Program-made: the position numbers and the translations under genes
The notes under the pieces: generated by a model
What the model was told of the DNA's origin: nothing
Seen by the model: only the letters and a program-made list of their open reading frames with translations
Databases searched by the model: none
Shown: positions 1 to 64,000 of the stretch, in pieces
Layout of the letters: each line of letters opens with the position of its first letter
Position numbering within the stretch: position 1 is the stretch's first letter
Assembly (NCBI RefSeq): GCF_019710475.1
Contig: NZ_JAJFAX010000013.1
Location: forward strand, 1 to 64,000
Length of the DNA stretch: 64,000 nt
Reading direction: 5' to 3'
DNA from: Glycomyces sp. TRM65418
Lineage (GTDB): Bacteria > Actinomycetota > Actinomycetes > Mycobacteriales > Micromonosporaceae

Positions 1-191
1 TTCAATCAGATAAGAAACTCTTAGAAGTTCCATCTCCGACCGGAGCGGCTCCAGTAACTTACCAGACCGGTTTTCGGGCCGTATCGGCCCCCGATCGATT
101 CGTTCGGAGTTTTACCCTTTTGGTTTGGGCCAGGGCCTTTCGGCTTTCCTGTCCGTTTCCCCCTCGGGCAAAGACAAATTTACGCGACCTG

Positions 192-252
192 AAACCGGGG
201 TTCGCAAGGGGGGTACGTGCTCGGCGCCACACCCTCGCGAACCCCGTGTTTT
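192..252 (-). terminator. Inverted repeat downstream of obg
   Basis: Arms of about 15 bases containing CGGGGTTCGC and GCGAACCCCG are separated by a loop of roughly 25-30 bases just past the obg stop codon. It probably ends obg transcription. The T-run after it on the minus strand is only TTT. Bases 1-191 upstream show no gene I can support. Confidence 0.45.
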
Positions 253-276
253 CGCAGGTCATTCCGCACGAAGGGT

Positions 277-1740
277 CTAGCCCTTGCGGCTCTTGCCCTT
301 GGATTCCTTCTCTTTGGCCACGCGCTCGAGCAGTTCGGTCCGGCGGGCCCTGCGCTCGGCGAGGCGTTCGTCGGCGCCCTTGCGGTCGTTCACCTCGAAC
401 CGCGCGTCGGTGCCGCGCGGTCCGACGGTGGCGATGACGTTCGGGTCGGTCGGCTGCCACTCGAACTCGTGGTCGCCGATCTTCACGATCGAGCCGGGCA
501 CCGCCCCTTGCTTCGCGAGCGCGTCCTCGACGCCGAGGGCGGCGAGGCGGTCGGCGAGGTAGCCGACGGCTTCCTCGTTCTCGAAGTTGGTCTGGCCGAT
601 CCAGCGCTCGGGCTTGCTGCCGCTGATGACGAATTCGACGTCGCCCTCGTACGCCGGCACGACCTTCTTGATGTCGAAGCCGGAGTCGTCGACGGCGAGG
701 GGGCGGATGATCGTGCGCGTCGCCTCGATCGGCGGCTGCGCGTCGCGGTACTCCACTACTTCCTTCGCGAAGGCGAAGTTCAGTTCCTTCAGTCCTTCGC
801 GGCTGACGGCGCTGACGGCGTAGACGGGCCAGCCGTACTTCTCGAGGTCGCCGCGAACGTACTCGGCGAGTTCGCGGCCGTCGGGGACGTCGATCTTGTT
901 GAGGACGATGATGCGCGGACGGTCGGCGAGGCCGCCGTACTCGGCGAGTTCGTGCTCCAGGGCGTCGATGTCGGAGACCGGGTCGCGGTCGGATTCGAGG
1001 CTGGCGCAGTCGACCACGTGCGCGAGGACCGCGCAGCGTTCGATGTGTCGCAGGAACTGGAGCCCGAGGCCCTTCCCGGCGGCCGCGCCCGGGATGAGGC
1101 CCGGGACGTCCGCGATGGTGTAGGTGGTCTCGCCCGCGGAGACGACCCCCAGGTTCGGAGCCAGCGTGGTGAACGGGTAGTCGGCGATCTTCGGCCGGGC
1201 GGCCGACATCGCGGCGATGAGGGAGGACTTGCCCGCGGAGGGGAAGCCGACGAGGCCGACGTCGGCGACGCTCTTGAGTTCGAGGACGACCTCGAGCTCG
1301 TCCCCGGGCTCGCCGAGTTCGGCGAAGCCTGGCACCTTGCGCTTGGAGCTGACGAGGGACCGGTTGCCGCGGCCGCCGCGGCCGCCCCGGGCGACGGTCA
1401 CCTCGGTGCCGATGCCGGTCATGTCGGCCAGCACTTCGCCGTCGGCGTAGATGACGGTGCCGTTGGGCACGGCGACCCGGACGGACTCGCCGTTGGCGCC
1501 GTCGCGGTTGGAGCCCTGGCCGTGCGTGCCGTTGCCGCCCTGCAGGCGGGTCTGGAAGTGGAAGTCGAGCAGGGTGTGCACGTTCGGGTCGACGACGAAG
1601 ACCACATCACCCCCGTGGCCGCCGTTGCCTCCGTCGGGGCCGCCGAGCGGCTTGAACTTCTCACGGTGGACCGACACACAGCCGTTGCCACCCTTACCGG
1701 CAACGACCTGGAGATTTACGCGGTCTACGAAACTTGTCAC
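277..1740 (-). CDS. obg: Obg/CgtA family GTPase
   Basis: Essential ribosome-associated GTPase that acts in 50S subunit maturation and stress control. The 487-residue product begins with the glycine-rich Obg fold ([18 protein letters not shown] onward). It continues with the G domain ([10 protein letters not shown]-loop, switch region, DVPGLIPGA for DxPG, NKID for NKxD) and ends with the OCT domain found in Gram-positive and actinobacterial Obg. The GTG at 1740 is chosen because the Obg fold starts right after it. The longer open frame to 1854 adds a non-homologous stretch and would overlap the divergent tRNA region. No strong ribosome binding site is visible, so the start could be leaderless. 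Confidence 0.95.
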
Positions 1741-1854
1741 CTGACAAGCGTAGCCACCGAAGGGACCCCTGTAGTCGGAGCCCGCGGCACATGCTAAAGT
1801 TTCTCCTCGTGCGAGAGACACCGGCGGAAACGCGTGGTCGAACTCAATCGTCAA

Positions 1855-1930
<76 letters not shown>

Positions 1931-1933
1931 CAC

Positions 1934-1963
1934 AGAGGTCCTGGTCACACAGGGCCTCTTTTG
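1934..1963 (+). terminator. Intrinsic terminator of tRNA-Lys
   Basis: A 10-bp stem (AGAGGTCCTG with CAGGGCCTCT, one G-T pair) is followed by TTTT, four bases after the tRNA CCA end. Confidence 0.85.
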
Positions 1964-1980
1964 GTTTTCCCGGAAAGTTA

Positions 1981-2016
1981 GAAAGGCCCGGCGGCCGTGC
2001 GGCTGCCGGGCCTTTC
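1981..2016 (-). terminator. Terminator of the 2019-2762 gene
   Basis: A 12-bp stem GAAAGGCCCGGC/GCCGGGCCTTTC lies immediately past the stop codon of the minus-strand gene. It may work in both directions. Confidence 0.7.
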
Positions 2017-2018
2017 GC

Positions 2019-2762
2019 TCACATGTAGTCGGCGAAGAGCGTCTCGCACTGCTTGGCGAAGTCCGCCAGGGTCTCCACCGCGGCCGCCTCGTCGACGTTC
2101 TCCTCGTCGTACAGGCTCGTGTAGAGCTTGACCTCGAGGCTGCCGAGGGCGATGTGGAGGGTAAGGGTCTTGTAGCCGGATTCGTCCTTGGTCCAGTAGC
2201 TGCCGGCGTCGCCGATCTCGGTGTACTCGGAGAACTCGTAGCCCTCTTCCGCGGTGTAGTAATCGGCGTCCGACTCGACCCAGGACTGGACGTCCGAGGC
2301 GTCCTCGTAGTCGCTCACGTACACGTTGACGTACATGAAGTCGTCGTCGTAGAAGGAGCAGCTCAGCGAGCTGAGGCCGTTGCTGTTGGAGGCGGACCGG
2401 TAGGTGTCGTCCTCCCGGAATTCACCGAAGACCTCTTCGAACTTGGACATGTCGAAGGCGTCGCACGCGTCGGCGGTCATCTCGGCGGGGCCGACGTCAC
2501 CGCCCTCGGTGTCGCCGCCGTCGCCGCCCGTCTCCTCGTCGCTGCTCGCATCGCCGCTCGGTTCGCCTTCGGTGGTGCTCCCGTCACCGCCCTTGGCGGA
2601 GTCGTCGCCGGCGGTCTGCTGCACCACCAGGAGGACCACGGTCATGATGACGACCAGGACCACCAGGATCGCCCCGCCGATCAGCCACAGGTTGTTCTGA
2701 CGCGGCGGCTGGGGCTGGCCGTAGTGCGGCGTCGGGTAGCCCGGCTGCGAGGGGTAGGTCAT
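2019..2762 (-). CDS. Membrane-anchored extracellular protein of unknown function
   Basis: I do not recognise the family. The 247-residue product has a short Pro/Tyr/Gln-rich cytoplasmic head (about 1-22) and one strong membrane helix (about 24-47). An acidic Gly/Ser/Glu linker (50-95) and a globular extracellular part rich in Tyr, Asp and Glu follow. Three Cys in the outer domain (in DACDAF, LSCSFY and KQCETL) may form a disulphide. The design, N-in anchor plus low-complexity linker plus sensor-like domain, is common in actinobacterial surface proteins. It stands alone, divergent from phoU. Confidence 0.75.
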   Translation of the reverse strand: MTYPSQPGYPTPHYGQPQPPRQNNLWLIGGAILVVLVVIMTVVLLVVQQTAGDDSAKGGDGSTTEGEPSGDASSDEETGGDGGDTEGGDVGPAEMTADACDAFDMSKFEEVFGEFREDDTYRSASNSNGLSSLSCSFYDDDFMYVNVYVSDYEDASDVQSWVESDADYYTAEEGYEFSEYTEIGDAGSYWTKDESGYKTLTLHIALGSLEVKLYTSLYDEENVDEAAAVETLADFAKQCETLFADYM

Positions 2763-2921
2763 CTGGTCCGCTCCCTGGGGATCGATCGTGCTTCGCCCAC
2801 ACTCTAACGCCGGGCGTCCAGGGGTGTTCGCGGGGCGTTTCCGCGGGTGGGGCCTACCGAACCGGACGGTTGTCTACACTTGGCGCGTATCCGGCCCTTC
2901 CTACCCCGCGATTGGTCCACT

Positions 2922-3569
2922 ATGGCGAATGTCTTCCACCAGCACCTCGATGAACTCAACGAGCTCTTGGTCGACATGGCGCGGCGGGTCGGCGACGCGG
3001 TCGAGCGGGCCGGCACGGCGCTCCTGGAGACCGACGCCGTCGCCGCCGAGGCGGTCGTGTCGGGCGACGACGAGGTGAACGCGCTCCAGTTCCGGGTCGA
3101 CGACCGGATCGTGGAGCTGATGACCCAGTACGACCCGGTGGCGACGGATCTGCGGTTCATCTTGGGCGCGGTGCGGATCTCAGTCGACCTGGAGCGCATG
3201 GGCGACCTGGCGAAGCACGTGGCGAAGTCGGTGCTGCTGCGCGCGCCGGTGCCGGTGATCCCCGATTCGATGCGGGCCGACTTCGCGGCGATGGGGTCGG
3301 CGGCGGTGCGGATCTCCGAGAAGCTGGTCGGGATCCTGGAGGAGCGCGACCACCTGGAGGCCACGCAGATGGGGCTCGACGACGACGAGCTCGACGCGAT
3401 CCAGCAGCGCATTCACGATCAGGTGCCGACGCTGGCCTACGGGCCGCAGACGGCGGTGGACGTGGCGCTCCTGGCGCGGTTCTACGAGCGGTTCGGCGAC
3501 CACGCGGTGCGCGTCTCGCATCAGGTCGTCTATCAGGTGACAGGTGTCGTTCACCTCGATCGTTCATAA
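2922..3569 (+). CDS. phoU: Phosphate transport regulator PhoU
   Basis: Negative regulator that couples the Pst transporter to the PhoR/SenX3-type kinase. The 215-residue protein has the two-fold three-helix PhoU repeat: FHQHLDELNELLVDMARRVGDAVERA at the start, and the RISVDLERMGDLAKHVAKS and YERFGDHAVRVSHQV metal-site motifs (ExxD/ERxGDH). ATG at 2922 matches the usual PhoU start. The longer frame upstream adds 25 unrelated residues. It lies upstream of pstS, which has its own regulatory region, so it is probably transcribed separately. Confidence 0.95.
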   Translation: MANVFHQHLDELNELLVDMARRVGDAVERAGTALLETDAVAAEAVVSGDDEVNALQFRVDDRIVELMTQYDPVATDLRFILGAVRISVDLERMGDLAKHVAKSVLLRAPVPVIPDSMRADFAAMGSAAVRISEKLVGILEERDHLEATQMGLDDDELDAIQQRIHDQVPTLAYGPQTAVDVALLARFYERFGDHAVRVSHQVVYQVTGVVHLDRS

Positions 3570-3666
3570 CGGGTTGATCACGGCCCGGCCGAGACCTGAT
3601 TAAAACGCCTGTTCACGGCGTTAGTCTCACCGATCTCTCTCATGCTGTCGCGAATCGCGCTCAGTC

Positions 3667-3699
3667 GTTCACCTTGAGTTCAACTACAAGTCAGCGGGT
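3667..3699 (+). promoter_or_regulatory. Putative PHO box upstream of pstS
   Basis: GTTCACCTTGA at 3667 is followed exactly 11 bases later by GTTCAACTACA and then by a weaker AGTCAGC unit. These resemble the 11-base PhoP direct-repeat units described in Streptomyces (consensus close to GTTCACC). It lies about 90 bases before pstS, as expected for phosphate-starvation induction. Confidence 0.6.
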
Positions 3700-3781
3700 G
3701 AACACCGGGTCTGGGTTTGATGGTGGCGGACAGTGAAGAAGGAGCCCGGCCGTGCGCCGGGAGACGGAGTAGAGACCAGCT

Positions 3782-4843
3782 GTGAACATGAAACTGAACC
3801 GCAGAGCCATCTTCGGCGGCATCACCGCCGGCACCCTCGCATTCGGCCTGGCGGCCTGCGGCGGCGGCGACGACAGTGACACCGGCGCTGACGGCGACAT
3901 GGTGTCCGGCGAGATCAACGGCTCCGGCGCGAGCTTCCCCGACGCGTACTACGCGGCGGCGATCGAGGCCTACGCCGAAGTGAACCCCGACCTGATCGTC
4001 ACCTACAACGCCGTCGGCTCCGGCACCGGCAAGTCCGAGTTCGGCGAGGGCCTGAACGACTTCGCCGGCACCGACTCGCTGGTCGGCGACGACGACGGCG
4101 TCGAGGCCGGCTCGTTCCAGTACATCCCGACCGTGGCCGCCCCGATCACCGTGTCGTACAACCTCCCGGGCGTCGAAGGCCTGCAGCTGGACCAGGACAC
4201 GCTGGCGAACATCTTCCAGGGCGCCATCACGACTTGGAACGACCCGGCGATCGCCGCGACGAACGAAGGCGTCACGCTGCCCGACACCGCCATCACGATC
4301 GCGCACCGGTCGGACGGCTCGGGCACCACCGCCAACTTCACCAAGTTCCTCGACGAGGCCACCGACGTGTGGACGCTCGGCTCCGGCGACGAGGTCACCT
4401 GGCCCGAGGGCTCCATCGGCGGCGAGAAGAACACCGGTGTCGCCCAGGTCATCACCCAGACCGAAGGCGCGATCGGCTATGTCGACCTCGCCGACGCGAC
4501 CGAGACCGGCCTGATGACCGCGTCCATCGAGAACGCCGAGGGCGCCTTCATCCAGCCGACGCTCGAGGCCACCACCGCGGCCCTCGACGGCGCCGAGGTG
4601 AACGAGGACCTGTCGTACAACCCGCTGAACGCGGCCGGCGCCGAGACCTACCCGATCGTCGCGCCGACGTACATCCTCCTCCACACCGAGTACGAGGACG
4701 AGACCGTCGCCGCCGGCGTCAAGGAGTTCGTGAACTACCTGATCACGGACGGCCAGGACATCGCGACCGACAACTACTTCGCGCCGCTGCCCGACAGCCT
4801 GCGCGAGCAGGCCGTCACCGCCCTGAACGACACGATTGCCTAG
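3782..4843 (+). CDS. pstS: Phosphate ABC transporter substrate-binding lipoprotein PstS
   Basis: High-affinity phosphate receptor anchored to the outer face of the membrane. The product (about 353 residues) has a lipoprotein signal with Cys26 in FGLAACGGG. It then shows PstS motifs that bind phosphate oxygens: NGSGASFPDAY, AVGSGTGKSEF, DFAGTDSLV and HRSDGSGTTANFTKFL. The GTG at 3782 and ATG at 3788 are both possible starts. It leads pstSCA and is followed by an internal hairpin that probably raises PstS levels relative to the permeases. Confidence 0.95.
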   Translation: MNMKLNRRAIFGGITAGTLAFGLAACGGGDDSDTGADGDMVSGEINGSGASFPDAYYAAAIEAYAEVNPDLIVTYNAVGSGTGKSEFGEGLNDFAGTDSLVGDDDGVEAGSFQYIPTVAAPITVSYNLPGVEGLQLDQDTLANIFQGAITTWNDPAIAATNEGVTLPDTAITIAHRSDGSGTTANFTKFLDEATDVWTLGSGDEVTWPEGSIGGEKNTGVAQVITQTEGAIGYVDLADATETGLMTASIENAEGAFIQPTLEATTAALDGAEVNEDLSYNPLNAAGAETYPIVAPTYILLHTEYEDETVAAGVKEFVNYLITDGQDIATDNYFAPLPDSLREQAVTALNDTIA

Positions 4844-4861
4844 GAACCCCGGATCCGATGA

Positions 4862-4891
4862 CCCCAACGGCCTCCGCGCCGATGGGGTTTT
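4862..4891 (+). terminator. Attenuating hairpin between pstS and pstC
   Basis: A nine-base stem with one mismatch (CCCCAACGG with CCGATGGGG) is followed by TTTT in the pstS-pstC gap. A partial terminator here would leave more pstS than pstCA mRNA, as seen for many binding-protein genes. Confidence 0.6.
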
Positions 4892-4925
4892 CGGCCGTTC
4901 CGACGACGAAACCGGAGAGACGAAC

Positions 4926-5909
4926 GTGACCGCTACGGCACCTCCCGAAGCGCCCCCCGAGGTCGACCTCGGAGGCGAAGCCCGCTCCCGCCGCACTGAC
5001 AAGGGATTCACCGGCCTGGTGACCCTGGCCGGCCTCACCGTCCTCATCGTGCTGGGCCTGATCCTCGTCACGACCTCGGTCCAGGCCTGGCCCGCCATCG
5101 CCGAAGGTCCGATCCAGTTCCTCACCGGGTCGACCTGGGACCCGAATGACGAGCTCTTCGGCACACTGCCGTTCCTCTACGGCACGCTGGTGACCTCGCT
5201 GATCGCGATGATCGTCGCGGTGCCGGTGTCGATCGGCATCGCCCTGTTCATCACGGAAGTGGCCCACCGCCGGAGCCGCAAGTACATCGTGACGGTCGTC
5301 GACCTCCTCGCCACGGTCCCCTCCGTGGTCTTCGGGCTCGTCGGCAGCATCGTGCTGATCCCCTGGGTCACCCCCCTGTACCAGTGGTGGGCGGGGGTCG
5401 TGGCCCCGGTCCCGGGCCTGAACGCGATCTTCGACGAGACCAACACGGGCCGGAACTACTTCACCGCGGGCCTGATCCTGGCGGTCATGTGCATCCCGAT
5501 CATCACCTCGATCTCCCGAGAGGTGTTCGCTACCGTGCCCGAGATCGACAAGCAGGGCGCGTACGCCCTTGGGGCGACCCGCTGGGAGATGATCACGGGC
5601 GCGATCCTCCCCCACTCGTTCGGCGGCCTGGTCGGCGCCTCGATGCTCGGCCTCGGCCGGGCGATGGGCGAGACGATCGCCGTGGCGCTGGTCATCGGCG
5701 GCTCGCTGGGTATCAACGCGAACCTGTTCGCTCCCGGCAACACGATGGCCGCGGTCATCGCCCAGCAGTGGGGTGAGTCGAGCGGCCTCCACACCGACGC
5801 CCTCATCGGCATCGGCGTCGTGCTGTTCGCGATCACCGTCCTCATCAACTTCCTGGCCCGCATCGTGGTCCAGCGCGCTGAGCTCCAAATGAAGGGTGCC
5901 CGCTCATGA
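4926..5909 (+). CDS. pstC: Phosphate ABC transporter permease PstC
   Basis: Inner-membrane half of the phosphate channel. The 327-residue product has six predicted membrane helices and the permease loop GAYALGATRWEMITGAILPHS (EAA-type). GTG at 4926 is preceded by GGAGAG at a good distance. The longer ATG frame from 4836 would run through the hairpin. Its stop overlaps the pstA start (ATGA), so the two are translationally coupled. Confidence 0.93.
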   Translation: MTATAPPEAPPEVDLGGEARSRRTDKGFTGLVTLAGLTVLIVLGLILVTTSVQAWPAIAEGPIQFLTGSTWDPNDELFGTLPFLYGTLVTSLIAMIVAVPVSIGIALFITEVAHRRSRKYIVTVVDLLATVPSVVFGLVGSIVLIPWVTPLYQWWAGVVAPVPGLNAIFDETNTGRNYFTAGLILAVMCIPIITSISREVFATVPEIDKQGAYALGATRWEMITGAILPHSFGGLVGASMLGLGRAMGETIAVALVIGGSLGINANLFAPGNTMAAVIAQQWGESSGLHTDALIGIGVVLFAITVLINFLARIVVQRAELQMKGARS

Positions 5910-6808
5910 CGACCCTCCAGAACGGCGGTCCCACGCCGCCGGACCTGTCCGGTCGCAACCTCTCGCTGCGACGCGCGGTCGCCGATCGGGGGGCCACGGC
6001 CCTCATCGGCCTGTGCGTCCTCATCGCGGCCCTGCCGCTGGCCCTGGTGGCCTGGCAGGTCGTCTCGCGGGGCGCCTCGGCGTGGAGCCTGGCGTGGTTC
6101 TTCGAGGAGATCCCGCGGAACTACCGCACCGAGGGCCCGGGCATGGGCCCGGCGATCCTCGGCACGCTCTTGATCACCGGCATGGCCGCGCTCATGGCGA
6201 TCCCGGTCGGCGTGCTCGGCGCGGTCTACCTCAACGAGTACGGCAAGAACAAGCCGCTGGCGCGGTTCATCCGCACGATGGCCGACGTCATGACCGGCGT
6301 GCCCTCGATCATGATGGGCCTGTTCATCTACGTCGGCTACGTGCTCGTCATCGGCGATAAGACGGGCTTCGGGGGTGCGCTCGCGCTGGCCAGCCTGATG
6401 CTGCCGATCGTGATCCGCTCGACCGAGGAGATGCTGCGGCTCGTCCCGGACGAGCTGCGCCAGGCGTCCTCGGGTCTGGGCGCGCGCAAGTGGCGCACGG
6501 TCATGGGCGTGGTGCTTCCGGCGGCCTCGTCGGGCATCACCTCGGGCTCGCTGCTGGCGGTCGCCCGCGCGGCCGGTGAGACGGCGCCGATCATCGTGAC
6601 CGTCGGCTTGACGTACATCTACAAGCCCGACCTGTTCGACGGCCAGAACACGACGCTGGCGGCGCAGATCTTCCGGAACGCGAGCCAGCCGTTCGCGGCC
6701 TCGCAGGAGCGCGCCTGGGGAGCGGCGCTGACGCTCATCACGATCGTCTTCCTGTTCACGATCCTGTCCCGGATCATCGCGTCCCGCTTCGCCATCGACA
6801 AGCGCTAG
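5906..6808 (+). CDS. pstA: Phosphate ABC transporter permease PstA
   Basis: Partner permease of PstC, 300 residues, six predicted helices. It carries the PstA-type coupling loop LRQASSGLGARKWRTVMGVVLP and the downstream GETAPIIVT stretch. Coupled to pstC by a 4-base overlap. The ATPase gene does not follow on this strand but lies convergently on the other. Confidence 0.93.
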   Translation: MTTLQNGGPTPPDLSGRNLSLRRAVADRGATALIGLCVLIAALPLALVAWQVVSRGASAWSLAWFFEEIPRNYRTEGPGMGPAILGTLLITGMAALMAIPVGVLGAVYLNEYGKNKPLARFIRTMADVMTGVPSIMMGLFIYVGYVLVIGDKTGFGGALALASLMLPIVIRSTEEMLRLVPDELRQASSGLGARKWRTVMGVVLPAASSGITSGSLLAVARAAGETAPIIVTVGLTYIYKPDLFDGQNTTLAAQIFRNASQPFAASQERAWGAALTLITIVFLFTILSRIIASRFAIDKR

Positions 6809-6825
6809 CGCGAGGCGGTCTCTCT

Positions 6826-6861
6826 CCGAGGCCTCCGCACCGACCGGTGCGGGGGCCTCTT
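6826..6861 (+). terminator. Terminator of pstSCA
   Basis: A 14-bp GC-rich stem starting GAGGCCTCCGCACC lies about 20 bases after the pstA stop. The T-run is weak, as usual in high-GC actinobacteria. Confidence 0.7.
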
Positions 6862-6875
6862 CGCTCGGACGGGAA

Positions 6876-6901
6876 AAGCCCGTCCCAGATGGGACGGGCT
6901 T
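6876..6901 (-). terminator. Terminator of pstB
   Basis: An 11-bp perfect stem (AAGCCCGTCCC with GGGACGGGCTT) runs into TTTTCCC on the minus strand, 33 bases after the pstB stop. Confidence 0.75.
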
Positions 6902-6934
6902 CGGGCTTCGCCGCGCCGCTACGGCGCCGGCCCG

Positions 6935-7819
6935 CTAGCCGAAGCGGCCGGTGACGTAGTTCTCCGTGCGCTCGTCGGAAGGCGTGGTGAAGATGCGCTG
7001 CGTGTCGTCGAACTCGACCAGGATGCCCGTGCGGGTGTCGCTGAGCTCGTTGACCTCGGTGGAGAAGAACGCGGTCTTGTCGGAGACGCGCGCGGCCTGC
7101 TGCATGTTGTGGGTGACGATCACGATCGTGAACTGCTTGGCCAGGTCGACCATGAGTTCTTCGATGCGGGCCGTCGCGATCGGGTCGAGCGCCGAGCACG
7201 GCTCGTCCATGAGGACCACCTCGGGCGCCAGCGCGATCGTCCGCGCGATGCACAGCCGCTGCTGCTGGCCGCCGGAGAGGGCCAGGGCGCTCTGCTTGAG
7301 CTTGTCCTTGACCTCGTCCCAGAGGGCGGCCTTCTTGAGCGAGTCCTCGACGATGGCCTCGCGCTCGGCGCGGGGCACGCCGTGGATCTTGGGGCCGTAG
7401 GCGACGTTGTCGAAGATGGACTTCGGGAAGGGGTTGGCCTTCTGGAAGACCATGCCGATGCGGCGGCGGACCTCGACGGGGTCGACGCCGGCGTCGTAGA
7501 CGTTCTTGCCGTGGTAGGCGACGGTGCCCTCGACGCGGGCGCCGGGGATGAGGTCGTTCATGCGGTTGAGCGAGCGCAGCAGGGTCGACTTGCCGCAGCC
7601 CGAGGGGCCGATGAGCGCGGTGATCTCGTTCTTGGCGACGCTGAAGTTCACGTCCTTGACGGCCTTGAAGGCGCCGTAGTAGACGTTGACGTCCTTGATG
7701 TCAAAGACGGTGGGGGCGCCGAGGCCGACCGGACCTCGCTGGGGGGCGGGGTGGTGGTTCGCGCCGATCCGGCGGGGGTCGACGGTCGGGCCGACCGCCG
7801 GCAGCGACGGGTCGCTCAT
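6935..7819 (-). CDS. pstB: Phosphate ABC transporter ATP-binding protein PstB
   Basis: ATPase that powers PstCA. The 294-residue product has Walker [10 protein letters not shown] (71-79), the Q-loop region [15 protein letters not shown] typical of PstB, signature LSGGQQQR, Walker [14 protein letters not shown] and switch His in [11 protein letters not shown] at 7819 has AAGGAGAG upstream. A longer open frame reaches 8032 but covers the PHO box. The first 30 or so residues are an unusual Pro-rich extension before the ABC domain. It is convergent to pstSCA instead of following it, so it needs its own promoter, which is visible. Confidence 0.95.
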
Positions 7820-7869
7820 GGTCTCTCCTTCTGCCCGGCGGCAAGGTTGGAAGCAGGCGGGCTGCCGCG

Positions 7870-7924
7870 AATATATGCGCGGAGGGTGACCTCGAATTCC
7901 CTCTGCGGTGAACGAGGGGTGAAT
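7870..7924 (-). promoter_or_regulatory. PHO box and -10 element of pstB
   Basis: On the minus strand, ATTCACCCCTC (7924-7914), GTTCACCGCAG (7913-7903) and GGTCACCCTCC (7891-7881) sit in exact 11-base phase, with one degenerate unit between. TATATT (7875-7870) follows five bases later as a -10 box. This is a stronger match to the PhoP direct-repeat pattern than the one before pstS. Confidence 0.65.
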
Positions 7925-7998
7925 GCGCGGTCCCGGGTCGGTCTCCTCGAATCGGCGGAAACTGGACGCGGCGGGGGCGGGGCGGCGATACTGGCGCC

Positions 7999-8385
7999 AT
8001 GAGATTTCTGGTGCGGCTGGTGCTGACGGCACTGGCGCTGTGGCTCGCGACGTGGATCGTCGGGGGCATTCAGCTGTACGGCGACTCGACGCCGGCGAAG
8101 TTCTTGTCGCTCTTGGTGGTGGCGTTGATCTTCACGGCGGTGAACACGTTCGTGAAGCCGCTCGTCATGGCGATCGGCTGCGCGTTGTACGTGCTCACGC
8201 TGGGCCTGTTCGGCCTGGTGGTGAACGCGTTGATGTTCTGGCTGACGGGGTGGGTCTCGGAGAAGCTCTCGCTGGGGTTCTCTGTGGACGGCTTCTGGGC
8301 GGCGTTCTGGGGCGCGATCATCGTGTGGCTGGCGATGTGGGTCATGGACCTGCTGTGGCCGCGGAAGACCCCGGCCGAGGACTAG
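7999..8385 (+). CDS. Phage holin family 4-like membrane protein
   Basis: Small (128 residues) integral membrane protein with four predicted helices. It shows the family pattern NTFVKPL near residue 50 and [11 protein letters not shown] near residue 75, seen in the widespread Phage_holin_4_2 family. Despite the name, most chromosomal members have no proven lytic role. No endolysin or other phage gene lies near, so it is best read as a conserved membrane protein of unknown function. Confidence 0.8.
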
Positions 8386-8398
8386 CGGCGACGCGGGC

Positions 8399-8426
8399 GA
8401 GGGGGCGATCGGGTGATCGCCCCCTC
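8399..8426. terminator. Shared terminator between convergent genes
   Basis: A 12-bp perfect stem GAGGGGGCGATC/GATCGCCCCCTC with loop GGGT lies between the holin-like gene (+) and the 8441-8914 gene (-). Confidence 0.7.
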
Positions 8427-8440
8427 GTCGTTCGGGGTCG

Positions 8441-8914
8441 TCAGAAGGGCAGTCCGGTGGACGGCCCGGTCGGGACGTCGCTGACGTTGTCGTCGCGCTT
8501 GGCCGCCTTCTTGGCCCCGGAGGCGTTGAAGGGCATGGGGCCCTGCGGTCCCGGGGCCTTGCCGAGGCGGCGGCGCATGATGTTCAGGTTGTGCAGTCCG
8601 GCGAGCGCGTACGTCCTGATGCGCCCGAACTGCTTGGTCTTCTTGGCGGTCTTGAGTTGTTCGACGGCTTTGTAGTGGAGTTTCCGCGCGCGGTCGAGCG
8701 CCACTGCCGCTTCGGTGTCGCCGACGGAGATCGGGGCGATCTTCAGTTGGTTGCCGAGCAGTTCGGTCCAGGCCTCGGCGTCGTTCTTGGCCTGGGCTTT
8801 GCGGCGGCGTTTGGTCTCGACGGCGGAGCGCAATCCGAGGACCGCGGCGAAAATGAGGACGATCGCGACGATAGCGACGAACGCGATGGTTGAGGTTTCA
8901 ATGGCGTCTTTCAT
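8441..8914 (-). CDS. Small single-pass membrane protein, unknown function
   Basis: No family recognised. The 157-residue product has an N-terminal membrane helix (about 11-30), then a basic, Ala/Lys-rich helical region likely to be cytoplasmic (KRRRKAQAKNDAEAW onward). Its tail is disordered and Pro/Gly-rich. ATG at 8914 follows GGGGGGTGACG. A GTG two codons upstream is possible. Confidence 0.65.
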   Translation of the reverse strand: MKDAIETSTIAFVAIVAIVLIFAAVLGLRSAVETKRRRKAQAKNDAEAWTELLGNQLKIAPISVGDTEAAVALDRARKLHYKAVEQLKTAKKTKQFGRIRTYALAGLHNLNIMRRRLGKAPGPQGPMPFNASGAKKAAKRDDNVSDVPTGPSTGLPF

Positions 8915-9256
8915 CGTCACCCCCCGTGACCAGTGCTGATGTTGTTGGTACGAATATTATTCCATTCCTGTCCTGCAATTGTGAAAGTCCCCTCGGTTAG
9001 GGCGTTTCCGTGGGCATCCGGCAGGAACATCGCAGACCGGGCGGCTCCCGGCGCGCGAGACAGATCTCTCGGGTACCCCAGGTCAGGGGCGGTGAATCCG
9101 CCCGGCGCCGCCCCGCGCGGTCACCGCGCCGCCCGGCCGCCGCAGCGTCCCGTTCACATATATGCAAACGTACGCATGTTAGCATTCGACGTCGGCGGGG
9201 ACCCCTGCCGAGACCCGGCGCTCCGGTTCGGCGCGCATCGAAGGAGGCCGCCCGCC
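8915..9256. other. Intergenic stretch with AT-rich promoter-like DNA
   Basis: No gene seen. Two AT-rich patches stand out in otherwise GC-rich DNA: GAATATTATTCC near 8950, suitable for a minus-strand promoter, and the patch at 9155-9185 described separately. Confidence 0.4.
9155..9185 (+). promoter_or_regulatory. Possible metal-responsive operator/promoter of the CDF gene
   Basis: An AT-rich segment holds an imperfect dyad TATGC-N8-GCATG about 75 bases before the CDF start. ArsR/SmtB-type sensors bind 12-2-12-like dyads near such genes, but this copy does not fit a consensus closely. Inference only. Confidence 0.3.
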
Positions 9257-10168
9257 ATGGGCCACGACCACTCGCACGCCACCGCCGTCTCGCTCGGCTC
9301 ACGCCACCGCGGACGGCTCTGGCTGGCCCTCGGCCTGGCCGGCGCGGTCATGGTCGCCGAGGCGGTCGCCGCCTGGTACACGCATTCGCTCGCGCTCCTC
9401 TCGGACGCCGCCCACGTCGCCGGCGACGCCCTCGGGATCGCGATGGCCCTGGCCGCCATCATCGCCGTCCGCCGCGCGAACGGCGGGCCCCGCCGGACCT
9501 ACGGCATGTACCGCCTGGAGGTCCTGGCGGCGTTGGCGAACACGGTGCTGCTGTTCGGCGTGGCGGGATTCGTCCTGGTGCAGGCCGTGCGCCGCCTCCA
9601 GGAGCAGCCCGAGGTGCAGTCCGGCCCCATGCTCGCGGTCGCCGTCTTCGGCCTGGCGGCCAACGTGGCCTCGCTGCTGCTGCTGCGCTCGGCCGCCTCG
9701 GAGTCGATCAACGTGCGCGGGGCCTATTTCGAGGTCCTCGGCGACGCCGTCGCCTCGATCGGCGTCATCGCGGCGGCGGTCGTCATCGCCTTCACCGGCT
9801 GGTACGCGGTCGACAGCCTCATCGCCGTGGGCGTGGGCCTGTTCATCCTGCCGCGCGCCTACCGACTGGGCCGGGACGCCCTGCGCATCCTCCTCCAGCA
9901 CGCGCCCGTCGGCGTCGATCCGCAAGCGGTCGAGACCTCGCTCGGGGCACTCGATGGGGTGAAAGAAGTGCACGATCTCCATCTGTGGACGCTGACCTCG
10001 GGTATGGAGGTCGCGACCGTCCATCTCGCTCTCGACGGGGGCGCCGATCCGGGAACGGTCCTGGGCGACGCGCAGCGGACGCTGGCAGAACGGTTCGGCA
10101 TCGCGCATGCGACGGTCCAAATCGAGCCGGGCGATCCCGGGCAGGACTGCGGCACGCCGCATTGGTGA
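9257..10168 (+). CDS. Cation diffusion facilitator (Zn/Co/Cd-type) exporter
   Basis: Proton-coupled efflux of divalent metals, most likely zinc. The 303-residue protein has a short His-rich head (GHDHSHA), six predicted membrane helices and the transport-site motif LLSDAAHVAGDALG with Asp50, His53 and Asp57. A second GDAVAS motif lies in helix 5, followed by a cytoplasmic ferredoxin-like domain (VHDLHLWTLTSGM). ATG at 9257 follows AAGGAGG. The longer upstream frame is spurious. Confidence 0.92.
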   Translation: MGHDHSHATAVSLGSRHRGRLWLALGLAGAVMVAEAVAAWYTHSLALLSDAAHVAGDALGIAMALAAIIAVRRANGGPRRTYGMYRLEVLAALANTVLLFGVAGFVLVQAVRRLQEQPEVQSGPMLAVAVFGLAANVASLLLLRSAASESINVRGAYFEVLGDAVASIGVIAAAVVIAFTGWYAVDSLIAVGVGLFILPRAYRLGRDALRILLQHAPVGVDPQAVETSLGALDGVKEVHDLHLWTLTSGMEVATVHLALDGGADPGTVLGDAQRTLAERFGIAHATVQIEPGDPGQDCGTPHW

Positions 10169-10288
10169 AGGCGACACAGGACTGTCCGGTACTTGATATT
10201 GACGGATAGTCGACGTTCGCCTTAGCAGGCGCTGGTTAAGCTCGAGACCGTCCTGGGGACTCGAATGCTCCTTGGAAGGAGGAGATCC

Positions 10289-10462
10289 ATGTTGACCCAC
10301 ACATGGAGGAAGAGCAGCAGGTCAGGCCCTAACGGCGCCTGCGTGGAGGCCAGGCTCGCGGAAGACGCGGTAGAGATCAGGGACACCAAGCTGACGGTGA
10401 GCCCGATCCTGCGCGCCGGCCGAGCCGACTGGCATTCGCTGCTGCGGACATCAGGCAGGTAG
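10289..10462 (+). CDS. DUF397 domain protein
   Basis: A 57-residue protein with the DUF397 pattern: WRKSSRSGPNGACVEARL at the N-terminus, then VEIRDTK and a closing W. Such proteins are multiplied in actinomycetes and usually lie beside an XRE-type regulator with a DUF5753 domain. That is the case here, though the two genes are convergent. Some pairs behave like toxin/antitoxin or developmental regulators (BldB/AbaA type). The start has AAGGAGGAG in front. Confidence 0.88.
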   Translation: MLTHTWRKSSRSGPNGACVEARLAEDAVEIRDTKLTVSPILRAGRADWHSLLRTSGR

Positions 10463-10468
10463 AGAACG

Positions 10469-10504
10469 AGCGAGGGGGCCGGCTCAGTCGAGTCGGCCCC
10501 CTCG
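10469..10504. terminator. Bidirectional terminator between DUF397 and XRE genes
   Basis: A long GC stem of about 15-16 bp (GCGAGGGGGCCG with CGGCCCCCTCGC plus an inner extension) lies between the convergent genes. Confidence 0.7.
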
Positions 10505-10514
10505 CCCTGTCCGG

Positions 10515-11393
10515 TCAGAGCGCCTTGAGGCGCTCGGCCTGCTGCTCGATGAACTCCAGGCTCCGGCCCGGATCGAGGGCCGCCGAGCGCAGGTTCCCGA
10601 AGATCTCGTGGAACGGCTGGACGTCCTCGCCCTCCTCGTACACGTCGCCGTTGTGGCCCTCGATGTAGACCACGTCGGGGTGGCGGTATCCGGGGTCGAC
10701 GTCGCCGTCGAGCTCGCCGAAGCCGAGGATCGTGAACGAGGAGAGCATCCCCGGGTAGGCGCCGCCGTCGAAGGGCAGCACCTGGAGGTGCACGTTCGGC
10801 AGCGAGCCGAGTTCGAGCAGGTTCCGGAGCTGGTCGATCATGACCTTCGGGCCGCCCAGCACGCGCCGGATCGCGGCCTCGTCGATGACGTTCCAGATCT
10901 TCAGGTCGCTGCGCAGCCGCTGCTGGCGCTCCATCCGCAGGTCGATGCGCTCGGCCATGTACCGCCGCGACTGGCCCAGCTGGTAGTCGAAGGTGTGCTT
11001 GGCGTACTCACGGGTCTGCAAGAGGCCGTTGATGATCAGGCCGTCGTACAGCGACAGGCTGGAGGCGTCCTGCTCGAGTCCGATGTACGTGGCGTAGGGC
11101 GGGGAGATGGTGTCGGAGTAGCGGGCCCACCAGCCGCGCTTGCGGCCGTCGCGGGCGAGGCGCACGAGCTCCTCGATGAGGTCGGCGTCGTCGACGCCGT
11201 AGACCTCGACGAGGGCCTGGACGTCCCGGGGCTTGATGCCGACGCGGCCGAGCTCCATGCGGTAGATCGTGGAACTGGTGACCTCCAGGGCGTCCGCGGC
11301 GTCGTTCGCGTCCTTTCCGGACTGCTCACGCAGGGCCCGGAGGATCTTGCCCGCCCGGCGCCGGCGGACGGTGGGGCTGCCGCTCGAAGGCAT
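10515..11393 (-). CDS. XRE-family regulator with DUF5753
   Basis: DNA-binding regulator of 292 residues. The N-terminal helix-turn-helix (about 15-75, AGKILRALREQSGKDANDAADALEV) is followed by the DUF5753 ligand or partner domain, recognisable by YIGLEQDASSL, LLQTREYA, RRVLGGPKVM and VYIEGHNGDVY. ATG at 11393 follows GGGAGG. Another ATG at 11453 (MGSSNDHAES) is possible. Partner of the DUF397 gene by gene context. Confidence 0.9.
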   Translation of the reverse strand: MPSSGSPTVRRRRAGKILRALREQSGKDANDAADALEVTSSTIYRMELGRVGIKPRDVQALVEVYGVDDADLIEELVRLARDGRKRGWWARYSDTISPPYATYIGLEQDASSLSLYDGLIINGLLQTREYAKHTFDYQLGQSRRYMAERIDLRMERQQRLRSDLKIWNVIDEAAIRRVLGGPKVMIDQLRNLLELGSLPNVHLQVLPFDGGAYPGMLSSFTILGFGELDGDVDPGYRHPDVVYIEGHNGDVYEEGEDVQPFHEIFGNLRSAALDPGRSLEFIEQQAERLKAL

Positions 11394-11805
11394 CGCCTTG
11401 CCTCCCAACTTCTTCGGCAGATCGCTCTCAGCGTGGTCGTTCGATGAACCCATTTGACACCCTGATCTCTCCGGATTCGGTGAGGACGCACCGGCAAGGG
11501 GAAGGACTTCCGAGCCGCTCACCGGGTAGCGTCGGCCACGGCCCGCGAGCAACTGCCGGGGCCGCGCCCGTCAGCAGCGCCGCGAACGTCGCCGAGACGG
11601 GAAACGCCACCCGATCCGGTTATAACTCTTGCATCCAAAATCTGCATGTGCAATTCTACTCTACGGAGGGGCTACCCGCCTCCCCCGAACTGTACCGATT
11701 CGACACCGCGACTCGGCATCGACCAAGTCACACCGAACCGCTCCCTCTGATCGTCAAGGGACACAAGCGGTTCCAACCAATCGAAGACCGGAAAGGCAGC
11801 CCGCG
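11394..11805. other. Intergenic region, partly AT-rich
   Basis: No gene supported. It contains a lower-GC patch (TATAACT near 11621 and TGCATGTGCAATTCTACTC after it) that probably holds promoters for the flanking genes. Confidence 0.35.
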
Positions 11806-12114
11806 TTGCGAAGTCCGTACACACTCGAGAACCCCCCGCCGGACGAACCGCCCAGCGACGTGCTGGTGCCGAGCCTCTGGCGTGTCCAAGCGCGCTGGTG
11901 GAAGCGCCACACGCCCGCCCTGGACCAGCGCACCGCGAAGCACCCTCTGTGCGGCCACTGCGGCCAGTCCTGGCCCTGCCACTCCTGGGCCTGCTGGGAC
12001 GGCCAGCTCGGCCAGGCCGTCGGCCGGTCCGCCGCCGCCGCATCGGCGCTCCCGTCCGCGAGCGCTCCGGCCCGCCCGGTCGGCGTCCTCGCCGCCAACG
12101 CGGCCCAGCCGTAG
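11806..12114 (+). CDS. Small Cys/Trp-rich protein, unknown function
   Basis: Probable small gene in the XRE/DUF397 neighbourhood. From a TTG at 11806, with GGAAAGG ten bases upstream, the product is about 102 residues. It has the compact motif LWRVQARWWKRH and a Cys/His cluster (CGHCGQSWPCHSWACWD) that could bind zinc. The tail is low-complexity Ala/Pro. The frame is open further upstream, but only the part after the TTG looks protein-like. Confidence 0.5.
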   Translation: MRSPYTLENPPPDEPPSDVLVPSLWRVQARWWKRHTPALDQRTAKHPLCGHCGQSWPCHSWACWDGQLGQAVGRSAAAASALPSASAPARPVGVLAANAAQP

Positions 12115-12349
12115 TAGTCGTCGGCGCCGCGGCAGTCCGCGGCGCCGAAAATCCTTCGATCGAGCCGAAGTTCGCCCGTTCCAGCGCGTAGCCTCAGCCG
12201 CCTCCGGTCGTTAGTCCCTCAGATATGTTCCGACGCTTGACGAAGCCGCGGCCGCCTCAGCGGCCTCGATGCCGGATCCCGGCCCGCAAGCGTCGCCACG
12301 GCCGTTGTCGAGCCATGCAATGGCGTTGTCGAGGGGGAAGAGCCGCCGG

Positions 12350-14179
12350 ATGCTGAGTACGCGCAACCTCAAGGCGGGCGCCGTCCTGGACGGGCGGTAC
12401 CGGCTCGAACGCCGCATCGGCGGCGGGGGCATGGGCGACGTCTGGGAGGGCACCGACACCGTCCTGTGGCGCACGGTGGCCGTCAAAGTCCTGCTCGCCG
12501 ACCTCGTCGACGACCGCGGGTTCCGCGAACGCTTCCGCCGCGAGGCCCGCGCCATCGCCGTCATGCAGGGCCCGGGCGTCGTCGAGGTCTACGACTACGG
12601 CGAGATCGAGGACGAGGACGCCCAGCTCGCGTACCTGATCATGGAGTACGTCGACGGCAAGCCGCTGTCGCGGCTCCTGGGCCTGTGGGGCAAGCTCGGC
12701 GCCGCCGACACCCTCCGGGTCGTCGGCGGCGTCGCCGAGGCCCTCCAGGCGGCCCACGCCGCCGGGATCGTCCACCGCGACATCAAACCCGGCAACATCC
12801 TCGTGCGCGGCGACGGCTCGGTCGTCCTGGTGGACTTCGGGATCGCCCGCGCCAACCACAACCTCACCCTGACGACCACCGGCGTCGTGCTCGGCACGGT
12901 CACCTACATGTCCCCCGAGCAGGCCGCCGGGGAGAACCTCACCGCGGCCTCCGACCTCTACTCGCTCGGCGTCGTCGCGCACCAGTGCCTGGCCGGGTCG
13001 CCGCCGTTCAAGGCCGACACGCCGCTCGGCGTGCTCTCCGCGCACCTGCGCAACGCGCCGCCGCCGCTGCCGACCGACGTTCCGTACGAGGTCACCGAGA
13101 TCGTGCGGCGCTCGCTCCAGAAGGATCCGTCGGCGCGCTGGCCCGACGCGGCATCGCTGGCCGAAGCCTGCCGCGTCACGCGCGAGGCGCTGCTCGCCGG
13201 GCGCGCACCGGGCGGGACGCGGACCAGGGTGCAGCCCGCCCCGGGGCCGTCGACGGGCGCGCACCGGCGGCCGGCCCCGGAGCCGCACTCGGGGCAGTAC
13301 TCCGGCCGGCACGGCAGTCAGCCCGTGCTCCCGCCCGACGACCCGCACAGCGACCCGCGCACCGATCCGCCCAGCGGGCAGTTCGCCGGGCTGCAGAGCG
13401 GCTATCAGACGGGGCCGCAACAACTGCCGTCGTCGGTGCCGTCGGCGTCGACAGGGACGCACACGGGCGGGCACACGCTGCCGCCGTTCCCCAGCGCGCA
13501 CACCGGGGCGCACGCGGTGAACCCGCCGACCGGTCCGACCGGGGTGACGCCGCAGGCGGAACCGCAGCGCGCCCGGCCGCGGCGGCGCCTGTGGATGGCG
13601 CTGGCGGGCGCCCTCGCGGCATTCGTGGCGCTGGGCGCGATCGCGACCACGCTGCCGTGGAGCGAGGACCGCGCGTCGGGCACGCTGCCCGCGAGCGAGT
13701 CGGGCGCCGACGGCGCCGAGGTCCAAGGGCAGGACGGCGACGGCGGCGAGTGGAACGGCGAGGACGAGGACGGACCGGCCGAGCACTCGGCCGAGCCGAG
13801 CACGACCGTCACGCCCGAGGCCGACGCGTCGCCGACGGAGGAGCCGACCGGTTCGGCCGGTCCGTCGACGAGCCCGAGCAGTTCCGCGAGCCCGAGCCCG
13901 AGCGCCTCCCCCTCGGCGCCGGCGAAGTCGACCGTGCCGTACGTGGTCTCCCAGTCCGAGGCCGAGGCCCGCTCGCGCATCGAGGAGGCGGGGCTGAGCA
14001 CCTCGGTCGAATACGAGGGCGAGGGCGAGGCCCGCTGCGGCGTGGTGCGCCAGTCGCCGAGCGCGGGCAGCGAAGTGGAGTCGGGCTCCACGGTGCAGGT
14101 GACCGTTCGCCGCGCGGCCGACGCCGAGGCCTGCAAGCCCGAGGGGGAGCAGACCGCCGGGCCGGACGACGGCCAGTAG
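12350..14179 (+). CDS. Eukaryotic-type Ser/Thr protein kinase with one PASTA domain
   Basis: Membrane kinase of the PknB/StkP group, 609 residues. The kinase domain (about 14-280) has a glycine-rich loop GGGGMGDV (24-31), Lys46 in VAVKVL, catalytic HRDIKPGN, DFGIA and the APE-like MSPEQAA. A Pro/His/Gln-rich juxtamembrane linker is followed by a membrane helix (LWMALAGALAAFVALGAI) and a Ser/Pro/Glu linker. A single PASTA repeat near the end (VPYVVSQSEAEARSRIEEAG) would sit outside and sense peptidoglycan fragments. Most cell-wall PknB proteins have three or four PASTA units, so this is a minor paralogue. ATG at 12350 is preferred, and 12320 or 12269 are alternatives. Confidence 0.9.
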   Translation: MLSTRNLKAGAVLDGRYRLERRIGGGGMGDVWEGTDTVLWRTVAVKVLLADLVDDRGFRERFRREARAIAVMQGPGVVEVYDYGEIEDEDAQLAYLIMEYVDGKPLSRLLGLWGKLGAADTLRVVGGVAEALQAAHAAGIVHRDIKPGNILVRGDGSVVLVDFGIARANHNLTLTTTGVVLGTVTYMSPEQAAGENLTAASDLYSLGVVAHQCLAGSPPFKADTPLGVLSAHLRNAPPPLPTDVPYEVTEIVRRSLQKDPSARWPDAASLAEACRVTREALLAGRAPGGTRTRVQPAPGPSTGAHRRPAPEPHSGQYSGRHGSQPVLPPDDPHSDPRTDPPSGQFAGLQSGYQTGPQQLPSSVPSASTGTHTGGHTLPPFPSAHTGAHAVNPPTGPTGVTPQAEPQRARPRRRLWMALAGALAAFVALGAIATTLPWSEDRASGTLPASESGADGAEVQGQDGDGGEWNGEDEDGPAEHSAEPSTTVTPEADASPTEEPTGSAGPSTSPSSSASPSPSASPSAPAKSTVPYVVSQSEAEARSRIEEAGLSTSVEYEGEGEARCGVVRQSPSAGSEVESGSTVQVTVRRAADAEACKPEGEQTAGPDDGQ

Positions 14180-14226
14180 CGGCGCGAGCCGCGGGGCGGG
14201 AGCCGGGCGCACGCCGGTCGAAGTCC

Positions 14227-14282
14227 GCTGAACCGCACATCGCCCGGAAGCCGTACGGCTTCCGGGCGATGTGCGGTTCAGC
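14227..14282. terminator. 56-bp perfect palindrome between convergent genes
   Basis: Bases 14227-14254 are the exact reverse complement of 14255-14282, with no loop and no mismatch. The half-site ends GGAAGCCGT at the centre. It lies between the kinase (+) and UPF0182 gene (-) stops, so it is most simply a bidirectional terminator that folds in either transcript. It has no T-run. Confidence 0.65.
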
Positions 14283-14305
14283 TGCGGCGCAGCGCGCTCA
14301 GGGCC

Positions 14306-17293
14306 TCACTGACCCGCGGCCTGCCTCGCCGCCTCGAGTTGGTCGAGCGCGGCGAGCAGGGCGTCCAGCGCCCGGCCTTCGGCCTCGTTCGAGCCCGAGG
14401 CCTGCGCCTCCTCGTACGCGGCCTGCGCGGCGAGGACGTTCTCGATCGCGGCCTCGACTTCCGGCGGGTCGGCCGGCGCCTCGGTCGTCGGCGTCTCCGT
14501 CGGCGTCTCGGTCGGTTCCGCCTCGCCTTCGCCTTCGCCCTCGTTCTGGTCGGCTTCGCTCGGCGCGCCGCTGACGTACTTGTCGACCACCATGTCCACG
14601 GCCTCCTCGAACGTCGGCGCGAAGCCCACGTAGCCGCCGTAGCTGATCGCCACGTTCGTCAGCCGCGGCAGGTCCTCGCCCTCGCCGCCGGCCTGCCTGC
14701 GCAGGTACATCGGTTCGAGGTAGAGGATGCCGTCGCCCACCGGCAGCGCGAGCAGGTTGCCCCACTCCACGGTGGTCCCCGCCTGCTGGGCGTCGCGCAG
14801 GGTCGTCACGACCTCCGATGTGGACGTGATGATCTGGTGGATCTGCCGCACCGACTGGTCGTCGCCGCCCACGACGTCATAGACCCGCAGCTGCGGATCG
14901 CCGTTCTCGTCGTAGTAGCCCGACATGAGGCTCGCCAGCGCGTTCTCCCGGTTCCTCGGGGTGAAGGTGCTGGTGAGCTGGAAGTACGGCTGCTCCTGGT
15001 CCGGGTAGGTCGCGTACACGTAGTAGGCGGGCTGGGTGACCGGCTGCGCCTGCGACGGGTCCGAGGGAGTGGCCCAGGCCTCGCTGCCCTCGATGAAGGT
15101 CCGCGCCTCGTCGACGTGGTAGCGCTGGAGCAGGCTCCGCTGGACCTTGAACAGGTCCTGCGGGTAGCGGAAGTGCGCCTCCAGGGCCGCGGGGATCTCG
15201 TCCCGCGGCACGACCAGGTCGCCGCCGTAGATCGTGTTCCAGGCCTTGAGGATCGGGTCCTCTTCGTCGAACTCGTAGAGGGTCACCGACCCGTCGTAGG
15301 CGTTGACGACGGCCTTGACCGAGGAGCGGATGTAGTTGATCTCCTCGGCGGACTGGTTCGCGACGCCCTGGCCGGAGTAGGTGTCGTTCGTGGCCTCGGC
15401 CAGGTTGACCCGGTCGGAGTAGGGGAAGTCGTTGGTCGTGGTGTAGCCGTCCACGATCCACACGATCTCGCCGTCGACGACCGCCGGGTACGGGTCGGCC
15501 TCGATGGTGAGGAACGGGGCGACCTTCTGGACGCGGTCGCGCACGTTGCGGTTGTAGAGGAGCTGCGATTCCTCGTTGATCTGGTCGGACAGCAGGAACC
15601 GGGGCTCCTGGAACTCCCAGGCGTAGAGGAGGCGCTGCCCGAGGGAGCCGATGTCGACGCCGCCCTCGCCCTCGTAGGTGGTGTAGCGGTCGTCGCCGAT
15701 CTCCTCGGCGTCCTCCTCGGTGGAGTCCTCGTCGCTGACGGCGACGTCGATCGGCCGGTCGTACTCGCGCGGCGTCTCGTTCTCGGGGGCGCCGACGATC
15801 GCGTACTCGTTGTTCAAGAGGCCGTAGTAGATCTGCGGCTTCTCGACGTCGATGATGTCGTTGCCGATCTGGCAGTTGCCCGGGTCGTCGGAGAGCACCC
15901 CGGAGGTGAAGCAGGGCGCGCCGCTGTCGCTCTCGGTGGTCGAGGCGGACACGAAGCCCCAGCCGTGGGTGTAGACGGTGTGCGTGACGGTCCAGTCCTG
16001 CTGCTCGTCGGCGAGCTGGCTCGGGTTGAGCTCGCGCAGGCCGACGACGAAGTCCTGGGTGACCTCCTGGCCGTTCTCGTCGGTGTAGGTGTAGCGGTCG
16101 ATGTCGAGCTTCTCGTTGAAGTCGTAGAAGCTTCGCGGCTGCTGGGCCTGCGTGAAGGCGTCGGAGACGACGAACGGGTCGATGAGGCGCACGAACGGGA
16201 CCGTGGACTGGTCCTGGGCCATGGCCTCGGCGTCCGGTTGGGACGCGACCGGGTAGGTGGTGGTCTCGAGCCCTTCCATGCCGAAGGCGTAGCGGGTGCC
16301 GTCGATGGTGTACTGCGCGTAGGGGCCTTCGCGCTGGGGGCGGTTGGGCTCGACCTGGAAGTTGCGCACGACCGCGGGGTAGATGCCGCCGGCGGCGATG
16401 GCGGTGACCACGACCAGGCCGAGGGCCGCGGCCGGGAGGGCGAGCGACCTCGTGAAGCCCCAGGAGAAGACGAGGATCACCAGGGCCGCGATGACCGAGA
16501 CCCAGATGAGCGCGTTCTTGGCGTTCATGAGGGCGGTCATCTCGGTGTAGCCGCCGCCGACGATGCCGGTGACGGGGTTGTCCTGGGTGGTGAAGTCGAA
16601 GCGGTCGAAGTAGTACGCGACGGCCTTGAGCCCGAGGAAGAGCGCGACGAGCACCGAGAGGTGGATGCGGGCGACGTTGGTCATCCGGTCGCCTTGGCCG
16701 GAGAAGCGCAGCGCGCCGTAGAGGTAGTAGGCGCTCAGGGAGGCGAGGATGCCGACGACGACCGCGGCGAAGCCGAAGCCGATGAGGAACTGCCAGAACG
16801 GGAGTTCGAACACGTAGAACCCGGCGTCGCGGTTCAGGACCGGGTCGGACTCCCCGAAGGAGCCGCCGTCGCGGAACAGCAGCCAGGTCGCCCAGCGGCT
16901 CTGGGCGGACATGCCGGCGAAGATCCCCACGATGACCGCGGCGCCCCCGATCCACCAGCCGGCGCGGGGCGAGATGAGGTCGCGGTAGCGCTCCAGGCCC
17001 TCCTGCTCGGGGGTCGCGGGCCAGGTGTCGGGCCGGAACCGGTAGGCGAGGAAGAGGTTGAGGCCGGTCCAGGCGGCCATGGCCAGTGTGAAGACGCCGA
17101 ACAGTCCCAGGCGGGTCCACATCATGGTCGAGAACACCTCGGTGTACCCGACGGACTCGTACCACAGGTAGTCGGTGCGGAGGCTGACGATCCAGCCGAG
17201 CACCGACAGCAGGACTATGGCGCCCACGAGCAGGATCAGGACGTAGCGTCCTCGTCTGCTCATCCGTGGGGGGGTGGGCGTCCGGTTCGCCAC
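14306..17293 (-). CDS. UPF0182 family membrane protein
   Basis: A 995-residue conserved actinobacterial and cyanobacterial membrane protein of unknown function, homologous by pattern and position to Rv3193c of Mycobacterium tuberculosis. It has about seven helices in the first 320 residues (RRGRYVLILLVGAIVLL, LGLFGVFTLAMAAWTGL and others), then a very large outer region. The C-terminal tail is Glu/Pro/Thr-rich. GTG at 17293 has AAGGAG upstream. It is 37 bases downstream of the Lon-like protease gene and probably in the same operon. Confidence 0.92.
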   Translation of the reverse strand: MANRTPTPPRMSRRGRYVLILLVGAIVLLSVLGWIVSLRTDYLWYESVGYTEVFSTMMWTRLGLFGVFTLAMAAWTGLNLFLAYRFRPDTWPATPEQEGLERYRDLISPRAGWWIGGAAVIVGIFAGMSAQSRWATWLLFRDGGSFGESDPVLNRDAGFYVFELPFWQFLIGFGFAAVVVGILASLSAYYLYGALRFSGQGDRMTNVARIHLSVLVALFLGLKAVAYYFDRFDFTTQDNPVTGIVGGGYTEMTALMNAKNALIWVSVIAALVILVFSWGFTRSLALPAAALGLVVVTAIAAGGIYPAVVRNFQVEPNRPQREGPYAQYTIDGTRYAFGMEGLETTTYPVASQPDAEAMAQDQSTVPFVRLIDPFVVSDAFTQAQQPRSFYDFNEKLDIDRYTYTDENGQEVTQDFVVGLRELNPSQLADEQQDWTVTHTVYTHGWGFVSASTTESDSGAPCFTSGVLSDDPGNCQIGNDIIDVEKPQIYYGLLNNEYAIVGAPENETPREYDRPIDVAVSDEDSTEEDAEEIGDDRYTTYEGEGGVDIGSLGQRLLYAWEFQEPRFLLSDQINEESQLLYNRNVRDRVQKVAPFLTIEADPYPAVVDGEIVWIVDGYTTTNDFPYSDRVNLAEATNDTYSGQGVANQSAEEINYIRSSVKAVVNAYDGSVTLYEFDEEDPILKAWNTIYGGDLVVPRDEIPAALEAHFRYPQDLFKVQRSLLQRYHVDEARTFIEGSEAWATPSDPSQAQPVTQPAYYVYATYPDQEQPYFQLTSTFTPRNRENALASLMSGYYDENGDPQLRVYDVVGGDDQSVRQIHQIITSTSEVVTTLRDAQQAGTTVEWGNLLALPVGDGILYLEPMYLRRQAGGEGEDLPRLTNVAISYGGYVGFAPTFEEAVDMVVDKYVSGAPSEADQNEGEGEGEAEPTETPTETPTTEAPADPPEVEAAIENVLAAQAAYEEAQASGSNEAEGRALDALLAALDQLEAARQAAGQ

Positions 17294-17330
17294 TGAAGCA
17301 ACTCCTTCTCGTCTCGCGGTGGGGGCGAGG

Positions 17331-18401
17331 TCAGCAGGTCGTGACTTCCTCGCCGGCCGCTAGGGACTCGAGCGCCGAGACGGCGTCTTCGAGCGTCTCG
17401 ACTCTGACAATAGTCATGTCTTCGGGCGCGACGGTGACGGCGTCCGAACAGTTCGCGGCCGGGGCGAGGAAGACTTCGGCGCCCGCCGCCGCCGATCCGG
17501 TGATCTTCTGCTGGATGCCGCCGATGCCGCCGACGTTGCCCTCCGGGTCGATCTCGCCGGTGCCGGCGATGATCCGCCCGCCGGTCAGATCGCCCTCGGT
17601 GACCCGGTCGACGATGCCGAGCGCGAAGATCAGGCCCGCCGAGGGGCCGCCGATGTCGAGCGCCTCGGTGTCGATCTCGATGCCGTACGGGTCGTCGTGG
17701 GTGGATTGGAGTTCGACCTCGCCGAGGCGGACGCCGGGGACTTCGGTGGCGACACCGCCGCGGGTCACGGTCACGGTGGTTTCGCTCTCAGCGTAATCCT
17801 CGAGCTCGGCGAGGGAGGTGACCGCGGCGCCGTCGACGGCGGTGACGACGTCGCCCGCGACGAGGCCGCCGGAGTCCGCCACGACCTCGATGACCGCGGG
17901 CTCGCCGAGGTAGCCGAGGGCGGCCTGCTCGGCGTTGGACTGCGACTCGGCCCAGTCGGACTCCTGCTCCTCGGCGATCTCCTCCTCGGATTCACCGGGC
18001 GGGTACACCAGGTCGCGCGGGATGATCGCGTACTCGTCGGACAGCCAGTAGCTCACGGCCTCGGCCAGCGTGACCGACTGCTTGACCCGCACGGTCGTCA
18101 GGCGCAGTTCGCCTTCGGAGGGGAATTCGGTGTCGGCCGTGATGATCTGGCGGTCGACCCCGTCGATCTCCTCGGTGCCGAGGACGTCCTCGGTGGGGCC
18201 GGGGCTGAACACGACGTAGGCGACGTCCATCGCGAGCGACTGCCAGGTGAGGACCGCGACCAGGACCGCGCCGAGCAGGACCGTGATGCCGCGCCGGCGC
18301 ACCCGCGCCGAGGACCGGCGGCCGTCGGACGGCGCCCGCGGCGGATCCTGCGGGCCGTCGGCCAGCGTCTGCGGTGATGCGTGCGAGCCATCAGTGGGCA
18401 T
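17331..18401 (-). CDS. Membrane-anchored PDZ/Lon-like (S16) protease
   Basis: YlbL-type serine protease of 356 residues, the counterpart of Rv3194c. An N-terminal membrane helix (about 39-57) is followed by an N-domain and a PDZ domain (about 165-235, LGEPAVIEVVADSGGLVAGD). The Lon proteolytic domain comes last, with catalytic Ser254 in GGPSAGL and Lys299 in GGIQQK, the spacing expected for the Ser-Lys dyad. It probably works outside the membrane on cell-envelope substrates. Divergent from the DUF2342 gene. Confidence 0.92.
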   Translation of the reverse strand: MPTDGSHASPQTLADGPQDPPRAPSDGRRSSARVRRRGITVLLGAVLVAVLTWQSLAMDVAYVVFSPGPTEDVLGTEEIDGVDRQIITADTEFPSEGELRLTTVRVKQSVTLAEAVSYWLSDEYAIIPRDLVYPPGESEEEIAEEQESDWAESQSNAEQAALGYLGEPAVIEVVADSGGLVAGDVVTAVDGAAVTSLAELEDYAESETTVTVTRGGVATEVPGVRLGEVELQSTHDDPYGIEIDTEALDIGGPSAGLIFALGIVDRVTEGDLTGGRIIAGTGEIDPEGNVGGIGGIQQKITGSAAAGAEVFLAPAANCSDAVTVAPEDMTIVRVETLEDAVSALESLAAGEEVTTC

Positions 18402-18513
18402 GGGCGGAAGCCTACATGCCGTAGCCCACAGCGGACTTCGGCCCGCAGCGAACAGGGCGGATCAGTTCGGCGGGCCGTGGCCCGCGACCCCGACTCTGAC
18501 GTACGGTTGGCGC

Positions 18514-19779
18514 ATGGGCTCCGATATTCCTTTCGGCTTCGGCAACTTGGGCGGCGACCTGCCCGACCCGAACGACCCGCGGGTGCAGCAGATGATGCAG
18601 CAGCTGCAACAGATGATGGCGCAGTCGCTGTCGTCCGGTCCGGTCAACTGGCAGCTCGCCAAGCAGCTCGCCGAATCGGAACTGAAGGCCGAGAACGTGG
18701 TCGGCCCCGCCGAGCAGGCGCAGGTCGCCGAGGCCGTGCGCCTCGCCGACCTCTGGCTGGACTCGGCCGTGAACTGGCCTTCCGGTGTGTCCGCGACGGA
18801 CGCGTGGACCCGCAAGCAGTGGATCGCGCGCACCGAGGACTCCTGGAAGCAGCTCGCCGAGCCGCTCGCCGCCCAGATGGGCGAGGCGATGCAGACGCTC
18901 GTCCCCGAGGAGATGGCCGGGATGCTCGGCCCGATGGCCGACCTCATGAAGGGCGTCGGTTCGGCGCTCTTCGGGGCGCAGATGGGCCAGGCGCTGGCGA
19001 AGCTCGCCGGGGAGGTGCTGTCGTCCACCGAAGTCGGTCTGCCCCTTGGCAAGACGGGGGTGGCCGCGATCCTGCCGGGGAACGTCGCCGCTTACGCCGA
19101 AGGCCTGGAGCTGCCGGTCGAGGAAGTACGCCTGTACGTGGCGCTGCGCGAGGCCGCGTCGCACCGGCTGTTCACGCACGCGCCGTGGCTGCGCTCGCAC
19201 CTGCTGGGCGCGCTGGAGGCGTACGCGCGGGAGATCCGCATCGACGAGTCGGCGATCGAGGAGGCCATGTCGGGCATGGACCCGATGGACCCCGAGGCGG
19301 CGGCGACCCTGGACCTGAGCGAGGTCTTCAAGACGGAGGACACCGAGCAGCAGAAGGCGGCGCTGTCGCGGCTCGGCACGACGCTGGCGCTCATCGCCGG
19401 CTGGATCAGCGTGGTCGTGGCCGAGGCCGCGGGCGAGCGGCTCCCGACGATGGACCGGCTCATGGAGTCGGCTCGGCGCCGCCGCGCGACCGGCGGGCCG
19501 GCGGAGCAGACGTTCGAGGCGCTGGTCGGACTGCAGCTCGACCCGGGGAAGGTGCGGGCGGCCACGCAGCTGTGGCAGTCGCTCACCGAGGTCCGGGGCA
19601 TCGACGGGCGCGACGCGGTGTGGGCGCACCCGGACCTGATGCCGAGCGCGGCCGACCTGGAGCACCCCGAGACGTTCGCGACGGTCTCCGAAGCGCTCGA
19701 GGACCTCGACCTGTCGATGTTCGACCAGTTGGCGGTCAACGACCCCAAGGACGAGGACGACGAACCCGACGGGAAGTGA
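18514..19779 (+). CDS. DUF2342 / zincin-fold family protein
   Basis: A 421-residue member of the actinobacterial zinc-dependent metalloprotease-like family (Rv3195 counterpart). The Met/Gln-rich start (DPRVQQMMQQLQQMM) and the VRLYVALREAASHRLFTHAPWL block identify it. Where a HEXXH zincin helix would be expected, this protein reads REAASHRLF, so neither His of the classical pair is in place and peptidase activity is doubtful. The C-terminal third (FEALVGLQLDPGKVRAATQLW) is also family-typical. Confidence 0.85.
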   Translation: MGSDIPFGFGNLGGDLPDPNDPRVQQMMQQLQQMMAQSLSSGPVNWQLAKQLAESELKAENVVGPAEQAQVAEAVRLADLWLDSAVNWPSGVSATDAWTRKQWIARTEDSWKQLAEPLAAQMGEAMQTLVPEEMAGMLGPMADLMKGVGSALFGAQMGQALAKLAGEVLSSTEVGLPLGKTGVAAILPGNVAAYAEGLELPVEEVRLYVALREAASHRLFTHAPWLRSHLLGALEAYAREIRIDESAIEEAMSGMDPMDPEAAATLDLSEVFKTEDTEQQKAALSRLGTTLALIAGWISVVVAEAAGERLPTMDRLMESARRRRATGGPAEQTFEALVGLQLDPGKVRAATQLWQSLTEVRGIDGRDAVWAHPDLMPSAADLEHPETFATVSEALEDLDLSMFDQLAVNDPKDEDDEPDGK

Positions 19780-19791
19780 CGGCGGCGCCGG

Positions 19792-20325
19792 TCAGCGGCG
19801 CTCGCCGCTCGCTTCGGCGTCGGCGATCCCTTCGAGGTAGCCGCGGGCGCGTTCGGCCTTGGCGTAGCGGCCGACCATGTCCCAGAACGGCCGCGAGTGG
19901 TCGGCGTGCACCAGGTGGGCGAGTTCGTGGAGCAGGACGTAGTCGATCACCCATGAGGGCATCATCGCGAGTCGGCGCGAGATCCGGATCGAGCCGTCCG
20001 AGGGCGTGCACGAGCCCCAGCGGCGGCGCTGGTTGTCGACCCAGCGGACGCTTCGCGGCATGGCGCACTCGGGGTGGTCGGGGTAGTAGCGGCGGGCGAG
20101 TCTGACGGCCCGCTCCCGCAGGGCGGTGTCGGACGCGCGGCCGTCGCGAGCCTCGCGTTTGCGCAGTCGCGCCAGCATGTGGTCGATCCACTCGCGCTCC
20201 TCGGACTCCGAGAAGGCGTCGGGGATCATGACGACCACACGGCCTCGTTCTTCATAGGCCGCTACGGTTGCGCGACGCCGGGGAGAGCGCCGCACTTCAA
20301 CGGGGGGATGCACTTTGCGCGCCAT
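19792..20325 (-). CDS. YgjP-type (DUF45/M48-like) metallopeptidase
   Basis: Soluble 177-residue putative zinc metallopeptidase. It carries WGSCTPSDGSIRIS and the metal-binding HELAHLVHADHS motif (HEXXH plus a following His), both hallmarks of the YgjP/WLM-related family. Its ATG at 20325 is the only reasonable start. It ends 12 bases from the convergent DUF2342 gene, a conserved arrangement. Confidence 0.88.
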   Translation of the reverse strand: MARKVHPPVEVRRSPRRRATVAAYEERGRVVVMIPDAFSESEEREWIDHMLARLRKREARDGRASDTALRERAVRLARRYYPDHPECAMPRSVRWVDNQRRRWGSCTPSDGSIRISRRLAMMPSWVIDYVLLHELAHLVHADHSRPFWDMVGRYAKAERARGYLEGIADAEASGERR

Positions 20326-20408
20326 GAACGCACATTAAACCGCGGGGGTGACAATCGCATAACGCGGATGTCGCTATTGCGGCGACTGCGCCGGAATGCC
20401 AAGAAAAT

Positions 20409-20448
20409 CCCCTCGCCAGTTTCCCGCAGTGTGGGATCAGACGAGGGG
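20409..20448 (-). terminator. Terminator of the DUF5679 gene
   Basis: Outer stem CCCCTCG/CGAGGGG and inner TCCC/GGGA stem. On the minus strand it runs into ATTTTCTT. Confidence 0.65.
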
Positions 20449-20469
20449 GCGGGCCGCCCGGCCCTGAGG

Positions 20470-20634
20470 TCACGAGTCCTTGCCGAGAATCCGGTTCATC
20501 TTGGTGCCGCAGGTCGGGCACGTCCCCTTGGCCATCCGGCGGCCCGAGTCCGAGACGACCACGGTGCCCTCGAAGTCGCGCTTCTCACGGCATTTGACGC
20601 AGTAGCCGTTGTAGGTCTTCGTTGCTTGAGCCAC
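20470..20634 (-). CDS. DUF5679 small zinc-ribbon-like protein
   Basis: 54 residues from GTG at 20634 with GGGGGAAG upstream. Two CxxC knuckles (YCVKCR and CPTCG), with a Lys/Arg-rich surface, suggest a structural zinc ribbon. Similar short proteins accompany this gene block in other actinobacteria. Function unknown. A longer frame to 20688 exists but lacks support. Confidence 0.8.
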   Translation of the reverse strand: MAQATKTYNGYCVKCREKRDFEGTVVVSDSGRRMAKGTCPTCGTKMNRILGKDS

Positions 20635-20858
20635 TGGCTTCCCCCTGTTGTGCGCGGCCTTGTCTGCAAGACCTGGAGCGACGGTCACGCTGTGCGACCG
20701 TTCGGCCTCAGAATGCCACAGATTTCACGCCTGTAAGCCCGGGCGCGCCGCTTCACTCAGGCGGGTGACGCGCGTGGGCGTCTTCCACCGGCGTCCCGCC
20801 GAGGATTGGGACGCTCTTGGACACGCCGAATCGGCCCGGCCGTGAGAGCATTGGGAAC

Positions 20859-22229
20859 GTGAGCGACAGGCATGGATCCGGGCACTCGGGTGACGACCTC
20901 CCGCGCCGGGCGTTCTCCCGGGGCATGAAGCTCGCCTCGCTGCCCTTGGGGCTGGCGGGCCGGGCCACGGTCGGGCTGGGGAAGCGGGTGACGGGGCTGG
21001 CTGACGAGATCCTCAGCGAGCAGGCGCAGCGGCGCACCGCCGAGCACGTCTTCAGTGTGCTGGGGCAGCTCAAGGGCGGGGCGATGAAGCTCGGCCAGGC
21101 GCTGTCGATCTTCGAGGCGGCCCTTCCCGAGCATCTGGCCGCGCCGTACCGGCAGGCGCTGACGAAGCTGCAGAACGCCGCTCCCCCGCTGCCGGTGGCG
21201 AGCGTCCACGGCGTGCTCGAGCGGCAGATGGGCGCGGACTGGCGCGAGCGGTTCGCCGAATTCGACGATGCTCCGGCGGCGGCGGCGAGCATCGGCCAGG
21301 TGCACCGGGCGGTGTGGCAGGACGGACGGCAGGTCGCCGTCAAGATCCAGTACCCGGGCGCGGGCGACGCCCTGCGCTCGGATCTGCGTCAGCTCTCGCG
21401 CATGGCCCCGATGTTCAAGGTGCTCCAGCCGAACTTCGACGTCAAGCGGATCACCGTCGAACTGCGCGAGCGCCTCCTCGAAGAGCTCGACTACGAGCTG
21501 GAGGCGGCGACGCAGCAGGAGTTCGCCGAGGCCTTCCGCGGGGACCCGCTGATCGTGGTGCCCGAAGTGGTCCACGCCGGCAGCGAGGTGCTGGTGACCG
21601 AGTGGATCGCGGGCACACCGCTGTCGCAGGTCATCGCCGAGGGCACGCAGGAGGAGCGCGACGCGGCGGGGCTGCGGTTGGCGACCCTCCACTTCTCGGC
21701 GCCCAAGCGCGTCGGGCTCCTGCACGCCGACCCGCACCCGGGCAACTTCGCGATCGGCGACGACGGGCGGCTGATCGTCTACGACTTCGGCGCGGCGGCG
21801 CGCCTGCCGGGCGGGATGCCGGTGCAGGTGGGGCGGTTGACGCGCCTGACGTTGGACGGCAAGGCCGAGGAGGTGGTGGCGGGACTGCGCGGCGAGGGTT
21901 TCGTGCCGCCGGGTCTGCAGATCGACGCGAAGGCGATGCTCGAACTGCTCCGGCCGTTGCTGGAGCCGATCGCGGGCGACGAGTTCCAGTTCTCGCGCGA
22001 GTGGCTGCGGGGGGAGAGCACGCGGTTGACGGGCCAGGGCTCGGAGGCCGCGAAGCTGAACAAGCAGCTGAGCTTCCCGCCGTCGTACCTGCTCATCCAC
22101 CGGGTGACCATGGGCTCGATCGGGGTGCTGTGCCAACTGGGCGCGACCGCGAAATGGCGGACGATCCTGGAGGAGTGGCTCCCGGGTTTCGCCGACCCCG
22201 AAGGCACCGACCCGAGCCGCGAGCGCTGA
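20859..22229 (+). CDS. ABC1/AarF-family atypical kinase
   Basis: Protein kinase-like ATPase of the UbiB/ADCK group, 456 residues, matching Rv3197 by position. It has the KxGQ-type N-motif (GAMKLGQALS), the Ala-rich loop AAAASIGQVHRA that replaces the glycine loop, VAVKIQYPG, HADPHPGNF and the metal-binding YDFGA. Family members act in quinone or lipid metabolism. The mycobacterial one has been linked to macrolide resistance with WhiB7, and whiB7 is next door here. GTG at 20859 is favoured, with TTG at 20817 as an alternative. Confidence 0.88.
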   Translation: MSDRHGSGHSGDDLPRRAFSRGMKLASLPLGLAGRATVGLGKRVTGLADEILSEQAQRRTAEHVFSVLGQLKGGAMKLGQALSIFEAALPEHLAAPYRQALTKLQNAAPPLPVASVHGVLERQMGADWRERFAEFDDAPAAAASIGQVHRAVWQDGRQVAVKIQYPGAGDALRSDLRQLSRMAPMFKVLQPNFDVKRITVELRERLLEELDYELEAATQQEFAEAFRGDPLIVVPEVVHAGSEVLVTEWIAGTPLSQVIAEGTQEERDAAGLRLATLHFSAPKRVGLLHADPHPGNFAIGDDGRLIVYDFGAAARLPGGMPVQVGRLTRLTLDGKAEEVVAGLRGEGFVPPGLQIDAKAMLELLRPLLEPIAGDEFQFSREWLRGESTRLTGQGSEAAKLNKQLSFPPSYLLIHRVTMGSIGVLCQLGATAKWRTILEEWLPGFADPEGTDPSRER

Positions 22230-22275
22230 TCCGCGCCGCGGGCCTGCACCCGCCGCCCGGTTCCGGGCACAACAA

Positions 22276-22309
22276 AAGGGACCCATCCCCGTTCAGGGAT
22301 GGATCCCTT
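22276..22309. terminator. Terminator between ABC1 kinase and whiB7 operon
   Basis: A stem of AAGGGACCCATCCC with GGGATGGATCCCTT has one internal mismatch. TTTT follows on the minus strand. Confidence 0.7.
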
Positions 22310-22332
22310 CAGCCAACGCGGTCAGTGCGCGT

Positions 22333-22536
22333 TCAAAGTCGGCCCCGTCGGCGGTGGCGGCCCGAGTAGCCGGCTTCCTTCCACATGCCGCGCATGCGCA
22401 GTCGTCCGACGCGTCCGAACAGCGTGCTCGTCGGCAGCATGGGCCGACCGGCCTCGATCTCCCCGCTCAGGAGGACCTCGAGGTCATTCGCGCCGACATC
22501 CCGCTTGAGATGGCGGCTCAGGTGTTCGACCGTCAT
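22333..22536 (-). CDS. Small protein coupled to whiB7, unknown function
   Basis: 67 residues (MTVEHLSRHLKRDVGANDLEV and on), basic C-terminus. Its ATG overlaps the whiB7 stop (ATGA), so it is translationally coupled, and the terminator at 22276-22309 closes the pair. I do not recognise a family. The coupling suggests a WhiB7 partner or a gene of the intrinsic-resistance response. Missed easily because of its size. Confidence 0.6.
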   Translation of the reverse strand: MTVEHLSRHLKRDVGANDLEVLLSGEIEAGRPMLPTSTLFGRVGRLRMRGMWKEAGYSGRHRRRGRL

Positions 22537-22892
22537 GAGACCGACACCCCCGCGATCGCGAGTTCCCTGGTCCGCGCGGCGAGCTCGGCCTCCGCGGCCT
22601 GCTCGATGAGCGCGGCGTCCTTGCGGGGCCGGCCGCGCGGCCGCTTGCGGGCCACGACGTTCCCCTTCTCGAAGATCTCGCCGCCCCAGACGCCCCAGGG
22701 CTCGTGGCGCTCGAGCGCGCCGGTCAGGCAGTCCAGCCGCACCGGGCAGTCGGTGCACAGGGACTTGGCGAACTCCAGCTCGGTGGGCTGCTCCGAGAAC
22801 CACAGGTCGGCGTCGTATTCGCGGCAGGGCAGGTCCCCGCCGGTCTCGCATGCCTGTTCCCGCAGCTCGGGCCCGATGAGGGTGTCGGTCAT
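22533..22892 (-). CDS. whiB7: WhiB7/WblC transcription factor
   Basis: Iron-sulphur regulator that binds sigma factor and activates intrinsic antibiotic-resistance genes. The 119-residue protein has the four cluster Cys (23, 46, 49, 55), the WhiB7-specific EPWGVWGGE (64-72) and the AT-hook RPRGRPRK (85-92). ATG at 22892 follows GAGAGGAG. It is transcribed from a long leader with an attenuator, as in mycobacteria and Streptomyces. Neighbours uvrD2, mycoredoxin and ABC1 kinase match the mycobacterial locus. Confidence 0.95.
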   Translation of the reverse strand: MTDTLIGPELREQACETGGDLPCREYDADLWFSEQPTELEFAKSLCTDCPVRLDCLTGALERHEPWGVWGGEIFEKGNVVARKRPRGRPRKDAALIEQAAEAELAARTRELAIAGVSVS

Positions 22893-23466
22893 GAGCTCGG
22901 TCTCCTCTCTCATCTCATTCGGCTTCAATGCTTCGTTCGGTCGCATCAGTGCTGGTTGAGGACTCAATTGCTTCGCAATCCGTCTCGTCTGTCTTCTACT
23001 GGTGGGCCGCGACCTGGCATGAGCCATACAAAAAGGCCGCGATCCCTGTTGCGGGATTCGCGGCCTCGAGAGGGTCCGAGCGGGCTTCTGTAAGCCCTTT
23101 CGATGTTCTCGAGGCGGTTTCCCGCGGGTGACGCCGTGACGCTTCTCGGAGCCGAGAACCGGCTGCCAACCGAGGCCGGCGAATGCACGGCCACGACCAA
23201 GAAGTTCCTTGGCGCCCATATCGGTGTTGTCAATCGTGTTGACGGTGCTCGGAACCGTGTTCAGGACGGCGACGGGCAGAGTGGTGCCACGGAGCGAGGC
23301 GGGGACAGGCGCGAGGCGCCGATAGACGGCGACGGCCGACTCAAGCGTCGTCACGTGCTGGGTTTCGTTGAGCAGCGTCATCGTCTGTCCCCTCCCTTCG
23401 GGTTCCGTGGTCAACATTGGTCTTCATCTCCTCTTGCCGGTGCATGAGGCACACACCTCACCCGGC
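22893..23466 (-). promoter_or_regulatory. whiB7 5' leader with uORF start
   Basis: A long leader of about 570 bases runs from the predicted promoter to the whiB7 start. Two ATGs with good ribosome sites open a frame: 23417 (GAGGAG upstream) and 23381 (GGGAGGGG upstream, MTLLNETQHVTTLESAV). This frame has no stop until the end of whiB7 itself. A Rho-independent terminator lies inside (23030-23065). uORF translation controlling this terminator is established for whiB7/wblC leaders. Confidence 0.6.
23030..23065 (-). terminator. Attenuator terminator in the whiB7 leader
   Basis: On the minus strand a 12-bp GC stem (GGCCGCGAATCCC with GGGATCGCGGCC, one bulge) is followed directly by TTTTTG. It lies about 140 bases before the whiB7 start codon, which fits premature termination in the absence of drug. 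Confidence 0.8.
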
Positions 23467-23473
23467 AGCAGCT

Positions 23474-23512
23474 ACGCTACGCCCGACCCGCTCGGGAGCG
23501 CAACGCCTTTTT
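23474..23512 (-). promoter_or_regulatory. Predicted whiB7 promoter with AT-rich WhiB7 site
   Basis: TTGCGC (23503-23498), 18-base spacer, TAGCGT (23479-23474), with AAAAA (23512-23508) four bases upstream of the -35. WhiB7-dependent promoters are known to carry such an A/T run just before -35, so autoregulation is likely. Confidence 0.55.
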
Positions 23513-23554
23513 CCGCGAGTCCCGAAAGAAAGTTTTTGCCAGTCGTTTGCCACG

Positions 23555-25702
23555 TCAGGGCCCCTCTCCGCACATCGCGACGGCCTCGTTCACTTCTCCA
23601 CCGTTGACCAGGTGCAACACCGCGGGACCGTACTTGTCGAGTTTGGACTTCCCGATGCCGTGCAGGGACGCGAGTTCAGTGTCGGATCCCGGACAGCGCT
23701 CCGCGATCGCGATCAAGGTCACATCGGTGAATACCGTGAAGGCCGGTTTGCCGTCCCGCTTGGCGACGCTCACCCGCCATTCCCGCAGCCGCTCGAAGAG
23801 CGCTTCGTCCATAGTGGCGGGGCAATCGGCGCAATGTCCCAGCTTGCGGTCTCTTGCGTCGGTCAGCGGCTTGCCGCAGCCGGAGCAGTCGAGGACTTTG
23901 GCCCGTTTGCGCTCGCGCGGCTTCGACGCGGCGGCGCCCGGTTCGGGCAGGCGCGGGAACCCGCCCAGCCCCAGGGGCGCGAGGAAGCGGCAGAGCCGCC
24001 GCTCCCGCCCGCCCGCGTTGCGGGCGAGGCCGTAGGAGAGCTGGAGGCGCTCGCGGGCGCGGGTGATGCCGACGTACAGCAGGCGCCGCTCCTCCTCCAG
24101 CGCGATGTCGGTGCGGGCGAACGTCGTCGGAAGGGTGCCGTCGGCCAGGCCGACGAGGAACACCACGTCCCACTCGAGGCCCTTGGCCGCGTGCAGGCTC
24201 GCGAGGGTCACGCCCTCCACGGCCGGGGCGTGCTGCTCGGCGGCCCGGCGGGACAGCTCGGCGCAGAACGCCTCCAGGTCCGGCTCGGGCCCGTCTTCGT
24301 CGGGGTTCGCCCGGTGATGCTCGAGGAACTGCTCGGCGAGCCCCGCCAGCGCCGTGACCGCCTCGTACGCCTCGCGCTGCGCCCCGCCGGAAGGGGCGGC
24401 GTCGGGACGCCAGCCGATCGCTTCGAGCGCGGCCGGGACGGCCTCGAGGAGCGGCATCCGCCCGATGTCGGCCTTGACCGCCGAGCGCAGCGCGACCAGG
24501 GCCTGGCGCACCTCGGGCCGGTCGAAGAAGCGGGCCGCGCCGGTGACCACGGTCGGGACCCCGTAGGAGGCGAGCGCCTCCTCGTAGGCCTGGGACTGGG
24601 CGTTGGTGCGGTAGAGGACGGCGATCTCGGAGGCGCTGGTGCCGTCGGCGATGAGCTGGGAGCAGCGGCGGGCGATCATGTCGGCCTCTTCGGCCTCGTC
24701 GGCGAAGACCTCGGCGGTGACGGCGGGGCCGTCGGGCCGCTGGCCGATGAGCTCGAGCCGCATCTTGGCCTCGCGGCCCTTGGACTCGCCGATGATCTGG
24801 TTGGCGAGGCCGACCACCTGGGGGGTGGAGCGGTAGTCGCGCACGAGGCGCACCAGGGCGGCGGACCGGTGGCGGCGGGTGAAGTCGAGCAGGTACTTCG
24901 AGGTGGCGCCGGTGAAGGAGTAGATGGTCTGGCTGGCGTCGCCGACGACGGTGATGTCGTCGCGGTCGCCGAGCCAGGCGTCGAGCAGGCGCTGCTGGAG
25001 CGGGGTGACGTCCTGGTACTCGTCGACGACGAAGAAGCGGTACTGGCTGCGGATCTGGTCGGCGATCGACTCGTCTTCGGTGATCATGTCGGCGGTGTGG
25101 GCGAGGACGTCGGCGAAGTCCATGACGCCGGCGCGGCGCTTGGCCTCGACGTAGGCGGCGTAGACCTTGGCGACGTCCTCGGGCGGGGCCGGGGCGTCGC
25201 GGCCGATCGCGGCGATGGCGCTCACGTAGTCGTCGGGGCCGATGAGGGAGGAGGCCGCCCACTCCATCTCGGTGGTGAGGTCGAAGTTCTTGGCGCGGGA
25301 GGTCTGGAGCCCGGCGCGCGCGGCGGCGATGGCCGTGAACTTGAGCGCGGAGTCGACCAGGTCGGGGAGCCGGCCGTTGAAGCGGCGCATGCCGAAGTAG
25401 CGGAGCTGGCGCAGCGCGGCGGAGTGGAAGGTGCGGGCGTTGACGCCGGCGACGCCGAGGCCGCGCAGGCGGTCGCGCATCTCCCCCGCGGCGCGGGCGG
25501 TGAAGGTGACGGCGGTGACGTGCTGGCCGCGCATGTCGCCGCGCAGGACGCGCCAGGCGATGCGGTGGGTGACGGCGCGGGTCTTGCCGGTGCCGGCGCC
25601 GGCGAGGATGCAGACCGGGCCGGGATCGGCCGTCACCGCCTCGCGCTGTTCAGGGTCGAGTCCCGAGAGGAGTCGTTCGAGGGCCTGATCGCGTGCGGTC
25701 AT
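23555..25702 (-). CDS. uvrD2: UvrD2-type superfamily 1 DNA helicase with HRDC domain
   Basis: ATP-dependent 3'-5' helicase, 715 residues from ATG at 25702 (MTARDQALERLL). It has Walker A AGAGTGKT (34-41), motif Ia VTFTARAAGEM, Walker B FVVDEYQDV, motif III VGDASQTIYSFTGA, motif IV VRDYRSTPQVV and the late motifs near LHAAKGLEWDVVFLVG and ITRARERLQL. Four Cys near the end of the core (CSGCGKP and CADCP) and a C-terminal HRDC domain identify UvrD2, not UvrD1. Essential in mycobacteria. The longer frame to 26089 is not needed. Confidence 0.94.
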   Translation of the reverse strand: MTARDQALERLLSGLDPEQREAVTADPGPVCILAGAGTGKTRAVTHRIAWRVLRGDMRGQHVTAVTFTARAAGEMRDRLRGLGVAGVNARTFHSAALRQLRYFGMRRFNGRLPDLVDSALKFTAIAAARAGLQTSRAKNFDLTTEMEWAASSLIGPDDYVSAIAAIGRDAPAPPEDVAKVYAAYVEAKRRAGVMDFADVLAHTADMITEDESIADQIRSQYRFFVVDEYQDVTPLQQRLLDAWLGDRDDITVVGDASQTIYSFTGATSKYLLDFTRRHRSAALVRLVRDYRSTPQVVGLANQIIGESKGREAKMRLELIGQRPDGPAVTAEVFADEAEEADMIARRCSQLIADGTSASEIAVLYRTNAQSQAYEEALASYGVPTVVTGAARFFDRPEVRQALVALRSAVKADIGRMPLLEAVPAALEAIGWRPDAAPSGGAQREAYEAVTALAGLAEQFLEHHRANPDEDGPEPDLEAFCAELSRRAAEQHAPAVEGVTLASLHAAKGLEWDVVFLVGLADGTLPTTFARTDIALEEERRLLYVGITRARERLQLSYGLARNAGGRERRLCRFLAPLGLGGFPRLPEPGAAASKPRERKRAKVLDCSGCGKPLTDARDRKLGHCADCPATMDEALFERLREWRVSVAKRDGKPAFTVFTDVTLIAIAERCPGSDTELASLHGIGKSKLDKYGPAVLHLVNGGEVNEAVAMCGEGP

Positions 25703-26066
25703 CCGACCAGTGTCGCAGAAGCGCCCGACAGGAACTCGGGAGTGGTTCGCCCGAACGCGCATCGAGTGATCACGGCCACGGCGAACGGCTCGGGTGCCGG
25801 ACACGGGCCGAGGTGAACGACCGGGCCGCCGTGCGCGGGTCGGCTCGCACGATGCGGTCGCGGTACCCGGACCGCCGCGAGCGGTTCGGGTTGCAGGGCG
25901 GCGGCCGAGGCACGCGGATCGAAGCGCCGAGCCCTCGCTGCCGAAGGTGCTTGAAGGGTCTGACGCGCCTCGTCCTCGCATGGCGGTGAGGACCGCCGCG
26001 GCCCCGGGCCCTCGCGGGAATGCCCCTGGGCGGTATGGCGTTACTGTCGATGGAGAAGGAGGATCG
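25703..26066. other. Divergent promoter region of uvrD2 and mycoredoxin
   Basis: No gene supported. GC-rich throughout. It must hold the two divergent promoters, but I can point to no convincing hexamer pair. Confidence 0.4.
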
Positions 26067-26300
26067 ATGATCACCATGTACAGCACCACCTGGTGCGGCT
26101 ACTGCAGGCGACTGAAGTCGGCGTTCGACCGCGAGGGCGTCCTCTATAAAGAGGTCAACATCGAGGAGGACCCGGAGGCCGCCGCGTTCGTCATGGGGGT
26201 CAACGGCGGCAACGCGACCGTCCCGACCGTGCAGTTCGAGGACGGCACCGCGCTCACGAATCCCTCTCTCGCGCAGGTGAAGGCGAAACTCGCGGCTTGA
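26067..26300 (+). CDS. mrx1: Mycoredoxin-1 (glutaredoxin fold)
   Basis: A 77-residue redox protein that reduces mycothiol mixed disulphides. Active-site CGYC (10-13) sits in YSTTWCGYCRRLK. The TVPTVQFEDG cis-Pro segment and closing helix follow. ATG at 26067 has GGAGAAGGAGG upstream. It is divergent from uvrD2, the same arrangement as Rv3198c/Rv3198A. Confidence 0.93.
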   Translation: MITMYSTTWCGYCRRLKSAFDREGVLYKEVNIEEDPEAAAFVMGVNGGNATVPTVQFEDGTALTNPSLAQVKAKLAA

Positions 26301-26334
26301 CCTGTGCCACATGCCGAGACGATGGTCACGTTTA

Positions 26335-26446
26335 GGACACAAAGCCGGTACGATGCCCTATAGTTGACTCGTCAAGCTTGCTTAGCGACTTCGAGGGGTG
26401 GTCGCTAAGCATTCAGGCCCGGGATGGATCCGTCCCGGGCCTTTTT
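26335..26446 (+). ncRNA. Candidate small RNA (about 75 nt) with two hairpins
   Basis: A good -10 box, TATAGT (26359-26364), has a GGACAC -35-like hexamer 18 bases upstream. Initiation would be near 26371. The transcript would fold into a perfect 10-bp hairpin (GCTTAGCGAC 26380-26389 with GTCGCTAAGC 26401-26410). A second perfect 10-bp stem (AGGCCCGGGA 26415-26424 with TCCCGGGCCT) runs into TTTTT. There is no start codon or protein-like frame inside. The second hairpin could simply terminate mrx1, but the local promoter and the AT-rich first part speak for a separate RNA. Confidence 0.5.
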
Positions 26447-26644
26447 CCTTGGGTGCCGCAAGCCGGCGGCACTGGTGCCGAACCCCGCGGTTCGGCAACT
26501 CCCCCAACAGCATCCGCGCGTCGGTTCCGGCCGCACCTGGCTCGCAAGCGCGCTTGCGGGCCATGCGACTGCCACGACCGGCCCGAGTCCCGGCTCGGTC
26601 CCGGTTCCGACGCGCCCCACCGACGGTCGACCCGTGGAGCCCGA

Positions 26645-27601
26645 ATGTCGTCACCTCGCGCCGCCCTCGGCGTCACCCTCGTCTTGGCCGCCGCCCTGGC
26701 CTTCGGCATCTGCGGCCCCCTCGGCAAGGTCGTGATCCAAGCCGGGCTCACCCCGATCCAGGTCACGTGGTTGCGCATCTGCGGCGTGGGGCTCCTCGCC
26801 GTGGCCGCCGCCGCGGTGCCGCTCGTCCGCCTCCTCCGCCGAGGCGACCGACTTCCCTGGGGCGCCCTCGCCCTGTTCGGCCTCACCGCGATCGCAGCGG
26901 TGCAGGCCTTCTACTTCATCGCGGTCGAGCGCCTGCCCGTCGGCATCGCGCTCCTCCTGGAATTCATGGGTCCCATCGTCGTCGTCGCGTGGGTGCGATT
27001 CGTGCGCCGCACGGTGCTGCCGCGCGCCGCGGTCATCGGCGCGTTCCTCAGCATCGCCGGACTGTGCATCGTCGTCGAGGTCTGGTCGGGCCTCCAGCTC
27101 GACGCGATCGGCCTCATGGCGGGCTCGGCCGCCGCCGCCTGCCAGGCCACCTACTTCCTCGCCGGGGAGCGGCTGACGGCGAAAGTGGACGTTCGGGTCC
27201 TGCTCGCGATCGGCTTCACCACCGGCGCGATCGCCCTCGCGCCCCTCGCCACCCCGTGGGCGATGAACTGGGGCGCACTGTCGACCCAGGTGACGCTCGG
27301 CGGCGTCGGCGTCACCGGCACGATCGCCGTCATCGCGCTCATCGCCTTCACGGCCACCGCCTACGGCCTCGGCCTGAACGGCCTGCGGTTCATCTCCGCC
27401 CCGGTGGCCGGCGGCATCGGGTACGCCGAGGTCGTCGTGGCCGCGCTCGCGGCATGGGCGCTGCTGGGCGAGGCGCTCACCGTGCCGCAGATCATCGGCG
27501 GGCTCGTCGTCGTCGCGGGCGTGTTCACCGCGCAACGGGCCGTCGCGGGCAAGACCAGGGAGCCCGACGAGGCCGAGGAAACCCCTGTCGTCGTCGGCTG
27601 A
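26645..27601 (+). CDS. EamA/RhaT-family (DMT) transporter
   Basis: 318 residues with about ten predicted helices forming two EamA repeats. The conserved FGICGPLGKVVIQAGLTPIQVTWLR at the start and GGIGYAEVVVAALAAWALLGEAL in the second repeat are typical. Such proteins export amino acids or metabolites, and the substrate cannot be told. ATG at 26645 is chosen because the membrane domain starts directly. The open frame upstream runs back through the sRNA candidate. Confidence 0.87.
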   Translation: MSSPRAALGVTLVLAAALAFGICGPLGKVVIQAGLTPIQVTWLRICGVGLLAVAAAAVPLVRLLRRGDRLPWGALALFGLTAIAAVQAFYFIAVERLPVGIALLLEFMGPIVVVAWVRFVRRTVLPRAAVIGAFLSIAGLCIVVEVWSGLQLDAIGLMAGSAAAACQATYFLAGERLTAKVDVRVLLAIGFTTGAIALAPLATPWAMNWGALSTQVTLGGVGVTGTIAVIALIAFTATAYGLGLNGLRFISAPVAGGIGYAEVVVAALAAWALLGEALTVPQIIGGLVVVAGVFTAQRAVAGKTREPDEAEETPVVVG

Positions 27602-27609
27602 GGCCGGCC

Positions 27610-28497
27610 TCAGCCGGCTTCGGCCAGCCAGCCGTCGATGAGGAAGCGCGCCACGGAGATCCGCACCGCGCTCGGCGTGGCCGCGTCGGTGTCGACCCAC
27701 ATCTGCCGCACCTCGTCGCGGGTGAACCACCGCGCGTCGGCGATCTCGTCGTCCTGGAGGACCAGCTCCTGGGACGCGTCGGCGGTCGCCCGGTACGCGA
27801 GCATGAGCGACCGCGGGTAGGGCCACGGCTGGCTGGAGACGTACTCGAGCCGGTCGAGCTTGATGCCGATCTCCTCGCCGACTTCGCGGTGCACCGCGGC
27901 CTCGGCCGACTCCCCCGGTTCGACGAACCCGGCGATGCACGCGTATCGACCGCTCCGGGTCGACGCGGGCGCCGCGTGCTTCGGCGGGCCGCCGTAGCGG
28001 CGGTGCTGGGCCAGCAGCACCTTGTCCGCGCCGTCGTCGATGAGGACGATCACGGCCGGGTCGGTGCGCGGGAAGACCGGGCGGCCCGTCTCTGCCGCGA
28101 GCTCCCAGCCCGCCATGCGCGGCCGCAGCGGCTCGCCCGTGGTCGGATGGAACCGGTAGGTCGCGTGCCAGTGGGCGATCGCGATGGCCTGCACGGCGAT
28201 CGCGAGGTCGCGGCGGTCCCAGTCCGGCCTGATCCAGCGGCCCGGCAGGCCGTCGGGCAGGTCCGCGAAGACCGCGAACACCGGCGGGCGCTCCCCGCCG
28301 AGGTAGACGCGCTCGCCTTCGGGGGCGGTGTCCGCGTCGTAGTAGTGGAGGCCGTCGTCGTCGCCCGCGATCCGCTCGTTGTCCGGATCGCAGACGACGA
28401 TCTGCGCCTGCTCCCATGCGGCCGCGAGCCACTCGTCGTCGCCGCGGCGCTCGCCGAAGCGGTCGAGCACGTCGATCGCCAAGGGCGGCTTCCTCAT
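27610..28497 (-). CDS. nudC: NudC-like Nudix hydrolase (NADH pyrophosphatase family)
   Basis: 295 residues. It contains a complete Nudix box (G190-G211, with REVGEE) and the NudC-specific SQPWPYP (222-228), which reads the adenine dinucleotide. It should split NAD(H) to NMN(H) and AMP and may decap NAD-RNA. The zinc ribbon between the two domains is lost: positions corresponding to the CxxC pairs read RFHPTTG and ELAAETG (about 116-138) with no Cys. It overlaps the upstream M16 gene by ATGA. Confidence 0.88.
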   Translation of the reverse strand: MRKPPLAIDVLDRFGERRGDDEWLAAAWEQAQIVVCDPDNERIAGDDDGLHYYDADTAPEGERVYLGGERPPVFAVFADLPDGLPGRWIRPDWDRRDLAIAVQAIAIAHWHATYRFHPTTGEPLRPRMAGWELAAETGRPVFPRTDPAVIVLIDDGADKVLLAQHRRYGGPPKHAAPASTRSGRYACIAGFVEPGESAEAAVHREVGEEIGIKLDRLEYVSSQPWPYPRSLMLAYRATADASQELVLQDDEIADARWFTRDEVRQMWVDTDAATPSAVRISVARFLIDGWLAEAG

Positions 28498-29804
28498 GGC
28501 ACCTCGATCTCGCCGAACGCGGCCAGCGACTCGCGGATCTCCCCGCCGTCGCCGAGGACGACCGTGACCGCGCGGTCGGGGTCGAGCCGTTCGGCCGCCA
28601 CGCGCTGGACGTCCGCGGGCGTGACCTCGCGGATCCGCTCCGAGTGCTCGGTGAGCCACGCGAGCGGCAGCCCGGCGGCGGCGAGCACCGAGATGTAGTT
28701 GGCGACGCCCGCCTGCGTGGCGGTCGCGAGCTTGACCGAGCCGAGCGCGTAGCGGCGGGCCAGGTCGAGTTCGTCGGCGGCGGGCGGGCGCTCGGCCATG
28801 CCGCGCAGCTCGGCGCGGAGTTCGGCGAGCGCCGGGCCGGTGACCTCGGTGGCCACGTCGACGGCGGCGAGCTGGACCGAGCCGGCCGGCGAGTGGTCCA
28901 CGCGCGACCGCGGCGAGTAGCCGTAGCCCTTGGTCTCGCGCAGGTTCATGACCAGGCGCGAGGAGAAGTAGCCGCCGAACACGAGGTTCGCGAGGTGCTG
29001 GGCGGCGTTGTCCGGGTGGGTGCGCTCGACGGCCGGGTAGGCGACGCGGATCGCGGACTGCACCGAGCCGGGCCGGTCGACCAGGAGGAGCGGCCCGGAG
29101 ACGAGGTCGGGCAGCGGCTCCATGCGGCGCGGCTCCCCCGCGCCGTTCCAGTCGCCGAGGGCCTTCTCGACCGCGGCGCCCGCCGCGTCGGTGTCGATGT
29201 CGCCCACGATGACCAGGCGCGCCCCGTTCGGGTGGATGCGGGCGGCGTGCAGGGCGAGGACCGCTTCGCGCGTGACCGCGGCGACCTCGGCGGCGGTGGG
29301 CTGCTGGTGGCCGTACGGGTGGTCGCCCCACAGGCGGGCGTCGAGGACGCGGTTGACCTGGAAGTCCGGCTGCTGCTCGGCGACGGAGAGGCCGTCGATG
29401 ATGCGGGACTGCTCGACCGTGAGCGGCCCGGCCGGGTAGTCGGCGGCCTTGAGCAGGTCGCCGAGCACGTCGAGGAGCTCGTGCAGGCCGGTCGCGAGGC
29501 TGTTGCCGGACACGGCGATCCGGTCGGGGTCGGCCCCGGCGCCGAGGGCGCCGCCGACGCCCTGGAGGCGCTGGGCGATCTCGGTCATCGAGTTCGTCTC
29601 GGTGCCGGAGAAGAGCGCGGAGGCGAGCAGGTCGGCCGTCGCGAGGTCGGCGTGCGCGGCGGGGATCGACAGCCGCACCTCGGCGAGCGGGACGCCGGGG
29701 CGGCGGGTGAGCAGCACCCTGAGGCCGTTCGGCAGGGTGCGTTCGACCGGGACCGGCAGGGACAGCGGGACTTCCGGGGTGAGACCTGGGACGACGTTGC
29801 TCAC
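28494..29804 (-). CDS. M16-family peptidase-like subunit (inactive partner)
   Basis: 436 residues with the pitrilysin/M16 fold but without an HXXEH site, as in the alpha subunits of heterodimeric M16 pairs. It keeps the substrate-binding R/Y region near YFSSRLVMNLRETKGYGYSPRS. GTG at 29804 overlaps the stop of the active subunit (GTGA), and its stop overlaps nudC. The pair should form a clamshell protease with the 29801-31102 product. Confidence 0.9.
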   Translation of the reverse strand: MSNVVPGLTPEVPLSLPVPVERTLPNGLRVLLTRRPGVPLAEVRLSIPAAHADLATADLLASALFSGTETNSMTEIAQRLQGVGGALGAGADPDRIAVSGNSLATGLHELLDVLGDLLKAADYPAGPLTVEQSRIIDGLSVAEQQPDFQVNRVLDARLWGDHPYGHQQPTAAEVAAVTREAVLALHAARIHPNGARLVIVGDIDTDAAGAAVEKALGDWNGAGEPRRMEPLPDLVSGPLLLVDRPGSVQSAIRVAYPAVERTHPDNAAQHLANLVFGGYFSSRLVMNLRETKGYGYSPRSRVDHSPAGSVQLAAVDVATEVTGPALAELRAELRGMAERPPAADELDLARRYALGSVKLATATQAGVANYISVLAAAGLPLAWLTEHSERIREVTPADVQRVAAERLDPDRAVTVVLGDGGEIRESLAAFGEIEVP

Positions 29805-31102
29805 TTGGCTCCTCCGGGAACGACTTCGAGGACGGCGCGGCGCTGCGGCGTCAGGCTGGCGGCGGCCCGCGCGACCGACTCGGCGGTGACCTCGCCGAGC
29901 AGGACCGGGAACCGGGTCGACATCGCGGCGTCGCCGTGGAAGATCTCGGCGGTCGCGAAGCGGCGCGAGCGGCCCATGACCGAGTCGTCGCCGCGCAGCA
30001 GCTGGGCGGCGACGCGGGCCTTGACGCGGTCGAGTTCGGCCTCCTCGACGCCTTCGGCGACGCGCGCGAGCTCGACGTCGATCGTGCCGAGCACGGTGTC
30101 GACGGCGGTGCCCGGCGGCAGGAACGCCTGGACCAGCAGGACCGTCGGGCCCCGCGAGGCGAAGGGCTCGGCCATGAAGGTGGTGTGCGCGGCCACGGCG
30201 GAGGCAGTGCGGTCGGTGTGGACCAGGCGCTCGACCAGGCGGGAGGCGTCGCCGTCGGTGAGGAGCTCGCCGAGGACCACGTACGGCAGGAACGCCTCGA
30301 GGTCGGTCACCGGGTCGGGCACGCGCCAGGCGGCGGCGACGGCCGGCAGCGTCGCGCGCTCGTCCACGTAAGACTCGCGGCGCTCGGCGGTGAGGTCGGG
30401 CTCGGCGAACGAGGGCAGGACCGGCGCGGGCCGGTCCTCGACGCTCCCGAAGTGGCGCTGCACCAGTTCGCGCGCCTGCTCGACGTCGAAGTCGCCGGCG
30501 ACCGACAGGACCGCGTTCGAGGCCGGATAGTAGGCCTCGAAGAACGACTTCGCGTCCGCGACCGTGGCCGCGTCGAGGTCGACGAACGAGCCGTAGCCGT
30601 CGTGCGAGTTCGCGAACGTGTCGAACATGACCGGCGGGAGCTTGATCCACGGGAAGCCGCCGTAGGGGCGGTTGAGGACGTTGACCCGGATCTCCTCCTT
30701 CACCACGGAGACCTGGTTGGCCAGGTTCTCCTCGGTGATCGCGGGGCCGCGCATCCGGTCGGCCTCCAGGAACAGCGCCAGTTCGAGGCCGTTGGAGGGC
30801 AGGAGGTTGAAGTAGTCGGTGTAGTCGATGTGGGTCGAACCGTTGAAGGTGCCGCCCGCGGACTGGACGTGCCGCATGTGCTCGGCCTTGCCGACGTTGT
30901 GGGAGCCCTGGAACATCATGTGCTCGAAGAGGTGGGCGAAGCCGGTGCGGCCCTCGGGCTCGGAGCGCATGCCCACGTCGTACACCACCGCGACGCCGAC
31001 CACGGGGGCCCCCGGGTCCGGCGCGAGGACCACCCGCAGCCCGTTGTCGAGCTTGAACCGCTCGATCGCGAACGCCGGGGCGGGAATCGTCGCAACAGTC
31101 AT
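29801..31102 (-). CDS. M16-family zinc metallopeptidase (active subunit)
   Basis: 433 residues. The inverted zinc motif HLFEH (57-61) and the distal Glu in NQVSVVKEEIRV give the active M16 site. Degrades unfolded peptides together with its downstream partner. First gene of a three-gene coupled run with the inactive M16 subunit and nudC. Confidence 0.92.
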   Translation of the reverse strand: MTVATIPAPAFAIERFKLDNGLRVVLAPDPGAPVVGVAVVYDVGMRSEPEGRTGFAHLFEHMMFQGSHNVGKAEHMRHVQSAGGTFNGSTHIDYTDYFNLLPSNGLELALFLEADRMRGPAITEENLANQVSVVKEEIRVNVLNRPYGGFPWIKLPPVMFDTFANSHDGYGSFVDLDAATVADAKSFFEAYYPASNAVLSVAGDFDVEQARELVQRHFGSVEDRPAPVLPSFAEPDLTAERRESYVDERATLPAVAAAWRVPDPVTDLEAFLPYVVLGELLTDGDASRLVERLVHTDRTASAVAAHTTFMAEPFASRGPTVLLVQAFLPPGTAVDTVLGTIDVELARVAEGVEEAELDRVKARVAAQLLRGDDSVMGRSRRFATAEIFHGDAAMSTRFPVLLGEVTAESVARAAASLTPQRRAVLEVVPGGAK

Positions 31103-31212
31103 GGCCGAACCCTATCTCAGCGAGGTGTCGTCGCTGCACCAAGTGACGGCTCGCAAACCGGACCACGGGCGCGAACACCGGCGAGGTTCCCCGCGGCGTT
31201 CGTCACAGAGCC

Positions 31213-31249
31213 TTGGCGTTCGGGCGATCGCCTGCTTCACTTGCGCACT
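31213..31249 (+). promoter_or_regulatory. Promoter of the Cys leader peptide and metNIQ
   Basis: TTGGCG (31213-31218), 17-base spacer, TTCACT (31236-31241), then eight bases to the GTG at 31250. The spacing puts the transcript start on the GTG itself, so the leader peptide would be leaderless. Confidence 0.55.
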
Positions 31250-31327
31250 GTGAACGGCCAGCACCTCGAACGCCTCAGCGACGCGCCCCGCGTCGCCGCG
31301 TCGTGCTGCCGAATGTGCGACAGCTGA
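31250..31327 (+). CDS. Cys-containing leader peptide of metNIQ
   Basis: A 25-codon frame ([13 protein letters not shown], then [12 protein letters not shown] and stop) lies 64 bases before metN. Three Cys codons and one Met codon are packed into the last seven residues. Leaderless Cys-rich uORFs that sense cysteinyl-tRNA supply and control downstream sulphur genes are known in mycobacteria, and similar 'putative leader peptides' occur across actinobacteria. No ribosome binding site is needed if leaderless. Too short to be certain. Confidence 0.55.
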
Positions 31328-31391
31328 GGGTCCCTGCACCGTCGCGCCCCGAAGCGGCGATCCCCCACAGCGAAAGCGATCTTCCTTCCTC

Positions 31392-32159
31392 ATGGACACC
31401 AGTTCCAGCATCCGCCTGTCCGGCGTGACCAAACGCTTCGGCGGCCTCGTCGCGCTCGACGCGGTGGACCTCGACGTCGCCTCCGGCGAGATCTTCGGCA
31501 TCCTCGGGCGCTCCGGCGCCGGCAAGTCGACGCTCCTGCGCACCGTCAACCTCCTCACGCGCCCTGACGAGGGCACCGTCGAGGTCGACGGCAGCGAGCT
31601 GACGGCGCTGCGCGGACGCGAGCTGCGGGCCGCGAGGGCCAAGACCGCGATGATCTTCCAGCACTTCAACCTCCTGTCGAACCGCAACGCGGCGTCCAAT
31701 GTCGCTCTCCCGCTGCGGTTCCGGGGGACGCCGCGCGCCGCGCGGCGCGAGCGGGCGCTCGAACTGCTCGACCTCGTGGGCCTGGCCGACAAGGCGAAGG
31801 CCTACCCGGGGCAGCTCTCCGGCGGCCAGCGCCAGCGCCTGGCGATCGCGCGGGCGCTCGCCGCGGACCCGGCGGTGCTGCTGTCGGACGAGGCCACGAG
31901 CGCGCTCGACACGGACACCACGGACGAGATCCTCGATCTGCTCGCGCGGCTCAACCGCGAACTGGGGCTCACCATCCTGCTCATCACGCACGAGCTCGAG
32001 GTCATCACCCGCATCTGCCACCGCGCGGCGGTGATGGAGGCCGGCCGGTTCGTCGAGACCGGCCCGACGCCCGAGCTCCTCGCGGACCCGGACTCGCGGC
32101 TCGGCGGCCAGGCTCGGCGCCTGGCGTCCCGCCTGCTCGGCGAGGAGGTGGCGCAGTGA
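31392..32159 (+). CDS. metN: Methionine ABC transporter ATP-binding protein MetN
   Basis: 255 residues. Walker [10 protein letters not shown] (39-47), Q-loop in [21 protein letters not shown] (a MetN signature), ABC signature LSGGQRQR and Walker [13 protein letters not shown] are all present. It lacks the C-terminal NIL regulatory domain of the 340-residue E. coli protein, so allosteric inhibition by methionine is probably absent. Coupled to metI by GTGA. Confidence 0.93.
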
Positions 32160-32809
32160 ACCCGCGCCTGGCCGAACAGCTCGCCGAAGCGTTCTGGGAG
32201 ACCCTGCACATCGTGGGGGTCGCGGGCGCGTGGACGCTCCTGGGCGGGCTGCTCCTCGGGGTCGTCCTCTACATCACGTCGACGCCGGGCCCGCGGCCTG
32301 CCGCCGTCGTCAACGCCCCGCTCGGCCTGATCGTCAACATCGGCCGGAGCGCGCCGTTCGTGCTGCTCATGGTCGCGGTCGTGCCGCTCACGCGCCTGAT
32401 CACCGGGACGAGCATCGGCACCGAGGCCGCGATCGTCCCGCTCACCATCGCGTCCATCCCGTTCTTCGCGAGGCTCGTCGAAGGGGCCCTGCTGGAGGTC
32501 CAGCCGGGCCTCATCGAAGCGGCCCGCTCGATGGGCGCGTCGACCCCCGCCGTGGTGTGGCGGGTGGTCCTGCCCGAGGCCACGCCGGGCCTCATCCGCG
32601 GCTTCACCGTGACGCTCGTCGCCGTCGTCTCGTACTCGGCCATGGCCGGGATCGTGGGCGGCGGGGGCCTGGGCGACCTGGCCTACCGCTACGGCTACCA
32701 GCGCTTCCAGACCGAGTACATGATCTGGCCGCTGGTGATCCTCGTCGTGCTCGTGCAGCTGTTCCAGATCCTCGGCGACCGGTGCGCCCGCACCCTCGAC
32801 CGCCGCTAA
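32156..32809 (+). CDS. metI: Methionine ABC transporter permease MetI
   Basis: 217 residues with five predicted helices. The coupling loop ([19 protein letters not shown]) and the conserved [23 protein letters not shown] are typical of MetI. GTG start overlaps the metN stop. Confidence 0.93.
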
Positions 32810-32836
32810 GTAATTCCCCACCTATAGGAGAACACC

Positions 32837-33670
32837 ATGTTCAATCGTCGTGCCCTTTTGGCCGCCTCCGCAGCGACCGCCACGGTCTTCACCCTCGCCG
32901 CCTGCGGCGACGAGTCCGCGTCGGAGCCCACCGAGACGGGCGGCACCGTGGTCGTGGCCGCGACCCCCGTGCCGCACGCGGACATCCTGAACTACATCGC
33001 CGAGAACCTGGCCGAGGACGCCGGGCTCACCATCGAGGTCGAAGAGTTCACCGACTACGTGCAGCCCAACGTGGCGACCGCGGACGGCTCGGTGGACGCG
33101 AACTTCTTCCAGACCGAGCCGTACCTGGACGAGTACAACGCCGCGAACGGCACCGACCTGGTGACCGTGGCGCCGGTGCACATCGAGCCGCTGGGGCTGT
33201 ACTCGAACGGCGTGGCCTCGGTCGAGGAGATCCCCGAGGGCGGGCAGATCGCGATCCCGGGCGACGGCTCCAACGGCGGCCGCGCGCTCGCGCTCCTCGC
33301 GGACGCGGGCCTGATCACCCTCGCCGACGGCGTGGACGCGACCCTCGCCACCGAGGACGACATCGCCGAGAACCCGAAGAACCTCGAGTTCGTGCCCCTG
33401 GAGGCCGCGCAGCTCGCGCTCTCCCTGGAGGACGTGGACGCCGCCGTGATCAACGGCAACTACGCGCTGGAAGCCGACCTGAGCCCGGCGGAGGACGCCC
33501 TGCACAGCGAGTCGCCCGAGGGCAACCCGTACGCGAACTACCTGGTGGCCACGGCCGCGAACGCGGAGAACGAGGACGTCCTGAAGCTGGCCGAGCTGCT
33601 CCAGTCGGACGAGGTCAAGCAGTTCATCCTCGACACCTGGGCCGACGGCTCGGTCGTCCCGGCCTCCTAA
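32837..33670 (+). CDS. metQ: Methionine-binding lipoprotein MetQ
   Basis: 277 residues, NlpA family. Lipoprotein signal with Cys23 (TLAACGDES), then ATPVPHADIL, VEEFTDYVQPN, VDANFFQTEPYLDEYN and the Asn-containing VINGNYALEA near the end, all MetQ hallmarks. Start has AGGAG eight or nine bases upstream. Last gene of metNIQ. Confidence 0.93.
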   Translation: MFNRRALLAASAATATVFTLAACGDESASEPTETGGTVVVAATPVPHADILNYIAENLAEDAGLTIEVEEFTDYVQPNVATADGSVDANFFQTEPYLDEYNAANGTDLVTVAPVHIEPLGLYSNGVASVEEIPEGGQIAIPGDGSNGGRALALLADAGLITLADGVDATLATEDDIAENPKNLEFVPLEAAQLALSLEDVDAAVINGNYALEADLSPAEDALHSESPEGNPYANYLVATAANAENEDVLKLAELLQSDEVKQFILDTWADGSVVPAS

Positions 33671-33758
33671 CCAGCGAGAACACCCAAGCCAACCCGGTTG
33701 CACCGGCGTGGAGGCAACACGTAAGATGGTTGCGGCCAGCCGGGCAACGGGCTGGCGG

Positions 33759-33831
33759 AGGAGTGTGGCGCAATTGGTAGCGCATCGGTCTCCAAAACCG
33801 AGGGTTGCAGGTTCGAGTCCTGTCACTCCTG
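33759..33831 (+). tRNA. tRNA-Trp (CCA)
   Basis: 7-bp acceptor stem AGGAGTG/CACTCCT, anticodon stem TCGGT/ACCGA with anticodon CCA at 33792-33794, GTTCGAG T-loop, discriminator G. The 3' CCA is not encoded. In many actinobacteria tRNA-Trp precedes secE-nusG, which is not the case here. Confidence 0.95.
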
Positions 33832-33840
33832 CAGATTGCT

Positions 33841-33874
33841 GAAGGGCCTCCCCGACACATCGGAGAGGCCCTTC
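33841..33874 (+). terminator. Terminator of tRNA-Trp
   Basis: A 10-bp perfect stem GAAGGGCCTC/GAGGCCCTTC followed by GCTTTCCC, ten bases after the tRNA. Confidence 0.75.
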
Positions 33875-33951
33875 GCTTTCCCTGTTCGAGTTGCCGGGCG
33901 CACGTCGATCGTTGCCGAGTTGCGGTGGGCCTCAATACGTCGAAGCGGCGG

Positions 33952-35148
33952 TCACGGCAGGGGCGCGCCGCCCCAGAGCGCTGAGAGTGGGACGGCCGCC
34001 ATGTCAGGTCCGAACGGCCTCAGCTCCTCACCCAGGTAGAGGACATAGCCTGCGCGGAACCGGTCACCGAGTCGATCACGGAGCCAATGGAGGTGCTTGA
34101 ACGAGTCGGACCGCACCGTCGCCGAGGCCTTGACCTCGATGGCCACTACCGCTCCGTCTCTGCGTTCGAGCACGAAGTCGATCTCGCGGCCGTCCCGGTG
34201 ACGGTAGAAATGCAGTCCAGCCCTGAGCGCGCTCACCGTCAGCTGTCGGGTCAGCTCGGCGAACACGAAGGTCTCCACCAGCGGCCCTGCAAGCGGGTGC
34301 CCGGGTGCGGACACCGCTTCCAGGTCCGCTCCGAGCAGCGACGCCGTCAGGCCCGAATCGGTGACGTAGGCCTTCGGGGTCTTGATGAGCTTCGAGGTCA
34401 GGTTGGTCGACCACGTCGGCAGTTTCGCGGTCAGGTAGACGATGTCGAGATAGCCGAGATAGTCGCGGACGGTGGCGTGGTTGAGTTCGAGGCTCCTGGC
34501 GAGGCCGGAAAGCACCAGGTTCGACCCGCTACGCGCGGCGACCAGGCGCAGGAGCTGCGGCACCAGGTTGGCATGGCGAACGTCCGCGAACTCCGCGACG
34601 CCCCGCAGTACCACTGTGGACACATAGCTGTCGAACCAGTCCGCGCGAAGCGGTTCGGACCGGATTCGGACCGCCTCCGGGTAACCTCCCTCGCAGATGA
34701 GCTTGAAGTAGTCGCCCCTACCCCACTGCGATGCCGGCGATGAGTGCAACAGTCGCTCCCGATCGAACAGGAGCGCAGGCGCATCGACCTCTGACCTCGT
34801 CCGCTCGGCGGCGCTCAACGGCCAGAGGTCGACGAACACGGCTCGCCCCGCCAGCGACTCCGACAACGTCGGCACCGTCAGAAACCGCGTCGAGCCCGAC
34901 AACACGAACTGGCCGGGCGCGTCGTCGAGGTCCATGAGCCGCTTGACCGCGAGCAGAAGATCATCGCCACCGCGTTGAACCTCGTCGAAGATCCGCGGCG
35001 CCGAACCATATCCGGCGAATCCCGAGGGGTCGGCCCGGACCGTCTGGAGAACGGTCGGGTCATCGAGGGTCGCGAAGGTTCCGCCTCGTTGAGCATGCAG
35101 CTGTCGCAGCAGCGTGGTCTTTCCCGCTTGCCGAGGACCGCCGACCAC
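33952..35148 (-). CDS. AAA_14/DUF4143 ATP-binding protein
   Basis: 398 residues from GTG at 35148. P-loop ATPase (GGPRQAGKTTLL) with DEVQ Walker B-like IFDEVQRG and SGSTRF sensor motif. The C-terminal DUF4143 part carries a nuclease-like signature (RDGREIDFVLERRDGAVVAIEVKAS, PD-(D/E)XK style). These orphan ATPases occur in accessory DNA and their role is unknown. Oddity: the frame upstream of the GTG keeps encoding the usual family start (LLPRRALAHLNERVDAFRAVV) back to a TAA at 35241-35239, with no ATG, GTG or TTG. Either a rare start is used or the 5' end is damaged. Confidence 0.8.
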   Translation of the reverse strand: MVGGPRQAGKTTLLRQLHAQRGGTFATLDDPTVLQTVRADPSGFAGYGSAPRIFDEVQRGGDDLLLAVKRLMDLDDAPGQFVLSGSTRFLTVPTLSESLAGRAVFVDLWPLSAAERTRSEVDAPALLFDRERLLHSSPASQWGRGDYFKLICEGGYPEAVRIRSEPLRADWFDSYVSTVVLRGVAEFADVRHANLVPQLLRLVAARSGSNLVLSGLARSLELNHATVRDYLGYLDIVYLTAKLPTWSTNLTSKLIKTPKAYVTDSGLTASLLGADLEAVSAPGHPLAGPLVETFVFAELTRQLTVSALRAGLHFYRHRDGREIDFVLERRDGAVVAIEVKASATVRSDSFKHLHWLRDRLGDRFRAGYVLYLGEELRPFGPDMAAVPLSALWGGAPLP

Positions 35149-35244
35149 GACCGCTCGGAACGCGTCAACGCGCTCGTTCAGATGGGCGAGCGCCCGGCGA
35201 GGCAGAAGGTTCGACCTGCGGCGACGGTAGCAGACGGATTAACG

Positions 35245-35287
35245 ATTGTAATCATAGATTCGCCGACGCTGCAGTCATAGTTTCGCC
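35245..35287 (-). promoter_or_regulatory. Promoter-like region with 22-bp-spaced repeats
   Basis: On the minus strand CGGCGAAACTATGA and CGGCGAATCTATGA recur with a 22-base period (35287-35274 and 35265-35252), followed by TACAAT (35250-35245), a good -10. A dimeric regulator could bind the repeats. Transcription would start near 35238, inside the DUF4143 reading frame. Confidence 0.45.
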
Positions 35288-35353
35288 GTGCTTCTGACCC
35301 GAGTTCGGCTGCGTTCGGCACTGGTCACCTCTGCCGTCTTCCAACCAGCCTGA

Positions 35354-35577
35354 CCCGCGCTGGGGCTGCCCATCCGAGTCGAGCCTCGCTCGGTGTCGAT
35401 CAACGGGGATCTCGCGCTGCTCATCGTCGACTGGTCGATCACCGGTCGCAGTGCCGCGGACGGCAGATCGACGTCCGCGGCACCGCGACCGACGTCGCCC
35501 GTCGAGGCCCCGACGGCCACTGGCGATACGCGATCGACAACCCTTGGGGAGCTCGGATCGAGCCCGGTGCTGCATGA
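35354..35577 (+). pseudogene. Remnant of an NTF2/SnoaL-like gene
   Basis: Two adjoining frames together read like the C-terminal half of a SnoaL/DUF4440-type protein. The first gives INGDLALLIVDWSITG. After a frameshift near 35465, the second gives QIDVRGTATDVARR, then GPDGHWRYAIDNPWGARI and a stop at 35575-35577. No start or N-terminal half is present, since a TGA lies at 35351. A decayed gene. Confidence 0.65.
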
Positions 35578-35846
35578 AGCCCTCAAGGCAGCTCCAGCAG
35601 GCCGGAAACCGCGAAAGCAGTCCCGGAGTGAGCTTCGGCCTGCTAGGAGGTCCTTGGAGGGTGCTTGGATTTCAGCCGTCGCCTCCGGGGCGTTTCCGTG
35701 GTCACGGACGGACGGCTGCGGGTTCTCGGGACCGCGCATTGGTCTCGCGCCCGTCTCGCCGGCGGACCCGAAGCCCGATACGGGGAGCGATCTCGGCAGA
35801 GGCCGTGCCCGTCGACCGGCGCCGGGACGGCAGGGCGGATTCATTG

Positions 35847-35862
35847 ACAGATTTACATCTGT
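35847..35862. promoter_or_regulatory. Palindromic operator candidate upstream of the metzincin-like gene
   Basis: ACAGAT-TTAC-ATCTGT is a perfect 16-base dyad overlapping a TTGACA hexamer (35844-35849), and another ACAGAT follows at about 35874. The stretch is AT-rich against its surroundings. Confidence 0.4.
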
Positions 35863-35930
35863 ATGGAAACCTTACAGATATATCCGCTCATCTCGGGATA
35901 TTTCATTCCCGCTCCCCCGAAGGATTGCAT

Positions 35931-36410
35931 ATGCCCCTGAAAACCCTCCTCGCCAGCGTCGGCATGCTGGCCATGCTCTTGGTCCCGGCCATGGACGCCC
36001 CGGCACCCGAAGCAGCCGACGGCCACTCCCATGACGGCGACATCCTGACGCTGAGCGTCATCACCGATCCGACTCCCGAACAGGTGGAGGCCGCGGCCTC
36101 CGAGGACTTCTCCGTCCTCCACCACGGCGACAAGGGCCATACCTACCCGCCCGACCTCGACGGGAACGTGCCGACGTACTACGGCGGCGACTGCCATGAC
36201 AACGTCCTGGCCTACGCGACCTGGTGGTCGGAGGGCGACTGGTACATCGTGTACGACAAGTGCGAGATGGAGCGGTACGGCGCCGGCCAGTCGGACTGGG
36301 ACCGGGTCGGCGCGCACGAGAAGGCGCACACCGACGGCTGGGGCCACGGGGAGGAGCCGCGGGACCGCAATGCGGCCTTCGAGCCCGGCATCGTCATCTG
36401 CCGCTGCTGA
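35931..36410 (+). CDS. Small secreted protein with a metzincin motif
   Basis: 159 residues. A Sec-type signal peptide (MPLKTLLASVGMLAMLLVPA, cleavage probably near residue 20-30) is followed by an acidic domain with four Cys in total (CHD, KCE and C-terminal ICRC). The stretch GAHEKAHTDGWGHGEE contains HEKAHTDGWGH, an exact HEXXHXXGXXH zinc motif of the metzincin clan. I do not recognise the rest of the protein. It would be very small for a metzincin, near the size of Streptomyces snapalysin. Start has AAGGA upstream. Confidence 0.65.
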   Translation: MPLKTLLASVGMLAMLLVPAMDAPAPEAADGHSHDGDILTLSVITDPTPEQVEAAASEDFSVLHHGDKGHTYPPDLDGNVPTYYGGDCHDNVLAYATWWSEGDWYIVYDKCEMERYGAGQSDWDRVGAHEKAHTDGWGHGEEPRDRNAAFEPGIVICRC

Positions 36411-36471
36411 CCCGAGCCTAAGGCGCTTCCCCGGCCCCACTCGCTATCCGGCTCGTGTACTCGGCGGGGTC

Positions 36472-36771
36472 TCACGCCAGATCCGGGCAACCCCACTCGA
36501 GACCGATGCGGGCCCGGGGAGCGACGGCGTGGACCGACCGTTCAACGTCGCGCTCGAACCGTTCGCTCCACTCGGCGAAGCCGCGGACGATGATCGCCGC
36601 GGGCTCGCTGCGCGCGGTGACGCAAGGCGGTTCGTGGAAGACGCCCACCGCCGTCCACGACTCGATCCCGTGGTCCTCCATCAGGAGGTTCACCGCCGTC
36701 CCGACGCGATCGGCTTCGTCCGGTGATTCGAGGCCGTCCACGTCGAGATAGAGGTGAATGTTCACTGACAT
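36472..36771 (-). CDS. Small conserved-looking protein, unknown function
   Basis: About 99 residues (MSVNIHLYLDVDGLESPDEADRV). It alternates beta/alpha segments in a ferredoxin-like or ACT-like pattern and has one Cys near the end. No family recognised. Another ATG lies three codons upstream (36780). Confidence 0.5.
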   Translation of the reverse strand: MSVNIHLYLDVDGLESPDEADRVGTAVNLLMEDHGIESWTAVGVFHEPPCVTARSEPAAIIVRGFAEWSERFERDVERSVHAVAPRARIGLEWGCPDLA

Positions 36772-36883
36772 GGCCGCCATCGTAAGCGCCGCTTGCGAGT
36801 CGGGACGTGGAGGCGAGCGGTGAGCGAGGATGGCGGTCTGGTCCGCCGGTCGCCCGCGCTCGACATCCTCAAGGCCTGGCCGG

Positions 36884-37540
36884 TCAGTCGGGGACGAGGC
36901 CGTTCCGGTAGGCCCACACCACGGTTTGGACGCGGTCTCGGGCGCCCACTTTGGCCATGGCTCGGCCCAGGTGGGACTTGACGGTGCTGGGCTCGACGAA
37001 CAGCTCCCGGGCGATCTCCGCGTTCGACATGCCCCGCGCCAGCAGCAGCACGATCTCGGTCTCGCGGGCGGTGAGCGCCTCCGCGGCGGCGGGATCGGGT
37101 TGCGGCGGCTTCCTCCGGCGGGCGAACTCGGTGATCACCCGCCGCGTCACCGACTGGTCGACCAGCCCTTCGCCGACGGCGAGCTTCCTGACCGCGTGGA
37201 TCAGGTCCTCCGGTTCGCAGTCTTTGAGGATGAACCCGTTCGCCCCGGCCTCGAGCGCGCCGAACACGTACTCGTCGAGGTCGAAGGTGGTCACCACGAG
37301 GATCGCCGGCCGTTCGCCCCGGCGGTCGGCCGCGATCTGTCGGGTCGCCGCGATCCCGTCGCCTCCGGGCATGCGCACATCCATGCAGATGACGTCCGGC
37401 TCGAGGCGGGCCGAGGCCGTCACGGCGGAGGGCCCGTTCGACGCCTCACCGACCACCTCGATGTCCGCGGCCTCCTCGAGCAGCACCCGGTACCCGGCGC
37501 GGACCACCGCCTGGTCGTCGACGAGCAGCACTCTGATCAT
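36884..37540 (-). CDS. NarL/LuxR-type response regulator
   Basis: 218 residues. The receiver domain has Asp8/Asp9, phosphoacceptor Asp54 (ICMDVRMPG), Thr in VVTTF and Lys in FILKD. The LuxR-type HTH (about 150-212, LTARETEIVLLLARGMSNAEIARELF) follows. Its ATG overlaps the stop of the histidine kinase gene, so the two are one system. Confidence 0.94.
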   Translation of the reverse strand: MIRVLLVDDQAVVRAGYRVLLEEAADIEVVGEASNGPSAVTASARLEPDVICMDVRMPGGDGIAATRQIAADRRGERPAILVVTTFDLDEYVFGALEAGANGFILKDCEPEDLIHAVRKLAVGEGLVDQSVTRRVITEFARRRKPPQPDPAAAEALTARETEIVLLLARGMSNAEIARELFVEPSTVKSHLGRAMAKVGARDRVQTVVWAYRNGLVPD

Positions 37541-38823
37541 TAGGTCTCCTGGTCGTGGTCGTCGGTGGGGCGGTCGGCGTCGCGGATCGGCAGGCGCACC
37601 AGCACCCGCCAGCCGCCCTCGGCGGTCGGTCCGGCGTCGAGCGCCGCGCCGACCAGGTCGGCGCGTTCGCGCATCCCGAGCAGGCCCGAGCCGCCGTTCC
37701 CGACGTCGGCGACAGCGCCGCGGGCCGGGCCGTTGGACACCTCCAACGCGATCTCCCGCTCACCGTAGTCGAGGACGACGCCGACCGGCGCTCCCGGCGC
37801 GTGCTGCCTCGCGTTGGTCAAGGACTGCTGCGCGATGCGGTAGAGCGAGATGTCGGCGATCGGCGGCAGCGGCAGCGGCTCGCCCCGGCAGGTGAACGTC
37901 GCCTCGAGATCACGGCTCTCCTCCACCAGCGCCGGGAGCGCCGAGAGGCCGGGCACCGGGGCGGTGCCGTCCTCGCCGCCGTCGCGCAGGAGGCCCACGA
38001 CCTGCCGGAGGTTCTCCAGCGTCGCCTTGCCCTCCGAGCGGATCCACGCGACCCCGGACTTGGCCGAGGCGGCGTCGCGGTCGATCAGCCGCTCCACGGC
38101 CGCCGCCTGGATGACCATGCCCGACAGGTGATGCGCGGCCACGTCGTGCAGCTCGCGGGCGATCCGGGTCCGCTCGGCGCGGATCGCGGCCTCGGCCCGT
38201 TCCCGGTGGGCCCTGATCGCCGCGGCCGACTGCTCGCGCTCGAGGGCCCGCTGCCGGCGCCTGGCCGCGACCTGGAGGCCCACGAACGCGGCGACCGCAT
38301 AGGCCAGCAGGCTCGAGGTGAGATGGTTGGAGACCGCCGCGAACGTGTCGACGTTCGCGGCGGCCAGCGAGGTCACGATCGCGGTGACCGACTCGGTCAG
38401 CACCGCCGCGGCGACCGCGGCGGCCGTGGACCGGATCGATCCCCGGACCGCGAAGGTGTAGGCCGCGATCAGCGGACCGAGGCCGTGGGCCATGATGTCC
38501 GGCGCGATGACGATGACGGGCACCTGGCAGGCCACGACCGCCGCGAGGCACAGGGCCGGCCGAAGGCGCCGCAGACACAGCAGCAGCGCTTGGACGCAGC
38601 CGATCGCGGTGACGGCACGGGCTTCGGCGACGGTGAGGTCGACGGTGGGCTCGCTCATCACCAGGTAGGCGAGCCCCCAGAACATGCCGAAGTTGATCAG
38701 CGCCGCCGCCAGCGCCAGCACGGCGTCCCGGGTCAAGGTCTTCTTGGCTCCCAGGCGGGCCAGCAGGTCGTCGACTCGTTCGCCGAGCGTGGGTGCGGCC
38801 GTCGCTTCGAGACGTCCAGTCAT
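37540..38823 (-). CDS. NarL-family sensor histidine kinase
   Basis: 427 residues with five to six membrane helices and no sizeable outer domain. Then come the HisKA_3 motif (RIARELHDVAAHHLSGMVIQAA, His phosphoacceptor) and an HATPase_c domain (QQSLTNARQHAPGA, GSGLLGMRERADLVGA). It probably senses the membrane itself, like LiaS or DesK types. ATG at 38823 has AGGA eight bases upstream, and 38832 is possible. It starts 48 bases after the beta-lactamase-fold gene, suggesting one operon. Confidence 0.92.
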   Translation of the reverse strand: MTGRLEATAAPTLGERVDDLLARLGAKKTLTRDAVLALAAALINFGMFWGLAYLVMSEPTVDLTVAEARAVTAIGCVQALLLCLRRLRPALCLAAVVACQVPVIVIAPDIMAHGLGPLIAAYTFAVRGSIRSTAAAVAAAVLTESVTAIVTSLAAANVDTFAAVSNHLTSSLLAYAVAAFVGLQVAARRRQRALEREQSAAAIRAHRERAEAAIRAERTRIARELHDVAAHHLSGMVIQAAAVERLIDRDAASAKSGVAWIRSEGKATLENLRQVVGLLRDGGEDGTAPVPGLSALPALVEESRDLEATFTCRGEPLPLPPIADISLYRIAQQSLTNARQHAPGAPVGVVLDYGEREIALEVSNGPARGAVADVGNGGSGLLGMRERADLVGAALDAGPTAEGGWRVLVRLPIRDADRPTDDHDQET

Positions 38824-38870
38824 GATCGTCATCCTGTCGCAGTCGTTCGGATCAGCGGCGGCCGCACCGG

Positions 38871-40853
38871 TCAGTACGAGAGGTCCGGCGCGAGCATCTG
38901 GTACTCGATGGCGAAGTTCGCGATGCCGGAGAGGGCCAGCAGCATGAGCACGGCCCAGGCCACGGGCCTCCAGCCGGCCTTGCGGCGGAGGTCGCGGACG
39001 ACCTTGACGGCGGCGGGGATCATGCCGAGCAGTCCGATCAGCTGGAGGGCCTGCGTGCCGCGGATGGCGAGGTCGGGCACCTCCTGCAGCTGCATGAGCG
39101 TCAAGACGATCGCCGCCCAGCCGGCGAGCGCGAGGAGGCTGCACGCGGCCGCGATGCGGATCAGCGTCCGGTACGGGCGGCCGCCGCGCTCGGGGGCGGG
39201 CCGTCCGCGCACCTTGCGGTAGATCGCGGCGGCGGGCCAGGCGATCAGTCCGATGAGGAGCACCGCGGCGGAGGCCAGGAGGACCGGCGTCGCCATCGCG
39301 CGGTCGGCCGAGAGCGGCAGCATGGTGAAGGCGTTGTCGTGCACGATGCCGGTGACGTCGCCGTCCTCGACTCGCACCGCGATCTGGCCCTGGCTCGCCA
39401 CGTCCTGCCACAGGTGGTCGCCGAGCTGCTCGTAGACGGTCGGTTCGCCGGTGAACGGGTGCGCTTCGAGGTAGAGGCGGCCGTCGTCCAGGACGCTGAA
39501 CTCGAAGGTCTGGATCGCGTCGAGCACGGACAGGAAGGTGCTGTGGAAGCCTCGCGACGCCACATACGTTCCGGCCGCCGCCTCGGCGTTCTCCCGCATG
39601 GTCTCGGCGTCGACGGCCGCCGCTCGGTCGGTCGACTCGGCGGGGAAGTAGCGGTCGGCGAAGGCGTGCACCAGGTCCGTGCGCAGCGCCTGGAGGTCCG
39701 CGTTCTCATTGCCGTTGCTGTTGACCGATATGTAGATGCCGGCCCCGTCATCGGGGTAGAGCTGCATCTCGGTGTGGAACAGTTCGGTGTCGCCGCCGTG
39801 GCTGACGATGCGGTGCCCGTTGCGGTCGGTCTGGAAGTAGCCCAAGGCCATTCGCGGCGCCTCGGCGAAGCCGCCCAGTGCCTCCTCGGTCAGCGCGGGG
39901 GCGAACATCTGCTCGCGGGTCTCGTCGCTCAGCAGCGACTGCTCGTCGGGGAGCGCGCCGAGCTGCTCGATCATGAACCGCGCCATGTCGGCCGTGGACA
40001 TCGACGCCGAACCGGCCGGCGGCATGCTGACGACCTCGAAGGGCTCGGCGGGGCCGGAGTCGGCCGTGTAGCCGTTCGACATCTGGTCCCGGAGGCCGTC
40101 GGGCAGCGGCTGGCGGAACGTCGACGCGCTCAGGCCGAGGGGCTCGAAGAGGTGGTGGTCGATGTAGTCCTCGAAGGACTCGCCGCTGACGCGTTCGACG
40201 ATGTATCCGGCCAGCGCGTTGCCGTAGTTCGAGTACGAGGGCGTGGTGCCGGGCCGGTACACCTGCTCGGGCGGGTCGTTGACGAGCGCCTCGCGGAGGT
40301 CGGCCGAGACGTCGCCGGAGCCCATGAGCCCTCGAAGGCGCTCCTCGAACCCGGCGGTGTGGGACAGCAGGTGACGCATGGTGACGTCGTCGTCGAACTC
40401 GCGCTCGAACTCGAAGTCCAGATATGCGGACACGTCAGTGTCGAGGTCGATTCGCCCCTGTTCGACCAACTGCATCACCGCATTGGCGGTGAGCACCTTG
40501 GAGACCGAGCCGATCCGGAACAGCGTCTGCTCCGGGTCGACCGGGAGCTGCCGTTCGATGTCGGCGTATCCGAAGCCGCGGGTGGTGAGGACTTCACCGC
40601 CGCCGACGACCGCGACGGTGGCGCCGACGATGCCGTCCTCCTCCAGCTCGGGGACGAGGACGTCGTCGAGCCAGGCGTCGACGTTCTCTGAGGTCAGCGG
40701 TTGTGGTGCGGTCGGCTCGTCGGCCCGTTGCTCGGGGAGGACGGGTTCGGAGCCGCATGCGGCGGTGGCGGCGAGGAGGGCGGCGACGGCGAGTGCGGCG
40801 CTCGTTCGGGCCGCTATGCGGCCGCGACGGGGTGTGGTTTCGGTGTCGAGCAT
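38871..40853 (-). CDS. Beta-lactamase-fold serine hydrolase lipoprotein with C-terminal membrane helices
   Basis: 660 residues. Lipoprotein signal with Cys33 (ATAACGSE). A class C beta-lactamase/D-peptidase domain follows, with SVSK (116-119), YSN (207-209) and SHGGD late in the domain. A beta-rich linker leads to three to four helices at the C-terminus (PVLLASAAVLLIGLIAW and on). A penicillin-recognising enzyme tethered at both ends and placed before a two-component system could act on, or report on, cell-wall peptides or drugs. Confidence 0.85.
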   Translation of the reverse strand: MLDTETTPRRGRIAARTSAALAVAALLAATAACGSEPVLPEQRADEPTAPQPLTSENVDAWLDDVLVPELEEDGIVGATVAVVGGGEVLTTRGFGYADIERQLPVDPEQTLFRIGSVSKVLTANAVMQLVEQGRIDLDTDVSAYLDFEFEREFDDDVTMRHLLSHTAGFEERLRGLMGSGDVSADLREALVNDPPEQVYRPGTTPSYSNYGNALAGYIVERVSGESFEDYIDHHLFEPLGLSASTFRQPLPDGLRDQMSNGYTADSGPAEPFEVVSMPPAGSASMSTADMARFMIEQLGALPDEQSLLSDETREQMFAPALTEEALGGFAEAPRMALGYFQTDRNGHRIVSHGGDTELFHTEMQLYPDDGAGIYISVNSNGNENADLQALRTDLVHAFADRYFPAESTDRAAAVDAETMRENAEAAAGTYVASRGFHSTFLSVLDAIQTFEFSVLDDGRLYLEAHPFTGEPTVYEQLGDHLWQDVASQGQIAVRVEDGDVTGIVHDNAFTMLPLSADRAMATPVLLASAAVLLIGLIAWPAAAIYRKVRGRPAPERGGRPYRTLIRIAAACSLLALAGWAAIVLTLMQLQEVPDLAIRGTQALQLIGLLGMIPAAVKVVRDLRRKAGWRPVAWAVLMLLALSGIANFAIEYQMLAPDLSY

Positions 40854-41111
40854 GTTCGTTCCTGTCGAGTCGGTCGGGAGTCGGTTTCTCCGCGGGATCG
40901 GTGCGGGCGGCCCTGGTGTTCGAACACGTCGATCCTCGCGTTGCGAGGGGGTCCGCGGCGACTGGCGTGAGTCGGAAATCCGCTTACGACCTTTGGGGGA
41001 GGCGCGGTGGACGCAGGGCGGAAGGCGCGGTCGCAGCGGCTCGTCCGGGCACACGGATGAAGGCCCCTGACCTGGGCGTACGAGTTCCCGACCGGCGCCG
41101 CTTTCGGACAT
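40854..41111. other. Intergenic region, nothing recognised
   Basis: Upstream region of the beta-lactamase-fold gene. It should hold its promoter, but I see no convincing element and no gene. Confidence 0.35.
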
Positions 41112-41149
41112 GGCGATGGGCCCCGACCTGTCGGTCGGGGCCCATCGCC
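41112..41149 (-). terminator. Terminator of the MFS/monooxygenase operon
   Basis: A 17-bp perfect stem (GGCGATGGGCCCCGACC and its complement) with loop TGTC, 50 bases after the monooxygenase stop. Confidence 0.7.
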
Positions 41150-41199
41150 GCTCGTCCCGGTGCCTTCCGGGTCCAGCGACTCTGCGGTCCTTTAGGGAC

Positions 41200-42387
41200 T
41201 TACCGGGGTTCGGGCAGCGTCAGGGCCGCATATGCCGGTCGTGTTGGCGGGGCCGGCATGGTGACGAGGTTGCGGAGCCTGGTGTTGCGTTCCTCAAGGG
41301 CTCGCGCGGTCGTGGGGAAGAGTCCCGCACTGCCGTGGTCGACCAGGGCCTGGTTCGCGGCCACGAACGCCCGGGTGTCGCGTTCGTAGGCGGCGAAGGC
41401 CTCGGTGTGGTTCCGGTTCGCGGCCAGGGAATGCGCGAGCATATAGGCGCCGACCAGGGCGAGGCTCGAGCCTTGCCCGGTCAGGAACGAGGGGGCGTAC
41501 GCGGCGTCCCCGACGAGTGCGACCCGGCCGTCCGACCAGGTGGGCATGCGGATCTGGCCGACCGTGTCGGAGAACAGGTCGTCCGCCTCTCGCATGGCGT
41601 CGATGATGTCGGGGACCTTCCATCCGGCGCCTGCGAAGGCCTCGGCGATCCAGTCCGCCTGCGCGTCGCGGTTCCCGAGGCCGTCGAGCGGCGGTTCGGG
41701 TCGGTGAACGTTCAGGAAGGCGTGCAGTTCATCGTCGTTCTCCCCGGTGGCGTAGAGCGCCGCGGCCTTGCCGGGGGTGTTCCACAGCATGAGCTCGCGG
41801 GAGAGCCCGAGGATGTTGGGCATGGTGCACACGGCGAAGCAGTAGCCGAGGTAGCGGTGGAACCGGGTCTCGGGACCGAACAGGATCCCCCGGGTGCGCG
41901 AGTGCATGCCGTCGGCGCCGACGACCAGGTCGAACGTGCGCTGATCGCCGCTGCGGAACGCGATGTCGACCCCGTGTTCGGATTGATCGAGACTGTCGAT
42001 GGAGTCGTCGAACAGGAACTCCACATCGTCGCGGACCACCGCGTAGAGGATCGCCGTCAGGTCCCCGCGAGCCACTTCGAGGTCCCGTCCCTCGACGCTT
42101 CCGGCAAGGGCGTGGGGGCGGACCGAGGCCACTTCGCCGCCGTCGGCGTCGAGGAAGGTGAGCCGCTGCGAGTCGATGTGCGCCTCCTGCAGCCGCGACA
42201 GGATCCCCATTCGGCTCGCCACCGCTACCGCGGTCCCCCGCACGTCGATCGGGTAGCCGCCGCCGCGCGGTGCGCTCGCCTTCTCCACTACGGTGACCGC
42301 GAATCCGTGCCGGTGCAGCCAGTACGCCAGCGCGGGTCCGGCGATGCTGGCGCCGGAGATCAGGACCGTGCCTCTCGAAGTGCTCAT
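41200..42387 (-). CDS. FAD-dependent aromatic monooxygenase (PHBH fold)
   Basis: 395 residues. Rossmann GASIAG near the start (binds FAD ADP), the DG motif VVGADGMHSRTR and the GD motif VALVGDAAYAPSFLTGQG are in order. Enzymes of this group hydroxylate aromatic compounds or inactivate drugs (TetX, Rox). Coupled by ATGA to an MFS exporter and under a TetR-type regulator, so a detoxification pair is likely. The substrate is unknown. Confidence 0.9.
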   Translation of the reverse strand: MSTSRGTVLISGASIAGPALAYWLHRHGFAVTVVEKASAPRGGGYPIDVRGTAVAVASRMGILSRLQEAHIDSQRLTFLDADGGEVASVRPHALAGSVEGRDLEVARGDLTAILYAVVRDDVEFLFDDSIDSLDQSEHGVDIAFRSGDQRTFDLVVGADGMHSRTRGILFGPETRFHRYLGYCFAVCTMPNILGLSRELMLWNTPGKAAALYATGENDDELHAFLNVHRPEPPLDGLGNRDAQADWIAEAFAGAGWKVPDIIDAMREADDLFSDTVGQIRMPTWSDGRVALVGDAAYAPSFLTGQGSSLALVGAYMLAHSLAANRNHTEAFAAYERDTRAFVAANQALVDHGSAGLFPTTARALEERNTRLRNLVTMPAPPTRPAYAALTLPEPR

Positions 42388-43778
42388 ACCTGGGTTCCTT
42401 TCTTCATGACGCGAACGACGAGCAGTGACAGTGCGGCGATGGCGCCGGCGATGACGAAGCCGGAGGTGAAGGCCGATTCGGTCGGCAGGTCCGTCGCCGT
42501 GTCGGTTCCGGTTTCGAGGATCACCCCGGCGACCTGAGCGCCCAAGGCGACGCCGACCACCCGGGTCACGACGAGCAGGCTCGTGGCGATGCCGGTGTCC
42601 TTGGCCGCCACAGCGGTGGCAGTGCTGGCGAGCAGCGCCGTGGCGCTGACGCTGACGGCGAACCCGGTCAGCGCCCTCACGACGATCAGTTGCCAGGTCG
42701 CGTCGTGCAGCACGGCGAGCGCGATCAGGGCGGTCGCCGTGACGACGGCGCCCGCGGTGATCACGGCACGTGGACCGAAACGCCGCGAAGCGATCCCGGC
42801 GACCGTTCCGGCCGCCACCCCGGCGATGGTCGCGGGGAGCAGGAACAGTCCGATGTCGCTTGAGCTGGCCCCGAATCCGTAGCCCTCGGCGGAGACCGAG
42901 AACAGCTGCGGGACGAGGTACACCGTCATCCCGAAACCGAGGCTCATGAGCAGCGTGACCACACAGGAGCTCCACATGGCGGGGGTCGCCAGCATGCGCA
43001 GATCGACCATCGGCGAGGAGACCCGGCGTTCGACCGCGACCCAGCCGGTCGCGAGGGCGGCCACGCCTATGGTGACGGCGCCGACCGCGAGCGGTGGCAG
43101 GCCGCCGCTCGTCACCGCCATGAACCCGAGCACGAGCGCGACCAGTGTGGCGCTCAGGAGGATCACGCCGAGCCAGTCGATCCTGGAGCCCGACTCGGCC
43201 GGCGGGTCGTTCGGCATCATCCAGGCCACGGTCAACGTCGCCGCGATGATCGCGATCGTCGGGATCGCGAACATCCAATGTCGCGACAGCCCTTCCGCGA
43301 TCGGCCCGGCGATCAGCATGCCGACCAGGCTGCCGCCTGTGAACAGGCCGCTGACGATCCCGACGGCCACCTGCGTCTGGCCCGGCGGGAGGTGCTTGCG
43401 CACCAGGATGAACGAGAGCGGCAGCGCGCCCACCATCGCGCCCTGCAGGACCTGGCCGAGCAGCAGCACCGGCAGGTTCGGCGCCACGCTGGAGCACAGG
43501 CCGCCGACCGAGACCACCGTCATCAAGACGACCAGGACTCGCTTGCCGCCGTAGCGGTCGCCGAGCTTCCCGGCGATGGGCGCGACGACCGCGCCGGTGA
43601 TGAGGAGGGTGATGAAGATGAGGGAGCCTTCGGCGGGGCCGATGCCGAGATCGCGTTGCAGCAGCGGGAGTGAAGGTTCGACCACCGCCTGCAGGGTGCC
43701 GAGGGAGAGGGCCAGGATGCCGAGGGCACCGATCGCCGGTTTCCCGGTGCGGACAGGGGCCTCCAGGGTGACTGTCAT
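42384..43778 (-). CDS. MFS drug-efflux transporter (DHA2-like)
   Basis: 464 residues, about 14 helices, with GKLGDRYGGKR in loop 2-3 (motif A) and a proline-rich helix 5 region. The MTVTLEAPVRTGKPAIG start at 43778 has AAGGA upstream. A longer frame to 43928 would cross the operator. First gene of the pair with the monooxygenase. Confidence 0.9.
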   Translation of the reverse strand: MTVTLEAPVRTGKPAIGALGILALSLGTLQAVVEPSLPLLQRDLGIGPAEGSLIFITLLITGAVVAPIAGKLGDRYGGKRVLVVLMTVVSVGGLCSSVAPNLPVLLLGQVLQGAMVGALPLSFILVRKHLPPGQTQVAVGIVSGLFTGGSLVGMLIAGPIAEGLSRHWMFAIPTIAIIAATLTVAWMMPNDPPAESGSRIDWLGVILLSATLVALVLGFMAVTSGGLPPLAVGAVTIGVAALATGWVAVERRVSSPMVDLRMLATPAMWSSCVVTLLMSLGFGMTVYLVPQLFSVSAEGYGFGASSSDIGLFLLPATIAGVAAGTVAGIASRRFGPRAVITAGAVVTATALIALAVLHDATWQLIVVRALTGFAVSVSATALLASTATAVAAKDTGIATSLLVVTRVVGVALGAQVAGVILETGTDTATDLPTESAFTSGFVIAGAIAALSLLVVRVMKKGTQV

Positions 43779-43926
43779 AGACGTCCTTTTCGTCGTTGGT
43801 CCCGAGCGGGGAGCGCGGACTTCGCCCGTGGTGGAGCGCCGCGCTGCGTCCGCCGCTTCCGGGCGCCGTCTGCGCATCGCCGGTGAGGATCCGACGACCG
43901 TTTCGCGCCGGTCCCCATTTGATTTC

Positions 43927-43945
43927 ACACTACACGGTGTAGTGT
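43927..43945. promoter_or_regulatory. TetR operator, perfect 19-bp palindrome
   Basis: ACACTACACGGTGTAGTGT lies between the divergent MFS and TetR genes: nine-base arms around a single G. It is a textbook TetR-family site. Both genes are probably repressed from it. Confidence 0.8.
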
Positions 43946-43999
43946 TGCTCCGTGGTCCACCGATCGGGGGCCATGCCCGAGATCCGTTAGGATCTGCCT

Positions 44000-44632
44000 A
44001 TGCCGACAGAGAAGACGCTGCGTGCGGGGTCCGCACAGAAGAGGTCCGCCATCCTCTCGTCGGCTCGCGAGTTGTTCCTCACAGAGGGCTTCGACCGAAC
44101 GAGCGTCGACGCGATAGCCGCGCATGCCGGGGTGTCCAAGCGGACGGTCTACGACTACTTCGGCGACAAGCAGACCCTGCTGCACGCGGTCTTCGACGCC
44201 GTGGGCCAGTCACTGCTGGCCACGATCCGGCACACCCTCGAGGACACGCTCGACAGCCTCGCCGACCCCGCCGAACTGGAGCCCGCCCTGGTCGCGTTCT
44301 CGCTGCGGATCACGACCGACATGCTCGACTCCGTGGAGTACACCGCGCTGCAACGGTTCGTCCGGACCGCCTCCGGCCACCTGCCCCACCCGGACGACCG
44401 CGCGCTGACGAACGCGCCCGAGGAGGCCATGGGCGAACGGTTCGCCGCGCTCGCCGAGGCCGGGCTGCTCGAGGTCCCCGACCCACGGCTCGCGGCCGAC
44501 CACTTCATCGCGCTGACCTTCGGTGTCACGCTCAGCAGGCTCGGTTCGGCCAACGCCGCGAAGGACTCCCGTGTTCGACCGCTCATCGTCGAGGGAGTGC
44601 GGGCGTTCCTCCGGGCGTACCGGACCGGATGA
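44000..44632 (+). CDS. TetR-family transcriptional regulator
   Basis: 210 residues. N-terminal HTH (about 15-60: RSAILSSARELFLTEGFDRTSVDAIAAHAGVSKRTVYDYFGDK), then an all-helical TetR_C (AefR-like) ligand domain. It probably represses the divergent MFS/monooxygenase operon and itself through the 43927-43945 palindrome. Confidence 0.93.
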   Translation: MPTEKTLRAGSAQKRSAILSSARELFLTEGFDRTSVDAIAAHAGVSKRTVYDYFGDKQTLLHAVFDAVGQSLLATIRHTLEDTLDSLADPAELEPALVAFSLRITTDMLDSVEYTALQRFVRTASGHLPHPDDRALTNAPEEAMGERFAALAEAGLLEVPDPRLAADHFIALTFGVTLSRLGSANAAKDSRVRPLIVEGVRAFLRAYRTG

Positions 44633-44926
44633 CGATGCCGCCGGGGTGCCGCGCCGACCTGTCGGATCACGCGTGGAAACAGCAGCGACCGCCGGCTCTT
44701 GCGACGGTCACGCCAACGCATCGTGTCAGCGGCGCGGTGTTCACGCACCGCTTCAACCGGGCTGAGGATGCGGCGGCGGCCCGGCATTCGAGGACGGTCC
44801 TGCCGACGGCGGTCGGCGGAGTCCCGTTCGATTGCGAATCGAGTCACGAAGCCGACATCGACTTAGAGGGCGGCGATCGTCAGTCCGCGCCTTCGCCGCC
44901 CAGGTCCTTCCTTCTCCGGCCCGGCC
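44633..44926. other. Intergenic region, nothing recognised
   Basis: Frames here are short and not protein-like. A small dyad CGATTGCGAATCG near 44830 may be part of a terminator for the tetR gene. Confidence 0.35.
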
Positions 44927-45388
44927 TCAAGCCGGTCCGTGCTCGGGGATGCCGAGTCGGCCCCGGTAGGGGTGGCGGCGGTTCCAGGACTCCTCCCACT
45001 GGAGGAGGTCGGCCTGCCATTCGGGCAGGTCGGGCCGGAACCGGCGTCTGACCTTCCGTTCGGGGAGACCCGTGAGGAAGCGCCAGAAGTCCTCGATGGC
45101 TTCGCGCGCCTGACCGAGGTCGTATACCGCCTCAGGGTCGTCGCCGTACTGGTGCTCGAGGTGCAGCGCGTCGGTGCCGAAATGCACCGACCAGCCTTCG
45201 CCGCCCCATTCCTCGGTCTGCGCCTGGCCTTTCAGCGCGTCGTCGACGAGTTCGAGCGCGTCGAGGCAGCCTTTGAAGTCGTGTCCGATGCCCGAAGCGA
45301 GCCAGGCGGCCAATTGCCGGTACCTGGAAGGCGCGTCCACTGCGACGGGACCGAAGAAGTCGTCATCCCTGAAAGTGAGCAGCGGCAT
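44927..45388 (-). CDS. Putative immunity protein of the EndoU toxin
   Basis: 153 residues, acidic, soluble, no signal. It is rich in Trp and Asp/Glu (EEWGGEGWSVHFGTDALHLEHQYGDD). I do not recognise a named family. The function is inferred from position: immunity genes follow their toxin gene, and this one starts 18 bases after the EndoU stop. An acidic binder fits a basic RNase. Confidence 0.6.
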   Translation of the reverse strand: MPLLTFRDDDFFGPVAVDAPSRYRQLAAWLASGIGHDFKGCLDALELVDDALKGQAQTEEWGGEGWSVHFGTDALHLEHQYGDDPEAVYDLGQAREAIEDFWRFLTGLPERKVRRRFRPDLPEWQADLLQWEESWNRRHPYRGRLGIPEHGPA

Positions 45389-45405
45389 CCGGGTTCACCA
45401 TTCTC

Positions 45406-45924
45406 CTATTGCTTCTTGGACGGCCAGCCGTGGGAGTAGCCTCCCGGCTTCGACGTGTCATAGAATCCCTCGATGACGATACCATTGGCCCGTCCGACCC
45501 ATTTGTTCGGATCAGTCGGGTGCGGTGAGCTGCCGCCGAACGCCTTTCCGATGGAATTGTCGATCTTCTCCGGCGACCAGTCATCGGGGAAGAATGTGGA
45601 GCTGCCGCCTTTCTTTCCCTTCCACGGCGGCACTCGCGACGAATCGTAGAACTCCGGCTCGGCCTCATAGACGCCGTTGCCGATGTCCTTTCGGGAATTG
45701 GGCTTGATGCGGCGTCCCGGCATGTCGCTGCCGCCGGGCCTGGCATGGTATCCGGATCCGAAGTTCTTGCCGCGGTTCTCGTGCCCTTGGAGCACGTGCC
45801 GGGCCCCCCACCCGTCCATGCGGCTCGGGTTGCCGGGGAGTGACTTGTTCCGCGGGTTCTCGGCCTTCTTGATGAAGTCGAGCGCGGCGCGGATCAGCTT
45901 GTTGCCACCCGATTTCTTCGCCAT
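45406..45924 (-). CDS. Bacterial EndoU-type RNase toxin
   Basis: 172 residues, basic. The fold signature of bacterial EndoU (a polymorphic-toxin nuclease) is clear: HVLQGHENRG (43-52) and GYHARPGG (59-66) supply the catalytic His. Then come NGVYEAEPEF (83-92), STFFPDDWSPEKI (109-121), KWVGRANGIVIEGFYD (141-156) and a closing HGWP. It should cut RNA in rival cells. Unlike most T7SS toxins it carries no N-terminal WXG100 or CpnT-like domain. It starts directly with MAKKSGGNKLIRAALDFIKK, 12 bases after the stop of the CpnT-N-like gene. Confidence 0.8.
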   Translation of the reverse strand: MAKKSGGNKLIRAALDFIKKAENPRNKSLPGNPSRMDGWGARHVLQGHENRGKNFGSGYHARPGGSDMPGRRIKPNSRKDIGNGVYEAEPEFYDSSRVPPWKGKKGGSSTFFPDDWSPEKIDNSIGKAFGGSSPHPTDPNKWVGRANGIVIEGFYDTSKPGGYSHGWPSKKQ

Positions 45925-45936
45925 CGTTCGCCCTGT

Positions 45937-46431
45937 CTACGCTTCCATCAATTTGAAGATCGCCTCTTGGATGAGGTTCCCGACGACGGTGCGGGCGAGC
46001 TGCTGGAAGATGGGGACCTGCAGCAGCGAGGCGCCGAAGGTCACCGCGGCCTGGGCGATGGCGATGGCGATCTGCACGGCCAGGATGACCAGCTGCACGA
46101 TCACCATGATCTTCAGGACCAGCACGATGATCGAGCAGATGATGAGGCCGACGCCGCCGATCATCGCGCCGATGGACCCGCTGTCGAGGATGCTCGCGGG
46201 CCCGTCCTCGCTTTCCCACCAGGTCTTGAAGGCGTCGATGTCCTTGCCGATCTGGTCGGTCCAGGCCTGCGCGGCGTTGCCGCCCGCCTCCCCGGCGATC
46301 TCCGACAGCTCTGAGCCGAAGTCCATCCACACCTGGCCGAAGTCCATGAGGTTGTCCTCGTTCGACTGCGGCCAGTCGAAACCGAGGACGCCCAGCAGGC
46401 CGGCGAGTTCGGAGGGGAGCATGATCGCCAT
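45937..46431 (-). CDS. CpnT N-terminal-like WXG100 domain protein, stand-alone
   Basis: 164 residues. It begins with LPSELAGLLGVLGFDWPQSNEDNLMDFGQVW, the start of the WXG100-like domain that heads many actinobacterial T7SS toxins (CpnT type). A helical part and a long hydrophobic stretch (about 95-145) follow. Normally the toxin continues in the same chain. Here the frame stops after LIQEAIFKLMEA and the EndoU toxin is a separate gene. Its ATG overlaps the upstream WXG100 stop (TGATG). Confidence 0.72.
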   Translation of the reverse strand: MAIMLPSELAGLLGVLGFDWPQSNEDNLMDFGQVWMDFGSELSEIAGEAGGNAAQAWTDQIGKDIDAFKTWWESEDGPASILDSGSIGAMIGGVGLIICSIIVLVLKIMVIVQLVILAVQIAIAIAQAAVTFGASLLQVPIFQQLARTVVGNLIQEAIFKLMEA

Positions 46432-46763
46432 CAGGAGCCGCCTCCCAGGTCGCTGCTGAGCCGGGTGAAGATCTGCGCGATCTCGTCGTCGGCGGCCAGG
46501 TGCTGGGCGGCGAAGTCGCGGACGTCGAACCCCGCGTCGGCCATCGACTGGGCCGCCTCCGCGAAGCATTCCTTGGCCCACTCGAAGACCTCGGTGTGCG
46601 CCTGCTCGATCAGGCCGCCGATCTCATCGCCGCCGCACGCCTCGCCGACGCCTTCGATGCTCGAGGCGAACCGGTCGACGGCGGCGAAGAACCGCTCGGC
46701 GGTCCCTTCGATGCTCTGCCCCGCCCGGTCGAGTTCGTCGGGGTCGATCTGGATCCCCGCCAT
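46431..46763 (-). CDS. WXG100-type ESX secretion partner
   Basis: 110 residues, helix-turn-helix hairpin size, with GGDEIGGLI in the turn instead of WXG, as in many toxin-associated WXG100 relatives. Likely pairs with the 45937-46431 protein for export through a type VII (ESX) system. No ESX core gene (EccC and others) is in this window. Coupled at both ends. Confidence 0.75.
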   Translation of the reverse strand: MAGIQIDPDELDRAGQSIEGTAERFFAAVDRFASSIEGVGEACGGDEIGGLIEQAHTEVFEWAKECFAEAAQSMADAGFDVRDFAAQHLAADDEIAQIFTRLSSDLGGGS

Positions 46764-47191
46764 CAGTTCACGCCTTTGCTCTCGGCCGCGGCGCGCACGA
46801 TCCGCGCGTGCGAGTCCGCCAGCGTGGACATGAACGAGCTGAGCTGCTGCACCGACTGCTGCTGGATCTCCTCGACCTTCTCGTTGAGCGCGTCGAGGTC
46901 GACGGCACCGGGAAGGCCGGCCTGCTCGCGAGCCTTGTCGAGGGCGGCGTTGACGCCGATGGTGATCTCCTCGGCGAGTTCCGCGCTGCCCAGGCGCATC
47001 GCGCGGGGGTTGTCGATGGTGACGGTCACCTTGCCCGCCAGTGTCGCTTCGACCCGCACCATGCCCTTCGCCGCTTCCACCTCGACGGTGCTGTTCCCCG
47101 CCTCCTCTTGCGCCCGTTGGCCGTCCTTGGCGACCTGTAGGGCCTGCTCAAGCGCACCGATGATGCCGGACTGATCGGCGGGGGAACTCAT
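46763..47191 (-). CDS. YbaB/EbfC-family protein
   Basis: 142 residues with the YbaB core (VEVEAAKGMVRVEATLAGKVTVTIDNP). YbaB-like nucleoid proteins often stand first in actinobacterial ESX toxin operons, where their role is unclear. ATG at 47191 has GAGGAG upstream. First gene of the coupled YbaB-WXG100-CpnT-N-EndoU-immunity run. Confidence 0.82.
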   Translation of the reverse strand: MSSPADQSGIIGALEQALQVAKDGQRAQEEAGNSTVEVEAAKGMVRVEATLAGKVTVTIDNPRAMRLGSAELAEEITIGVNAALDKAREQAGLPGAVDLDALNEKVEEIQQQSVQQLSSFMSTLADSHARIVRAAAESKGVN

Positions 47192-47371
47192 GCGGACTCC
47201 TCGGGAATGCGTCGCCTCGGGGGAATGCCAAGGGTCCCATAACGATAGCAACGCCCCGCAAATCACAGGTACGGCGAAGGCGGGTACGCCGCGCGGTACG
47301 CGCCGGGCACGGCCCGCGCCGCAGGGCCCGCCTCCGCAGCTCAGGGGACGCGGTTCGCGGCGGTGCGCCGG

Positions 47372-50110
47372 TCAGTGGAGCAGGTTGAGGTCTCGGGCGC
47401 GCCGGAGGGCTTCGGTTCGGCTGGAGACGCCGAGTTTGGTGTAGATGTGGCTCATGTGCTTCTTGACGGTGTCGAGGGTGACCGTCAGGTGTTCGGCTAT
47501 CTGCTGGTTGCGTCGGCCCTCGGCGACCAGGGTGAGGACTTCGAGTTCGCGGTTGGTCAAGGTGTCGCTTCGCCGGCCGGAGGTTCGGGTTTCGGGAAAG
47601 GCCCGGAGGAGTTCGGCGGCGTAGGCCCGCAGTCGCGGGGAGAGCGCGTCGGCGTGGCCGCGGGTCCGCACTCGCACCGCACCGCGCAGCAGGTCGGCCA
47701 TCGGCCGGCCTTCGTCGACGAAGACGCGGACGTGACCTTCGCACTCGGCGAGTTCCAGCGCGGCGGACAACGCGCGAAGCGCGCCGTCCTGGTCGCCGTC
47801 GGCCTTGGCCGCCATCGCCTCGAGGACGCGGACCTCGATCACGGTGACGACGCGGTGCCCGAATTCGGCGTCCTCGCCGAGCCGTGCCAGGAGGCGCCGG
47901 GCCGGTGCGGGTTCGCCCTCGGCGAGCAGCACGCGCGCGTACACCAGGTAGTCTCGTTCGTTCGCGAAGCAAACCGGGTCCTCACTGGACATTCCGCGCC
48001 GCCGCGCCCACGCCCGGGCGCGATCGGGCCGCCCCGCCGCCAGGTCCAGGCGGGCGCGCCCGGCCTCGACCGGCCAGACGTCCACGAGCCCGGCCGCCTG
48101 CCCGCAGGCCTCGTCCATGTGGCGCAAGGCGGCATCGACCTTCCCTTCGGCGAGTTCGAGCCAGGCGAGCAGATCGAGGCCGATCCACAGGTACCACGAT
48201 TCCACGAGCTGCCGGGCCAGGTCGACCACCCGCACCGTCCGCTCCTTCGCCTCGGCGAGTTCGCCTCGCTCGTACAGCACCCGCGCGAGCTTGTACTGGA
48301 GGATGCACTCGAAGGCGCGAGAAGCGGTCCTGTTCCCCGCCGCCGACTCCAGCGCCTCCGCAACGGTCCGGGCGGCGTCGCCGAGCCGCCCCAGGTAATG
48401 CTGTGTCACTCCGAGCAGACGCAGCATCAGCAGTCGTTCGTCCGGACTGATCTCGGTCTCGGCGAGCAGGCCGAGTATCCCGCTTTCGGCGAGGTCCATA
48501 CGGCCCTCGTGCCAGTGGGCCATCACGGTCATCAACCGCGCCCAGAACCGCGGCCCGTGCTCGTCGGATCCCAGGTGGCGCAGGGCCGTGGAGGCGTGAC
48601 GGCGCTCGGCCTCGCCATCGCGCCGGACGCCGGCCATCTCGCCCCGCAGCAACGCGATGGCGGCCATCGGGTCGGCCACCGTGCCGCCGTGCGTCGGGTA
48701 GCGCCGCCCCGGTGCGGCGGCCGAGGCCGCTTCGGCCGAGCCGAGCAGCCGTTCCACTTCGTCGAACCGGTACCGATGCCATTCGATGGCCGCCTTCGCC
48801 AGGCACAGGCGTATGTCGCCCCGCACCACCGCATCCGGGAGGCGGCTCAGCCACTCGTCCACGTCCGCGAAGTCGCCCCCTTTGACGATCGCCGCCTCCA
48901 AGTGCGGGTCGACGAGTCGCACCACCCATGCCCAGTCCTGGATCGCCGCCGCGTGCCACACGGCCTGGCCGTCCAGCCCGTGGCGTTCGTACCATTCGCC
49001 GGCACGGCGGTGCAGCTCCGGCACGATCGACGGCGACTCCTGCTCCAATCGCGCCCGGAGCAGGTCGCGGAACAGCTGATGCAGGCGGTACCACCGCCGC
49101 TCGCCGTCCATCGGCTGCAGGAACAGGTTCGCGCACTCCAGTTCCTTGAGCAGCTCGGTCCCGCCGGTCCCCCCTGTGACGGCGTCGCACAGCGGTCCGG
49201 TCAGCTCCTCCAGCAGCGAGCAGCGCACCAGGAACGCGGTCACCCGGTCGCTCTGGCGCGCGAGGACCTCCTCGCTGAAGTAGTCGAACACGTGCCGGTG
49301 CGTCCCGGTGAAATCGTGGACGGCGGTGTCCGGGTCGGGATGGTCGCGGAGGGCCAGCGCCGCCAGCTGCAACCCGGCCGCCCAGCCCTCGGTCCGCTCG
49401 GCGAGGGCGGCCGCGGTCGCCTTCGAGGCCTGAAAGCCCCACGCCTCCTGCAGCAGCGGCGCCGACTCCTCGGCGGAGAAACGCAGGTCGGCGGCGCCGA
49501 GTTCGGTCAGCCGGCCGCTCACGCGGAGCCGGGACAGGGGCAGCGGCGGCTCGGTGCGTCCGGCGAGCACCACGCACGTCCGGGACGGCAGCCTGGTGAG
49601 CAGCAGGGCCATGGTCTCGTGCACCGTCTCGGACTCGATCAGATGGAAGTCGTCGAGCACCAGCACCAGGCCCCCGGGCATGCCTTCCAGCGCGTTCACG
49701 AGTGCGGCCACGATCTCGCCTTTGGCGAGGGGACCGGGCGTCTGCAGCAGCGGCTGCAGCGAGTCGGGCGTCTCGGGTTCCGCGGCGCGCCCCACCGCCA
49801 CGGCCGCCAGTCGCCAGAAGCGGTCCTCGCGATCGTCCTCGGGGTCCAGTGAGATCCACGCGGTCCGTCCGCGCCGCCGCCGGGCCCAGTCGGCCAGCAT
49901 CGTCGTCTTGCCGGAACCGGCGGGCGCCGACACCAGGATCAGCGAGCCCTGGACGCCCGCATCGAGTCGTTCGACGAGGCGGGGCCGGCGCAGGCTCGCG
50001 CCGCCGGCGGGCGGCACGCCGAACTTCGTGGCGGCCACGCCGTGCGACGACAGGTTCAGCACCATCCGCTCCAGGTCACCTCGGGACACCGCGTGCAGAT
50101 CCGTGATCAT
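47372..50110 (-). CDS. LuxR-family STAND regulator (MalT/LAL type)
   Basis: 912 residues. Walker A SAPAGSGKT (61-69), Walker B VLVLDDFHLI, the MalT-like winged-helix region (LFLQPMDGERRWYRLHQLFRDLLRARLE), a long TPR-like array and a C-terminal LuxR HTH (LTNRELEVLTLVAEGRRNQQIAEHLTVTLDTVKKHMSHIYTKLG in effect). Such regulators bind ATP and an unknown inducer. ATG at 50110 or a GTG at 50125; neither has a strong ribosome site. Downstream neighbour of the first SARP gene on the same strand, 69 bases away. Confidence 0.9.
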   Translation of the reverse strand: MITDLHAVSRGDLERMVLNLSSHGVAATKFGVPPAGGASLRRPRLVERLDAGVQGSLILVSAPAGSGKTTMLADWARRRRGRTAWISLDPEDDREDRFWRLAAVAVGRAAEPETPDSLQPLLQTPGPLAKGEIVAALVNALEGMPGGLVLVLDDFHLIESETVHETMALLLTRLPSRTCVVLAGRTEPPLPLSRLRVSGRLTELGAADLRFSAEESAPLLQEAWGFQASKATAAALAERTEGWAAGLQLAALALRDHPDPDTAVHDFTGTHRHVFDYFSEEVLARQSDRVTAFLVRCSLLEELTGPLCDAVTGGTGGTELLKELECANLFLQPMDGERRWYRLHQLFRDLLRARLEQESPSIVPELHRRAGEWYERHGLDGQAVWHAAAIQDWAWVVRLVDPHLEAAIVKGGDFADVDEWLSRLPDAVVRGDIRLCLAKAAIEWHRYRFDEVERLLGSAEAASAAAPGRRYPTHGGTVADPMAAIALLRGEMAGVRRDGEAERRHASTALRHLGSDEHGPRFWARLMTVMAHWHEGRMDLAESGILGLLAETEISPDERLLMLRLLGVTQHYLGRLGDAARTVAEALESAAGNRTASRAFECILQYKLARVLYERGELAEAKERTVRVVDLARQLVESWYLWIGLDLLAWLELAEGKVDAALRHMDEACGQAAGLVDVWPVEAGRARLDLAAGRPDRARAWARRRGMSSEDPVCFANERDYLVYARVLLAEGEPAPARRLLARLGEDAEFGHRVVTVIEVRVLEAMAAKADGDQDGALRALSAALELAECEGHVRVFVDEGRPMADLLRGAVRVRTRGHADALSPRLRAYAAELLRAFPETRTSGRRSDTLTNRELEVLTLVAEGRRNQQIAEHLTVTLDTVKKHMSHIYTKLGVSSRTEALRRARDLNLLH

Positions 50111-50179
50111 GACGCGTAGGACCACAGGGTAGCCCGGGCGGGGCGCGGGAGGCGCGGCCTTAAAACGGGGCCGGTCGGG

Positions 50180-53100
50180 TCAGCGGCCGGAGACGCCCGG
50201 CGGGGCCGGTGCGCCTCCGAGCAGGATGCGGACGGCCGCGGCCTCGGGCATGGCCATCCGCTCGTACAGCGCGAGCGCCGTGCGCCAGTGCCGGTGAGCG
50301 GCCTCCGTCCGGCCCGATTCGCGGGCCACGAGTCCGAGCAGATGCGAGTTCAGCGCCTCGCCGACGGCGGAGCCGCAGGCCGCGTACATGTCGGCGGCGG
50401 TCTCGGCGAGTTCGGCGGCCTGCCGGAGCGAACCGCCGGTGAACCGGCCCCACGCCTGGAAGGTGGTGGCCAGCGACTGCTCGAGGGGGAGCACGGCGCT
50501 CGACGCGAGCGCGGCGGCCCGTGCCGCCTGCTGCGCGGCGGCCTCGGCCCGGCCGACCGAGACGTAGGTGGCGGCGAGGCCGATCCTGGCGCGGGCGTGG
50601 GGCCGGGCGAGATCGCCGGTGGACAGGTGCAGCGCCTGGTAGTAGTGGTCGATGGCCTCGCCGGGCGCGCCGGTGCGCAGCAGTGCCGTCCCCCAGGCGA
50701 CGTGGATCGAGGCGCTCTCGGTGCCGTTGTCGAGCGCCAGTTCGTGGCCGCGGCGCGCGGCGTCCAGGGCGGCGCGGCCGTCGCCGCCGATCGACAGCAC
50801 CAGGGACAGTTCACTGTAGACGTCGAGTTCGGGCAGGCGGTAGAAGGTGGCCGCCGCGAGCCGCCGCGCGGATTCCAGGTGGACGCGGGCCGCCTTGAGG
50901 TCGCCGCGCTGCTGGCACAGCGCTCCCAGTTCGAGCAGGCACACCATCTCCCCGTGCGTGGCGCCGTGGACGGCCGCCAGGTCCCGGGCCCGGGTGAGGT
51001 CCTCCTCCGCCGCTTCGAGGTGGCCGAGCCGCCGCCGACTGGTGGCGAGGCTGAACAGGGCGTTGGCGGCGGTCACCTCGTCGCCGCCGCTGCGGCTGCG
51101 CTCGAGCGCCCGGGTGAGCAGCGCGACGGCTTGGGCGGCGCGGCCGTGCTCGGTGTAGTCGTCGGCCAGGCCGATGAGGGCTCGTGCCTCTTCGACGGGG
51201 TCGCCCGATTCCCGGGCGAGCGCCACCGCCGCCTCGTCGAAGCGGGTCGCGGCCCCCAGGTCGCCGCGCAGGACGGCGGCCGTGCCGAGGTGCCGCGTCA
51301 TGCGGGCGCGAACCTGGAGGTCGCCCCGTCGGCGGGCCGCCCGCTCGCCGGAGTCGGCGATCCGTTCGAGGCGGCGCCAGTCGCCGCCGAAGTAGCAGTA
51401 GGCGCGCATCGCGTCGGCCAGCCACCAGGCGGCCGGGTGCCCGCGGGTTTCGGCGATCCGCGACAGCGCCACCAGCTCGTCGGCCTCGGCGTCGAACCAC
51501 GCGAGCGCGGCGTCGCGGCCGTCGAATCGGAGGGGCTCGGACACGCCCGGTTCGATCGGCGGGGCGGCGAGATTGCTCGCGGGCAGCTCCCCGGCCGCCC
51601 GATGGGCCGTCGCCGCGTACCAGTCCAGCATCCGCGCGGCGGCCGAGGCGAGGAACTCGGGGTCGTCCTCTTCGCGGGAACGGTCCCGGCCGTATTCGCG
51701 CAGCAGGTCGTGGAGCCGGTAGTGCCCGGGCCGGGGCCGCTGGAACAGCCCGGCCCGCTCCAGCGCCTCGACCGCTTCGCGGGCCCGCTCTTCGGTGACG
51801 TCCGCCAGCGCGGCGATCGCCGGGACGCTGATCGTCTCGGTTCCGGCCGCCGCCGTCAACCGGAACACGGTCCGGGCGCAGGCGGGCAGCGCCCGGTACG
51901 TCTCGTCGAACGCCGCCCGCACGCCGTCGACGGGGTCGTCGGGCGGCGCGTCGGCCGCGAGCGCGGCGCCCGCCATGCGAAGGGCGAGGGGGACGCCGCC
52001 GCAGCGGCGGGCCGCCGCCGCCACATCGGAGCGGTCGGCCGCGTCGGAGCCGGCGAGCGTCGCGAGCAGCGTCTCGGCCTCGTCGATGCCCAGCGCTCCC
52101 AGCGTGACCATGCGCGCGCCGTGGCTGACCGCGAGGCCGGTGAGATCGCCGCGACCGGTCACGACCACCGCGGATCCGGGTGCGCCGGGCAGCAGCGGCC
52201 GCACCTGGTCGACGTCGGCGGCGTCGTCGAGGACGAGCAGCACCCGGCGTCCGGCGAGGCGGTCGCGCAGCGCCGCCGAACGCGCGCAAGGCTCGGCGGG
52301 GATCTCGGCTCCGGGCATGCCCGAGGCCTGGAGCAGGTCGGCGGCCACCTCGTGCGCGCCCCGGGGATCGGTCGCCCCGCCGAGCGAGGCGAACCACTGG
52401 CCGTCGGGGAGGACCTCGCCCAGGCGGTGGCCGAGCTTGACGGCCAGCGCCGTCTTCCCGATCCCGGGCGGGCCGGAGACGGCGACGATCGGCACCCGCG
52501 CCTCGCCGCCGGACTCCAGCAGCGCGGCCAGCTCGTCCAGCAGGCCGGTGCGGCCGACGAAGTCGGGAAGGTCGAGCGGCAGCTGCCTGCGGACGCGCCA
52601 GCCGGCGAGCGGATCGGCGATCCGGCGGCTCGGCCCGCCGAGCCGCGGATCGCTCACGAGGATCGCCTCGTGCAGTTCGCGGAGCCGCTCGCCCGGGTCG
52701 AGGCCGTGCTCGTCGGCGAGCAGCCGGGACACGCGGCGATAGGCGCCGAGCGCTTCCGCCTGGCGTCCGTCTCGGTGCAACGCGAGCATCAGGTGCGCCC
52801 ACGGCTCCTCCCGGAGCGGGTGGGCCGCGACGAGCGCTCGCAGTTCGGGGACCAGCTCGCCGCCCAGCCCGGCCGCGAGGTCGGCCTCGATGCGGCGCCG
52901 ACGCACCGCGAGCACCTCCTCGGCGACCCCCTCGATGAGATCGTCCAGGGGTCCGCCGGCGAGTTCCGGGAGGACGGGTCCGCGGCACAGGTCGAGGGCC
53001 TGCCGCAGCAGCTCGACCGAGCACTCCGGCGTGGGGGCGCGATCGGCGCGCGCGACGAGGCTCCGGAACCCGTCGAGGTCGCGGGCGGTGGTCGCGAGCC

Positions 53101-53386
53101 GGTATCCACTGGGGACGGTCTCCAGGCCGCTGTCGTTCTCGCCGAGTTTGCGGCGCAGCCGCCAGACGCAGGTGTGCAGTGCGGCTCGGGGGCGCTCGGG
53201 CAGGCGGTCGCGCCAGAGCCGGTCGATGAGCTCGTCGGCGTCGACCACTTGGCCGGCGCGCAGCAGGAGCGTCGCCAGCAGCAGGCGTTCGCGTTCGGCG
53301 CCGATCGCCACCGGGGCCTTGTCGCGGTGCACGAGCAGCGGCCCGAGGATGGCGAACGAGGGGGCGGTTCCGGTCGTTGGGGGCAT
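50180..53386 (-). CDS. AfsR/SARP-family regulator (BTAD-NB-ARC-TPR)
   Basis: 1068 residues. OmpR-like winged helix (about 10-100), BTAD domain (about 100-245, LMLALHRDGRQAEALGAYRR), NB-ARC ATPase (Walker A SGPPGIGKT near 315, VLLVLDDAADVDQV) and a long TPR region. SARPs activate by binding 7-mer direct repeats with 11-base phasing near -35. Exactly such repeats lie in the 118-base gap to the divergent DGTRVT-repeat gene. That makes this gene the prime candidate activator of it. Confidence 0.92.
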   Translation of the reverse strand: MPPTTGTAPSFAILGPLLVHRDKAPVAIGAERERLLLATLLLRAGQVVDADELIDRLWRDRLPERPRAALHTCVWRLRRKLGENDSGLETVPSGYRLATTARDLDGFRSLVARADRAPTPECSVELLRQALDLCRGPVLPELAGGPLDDLIEGVAEEVLAVRRRRIEADLAAGLGGELVPELRALVAAHPLREEPWAHLMLALHRDGRQAEALGAYRRVSRLLADEHGLDPGERLRELHEAILVSDPRLGGPSRRIADPLAGWRVRRQLPLDLPDFVGRTGLLDELAALLESGGEARVPIVAVSGPPGIGKTALAVKLGHRLGEVLPDGQWFASLGGATDPRGAHEVAADLLQASGMPGAEIPAEPCARSAALRDRLAGRRVLLVLDDAADVDQVRPLLPGAPGSAVVVTGRGDLTGLAVSHGARMVTLGALGIDEAETLLATLAGSDAADRSDVAAAARRCGGVPLALRMAGAALAADAPPDDPVDGVRAAFDETYRALPACARTVFRLTAAAGTETISVPAIAALADVTEERAREAVEALERAGLFQRPRPGHYRLHDLLREYGRDRSREEDDPEFLASAAARMLDWYAATAHRAAGELPASNLAAPPIEPGVSEPLRFDGRDAALAWFDAEADELVALSRIAETRGHPAAWWLADAMRAYCYFGGDWRRLERIADSGERAARRRGDLQVRARMTRHLGTAAVLRGDLGAATRFDEAAVALARESGDPVEEARALIGLADDYTEHGRAAQAVALLTRALERSRSGGDEVTAANALFSLATSRRRLGHLEAAEEDLTRARDLAAVHGATHGEMVCLLELGALCQQRGDLKAARVHLESARRLAAATFYRLPELDVYSELSLVLSIGGDGRAALDAARRGHELALDNGTESASIHVAWGTALLRTGAPGEAIDHYYQALHLSTGDLARPHARARIGLAATYVSVGRAEAAAQQAARAAALASSAVLPLEQSLATTFQAWGRFTGGSLRQAAELAETAADMYAACGSAVGEALNSHLLGLVARESGRTEAAHRHWRTALALYERMAMPEAAAVRILLGGAPAPPGVSGR

Positions 53387-53444
53387 GGTCCGATATTGGA
53401 CCCGCTGCGCCAGTTCGGCGTCACCCCTTGGTGGAACATCCCGT

Positions 53445-53498
53445 GTAAGCGAGCGGTGAGCCGAAGGCGAGCGGCGTGTAAGCGGCCGTGAATACGGT
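53445..53498 (+). promoter_or_regulatory. SARP-type operator and leaderless promoter
   Basis: The hexamers GTAAGC (53445), GTGAGC (53456), GCGAGC (53467) and GTAAGC (53478) recur at exact 11-base steps. Nine bases later comes TACGGT (53493-53498), a -10 box that puts the transcript start on the ATG at 53505. Direct repeats ending about 8 bases before -10 are the known SARP/AfsR layout. Confidence 0.65.
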
Positions 53499-53504
53499 GG
53501 CCGC

Positions 53505-53810
53505 ATGACAGTGAAGACGACCAGTTCGCCGATTCGGCGCACCTCCGCAGCATTCATCCGCATCATGGCCGCCGGTTCGCTGGCGGCGGGAATCGCCGTG
53601 GCCGCCTTCGCGGCCCCGGCCCAGGCCGGCGACGACTCGGACGGGACCCGCGTGACCGTGACCGATCCCGACGGGACTCGGGTGACGGGCGAGAACCCGG
53701 ACGGCACCCGCGTCACGGGCGACGACACCGACGGGACCCGCGTGACCGGTGACCGCGACCTGCAGACCGACCCGGACGGCACCCGCGTCACCAGCAGGGA
53801 CTGGAGCTGA
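53505..53810 (+). CDS. Secreted DGTRVT tandem-repeat peptide
   Basis: 101 residues. Sec signal peptide ending in APAQA (about 1-41), then almost nothing but repeats: DGTRVT five times, mostly with a 10-residue period (spacers VTDP, GENP, GDDT, GDRDLQTDP), and a final SRDWS. No Cys, no membrane anchor. I know no family. It could be a small extracellular matrix or coat protein, a signalling peptide precursor or a repeat RiPP precursor. Codon use in the repeats varies, so they are not a recent DNA duplication. Divergent from the SARP gene. Confidence 0.65.
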   Translation: MTVKTTSSPIRRTSAAFIRIMAAGSLAAGIAVAAFAAPAQAGDDSDGTRVTVTDPDGTRVTGENPDGTRVTGDDTDGTRVTGDRDLQTDPDGTRVTSRDWS

Positions 53811-53921
53811 CGAGTCGGGCCGGCAGGGCCGGCCAGGTCGTTGGGATGAACACGTCGTCCGCTGCGGGCTCACCCGCCGCTAGACGATGACGTCGTCGTG
53901 AGCGATGCGGCGTGTTCAGAG

Positions 53922-53952
53922 GGCGTCCGGCGTACCCCCGCCGGACGCCTTT
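53922..53952 (+). terminator. Terminator of the DGTRVT gene
   Basis: An 11-bp perfect stem GGCGTCCGGCG/CGCCGGACGCC followed by TTT, about 110 bases after the stop. Confidence 0.65.
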
Positions 53953-53985
53953 GCCATGTCCTCCGAGGATCGGACTTCGCGGCGG

Positions 53986-55914
53986 TCAATGATCGGCGGC
54001 GCCTTGAGCCTCCCGCCTCCACAGACCGGCCGCGCGGACCAGCGTCGGCTGCGCATCCGACCGGGCGTCCGGACCGGTCCCGTTGTGCCGGCCCGGCCGC
54101 CGAGCCATGGACGATGAGCGCTCGCGCTCGTCCGTCTCCGCGGCGAGCTCGGCGGCGTACACGCGCAGCAGGCCGTGCAGCTCGTACCGGCCCGGCCGGG
54201 AACGGCGCAGCAGGCTGTGGTCGACGAGCGTCTCCAAGAGTCGGAGGGCGACCGGCGGTGACGTCCTGCCGAGAACGGCCGCGGCCTCCACGTCGACTCC
54301 GGGTCCGGGCGCGGTGCCGAGCGCCCGGAACATCGCGGCCGCCTGATCGGGCAGCGCCCGGTACGACCATGAGAAGACGCTCCGGACGTCATCGGCGCCG
54401 CCGACCCCCTCCCCGAGCGCGTCGAGGCGCGCGGTCTCGTCGCGGGCCTGTTCGACCAGCGCCGGCAGGGGGATGCCGGTGTTGCGGACCCGCTCGGCGG
54501 CCAGTGCGACGGCCAGCGGCAGGTGGCCGCACAGGTCGGCGAGTTCGGCGATCGTGCCGGAGCGTCCCGCGACCGCCTCGGCGCCGAGGGTCCGCCGCAG
54601 GAGCGCGGCCGATTCGGTCGGCGCGAAGGGGCCGAGTTCCATCAGGCACGCGCCTTCGCGCAGCCGCAGGCTGCGGAGCCGGTTGCGGCTGGTGACCAGG
54701 ACCAGGCCGTCGGCGCCGGGCAGGAGCGACCGCACCTGGTCGGCGTCGCGGGCGTCGTCGAGCACCAGGAGAACGCGCCGACCGGCCAACGCCGTGCGAA
54801 GCGCCGCCGACCGCCCCTCGGTGTCGGACGGGATCTGCTGCGGCGGCGTACCGAGTGACAGCAGCAGCGCCATGAGCGCGGCGTCCGTCGCCAACGGCTC
54901 GCTCGGGCGGTGGCCCCGCAGGTGCAGATAGAGCTGGCCGTCGGGGAACCGCTCGGCGACGCGGTGCGCCCAGTGGACGGCCAGTGAGGTCTTGCCGACG
55001 CCGGCGGGGCCGCTGACGACCGCGATGGGGACGGGCGGGCGGCCTGCTTCGCCACCGGTCTCGAGGAGCCGGTCGAGGTCCGCCAGCCGTTCGGCGCGGC
55101 CGGTGAACCGGGCGATGTCGGTGGGCAGTTGTCGTGGAGCCGGGACGCTGACCAGGACGTCGGTGCGGACCGGGACGGGCTCGGGCCCCTCCGCGGGACG
55201 CAGGACCGCTCGGTGGACCCGTTGCAGTTCGGCGCCGGGGTCCACGCCGAGCCGGTCGGCGAGCAGCGTCCGGATGCGCTGGTACGCGCCGAGGGCTTCG
55301 GCTTGGCGCCCGGATCGGTGCAACGCGAGCATCAGTCGCGACCACAGGAACTCGCGGAGCGGATGCCGGGTCGTGAGGTCGTGCAGTTCGGCGACGAGTT
55401 CGGCGTGGCCGCCCGCCTCCAGGATCAGGTCGACGCGCCGCTCGATCACGCGCAGGCGCTCCTCCATCAGCGACGGCACGTGCGCGAGCACCAGCGACTC
55501 GGCTTCGATGTCGGCCAAGGGCTCGCCGCGCCAGAGGTCGAGCGCCCGGTCGAGCAATGCCAGTTCGGCGGCCCCGTCGACGCGGTTCGACTCCGCGACC
55601 AGGGCGCGGAACCGGTGGACGTCGACGGCCTCGGGCGGCAGGGCCAAGGTGTACTCACCGGCCGAGGCGCGGACCGTCTCGGTGCCGATCACCTGGCGCA
55701 GGCGGTTGACGGCGGTGTGCAGGCGGTGCCGCGCGGACGAGAAGTCCTCGCCCCAGACGTGCGTGGCGAGCGTGGTGCTGCGGACCGGCTTCCCGACCGC
55801 GAGGGCGAGGGCGGCGAGGACCGCGCGTCGGCGCTGCCCCTCGACGGCCCTCGGCATGCCGTCGACGGTGACCTGGAAGGGACCCAGGAGTCCGATTCGG
55901 ATCGTCGCTGTCAT
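53986..55914 (-). CDS. SARP-family regulator, short form without TPR domain
   Basis: 642 residues. Winged helix (about 5-95), BTAD (about 95-240), NB-ARC (Walker A SGPAGVGKT near 320, VLLVLDDARDADQV) and a winged helix ending in YELHGLLRVYAAELAAETDERE. The usual TPR array is missing. After residue about 600 the tail becomes low-complexity (SSSMARRPGRHNGTG and on), so the gene looks truncated relative to AfsR. ATG at 55914 has GAAGGGAG upstream. Its likely target region is the repeat array at 56120-56148. Confidence 0.88.
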   Translation of the reverse strand: MTATIRIGLLGPFQVTVDGMPRAVEGQRRRAVLAALALAVGKPVRSTTLATHVWGEDFSSARHRLHTAVNRLRQVIGTETVRASAGEYTLALPPEAVDVHRFRALVAESNRVDGAAELALLDRALDLWRGEPLADIEAESLVLAHVPSLMEERLRVIERRVDLILEAGGHAELVAELHDLTTRHPLREFLWSRLMLALHRSGRQAEALGAYQRIRTLLADRLGVDPGAELQRVHRAVLRPAEGPEPVPVRTDVLVSVPAPRQLPTDIARFTGRAERLADLDRLLETGGEAGRPPVPIAVVSGPAGVGKTSLAVHWAHRVAERFPDGQLYLHLRGHRPSEPLATDAALMALLLSLGTPPQQIPSDTEGRSAALRTALAGRRVLLVLDDARDADQVRSLLPGADGLVLVTSRNRLRSLRLREGACLMELGPFAPTESAALLRRTLGAEAVAGRSGTIAELADLCGHLPLAVALAAERVRNTGIPLPALVEQARDETARLDALGEGVGGADDVRSVFSWSYRALPDQAAAMFRALGTAPGPGVDVEAAAVLGRTSPPVALRLLETLVDHSLLRRSRPGRYELHGLLRVYAAELAAETDERERSSSMARRPGRHNGTGPDARSDAQPTLVRAAGLWRREAQGAADH

Positions 55915-56119
55915 CGCGCTCCCTTCCCTCGGTTCGCGCCGCTCGCACGGAGAACGGTGCGGCACGCGAACGGCCCGATCTTCTGAGCGCCCTGCCGCCG
56001 GGTGTTCGGCGCGGACGGTCGGTCAACGCTATCCACGGGGCCCGGACCAGCGCTCACGTCTCGCTCTCGCGGTGGGTGGACGGCCGCGCGGCCTTACGGC
56101 GCGCCCACCGGCCGCGCCG
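55915..56119. other. Divergent promoter region, nothing else seen
   Basis: No gene supported between the second SARP start and the repeat array. GC-rich. Confidence 0.35.
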
Positions 56120-56163
56120 TGAGAGGCGGATGAGAGGGCGGTGGGCACCGCGGCCGGTAGCTT
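56120..56163 (+). promoter_or_regulatory. Second SARP-type operator candidate
   Basis: TGAGAGG at 56120, TGAGAGG at 56131 and TGGGCAC at 56142 are in 11-base phase. TAGCTT (56158-56163) follows nine bases after the last. The leader to the reductase at 56354 would be about 185 bases. Confidence 0.5.
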
Positions 56164-56353
56164 CGGGAACGGCGGGTCGCGGCGTCGACGTCCGTTTCGC
56201 CCGGCGAGACGCGCACCCGCGCGTCCGCCGAATGTTCCCCCTCGGTGCAATGCGCCGAGGCGTCCGGCGATCGACGCTGGTAGCGGCGACATGCCGCGGG
56301 CCGTCGGTCCGCGGCGGCCACCCCTCTCGAAATGCGACAGGAAAGAGCGACCC

Positions 56354-56896
56354 ATGACCGGGAAGATCGTCAACTCCACCTTCATCAGCCTCGACGGGGT
56401 CGTCAACCACATGGAGCACTGGCACTTCGATCTGATCGACGAGGACACGAACCGGCTCACGCTCGAACAGCTGACCGCCGCCGACGCCCTGCTCATGGGC
56501 AGGAAGACCTATGAGGCGTATGCGGGCGTGTGGCCCGGACGCGACGGGGCCTACGCCGACCGGATCAACTCGATGCCCAAGTACGTCGCGTCGCGAACGC
56601 TGGAGCGGGCGGACTGGGAGCACTCGACGGTCCTCAAGGGCGACCTGATCGAGGAGGTCGAGACGATCAAGGGGGAATCCGACGAGAGGCTCCTCATGCA
56701 CGGCTTCGGGCCGGTGGCGCGAGCCCTTCTCCGGCACGGACTGCTCGACGAGCTGCACCTGTGGCTCCACCCGGTGCTCGCCGGCGTCGGCACCGTCGAG
56801 GACACGATCCTCACCGAGGGATTGAACGCCCGCCTCGAACTGGTCGGGACCGAGACGTTCGGATCGGGCGTCGTCGTCCTCTCGTACCGCGTCTAA
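56354..56896 (+). CDS. RibD-C / dihydrofolate-reductase-family protein
   Basis: 180 residues, NADPH-dependent reductase fold. FISLDGVVNHMEHWHFDL at the start and ALLMGRKTYEAYAGVWPG (the R-T-Y motif) are diagnostic, and HGFGPVARALLRHGLLDELHLWLHPVLAG completes the fold. The substrate is unknown; most such actinobacterial proteins are not true DHFR. GGAAAGAG precedes the ATG. First of a probable run with the FAD oxidoreductase and a second paralogue. Confidence 0.88.
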   Translation: MTGKIVNSTFISLDGVVNHMEHWHFDLIDEDTNRLTLEQLTAADALLMGRKTYEAYAGVWPGRDGAYADRINSMPKYVASRTLERADWEHSTVLKGDLIEEVETIKGESDERLLMHGFGPVARALLRHGLLDELHLWLHPVLAGVGTVEDTILTEGLNARLELVGTETFGSGVVVLSYRV

Positions 56897-57070
56897 CGGA
56901 CGATCGCGCACGCCGGGCCCCTCTCCGGCACGCGCGATCGCGCTCACCGGGCCGGTCGACCTCCTTTCGGCCTCCCGATGCGGCAGGATCGGATGAGGTC
57001 ACACCATCCCCTCGGCGCCGGCGGCCCGTCTCCCGGCCCCGGCCCGACCGATACCCCTTGGAGCACTTTC

Positions 57071-58441
57071 ATGACCATGTCGAACGACGAGCGGCTCAGC
57101 CGGCTGCGCGAGCGGATCTCCGGCGCGGTGCTGCGTCCCGACGACCAGGAGTACGACCCCGCTCGCGCCGTCTGGAACGCCATGGTCGACCGGCGTCCCG
57201 CGGCCATCGTCCGATGCGCGCGCCGCAGCGACGTCGCCGCCGCGGTCCGGTACGCCCGCGAGGCGGGCCTGGAGATCGGCGTCAAGTGCGGCGGGCACGG
57301 CATCGTCGGCCACGCGGTCCCCGAAGGCGGGCTCATGATCGACCTGACGCCGATGGGCGCGGTCGACGTCTCCCCCTCGCGCCGCCGCGCCTGGGTGCAG
57401 GGCGGCGCGCTGCTGGGCGCCCTCGACAGGGCGACCCTGCCGCGCGGCCTGGCGACCACCGCGGGGAACGTGTCGCACACCGGCGTCGGCGGCCTGACGC
57501 TCGGGGGCGGCATGGGCTGGCTGGCGCGCCTGCACGGGCTCTCCTGCGACAACGTCGAATCGTTCGAGCTGGTCACCGCCGAAGGAGAGACGGTGCGGGC
57601 CTCCGAAGAGGAGCACCCGGAGCTGTACTGGGGCCTGCGCGGCGGCGGCGGCAACTTCGGCGTGGTCACCGAGTTCGAGTTCCGGCTGCACCCGGTCGAA
57701 GCCGAGGCGGTGGTCGCCGACCTGTGGTTCCCGATCGACGACGCGTTGGAACCGCTTCGCGGCTGGCGGGACCTCCTCGCCGAGGCCCCGCGAGCGGCGA
57801 CGCTGACCGCGGCGGTCGCCGACGTCGACGGCGAACCGCGGGCGGCGATCGGCTTCGTCTGGAGCGGCAGACGCCGCGACGCCTCCGAGCTCCTCGACGC
57901 GCTCCGCGCGCTCGGGACGCCCGTGGCCGAGCAGGTGACCGGTATGTCCTATTTGGACTTGCAGCGGATGGACGACAACGTCGAGGGCCACACGCACCGG
58001 CGCTACTGGAAGGGCCATTACTTCCGCGAGCTCACCGACGAGGCGCTCGAGGCGTTCGTGCGCCGAGGCACGCCGGACGGCCGGGGCGAGGCCCTCCCGA
58101 ACGCGAGCCTCCAGGCGTACGGCGGCGCGATCGCGGAAGTGCCCGACGAGGCGACCGCGTTCAGCCACCGGGACGCCGTGGTCGAGTTCGTGGCCGCCGC
58201 GAGGTGGAGCGATCCGGCCGAGGACGAGGCCCGCCTCGCCGGCGCCCGCCGGTACGCCGCGTCGTTGGCGCCGTTCGCCAGCGGCGTCTATGTGAACACG
58301 CTGCAGGAGGACGAGGGCCGGGCGGGGATCGGGCGGGCGTATCCGGCCGAGAAGCTCGCCAGGCTCACCGCCCTGAAGGACCGGTGGGATCCCGACAACG
58401 TCTTCCACCTCAACCACAACATCGCGCCGACCCCGCGATGA
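57071..58441 (+). CDS. FAD-linked oxidase with bicovalent flavin (BBE-like)
   Basis: 456 residues. PCMH-type FAD domain with CGGHGIVGHAV (His76, 8-alpha linkage) and GLSCDNVESFEL (Cys159, 6-S linkage), so the flavin is probably held by two bonds. A substrate domain and the BBE C-terminal segment (DRWDPDNVFHLNHNI) follow. These enzymes oxidise sugars or natural-product intermediates. Lies between two DHFR-family genes. Confidence 0.9.
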   Translation: MTMSNDERLSRLRERISGAVLRPDDQEYDPARAVWNAMVDRRPAAIVRCARRSDVAAAVRYAREAGLEIGVKCGGHGIVGHAVPEGGLMIDLTPMGAVDVSPSRRRAWVQGGALLGALDRATLPRGLATTAGNVSHTGVGGLTLGGGMGWLARLHGLSCDNVESFELVTAEGETVRASEEEHPELYWGLRGGGGNFGVVTEFEFRLHPVEAEAVVADLWFPIDDALEPLRGWRDLLAEAPRAATLTAAVADVDGEPRAAIGFVWSGRRRDASELLDALRALGTPVAEQVTGMSYLDLQRMDDNVEGHTHRRYWKGHYFRELTDEALEAFVRRGTPDGRGEALPNASLQAYGGAIAEVPDEATAFSHRDAVVEFVAAARWSDPAEDEARLAGARRYAASLAPFASGVYVNTLQEDEGRAGIGRAYPAEKLARLTALKDRWDPDNVFHLNHNIAPTPR

Positions 58442-58620
58442 CTCGGGGCCGCGCGGCGCAGGGCAACGCGACTGCGGGAACCGGGCCCAGGGCCGTCCCG
58501 ACCGTCCGCGCCGTTCCTCGAACGCCTCGCGGAGCGCGATCGTCACCGACCGGCGATGAATTCGTCCGGACCGCGTCGTCTTGATCGACGACATCCACAT
58601 TCCCGCACAGGAGCACCATC

Positions 58621-59229
58621 ATGAAGACACTCACCGCCGATCTGTTCATCTCGCTCGACGGCGTCGTCGACGAACCGCACGAATGGCATTTCCCGTACTT
58701 CAACGACGAGATGGGCGCGGCGGTCGGGGCGAGCCTCGACCGGGCCGACACGCTCCTCCTCGGCCGCCGCACCTACGACAGTTTCGCCGGCGCCTGGCCC
58801 GAGCGGGAGAAGGAGGGCGGGGAGGACGCCGAGTTCGCCGAGAAGCTCGGGGACATCCGCAAGGTCGTCGTCTCCGGGCAGCACCTCGAATTCTCCTGGC
58901 GCAATGCCGAGCAGCTCGAGGGCGACCTCGTCGAAGGCGTCACCGCGCTGAAGAACGGCCCCGGGGACGGCACGATCGCCGTGAGCGGTTCGATCTCGGT
59001 CGTCCGCAGGCTGCTGGAGGCGGGTCTGGTGGACGAGCTGCACCTGCTGGTGCACCCGATCGCGGTCCGCAAAGGCATGCGGCTGTTCGACGAGGGCGAG
59101 ACGATCCCGCTGCGGCTGATCAAGTCCGAGACGTTCACGACCGGCGTGCTGCACCTCGTCTACGGACCTGCGCCGACCGCCGGCGAGGCGGGCTACGACG
59201 AGGCCAAGGCGCACCTGTCCCAGTCCTGA
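58621..59229 (+). CDS. RibD-C / dihydrofolate-reductase-family protein, second copy
   Basis: 202 residues. FISLDGVVDEPHEWHFPYF and TLLLGRRTYDSFAGAWPERE mirror the paralogue at 56354, but identity elsewhere is low. The GSISVVRRLLEAGLVDELHLLVHPIAV segment is typical. AGGAG lies before the ATG. The two copies may differ in substrate or form a heterodimer. Confidence 0.88.
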   Translation: MKTLTADLFISLDGVVDEPHEWHFPYFNDEMGAAVGASLDRADTLLLGRRTYDSFAGAWPEREKEGGEDAEFAEKLGDIRKVVVSGQHLEFSWRNAEQLEGDLVEGVTALKNGPGDGTIAVSGSISVVRRLLEAGLVDELHLLVHPIAVRKGMRLFDEGETIPLRLIKSETFTTGVLHLVYGPAPTAGEAGYDEAKAHLSQS

Positions 59230-59237
59230 GACCATCC

Positions 59238-59263
59238 AGGCGGCTTCCTTGCGGAAGCCGCCT
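59238..59263 (+). terminator. Terminator of the reductase/oxidase run
   Basis: An 11-bp perfect stem AGGCGGCTTCC/GGAAGCCGCCT with loop TTGC, nine bases after the stop. Confidence 0.75.
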
Positions 59264-59338
59264 CAAGCGCGGCCGCCGTCGCCCCCGCGCGAACGGCGGC
59301 CGCGCCGTTCGGTACGAGAAGCATTGGAGGGCCGACCG

Positions 59339-59857
59339 TTGACCGATCCCCCGCAGTACCCCGTGTACCCCCATCCCCAGCACTACGCCTACCCCGCGCC
59401 GCACTACCAACCCCCGCGCAGGCCCGGAGTGACCACGGCCGCCGTCGTGCTCATGTGGATCCTCTTCGGACTCGGCATCCTCGGCGGGCTCATGCTCGCC
59501 GTCTCCATGACCGTGGGACGCGACCTGTTCGTCCAACTCGTCCCCGGGCTGGCGGACTGGATTCCGGTGCTGCTCGTGGTCTGGACGGTGCAGACGATCG
59601 TCTTCGCCGTCCTGCGCGCCCGGTTCGCGTTGGGGATCATGCGGCGCTCCGCCTCGGCTCGCCGGGGCGCTCTCGTCGTCGAAAGCATCAGCATCGGATT
59701 CCAGGCGGCCGCGCAAGCGGTGCTGTTCGCGGCGATGCTCCCGGTGCGAGAGGGCACGAACGTCACCTTCCAGTTCGACTGCACCGGGCTCGTCCTGTCG
59801 ATCCTGGTCCTCTGCTTCCTCGGCACGGCGCGCTCGGCATGGTGGTGCGACCGCTGA
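59339..59857 (+). CDS. Four-helix membrane protein, unknown function
   Basis: 172 residues from TTG at 59339 (GGAGGG upstream). Pro/Tyr/His-rich cytoplasmic head (TDPPQYPVYPHPQHYAYP), then about four membrane helices. The architecture recalls actinobacterial proteins with P/Y-rich N-termini that interact with membrane partners. No family recognised. Confidence 0.7.
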   Translation: MTDPPQYPVYPHPQHYAYPAPHYQPPRRPGVTTAAVVLMWILFGLGILGGLMLAVSMTVGRDLFVQLVPGLADWIPVLLVVWTVQTIVFAVLRARFALGIMRRSASARRGALVVESISIGFQAAAQAVLFAAMLPVREGTNVTFQFDCTGLVLSILVLCFLGTARSAWWCDR

Positions 59858-59888
59858 CACCGGCCGTGCGGCGGCCCCGGTTGCCGCG

Positions 59889-59942
59889 CACTTGCCATCC
59901 ACTTGTCATGCATTGCGGCACTTGTCGGTTCGCGATTACGCT
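59889..59942 (+). promoter_or_regulatory. Repeat-containing promoter of the WSW peptide gene
   Basis: CACTTGCC (59889), CACTTGTC (59900, 11 bases on) and CACTTGTC (59919) precede TACGCT (59937-59942). The last TTGTCGG ends exactly eight bases before this -10, which suits a SARP site, but the third copy is 19 instead of 22 bases from the second. Suggestive only. Confidence 0.45.
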
Positions 59943-60019
59943 CCGTCGTGAGAAGTTCGTTCCAACCCTGCCGCCGCTTCCCTCAGGGCAGCGGCGGCTT
60001 GAGCACCGACGGAGCACCC

Positions 60020-60268
60020 ATGATCGCGAAGACATTCCTCATCCGCGCGGGCGTCGCGGCCACGGCCGGCGCCTTGGCCACGCTGGGCTTCACCGCGGCC
60101 GCCTCGGCCTCCGAGACCGACGGCTGGTCCTGGCTGCAGGCCGACGCCTCGTCCGAGACCGACGGCTGGTCCTGGCTGCAGGCCGACGCCTCGTCCGAGA
60201 CCGACGGCTGGTCCTGGCTGCAGGCCGACGAAACCGCGACCGACCCCGACGGCTGGTCCTGGTACTAG
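60020..60268 (+). CDS. Secreted SETDGWSWLQADA tandem-repeat peptide
   Basis: 82 residues. Sec signal ending in ASA (about 1-30), then three 14-residue units (SSETDGWSWLQADA) and a final DPDGWSWY at the C-terminus. The units are 42-base DNA repeats at 60110, 60152 and 60194. The first two copies are base-identical over the unit and the third over most of it, which implies recent expansion. Each core has the Trp-Ser-Trp motif. It shares size, signal type, DG-centred repeats and C-terminal aromatic ending with the DGTRVT protein at 53505. GGAG lies before the ATG. No family known to me. Confidence 0.65.
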   Translation: MIAKTFLIRAGVAATAGALATLGFTAAASASETDGWSWLQADASSETDGWSWLQADASSETDGWSWLQADETATDPDGWSWY

Positions 60269-60356
60269 CCGGGTCCGCCATCGCGAACGGCCCGCGGCGG
60301 GACGACCACCCGCCGCGGGCCGTTCGCGTCCGGTTCGCGAATCCCGCGGAGCGGTG

Positions 60357-61121
60357 TCACCGCAGGTCGGCGAGGAGGCCGTCCAGGGCCCTGCGGAGGG
60401 CTGCCGCGTTGGGCGCGTCGAACCACGTGGTGCGGATGCGTTCGTTGCTGCCCCCGGGAGTCTCGTGGTCGGCGGCGAGCCGGTCCAGGGAGCGGGACTC
60501 GTCGCCGAGGGCGCGGCCCACGTCTTGAAAGAGCCCGCGGACATAGCGGTCGGCGACGTCGGAGGCGATGCCCTGATCGGCGGCCCAGGACGTGAGCGCG
60601 GCGAGGTAGGCGTAGTGGGTGGTCAACGTCCCCGTCAGCGCGGAGAGGACATCGAAGTCGGCCTCGTCGTCGAGCGGCTGCGCCCCGCCCAGCCGGTCGA
60701 AGAGCGCGTCCGCCACCGGATGGGACGGAAACGTCACGGTGACGGAGCGGCGTTCGCGCACGGAGGGCAGCGGAATGGCCCGGACCAGCGCGGCGTCGGT
60801 GGCCAGCGTCCGGCGGAGGTCCTCGTTGGCGACACCGGCCATCACGTTGACCACCGTCTTGCCGTCGTCCACGCTCAGTCCGGCGAGCGCTTCGCGCCGG
60901 TCCTGTGCGCGCACGGCGACGATCACCACTTCGGAGCGATCCACCACCTCCTGGTTGCCGGCGCAGACCTGCACGCCCTCGTAACGCGAGGACAGCTCCG
61001 CGGCCGTGCGGGCTCCCCGGGGGGAGAGGAACACCTCCGGCGCCTCGTCGACCCCCTCGCAGAGGCCCGTCACGATGGCGCGGCCGATCTCCCCCACTCC
61101 GATGATGCCTATGCGCTGCAC
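60357..61121 (-). CDS. Pyrroline-5-carboxylate reductase-like NAD(P)-dependent oxidoreductase
   Basis: 254 residues. Rossmann motif GIIGVGEIGRAI at the N-terminus and the P5CR-type VVNVMAGVANEDLRR, AIPLPSVRERR segment. The C-terminal dimer domain is shortened and lacks a clear P5CR signature, so the role may differ from proline synthesis. GTG at 61121 has GGAGGGAG upstream. A longer frame to 61298 is not needed. Confidence 0.8.
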   Translation of the reverse strand: MQRIGIIGVGEIGRAIVTGLCEGVDEAPEVFLSPRGARTAAELSSRYEGVQVCAGNQEVVDRSEVVIVAVRAQDRREALAGLSVDDGKTVVNVMAGVANEDLRRTLATDAALVRAIPLPSVRERRSVTVTFPSHPVADALFDRLGGAQPLDDEADFDVLSALTGTLTTHYAYLAALTSWAADQGIASDVADRYVRGLFQDVGRALGDESRSLDRLAADHETPGGSNERIRTTWFDAPNAAALRRALDGLLADLR

Positions 61122-61328
61122 GGTGTCTCCCTCCAGATCGGGTGGTGTGCGTGGCCGATATCGGTCACGACGTCGAGTCTGCAGCAGGCGGGTCCGAGTC
61201 GGGGCGCCCGGATCGCGGACGCCGGTATGGTCGATGGCTCGTGCTCCGCTCCGCCCTCGCGTTCGGCATGGCCGTTCCGGTCGTCTCGATCGTTTCACCG
61301 GCTTGGGCCGACAGCGAAGAGGGCACGG

Positions 61329-62213
61329 CTACGGCCGGTGCAGCCAGTCCGCCAGATCGCTCGGCACCGCGGCCTCCACGCGCGCCGCATATGCGGCCAG
61401 CTCCTCGGCGGTGAGCAACTCCGCCGCTGCGCCCGAGCCTCCTCGGCGGAAGAACGCGTCGCGGCTGCGCATGAGCCCCAACGGATCGGGAGCGACCGTT
61501 TCGGCCTTCGCCTTCATGTCCGCGAAGCCCGCGGCCTTCACCAGCTCGGGCCAGCGCGCCTCGGGCACCTCGATCCCGAGCCAGTCGGCGATCCGCCGCA
61601 TCTCGCGGTCGAGATCGCTGGAGAGGTCCGCGTAGTGGACCAGCAGGAGGTTCGGTTCCGCTCGCCGCGCCCAGGCATCGCTCAGGTGCGCCATCACGCC
61701 CGGGAACATGTCAGGGGACTCTCGCGGGTCGTCGTCCGAAAGCGTCCACCTCGCCAGCCAATCGCGCGGCGCCGGTCGCTTCCCGGATTTGGAGGCGGGC
61801 ACGGGTTCGCCGGTGAGCTCGGCGATGCGTTCCCGGATCAGGTTGGAGCCCTGGTGGTAGAGCGACACGGCGGCGTCGAGCGGGTGCCGGGCCACCACGA
61901 TGTAGCGGGCGGACGGGTGGACCGGGATGCCGTCGAGCGGCGTGTGGGTCTTGATGAACCGGCGGTGCTCCTGCGCTTCGAGCTTGGCGAACACCGCTTC
62001 CTCAGGCTCGATCGTCCAGTCGAGCCACGGGGAGAGTTCCGGGAGCGGTGCCGGCAGGTCCGGGGTCTGAAAGACGAGGAGGGCGCAGATCATCTGCATC
62101 CAGGTGGTGCCGTGTTTGGAGCGGGTGTTGATGACGATGTCGTCGTCGCGCATCGGGAAGTCGAGCCAGCGGTGGCTGTCTTCCATCTCGGAGCGGTATC
62201 GGTGCGGTGCCAC
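61329..62213 (-). CDS. PAPS-dependent sulfotransferase
   Basis: 294 residues. The 5'-phosphosulfate loop reads TRSKHGTTWMQ and the 3'-phosphate site reads VVARHPLDAAVSLYHQG. The C-terminal part ends in the usual helical Trp-containing segment. It transfers sulfate to a small hydroxyl or amine acceptor, unknown. GTG at 62213 keeps the conserved start PHRYRSEMEDSHRW. Confidence 0.87.
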   Translation of the reverse strand: MAPHRYRSEMEDSHRWLDFPMRDDDIVINTRSKHGTTWMQMICALLVFQTPDLPAPLPELSPWLDWTIEPEEAVFAKLEAQEHRRFIKTHTPLDGIPVHPSARYIVVARHPLDAAVSLYHQGSNLIRERIAELTGEPVPASKSGKRPAPRDWLARWTLSDDDPRESPDMFPGVMAHLSDAWARRAEPNLLLVHYADLSSDLDREMRRIADWLGIEVPEARWPELVKAAGFADMKAKAETVAPDPLGLMRSRDAFFRRGGSGAAAELLTAEELAAYAARVEAAVPSDLADWLHRP

Positions 62214-62442
62214 CGCAAGAGCGTAGACGCTTTGCGGCCGAGCCGTACAGGGCTCGGCACGGTGTTGCGGGTCAGCCGGTTCGTTCCCAGGCGGGGCTCG
62301 AGGTGGCGCCCTGGTCGGCTCCGGCGAGCGGACCGGGACGAGGCGCTGCCCGAAGATGCGCCCGATCGTGGAGGGCTGACGGTCCTCGCACCCGGCGAAC
62401 GTCGGCGTCCTTGTCGAAGCCGCATGGACGGCAGCCGACGGC

Positions 62443-63021
62443 TCAGCTCGCTGCGGCCTCGAAGCGCAGGGTCTTCATGAGCGGGCCCAAGCCGGTCTTG
62501 AAGCGCGTCGCGCGCACGCGGTCGAGGCCGGATCGGCGGGTCAGCGCGTCGAAGGGCGCGCGCGGGAAGTCGTAGTCGACGAAGCGTCCGCCGCGGCGGA
62601 GGACGCGGGCGATCTCGGCGGCCCCCGCCTCCGGGTCGCCCCAGTGGTGGGAGCTGTAGGTGGAGACGACGAGGTCGAAGCGGCCGTCGTCTAGCGGCAG
62701 CGAGGCGACGTCGGCGGCATGGAGTTCCAGTCGGTCCCGCAAGTCGGCCAGGTTGCGTCTCGCGTGGTCGATCATGTCGGCGGAGAGGTCGACGCCGACG
62801 AACCGGAGATCGGGGCGCATCGGTCCGAGGGCCGCCAGCAGGATCCCGGGGCCGGTGCCGACGTCGAGCAGCGTGGCCCCCTGGGGCGCGGACGCCGCGA
62901 CGTCCTTGGCGATCCGGCGATAGAGCGGCTTCATGAGCAGGCGGGCCATCCGGTCGTAACCGCGGCTGTGGCGGCCCTCGATGGCCTCGCCGTGCGAGTG
63001 TCCTCGCGGGTCGTGCGGCAT
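62443..63021 (-). CDS. Class I SAM-dependent methyltransferase
   Basis: 192 residues. SAM-binding motif I LLDVGTGPGILL, acidic Asp in FVGVDLSADMI, motif IV FDLVVSTYSSHHW. UbiE/Methyltransf_11 type. ATG at 63021 with TTGGAGG upstream. Divergent from a marR gene over a perfect operator, so probably repressed by it. Confidence 0.9.
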   Translation of the reverse strand: MPHDPRGHSHGEAIEGRHSRGYDRMARLLMKPLYRRIAKDVAASAPQGATLLDVGTGPGILLAALGPMRPDLRFVGVDLSADMIDHARRNLADLRDRLELHAADVASLPLDDGRFDLVVSTYSSHHWGDPEAGAAEIARVLRRGGRFVDYDFPRAPFDALTRRSGLDRVRATRFKTGLGPLMKTLRFEAAAS

Positions 63022-63035
63022 GCGAACCTCCAACG

Positions 63036-63050
63036 GTTGTATCGTACAAC
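63036..63050. promoter_or_regulatory. MarR operator
   Basis: GTTGTA-TCG-TACAAC, a perfect dyad just upstream of both the methyltransferase start (15 bases) and the marR gene. Typical MarR-type site. Confidence 0.75.
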
Positions 63051-63109
63051 TTTCTTCAGTCTACGATGTTCAGTTGCAGGGCGCAACCGACGGGGACGAG
63101 GGAGGGGCG

Positions 63110-63553
63110 ATGGGATCCGACGCCGACCACTTGCACCATCTGCTCTTGGACCTCGTCCGCACCGCCGAGTTCACGCTGCTGGACGGGCTGCTCCCCGGCC
63201 GGGTGCTGTCGATGTCGCAGCTGTTCGCGATCCATGAGCTGGACCATCGCGCCGGCATGTCCCAACGCGAACTCGCCGAACGCCTCGGACTGGAGAAGAG
63301 CAGCGTCAGCCGCCTCGTCGCCGACCTCGAAGCCGCCGGCCTGCTGACCCGCCACCGCGATCCCGACAACCGGCGCGTCTACCGGCTCGCGATCACCGCC
63401 GAGGGCCGGCGGCTCCACCGCGACGCCGCGCGGGTGCTCCACGAGCGGTATGAGCGCTGGGCGTCGGCGATGACCCCCAGCGAACGCGAAGGCCTCACGG
63501 TCGGGCTCCCGGCGCTCCTGCGAGCCATGCGCGCCGACCGCCTCGACGACTGA
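63110..63553 (+). CDS. MarR-family transcriptional regulator
   Basis: 147 residues with a winged helix (QRELAERLGLEKSSVSRLVADLEAAGLLTR, then the wing HRDPDNRRVYRLAIT) between dimerising helices. ATG at 63110 has GGGAGGGG upstream. Likely autorepressor that also controls the divergent methyltransferase. Confidence 0.92.
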   Translation: MGSDADHLHHLLLDLVRTAEFTLLDGLLPGRVLSMSQLFAIHELDHRAGMSQRELAERLGLEKSSVSRLVADLEAAGLLTRHRDPDNRRVYRLAITAEGRRLHRDAARVLHERYERWASAMTPSEREGLTVGLPALLRAMRADRLDD

Positions 63554-63684
63554 TCGCACACGCGAGGCCGTGCCGGGTCCGCTGCGCGAGCGCCCTGCGG
63601 AGGCCGCACGGGAACCGCGCGGTGGCGGAGCGGCGGGTGATCGCCGGGACGGGGTCAGGCCCATGCTCGCGTTCCCGCTGCCGC

Positions 63685-63720
63685 CCGGCGGCCCCGAGCG
63701 CTCGCGCTCGGGGCCGCCGG
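63685..63720. terminator. Terminator between marR and SRPBCC genes
   Basis: A 16-bp perfect stem (CCGGCGGCCCCGAGCG and its complement) with loop CTCG, three bases from the convergent SRPBCC stop. Confidence 0.75.
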
Positions 63721-63723
63721 GGT

Positions 63724-64000
63724 TCACTTCGCGGGGAACAGCGCCGCGAACTTGTCCATGACCTGCTCTTGGCCCATTTTGGACTGTTCGAGCATCGGGC
63801 CCGGCTCGTAGTCGAACTCCTCGACCGTGACCTCGGTCCCGTCGTCGACCGCCTCGAAGGTGACGACATGGCGGACCGCTGACGGCACGCTCGGGGGCAG
63901 CCCCACCTGGGCGGGGTCGATCTCGGCGCCGGAACCGTCGGCGAAGCGCGAGACGAACTCGATGCGCCGGCGCTCGACGATGCGGGTGTACGTCCAGGTG
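63724..64000 (-). CDS. SRPBCC/AHSA1-like protein, N-terminus outside window
   Basis: Only the C-terminal 91 residues are present: FEAVDDGTEVTVEEFDYEPGPMLEQSKMGQEQVMDKF is typical of the Aha1-type START-like fold, ending FAALFPAK. The frame is open to the window edge at 64000. The function of such proteins is usually unknown ligand binding. Confidence 0.75.
   Translation of the reverse strand, partial: TWTYTRIVERRRIEFVSRFADGSGAEIDPAQVGLPPSVPSAVRHVVTFEAVDDGTEVTVEEFDYEPGPMLEQSKMGQEQVMDKFAALFPAK

Follow-up and report, generated by a model that had tools for sequence, protein, structure and literature searches.

Which regulator acts on a small gene that lies between two large SARP genes, and what does its repetitive product do? 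Both questions are raised by the window, the whole 64,000-nucleotide stretch of Glycomyces DNA analysed here, in which an apparently leaderless gene for a 101-residue repeat protein (53505..53810, + strand) is divergent from one AfsR-like regulator, SARP1, and convergent with an AfsR-type regulator, SARP2. The protein begins with a putative signal peptide (residues 1-41) ending in APAQA, an A-x-A site recognized by eye, continues as an acidic array of five DGTRVT units and closes with the C-terminus SRDWS. The signal peptide and five units noticed in a preliminary description of this DNA are both visible in the 101-residue reading frame, the signal peptide by eye and by a simple hydrophobicity script, which are the means used for all such calls here. 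The protein is probably exported, and its array is probably disordered.

A putative SARP-type promoter for the peptide gene

The sequence pattern and promoter comparison point to a putative SARP-type operator ahead of the peptide gene. Four GYRAGC hexamers (53445..53483, + strand) follow one another in 11-bp steps: GTAAGC at 53445, GTGAGC at 53456, GCGAGC at 53467 and GTAAGC at 53478. Nine bases beyond the last hexamer is the -10 element TACGGT (53493..53498, + strand), and hexamers and TACGGT alike fall inside the intergenic region (53387-53504). The ATG at 53505 comes six bases after the -10 element, so the predicted transcript start is the A of the ATG itself, and we infer a leaderless transcript starting at 53505. 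These positions agree with those first reported for the hexamers, the -10 element and the start codon. No -35 element is evident by eye. According to one account of SARP promoters, the direct repeats are 11 bp apart and the last lies about 8 bp from the -10 element (PMC10936776); the window promoter fits this rule, its gap being 9 bp by the hexamer boundary used here.

With up to three mismatches allowed, the four-copy hexamer pattern occurs once in the 64 kb, with 0 mismatches, against an expectation of 0.02, and 2 of 100 shuffles contain it. Identity at a lag of 11 bases is 0.58 within the window operator, compared with 0.31 in letter shuffles (p 0.0007, or p 0.003 if the test may choose the best stretch within 100 bp).

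The preliminary description had placed a SARP-type promoter before the small repeat-protein gene, and this layout is kept in all eight peptide promoters of SARP2-bearing genomes. Each has phased TGAGC-like repeats, the last 9 bp from TA[CG]G[GT]T, and an ATG 6-7 bp after that element (G019 included). Across seven promoters, identity at lag 11 is 0.60, letter shuffles giving 0.33 (z 9.5); at lag 22 it is 0.62 (z 8.9). Lags 10 and 12 fall short of chance. The lag-11 signal is absent at the peptide promoters of G013 (p 0.42) and G007 (p 0.95), both of them genomes without SARP2.

The conserved partner of the peptide gene

The peptide had been proposed as the dedicated output of the divergent regulator SARP1 (50180..53386, - strand), a 1068-residue protein with Pfam matches to Trans_reg_C, BTAD, NB-ARC and TPR. 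In its favour, SARP1 has the closest start codon, shares the intergenic region with the peptide gene and keeps its TPR part, while the window SARP2 has lost its own. However, none of the 21 other Glycomyces genomes has a match to SARP1 at E≤1e-150, although the promoter layout persists among them; six other loci combine the layout and SARP2 without a SARP1 ortholog. It had also been considered that the small reading frame might lack conservation next to SARP genes; in all seven assessable loci it lies beside SARP2, tail-to-tail with a gap of 88-187 bp. A dedicated role for SARP1 is thus improbable, and on sequence comparison the conserved partner of the peptide is SARP2, not SARP1.

Orthologs of SARP2 are found in 7 of the 22 Glycomyces genomes as eight copies, one of them cut by a contig end. 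The ortholog set was defined by seven copies that are 73-79% identical to the query, the SARP2 of contig C33, all other matches being at most 45% identical. Contig C33 belongs to the same genome as the window and carries a paralog of the peptide, the second copy within that genome. Every SARP2-bearing genome has the peptide (7/7), as do 2 of the 15 genomes without SARP2; the Fisher p of 2.1e-4 for this association overstates the case because related genomes are not independent. The six full-length orthologs (917-979 aa) all comprise winged helix, BTAD, NB-ARC and TPR parts. The window copy (53986..55914, - strand; 642 aa) is without its TPR part owing to an internal deletion, in which some 980 bases of the full-length gene are replaced by 94, and past the gap its sequence matches the end of the full-length gene together with bases behind the stop codon of that gene (72% over 108). 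Given this loss, the activator in the window strain could be the truncated SARP2, the full-length C33 paralog or SARP1. At the C33 locus, one more SARP, an unrelated one, is encoded about 2.4 kb upstream of the peptide.

Both window regulators fall below the cut-off of 1430 bits for the AfsR equivalog family NF053617 (SARP1 401, SARP2 399), and both show an NCBIfam resemblance, far below cut-off, to FxSxx-COOH/HaaA-type NB-ARC-TPR proteins. They are two of three large STAND-type regulators that stand in a row in the window (47372-55914, - strand), the other being MalT/LuxR-like.

The operator pattern at other loci

We scanned genomes with the pattern TGAGCN6TGAGCN6TGAGCN9TASGKT, using the same pattern backwards as control. 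At up to three mismatches, the 22 Glycomyces genomes contain 11 matches compared with 3 for the control: eight at seven of the eight peptide promoters, two on contig C4 of the window genome and one near the start of a SARP gene in G015. The peptide promoter of G009, whose repeats are degenerate, was missed at three mismatches. At up to two mismatches, 354 genomes of the family give 18 matches versus 4 in the control. Half of these are in Glycomyces (seven peptide promoters and the two C4 sites), and five of the other nine adjoin SARP genes. As a sequence signature, then, the operator pattern occurs seldom and is linked to SARP genes. TGAGC-phased operators between two SARP-like reading frames (L280, L281, L282) suggest SARP autoregulation in a different genus of the family.

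The C4 sites lie in a RiPP cluster with Os1348-type precursors (C4 30000-49500). Its two intact precursors are similar, end in SAPSCDAF and SAPSCDIW, and score 45 and 48 bits against a cut-off of 40. One operator site precedes an Os1348-type precursor gene and the other, itself intact, a decayed third precursor; the second intact precursor gene has similar phased repeats that the scan missed. Genes for B12-binding and HydE/BioB-like radical SAM proteins, oxygenases and an M24 peptidase follow downstream. No BTAD match was found on C4, so control of this cluster would be in trans.

A family of repeat peptides with changing units

Nine of the 22 Glycomyces genomes contain a match to the C33 peptide at E≤0.001. 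Eight family proteins have signal peptides that are much alike, and what follows is a changing mosaic. The window, G009 and G013 have DGTRVT-type peptides; DNRDM/DNRDW and DKIW units make up those of the C33 copy and G006, and SVRITG, FTPPY and DNRDF/DNRDY units those of G014, G002 and G008. In G007, SVRIT/FTPPY/DNRDF units stand behind a different signal peptide, next to an NB-ARC-TPR gene. Peptides of the DGTRVT type end in RDWS or WDW, those of the other types in RD and then one of W, M, F and Y. A twin arginine is present in 8/8 proteins, along with a hydrophobic segment and an A-x-A site by script and by eye. The relatives of the window protein span 73-180 aa; net charge is -7 to -19 in seven proteins, and the number of units varies.

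Codon comparison of the units in three DGTRVT arrays gives a pS of 0.41 (76/186) and zero amino-acid replacements (0/426), part of this zero being built in because the units were picked by motif; in the window array, by eye, no degenerate unit was omitted from the comparison. The spacers of the same arrays have a pS of 0.54 and a pN of 0.31.

The window peptide has no Pfam match and three NCBIfam matches only, at E 0.036 or worse and below cut-off; among eight relatives, a single one gave a family match, at E 0.0045. Against solved structures the best E was 0.04, which we take as chance. Searched with the window protein, 31 of 81 relatives matched at E≤0.01, mostly weakly. A profile search across the family gave matches at E≤0.001 in 45 of 300 genomes, and those below 1e-6 were all Glycomyces peptide genes except G430:C44. 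Of 80 AfsR-like loci among the matches listed, 78 of them from outside Glycomyces, only the Glycomyces locus L099 has such a peptide gene. L099 is named Glycomyces amatae, and the G009 contig (L052) agrees with it base for base over 10,563 bases, which assigns the genus compared here to Glycomyces. Seven further ORFs flagged at AfsR-like loci were judged by eye to be low-complexity or alternative-frame. In the 1.5-kb flanks of 22 other Glycomyces SARP loci, we found no signal-peptide ORF containing a tetrapeptide three or more times, and two ORFs flagged there by a weaker rule were dismissed.

Two other kinds of secreted-type protein were seen in these genomes. Small signal-peptide proteins with DGWSW units form a separate second family, with clear matches in 3 of the 22 Glycomyces genomes (window 60020..60268, + strand; L250 7499-7846, - strand; L251 ~7980-8254, + strand). 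By eye, CTTGTC-like direct repeats and a ATTGCGGC block lie upstream of the gene in the window and in G009, and are not obviously present upstream in G021. An NB-ARC-TPR gene (L256-L264) occurs in 9 of the 22 genomes; a larger signal-peptide protein (AHYVY...) is divergent from it in at least four, that of L263 having a TPDNSIQGD repeat tail. G007 has the repeat peptide in the position of the AHYVY... protein.

A proposed mechanism and its known relatives

The explanation that best accounts for the locus as a whole, and one that we regard as probable, is that a SARP of the SARP2 lineage drives a leaderless gene for an exported multi-copy array. An AfsR-type SARP of this lineage, or a relative, would bind the phased repeats with its protomers side by side, the last next to the -10 element, and the bound SARP would recruit RNA polymerase to the peptide gene. 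The product would be exported via its signal peptide as an acidic, probably disordered array, built of DGTRVT here and of DNRDx, SVRITG or FTPPY in relatives. Comparison between genomes establishes the promoter layout, its conservation, the SARP link and the neighbourhood. SARP binding and activation at the peptide promoter are predictions from DNA and protein sequence, and the role of the array is the weakest step of the explanation.

The nearest known wiring is that of AfsR and AfsS in Streptomyces, a known pair of SARP and small repeat protein (PMC2267785, PMC10936776, PMC10972967), in which AfsR likewise uses an afsS promoter with a poor -35 element (PMC10936776). Both systems have an AfsR-type SARP with NB-ARC and TPR parts, direct repeats of 11-bp spacing adjoining the -10 element, and a neighbouring gene for a small protein whose short repeats vary from genome to genome. 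The Glycomyces system differs in that its gene is convergent, apparently leaderless and preceded by four repeats rather than two, and in that its product has a signal peptide. The preliminary description had found such a two-part system unfamiliar; the pairing itself has this precedent, but the product looks exported and its homology to AfsS is not established. Among the matches listed from the open-licence literature, no title or abstract describes a pair of a SARP and an exported repeat peptide. The AfsS repeats themselves vary among Streptomyces-type genomes (DAHAT, DNTHVT, DNPMPAPP, DNAMP, DNHAS, DNHVT and DFHAT in L082-L090), and AfsR is over the family cut-off at all of these loci.

The role of the array

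For the array itself we tentatively place a role as an extracellular signal, or as a precursor cut into short peptides, ahead of surface or matrix and AfsS-like roles. We counted for it that the units are small, present in several copies and accompanied by a signal peptide, that they are conserved at the level of copies, and that TPR regulators of two kinds lie nearby; tandem propeptides have been published in Bacillota (PMC11343458). The locus resembles the RRNPP systems of that phylum (Rap-Phr, tandem propeptides) in having a small multi-unit propeptide with a signal peptide beside a TPR regulator, but its regulator also has SARP and NB-ARC parts and its units are acidic. One set of criteria for RRNPP pairs comprises a propeptide of 10-100 aa with a Sec signal and an adjacent receptor of 250-500 aa with a TPR domain (PMC10075063). 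The window protein lies just outside the first range, and only that of G013 (73 aa) among its relatives lies within it; both the six full-length SARP2 proteins and the shorter window copy exceed the second. A TPR regulator adjoins the peptide at six loci, the window SARP2 being without TPR. We counted this absence against a signal, together with the lengths of propeptide and regulator, the acidity of the units, the occurrence of the peptide without SARP2 or operator in G013 and G007, and the fact that the G007-type NB-ARC-TPR gene has a small repeat peptide adjoining it in G007 only, among nine genomes. The TPR parts of the six full-length SARP2 proteins are 70-82% identical, and the DNA-binding parts of all seven 74-81%. 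TPR identity is 71% within the DNRDM-type pair and 77% between G000b and the SVRITG-type G002; it does not track the repeat type, which argues against a role as TPR ligand. A complete autoinducer circuit, in which the SARP drives an exported propeptide and the units cut from it re-enter the cell to be bound by the SARP TPR domain, is a speculative and rather unlikely extension. If true, the missing inducer of AfsR-type regulators would be found, and in the window strain the circuit would also drive the Os1348-type RiPP cluster with the same operator.

A surface, matrix or ion-binding polymer outside the cell, which we consider doubtful, would suit the acidity and variable copy number of the arrays. 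At the one locus inspected, no importer was recognized next to the pair, and the sole peptidase seen is of S10 type and some kilobases away. In our judgement, though, rapid turnover of unit types beside a constant regulator and tight pairing with a SARP would not be typical of a structural protein. An AfsS-like identity, in which the protein would be the Glycomyces version of that small repeat regulator, acting one level beneath the SARP and having gained a signal peptide, is unlikely. The 11-bp repeats and the SARP link are common to both genes; in 9 of the 10 AfsR loci that exceed the NF053617 cut-off, a small repeat ORF directly follows afsR in the same orientation; and PDGTRVTGD and TPDNRDM look like the AfsS-side repeats PDNTHVTDE, LDNHVTD and DNAMP. 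In a unit-shuffle test, the best single AfsS reaches p 0.017 against DGTRVT units, but mean scores are not significant (DGTRVT p 0.12, DNRDM 0.065, SVRITG types 0.26 and 0.62), and afsS is co-directional and by eye encodes no signal peptide, whereas the Glycomyces gene is convergent and its product has one.

A RiPP or antimicrobial precursor, foreseen in the preliminary description as a RiPP-like module, is the least probable of these roles. Multi-copy units under SARP control would suit such a precursor, and the same operator fronts Os1348-type precursors elsewhere in this genome. The peptide, however, has a signal peptide rather than a RiPP leader, and no recognizable maturase is found among the shared neighbours (at one locus, in G008, 7 of 10 are Pfam-named and three have no Pfam match). 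In FxSxx-COOH and HaaA RiPP systems, too, a gene for a small peptide lies close to one for an NB-ARC-TPR protein; the Glycomyces pair differs from them in its signal peptide and in that no radical SAM gene was recognized near it.

Implications

For AfsR, one account leaves open whether its TPR sensor is bound by an inducer (PMC10936776), and for AfsS another describes the mode of action as unknown (PMC10972967). In the Glycomyces soil bacteria that encode it, the repeat peptide could serve as a message or be a product of the cell surface. A SARP with such a peptide, multi-copy and probably exported, as the most conserved of its visible targets offers a simple test system for both questions. 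In addition, the operator signature, three TGAGC elements 11 bp apart and 9 bp from the -10 element, finds SARP-linked genes across the family with few control matches, and these genes include a RiPP cluster in the genome of the window.
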